NCBI GenBank assembly: GCA_046497505.1
Contig: JAWOFN010000091.1
Coordinates: forward strand, 1 to 11,544
DNA: 11,544 bases
Origin: JAWOFN01 sp046497505 [NCBI: bacterium]
GTDB lineage: Bacteria > Blakebacterota > Blakebacteria > Blakebacterales
Direction of reading: 5' to 3'
Shown here: positions 1 to 11,544 of the stretch, one piece after another
How positions within the stretch are numbered: position 1 is the stretch's first letter
How the letters are laid out: every line of letters starts with the position of its first letter
The notes under the pieces: generated by a model
Told to the model about the DNA's origin: nothing
Databases searched by the model: none
What the model saw: the letters and a program-made list of their open reading frames with translations, nothing else
Position numbers and translations under genes: made by a program

Positions 1-326
1 CGGGGGAGCCGAACCGTACCAAGGTGGGCCGGATCATGGAGAAGGACATCCAGGCCATCGCCGAGAGGAAGATGCCCGACCTGAACGCCGATTCCCTGGA
101 ATCCGCCATGTCGATGATCCGGGGGACCGCCCGGAGCATGGGTGTGCTGGTGGAGGGCGAAGCAGGCGAGATCGCCAGCGCCGAGGAGATCGAGGCCTCC
201 CGCGAGCAGGCCGTCGCGGCCGCCGAGGAAGAGGTGCCGCCCGGCACCGCCGAGGCGGGTGCCGAGGGTGTCGAGGGTGCCGAGGGCGGGGAAGAAGAAA
301 CCGCGCCGGCCGGAGGTGAAGCGTAA
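1..326 (+). CDS. rplK: 50S ribosomal protein L11 (5'-truncated) with acidic C-terminal tail
   Basis: L11 binds the GTPase-associated region of 23S rRNA at the base of the L7/L12 stalk and takes part in EF-G, EF-Tu and stringent-factor activity. The 5' end lies outside the window; the frame is open from base 3 and 107 codons are visible. The start of the visible protein ([11 protein letters not shown]) and the [12 protein letters not shown] block, ending near base 158, match the C-terminal rRNA-binding domain of L11, where the family normally stops at about 140 residues. The frame then continues for 55 more codons (bases 159-323), rich in Glu, Ala and Gly: 17 Glu, no Asp, one Arg and no Lys. 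The TAA at 324-326 overlaps the rplA ATG by one base (TAATG), and the last tail codons encode the rplA Shine-Dalgarno, so the two genes are probably translationally coupled. The L11 identity is firm; the role of the tail is unknown. Confidence 0.96.
258..284 (+). repeat. Three tandem 9-bp units in the rplK tail
   Basis: Three back-to-back copies of GGTGCCGAG occupy 258-266, 267-275 and 276-284; the middle copy differs by one base (GGTGTCGAG). They are in frame and encode Gly-Ala-Glu, Gly-Val-Glu and Gly-Ala-Glu. A degenerate Gly-Gly-Glu unit follows. Because the unit is a multiple of three, copy-number change would lengthen or shorten the tail without a frameshift. This points to replication slippage as one source of the extension. 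Confidence 0.8.
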
Positions 327-1033
327 TGTCCCGCAAGCACAGCAAGCGGTACAACCAGGCCTTCGCCCTGGTGGACCGGACCCATGAGTACCCGGTCCCC
401 GAGGCGGTCGGGCTGGTGAAAGAGTTCCCGACGCTGGACTTCGACGAGACCGTCGAGGTCGCCGCCCGGCTGGGTGTGGACCCGCGGCACGCCGACCAGG
501 TGGTCCGGGGGACGATGGTCCTCCCCCACGGGCTGGGCAAGAAGGTCCGGGTCGCGGTCCTCGCCAAGGGGCCCAAGGCCACCGAGGCCGAAGAGGCCGG
601 TGCCGACGTCGTGGGGAGCGAGGATCTGGCTGAGAAGATCCAGGGGGGCTGGATGGAGTTCGACGTGGCCATCACCACCCCCGACATGATGGGTGTGGTG
701 GGCCGCCTGGGCAAGGTGCTGGGTCCCCGGGGGCTGATGCCCAACCCGAAGGCGGGCACGGTGACCATGGACATCGCCAAGGCGGTCAACGACGCCAAGG
801 CAGGGAAGATCGAGTTCCGGGTGGACAAGTACGGCATCGTCCACGCCCCGCTGGGCAAGAAGAGCTTCCCCGCCGAGCAGCTGCAGGAGAACTTCATGGC
901 CTTCTATCGCGCCATCATGGGAGCGAAACCCCCGGCCGCGAAGGGGCAGTACATCCGCAGCCTGACCCTGACCACCACGATGGGCCCGGGTATCAAGGTG
1001 GACCGCGCGTCCGCCCAGGCCCTGATGCTTTGA
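326..1033 (+). CDS. rplA: 50S ribosomal protein L1
   Basis: L1 forms the mobile E-site stalk of the large subunit and helps release deacylated tRNA; in several bacteria it also represses its own operon by binding the mRNA. The 235-residue product has the usual family length. Visible signatures are [11 protein letters not shown], the [24 protein letters not shown] block (the [11 protein letters not shown] part is residues 132-142), [11 protein letters not shown], and the C-terminal [13 protein letters not shown] segment that carries the conserved rRNA-contacting threonines. The ATG at 326 is set by a near-perfect Shine-Dalgarno GGAGGTGA (312-319), six bases upstream, and by the one-base overlap with the rplK stop. 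The gene ends in TGA, 19 bases before rplJ. I see no truncation or odd residue. The operator where E. coli L1 binds lies before rplK and would be outside this window. Confidence 0.98.
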
Positions 1034-1052
1034 CGGTCGACGGAGAGGCCCT

Positions 1053-1883
1053 ATGACTTCGGCTGAAGCACAGATCACACACGAGGAAGAACTCGCGCAG
1101 CTGGAGCGTGAACCCCGCCCGCGGAAGGTGGCGGAGGTCGCCCGGCTGAAGAAGGTGCTCGAGGGATCCAAAGGCGTCTTCCTGACCGACTTCCGTGGGC
1201 TCGACGTGGCGAAGATGAACGAGCTGCGCTCACGGTTTCGGGAAGAGGGCGTGCAGTACAAGGTCGTGAAGAACACGCTGCTCATGCGGGCCGCCGATGA
1301 TGCCGGCCTCGAGGGGTGGCTCGACGGGCTCGAGGGTCCGGTGGCCATGGCCGTGGGTCGGGACGACCCGGTGGCTCCGGCCAAGATCATCGACACCTTC
1401 CGGGAGGACCATAAGCGTGAAGGGGATTACCTGCTCTTCCAGGGCGGGATCCTTAACGGCGAGCCGATCGACGAGTCCACCTTCCACCGGCTGGCGAGTC
1501 TGCCGGGTCGGGAGGAGCTCATCGCCCAGGTGCTCTATCTCCTCACCTACCCGATGCGTGGTCTGGTGACCGTCCTCTCCGGTGTGCCCCGCAGCCTGGT
1601 GTACGCCCTGGAGGACCTGCGGAAGAAGCGGGAGAGCGGGGAGATCGAGGGGCCGGCGGAGGAAGCCGCGCCGGCAGAGGGCGAGGAGGAGAGGTCCGGG
1701 AAGACCGGAGAGACCCCCGAGGAGGAGGCCGAGAAGGAAGAGGCCGAGGAGACCGCCGGGGAAGCGGAGGACGAGGGAGAAGAAGAGAAGGCCGAAGCCG
1801 AAGAAGAGGAGCAGGAAGCAGCCGCCGAAGAATCCGCGGACGAGGCAGCCGGGGAGGAAGCGGCGGAGGAAGAAGAGAAGTAG
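1053..1883 (+). CDS. rplJ: 50S ribosomal protein L10 with long Glu-rich C-terminal tail
   Basis: L10 anchors the stalk. Its N-terminal domain binds 23S rRNA beside L11 and its C-terminal helix carries L7/L12 dimers. The product is 276 residues against the usual 165-180. Residues 1-20 are a short acidic N-terminal extension. Residues 21-151 hold the globular domain, including KGVFLTDFRGLDVAKMNELR and KVVKNTLLMRA. Residues 152-194 (PGREELIAQVLYLLTYPMRGLV to DLRKKRE) fit the L12-binding helix. Residues 195-276 are a low-complexity tail with 38 Glu, 2 Asp, 4 Lys and 1 Arg. The tail is in frame with the core and runs to a clean TAG, so I see no frameshift. The ATG at 1053 follows GGAGAGG (1042-1048). 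The 19-base gap to rplA leaves no room for an E. coli-style L10 leader unless it lies inside rplA. The identity is secure; the tail's role is unknown. Confidence 0.97.
   Translation: MTSAEAQITHEEELAQLEREPRPRKVAEVARLKKVLEGSKGVFLTDFRGLDVAKMNELRSRFREEGVQYKVVKNTLLMRAADDAGLEGWLDGLEGPVAMAVGRDDPVAPAKIIDTFREDHKREGDYLLFQGGILNGEPIDESTFHRLASLPGREELIAQVLYLLTYPMRGLVTVLSGVPRSLVYALEDLRKKRESGEIEGPAEEAAPAEGEEERSGKTGETPEEEAEKEEAEETAGEAEDEGEEEKAEAEEEEQEAAAEESADEAAGEEAAEEEEK
1635..1880 (+). other. Purine-rich, low-complexity segment encoding the L10 acidic tail
   Basis: This stretch encodes residues 195-276 of L10. From 1681 to 1880 the + strand is about 80% purine, with only two T bases, and it holds uninterrupted purine runs at 1773-1791 and 1865-1880. 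GAG and GAA codons dominate, so GGAGG-like, Shine-Dalgarno-like hexamers recur inside the reading frame. A GAGGCCGAG unit occurs at 1725-1733 and again at 1740-1748. The base composition differs sharply from the neighbouring coding sequence, but the reading frame is intact. Confidence 0.85.
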
Positions 1884-1959
1884 AGAGGGTCCGAAGAGGC
1901 CCCGCAGGACTGTTGCGCACTGCCTCTACGACCGAACGCTGAACATCAACACGGTAGCA

Positions 1960-1976
1960 CCCCGGCCCATCCGGGG
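1960..1976 (+). promoter_or_regulatory. GC hairpin in the rplJ-rplL spacer, next to the rplL ribosome binding site
   Basis: The 110-base spacer 1884-1993 contains CCCCGG (1960-1965) and CCGGGG (1971-1976) around a CCCAT loop, a perfect six-pair stem. It ends six bases before the rplL Shine-Dalgarno AAGGAGAG (1983-1990). No T tract follows, so it is not a normal terminator. It could protect or process the mRNA end, or keep the ribosome binding site open. A second, weaker pairing, AGAGGC (1895-1900) with GCCTCT (1922-1927), closes a 21-base loop. I see no convincing promoter in the spacer. The role is inferred. Confidence 0.45.
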
Positions 1977-1993
1977 ATCTCGAAGGAGAGACA

Positions 1994-2374
1994 ATGGCTG
2001 ATAAGCTTGCTGGCATCGTTGAGAGCATCGAAGGCCTCACGGTGATGGAGCTGGCGGACCTCGTGTCCGACCTGGAGGAGAAGTTCGGTGTTTCGGCGCA
2101 GGCGCCCGTCGCGGTGGCCGCTGCTGGTGCTGCCGGGCCCGCCGCCGCGGAAGAGGAGGAGCAGACCGAGTTCGACGCGGTACTCTCCGAGGTGGGCCCC
2201 AACAAGATCCAGGTGATCAAGGTGGTCCGTTCCCTTACCTCGCTGGGGCTGAAGGAGGCCAAGGACCTGGTGGACAACGCTCCCAACCCTATCAAGGAGC
2301 AGGTCCCCAAGGACGAGGCGGAAGATATCAAGAAGCAGATCGAGGAAGCAGGCGGGAAGGTCGAGATCAAGTAA
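1994..2374 (+). CDS. rplL: 50S ribosomal protein L7/L12
   Basis: L7/L12 is the multicopy stalk protein that contacts EF-Tu, EF-G, IF2 and release factors. The 126-residue product has the three standard parts: an N-terminal dimerisation domain (residues 1 to about 33), a flexible Ala/Gly-rich hinge ending in EEEEQ (about 36-57), and a C-terminal factor-binding domain (58-126). Factor-contacting residues of E. coli have clear equivalents here: K71, I72, I75, K76, R79, G85, L86 and K87, an offset of six from E. coli K65 to K81. The ATG at 1994 follows AAGGAGAG (1983-1990) with three bases between. The strong ribosome binding site fits the extra L12 copies the stalk needs. The 119-base gap to rpoB holds a terminator-like hairpin. 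Length and composition are normal. Confidence 0.98.
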
Positions 2375-2415
2375 GGTGCGCCGGCACTGCCCGATCTCGA
2401 ATCTATAACGAAGTG

Positions 2416-2470
2416 ACAGCACTCCCTGAGTGCACCTGTATGGGTGTGCTCGGCAGGGGGTGCTGTTTTT
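2416..2470 (+). terminator. Terminator-like attenuator between rplL and rpoB
   Basis: ACAGCACTCCCTG (2416-2428) pairs with CAGGGGGTGCTGT (2454-2466) over 13 positions, with a single G-U pair at 2423/2459. The apical part 2429-2450 can fold into a second stem of about eight pairs around 2437-2442. A T run at 2466-2470 follows at once, so this has the form of a Rho-independent terminator on the + strand. It sits only eight bases before the rpoB Shine-Dalgarno. The E. coli operon is known to have a partial terminator at this junction that lowers polymerase expression relative to L7/L12. By analogy I read this as a leaky attenuator, because no strong promoter for rpoB is visible downstream of it. 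Confidence 0.75.
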
Positions 2471-2478
2471 GTCTGCCA

Positions 2479-2493
2479 AAGGAGTGAGCCCAC

Positions 2494-2496
<3 letters not shown>
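2479..2496 (+). promoter_or_regulatory. Ribosome binding site and GTG start of rpoB
   Basis: AAGGAG (2479-2484) lies nine bases before GTG at 2494. The encoded N-terminus [15 protein letters not shown] leads straight into the conserved RpoB start region ([14 protein letters not shown]), which supports GTG 2494 as the true start. The site is close to the 3' side of the attenuator, so a stable hairpin could also affect ribosome access. Confidence 0.8.
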
Positions 2497-10410
<7,914 letters not shown>

Positions 10411-10420
10411 GGGAGCGGTC

Positions 10421-10518
10421 AGGCCCCCAGGTCCCCGGGTCGCGGGCACCCCCCTGTGAGGGAGGTGCGACGCGGCGGACGCAGAAAGTGTGTCGAAACC
10501 GGGGAGAAGGGGCTTTTT
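10421..10518 (+). terminator. Long nested stem with T tract after rpoC
   Basis: Three nested pairings stack in the rpoC-rpsL gap: AGGCCCC (10421-10427) with GGGGCTT (10509-10515, one G-U pair), CCCCGG (10433-10438) with CCGGGG (10499-10504), and an inner hairpin, CGCG plus GCACC (10441-10450) with GGTGC and CGCG (10464-10474), closed by CCC/GGG around TGTGA. The T run 10514-10518 follows the outer 3' arm. This could be a branched terminator for the rpoBC message. The stem has internal loops and long unpaired stretches, so its efficiency is uncertain. It could also be an mRNA 3'-end stabiliser. Confidence 0.45.
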
Positions 10519-10532
10519 AGAGAGTTTGCACG

Positions 10533-10560
10533 TTGACAGAAGGGCGGCTCGGCCTATTTT
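10533..10560 (+). promoter_or_regulatory. Sigma70-type promoter for the rpsL-rpsG operon
   Basis: A perfect -35 box TTGACA (10533-10538) is followed after 16 bases by TATTTT (10555-10560), which keeps the key T, A and final T of the -10 consensus. Transcription would start around 10565-10569, giving a 5' leader of about 40 bases before the rpsL start. The box stands just downstream of the candidate rpoC terminator, so the S12-S7 operon can be expressed separately from rpoBC. It is the best promoter match I found in the window. Confidence 0.7.
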
Positions 10561-10594
10561 GCGAGTCTGTCCCAATGACGGGTCACAAGCAGTC

Positions 10595-10608
10595 GGAGCA
10601 AAGATTTG
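10595..10608 (+). promoter_or_regulatory. Ribosome binding site and TTG start of rpsL
   Basis: GGAG (10595-10598) lies seven bases before TTG at 10606. The encoded [12 protein letters not shown] is the conserved S12 N-terminus. Reading upstream in the same frame there is no ATG or GTG before an in-frame TGA at 10576-10578. TTG is therefore the only sensible start, and an unusual one for a ribosomal protein gene. Confidence 0.88.
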
Positions 10609-10977
10609 CCCACCATCAACCAGTTGGTCCGGAAGGGCCGGAAGAAGGTCAAGAGCAAGGGCAACACGCCCGCGCTGAAGGGCTCACCGCAGAAGCGGGG
10701 GGTCTGCACGCGCGTGTACACGACCACGCCCAAGAAGCCCAACTCCGCCCTCCGCAAGGTGGCACGTGTCCGTCTCACCAACCGGATGGAGGTCACGGCC
10801 TACATCCCGGGTGAGGGGCATAACCTGCAGGAGCACTCCATCGTGCTGATCCGGGGAGGCCGTGTGAAGGACCTCCCGGGCGTGCGGTACCACATCGTAC
10901 GGGGCACGCTCGATGCCAGCGGTGTCGAGGATCGTACGCAGGGGCGCTCCAAGTACGGCACCAAGCGGCCCAAGTAG
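10606..10977 (+). CDS. rpsL: 30S ribosomal protein S12
   Basis: S12 sits at the interface side of the small subunit and helps read the codon-anticodon pair at the decoding centre; it is the classic target of streptomycin-resistance mutations. The product is 123 residues, the normal length. [14 protein letters not shown] contains P42 and K43, and [12 protein letters not shown] contains K88, D89 and P91. All are the wild-type residues, so no classic streptomycin-resistance substitution is present. D89 is the aspartate that is methylthiolated in many bacteria. The gene has its own promoter upstream, starts with TTG and stops with TAG. Its stop codon is partly shared with the purine-rich rpsG ribosome binding site, and the gap to rpsG is only ten bases. 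Confidence 0.98.
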
Positions 10978-10987
10978 GGGGACCTGA

Positions 10988-11458
10988 ATGCCGCGACGCA
11001 ACAGACCAGAGAAGCGGGAACTCGCACCGGACCCGGTCTACGGATCGCAGATGGTCACCCGTTTCATCAACAGCCTGATGCGCAAGGGTAAGAGGGGCCT
11101 GGCTGAAGGCATCTTCTATAACGCCCTCGAGCGCGTCAAGAACGTCTCCGGCGGTGAGGAGCTCCAGGTCTTCGAGAAGGCCGTGAGCAGCGTCAAGCCG
11201 TCGGTGGAAGTGAAGTCGAGGCGTGTCGGCGGCGCCACCTACCAGGTGCCGGTGGAGGTCCCTCGGGACCGCTCCCTGGCCCTGGCGATCCGGTGGGTCA
11301 TCGAGAGTGCCAAGAGTCGGCCGGAACACACGATGGCTCAGCGACTGGCCGCTGAGCTCCTGGCCGCATCGAAGGGTGAGGGTTCAGCGGTGAACAAGAA
11401 GGAGGACACCCACCGGATGGCCGAAGCCAACAAGGCTTTCGCCCATTACCGGTGGTAG
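10988..11458 (+). CDS. rpsG: 30S ribosomal protein S7
   Basis: S7 is a primary 16S rRNA-binding protein that starts assembly of the small-subunit head and lines the E-site mRNA channel. The 156-residue product has the standard length and landmarks: MPRRNRPEKRELAPDPVYGS at the N-terminus, VTRFINSLMRKGKRGLAEGIFYNAL, GGATYQVPVEVP in the beta-hairpin region, and the C-terminal KKEDTHRMAEANKAFAHYRW. The ATG at 10988 follows AGGGGGA (10976-10982), which overlaps the rpsL stop codon and implies translational coupling. In E. coli S7 represses its operon through a roughly 100-base rpsL-rpsG spacer; here the spacer is ten bases, so that arrangement is absent. The next gene is expected to be fusA, but it lies outside the window. 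Confidence 0.98.
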   Translation: MPRRNRPEKRELAPDPVYGSQMVTRFINSLMRKGKRGLAEGIFYNALERVKNVSGGEELQVFEKAVSSVKPSVEVKSRRVGGATYQVPVEVPRDRSLALAIRWVIESAKSRPEHTMAQRLAAELLAASKGEGSAVNKKEDTHRMAEANKAFAHYRW

Positions 11459-11495
11459 TTCCCTCCTTCCTCTGCGTGCCCTCCTGAGTTCGCCC

Positions 11496-11512
11496 TTCCG
11501 GAACTTCTAGAA
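11496..11512. promoter_or_regulatory. Two adjacent 8-bp palindromes downstream of rpsG
   Basis: TTCCGGAA (11496-11503) and TTCTAGAA (11505-11512) are both perfect palindromes, separated by one base, giving the pattern TTCnnGAA-n-TTCnnGAA. They lie in the 86-base end spacer, before a possible ribosome binding site TGAGGT (11529-11534) for a gene that starts beyond the window. An alternative reading is a short RNA stem, AGTTC (11487-11491) with GAACT (11501-11505). The tandem arrangement resembles an operator for a dimeric regulator, but I recognise no specific family and chance is possible. Confidence 0.3.
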
Positions 11513-11544
11513 CCAGCCAGCCATCGTCTGAGGTACGGGACGCC

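Follow-up and report, generated by a model that had tools for sequence, protein, structure and literature searches.

The question raised by this locus is why ribosomal protein L10, which is generally regarded as stopping with the helix that binds L12, carries a long glutamate-rich stretch after that helix. The DNA analysed here (11,544 nucleotides, referred to as the window) is a ribosomal and RNA polymerase region with the gene order rplK-rplA-rplJ-rplL-rpoB-rpoC, and it encodes L11 (cut at the window start), L1, L10, L7/L12, RpoB, RpoC, S12 and S7. The products L11, L1, L10 and L12 were named by NCBIfam models and RpoB and RpoC by similarity, and S12 and S7 were identified by eye from the translation. 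On the forward strand, L1 (rplA; NCBIfam and ORF list) spans 326–1033, the L10 ORF (rplJ) spans 1053–1883 and L7/L12 (rplL), which is of normal length, spans 1994–2374 (TIGR00855, 153.9 bits). The region between 1 and 2600 gave no Rfam match at gathering scores, and the matches in plasmid records were to rpoB and L10 only, all below 60% identity.

The L10 ORF encodes a product of 276 amino acids, the residues 24–194 of which matched NCBIfam NF000955 over profile positions 2–168 of 168 with 161.3 bits (cut-off 85). This full-length family match above the cut-off identifies the product as a bacterial L10 (uL10), with its body in residues 1–194 (1053–1634, forward strand). A Glu-rich N-terminal extension of ~20 residues (1053–1115) was also noticed upstream of the family start. 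The Thermotoga maritima L10 chain (1zav) aligned through its residues 7–178 of 180 with residues 24–193 of the window protein, and the chains of 1zav and 4v63 (Thermus thermophilus-type) end 2 residues beyond the position aligned to residue 193. None of the 31 PDB sequences matched had a match extending beyond query residue 197, and the top two Foldseek hits in the PDB were 1zav and 1zax, both L10-L12(NTD) complexes. When the structure was predicted with AlphaFold from 21 sequences (the window L10 and 20 of the 39 loci from the first scan with the L10 body), the body was modelled confidently (mean pLDDT 77.5 and pTM 0.54 for the protein) and a helix at residues 153–194 (1509–1634, forward strand) was obtained with pLDDT of 75–86 in blocks of 10 residues. 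By its alignment to 1zav, this would be a long alpha-8 of the T. maritima type. Stalks of the L10[L7/L12]6 type are described for T. maritima and T. thermophilus, and of the L10[L7/L12]4 type for B. subtilis and E. coli (excerpt of PMC6021402). The match to the T. maritima protein suggests that alpha-8 of the window L10 could hold three L12-dimer sites. The whole body and the putative long alpha-8 are common to the window protein and ordinary bacterial uL10 (NF000955, 1zav, 4v63), whereas the chains of 1zav and 4v63 lack the extension.

The extension occupies residues 195–276 (82 amino acids; 1635–1880, forward strand) and consists of 38 Glu, 2 Asp, 4 Lys, 1 Arg, 18 Ala, 8 Gly and 11 other residues, giving a net charge of -35; it ends in EEAAEEEEK, and its only large hydrophobic residue is one Ile near the start. 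The original prediction had counted 40 acidic and 5 basic residues here, in exact agreement, and had placed the tail directly after the L12-binding helix, which holds as well, the helix being modelled at 153–194 and the family match ending at 194. The composition is far from that of the neighbouring genes. If residues were acidic at the rate of 0.15 seen in L1, the L10 body, L12, RpoB, RpoC, S12 and S7, the probability of 40 or more acidic residues in 82 would be 8e-13 for this stretch, which was chosen post hoc. The most acidic 80-residue stretch has a charge of -36 in L10, followed by -18 in RpoC and -17 in the L11 fragment among the eight products, and the tail alone matched no Pfam family at E ≤ 0.1. 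An origin by frameshift or by loss of a stop codon was rejected, as the tail is in frame with the body and, like the genes (G+C of 0.73/0.39/0.84 and 0.66/0.39/0.94 at the three codon positions), is lowest in G+C at the second position (0.85/0.44/0.77). A fresh tandem expansion was likewise rejected because the Glu codons are mixed (24 GAG and 14 GAA) and the DNA repeats are short and imperfect (1.9–2.9 copies, 72–92% matches). The tail is real at the sequence level, and it is presumed to be made, kept and exposed.

The original prediction had the tail projecting from the stalk base. Since alpha-8 aligned to the very end of T. maritima L10, the tail would instead leave from the outer (distal) end of alpha-8, beyond the L12 sites, and would sit among the mobile L12 domains. 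AlphaFold gave pLDDT below 50 across most of residues 201–243 and a helix of low confidence at 242–275 (1776–1877, forward strand; block pLDDT 54–70), and the tail is predicted to be mostly disordered. The Lys/Arg face of the L12 C-terminal domain binds translation factors, and a tail that leaves from the end of the L12-dimer helix might serve as a docking strip for these basic faces, tethering the domains or competing for them and so tuning the access of factors. The window L12 does keep a Lys/Arg pattern beginning NK..VIK..R, as in E. coli bL12 (alignment to 3j7z_6). However, no motif is evident in the tail, and the same pattern occurs in two species with an untailed L10, E. coli and T. maritima, so it is general and does not point to the tail. 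We consider such docking distinctly unlikely.

A second acidic tail was found on L11, where the conserved end of the protein is followed by a 55-residue stretch (159–323, forward strand) with a high content of Glu, Ala and Gly. Two adjacent stalk proteins with the same kind of tail had been noted; L11 is indeed acid-tailed, but the two genes are not adjacent and the untailed L1 lies between them. The overhang past the L11 model was 57 amino acids in the window, and the next largest was 4 among 78 L11s (window included, with several loci from one genome in some cases). The L11 fragment, which is incomplete in the window, scored 57.9 bits over residues 2–70 against NF011111, an L11/unknown domain fusion with a cut-off of 310. 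When it was searched in a Spirochaetota-type group of genomes (groups are labelled here by the titles of their seed loci), 111 of 120 genomes matched and all matches that extended beyond query residue 60 ran across a stop codon, in a search that detects only tails that align to the query. Furthermore, L11 was measured in 12 of the 13 other genomes in which L10 is tailed, and its tail never exceeded 5 residues. The L11 tail is thus rarer than the L10 tail among the sequences examined.

With two of eight window products tailed and a mildly acidic RpoC end, the tails could also belong to a genome-wide habit of the organism and not be a trait of the stalk. Among the window products examined, acidic tails are absent from L1, L12, RpoB, S12 and S7, and the two tailed products, L10 and L11, lie in what we take to be one ribosomal region; a genome-wide habit appears rather unlikely on these grounds. 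The saline habitat and cation binding offered earlier are consistent with the high acidity of the tail. The isoelectric points of L1 (9.30), S12 (11.35) and S7 (10.19) are basic, which makes a salt-in adaptation unlikely, those of RpoB and RpoC are 5.46 and 5.69, and the tail has only 2 Asp beside its 38 Glu; we regard this explanation as scarcely credible.

Whether L10 of other bacteria ends at the helix was examined in genome contigs. The tail counts given here are lower bounds, as sequences were fetched only where a match ran on or the frame was long. The first scan with the L10 body returned 39 loci at up to 47% identity, and the largest corrected overhang was 21 amino acids (locus L036), followed by 7. 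In a Marinisomatota-type group, 84 of 100 genomes matched, none beyond query residue 203, and four long-frame genomes that were fetched had 1–2 amino acids after the body. In a Desulfobacterota-type group 189 of 198 genomes matched (143 of 148 in a second search of this group, which shared 147 genomes with the first), and tails of 77 (G296), 55 (G111) and 49 (G272) amino acids were found among the matches listed, together with shorter ones of 17 (G145) and 12 (G149). The Spirochaetota-type group (111 of 120 matched) had tails of 33–100 amino acids in eight fetched genomes. In a Clostridia-type group (146 of 149 matched) the tails measured 33 (G422, the genome of L036), 19 (G565), 12 (G501) and 11 (G537) amino acids, with 5 and 3 in two others, and a further Clostridia locus (L037) had a 19-residue tail. 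The Spirochaetota and Clostridia lengths were counted from the match end, 10–13 positions short of the model end, and when corrected they become 23–88 amino acids for the eight Spirochaetota-group tails and 21 for L036. Several apparent extensions in the search results ran through stop codons or arose from upstream open frames and showed no tail once fetched. A search with L1 as query among relatives of one genome (G013) returned members of the same group and nothing on tails.

Altogether, tails of 33–100 amino acids at the same L10 site were found in 12 fetched genomes of the three groups. The earlier statement that ordinary L10 stops at the helix holds for most L10s searched, but some bacterial L10s continue past it. 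These 12 do not amount to 12 origins because at least G296 and G111 share a tail. Like the window protein, they have a low-complexity extension after alpha-8, mostly Ala-rich with Glu, Pro or Lys (E/K/A repeats in G272, and A/E/P repeats in G296 and G111); two are Ser/Thr/Lys-rich (G326 and G337). They differ from it in a net charge of -4 to -20 against -35, which makes the window tail the most acidic measured, and in an L11 without tail where measured. The position of the window tail and the other tails at this site indicate that the outer end of L10, which would face solvent, tolerates disordered extensions and has gained them more than once. Two loci of the Desulfobacterota group (L057 and L058) have a common tail end, PAAPADKPE[TS]GE, after a middle of differing length, which hints that the tip is kept.

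Tails on further ribosomal proteins were searched for in the S10-spc-alpha region of the 13 other genomes with L10 tails (G423 with a tail of only 19 amino acids), using G321 as the reference. The screen covered 312 orthologous frames including those of the reference; contigs of 5–7 kb supplied three of the 13 stretches, and a few overhangs flagged in G365 were joined frames and not tails. An acidic low-complexity end, defined as last 30 residues with at least 90% A/E/P/D/K/S/T/G/Q and a net charge of -2 or less, was seen in one of the 312 frames, a small ORF in G393. C-terminal tails that were mostly basic or mixed occurred on S10-spc-alpha products of G326, G337, G393, G372, G413 and G423. 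Tails on proteins of ribosomal operons are thus a wider habit in some lineages. Three Spirochaetota-group genomes (L10 loci L085, L086 and L081; operon loci L109, L108 and L105) combine long L10 tails with mostly basic or mixed S10/spc tails, and the charge of a tail may follow its site.

These results bear on the possibility that the window tail has grown nearly neutrally, slippage adding Glu and Ala codons where GA-rich DNA encodes a C-terminus that tolerates them, to no purpose beyond being harmless. Purines make up 78% of the tail DNA. Glu is encoded by GAA in 14 of 38 cases in the tail but in 45 of 323 elsewhere (Fisher p 0.0009), and the L11 tail has GAA at 5 of its 16 Glu codons (p 0.07); the excess in the L10 tail may reflect weaker selection on codon use there. 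Such relaxed codon choice would be expected of neutral growth, as would the different sequences of same-site tails between genomes and the presence of tails on other ribosomal-operon proteins in some of the L10-tailed Spirochaetota-group genomes. Against it stand the uniform charge sign of the 82 residues, of which no more than 5 are basic and a single one is large and hydrophobic, and the second acidic tail on L11. In addition, the +1 frame of the tail DNA (ORF 1582–2001) is Arg/Lys-rich, which makes the acidity a matter of reading frame and not of base composition alone. We hold neutral growth to be a real possibility, not far behind the reading that follows.

The reading that we favour, tentatively and at somewhat less than even chances, is that the tail is a lineage-specific, largely disordered polyanionic extension at the solvent-exposed end of L10, which most likely acts electrostatically. 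Starting at the outer end of alpha-8 past the L12-dimer sites, it would form a flexible negative bristle or shield that could repel acidic surfaces, RNA included, from the stalk and from L10-L12 complexes that are still free. Wrong contacts during assembly might thereby be fewer, somewhat as the acidic tip of Hfq competes with non-specific nucleic acid. The tail may affect assembly or factor traffic. In favour of the shield, the tail begins where the L10 family ends, the ordered body is followed by the predicted low-confidence stretch, the tail is not a fresh tandem expansion and tails occur at the same site in three other groups. On the other side, the remaining tails have other sequences and a much lower charge, so that acidity may not be the common trait; the over-use of GAA fits weaker selection; and some other tailed genomes have tails on further ribosomal-operon proteins. 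The electrostatic bristle is our best guess, and a tail of no function is nearly as likely. Of the two tails, only that of L11 would sit at the stalk base, where L11 lies. A bolder version, in which the polyanions of L11 and L10 jointly surround the factor-binding region with negative charge, guide L12 domains and GTPases and represent an independently evolved bacterial counterpart of the acidic P-stalk tails of archaea and eukaryotes, seems very unlikely.

The likeness to known systems is partial in each case. The archaeal and eukaryotic L10 homologue P0 (uL10) has an acidic C-terminal stretch, as the window L10 does. Its hydrophobic C-terminal factor-binding motif (SD[D/E]DMGFGLFD in the eukaryotic stalk) is absent from the window tail, whose large hydrophobic residues amount to a single Ile. 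C-terminal glutamates on a ribosomal protein are also known from S6 (RpsF), to which RimK adds them post-translationally (excerpts of PMC7343187 and PMC11957791), whereas the window tail is gene-encoded and on L10. The acidic C-terminal domain of Hfq is disordered and terminal like the window tail, but the tip of Hfq attaches to basic residues in the core of the same protein. With a pI of 5.59 and a net charge of -4, the L10 body has no basic character, which weakens a self-masking role of this kind and makes binding of the tail to its own body less likely. No literature on acidic tails of bacterial L10 was found, judged by titles and the starts of abstracts, and L10 was not mentioned in the excerpt of PMC11764897. 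The tails in several bacterial groups suggest that the outer end of the stalk is a place where extensions can grow, and the tailed L10s provide a natural set of variants for relating charge near L12 to factor recruitment and stalk assembly.

A scan of viral contigs with L1 as query returned a single locus (L046, positions 7564–8675 of an IMG/VR contig of 278,859 bases), in which L11 and L1, but not L10, were found and which adjoins a helicase-like ORF named by eye; the contig is either phage-borne or chimeric. The kinship of the window was examined with FastTree trees of 21 taxa, a sample without Gemmatimonadota and similar phyla. In all trees the window was placed beside, and outside, a clade of one Bacteroidota record and three Marinisomatota-type genomes, and local support for that group was 1.000 with RpoB+RpoC+L1, 1.000 with RpoB+RpoC and 0.977 with L1+L10+L12. 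RpoC is 62% identical to that of a genome in the sample (G019). The identities to some Bacillota-type genomes were 66.5% for L1 (G461), 51% for L10 (G561) and 66% for L12 (G558), against 62.7, 40.8 and 63.0%, respectively, for Marinisomatota-type genomes, which taken by itself argued against the placement by RpoB and RpoC. Because the L1+L10+L12 tree keeps the Bacteroidota/Marinisomatota grouping, we read the higher Bacillota-type identity as slow evolution in those genomes.
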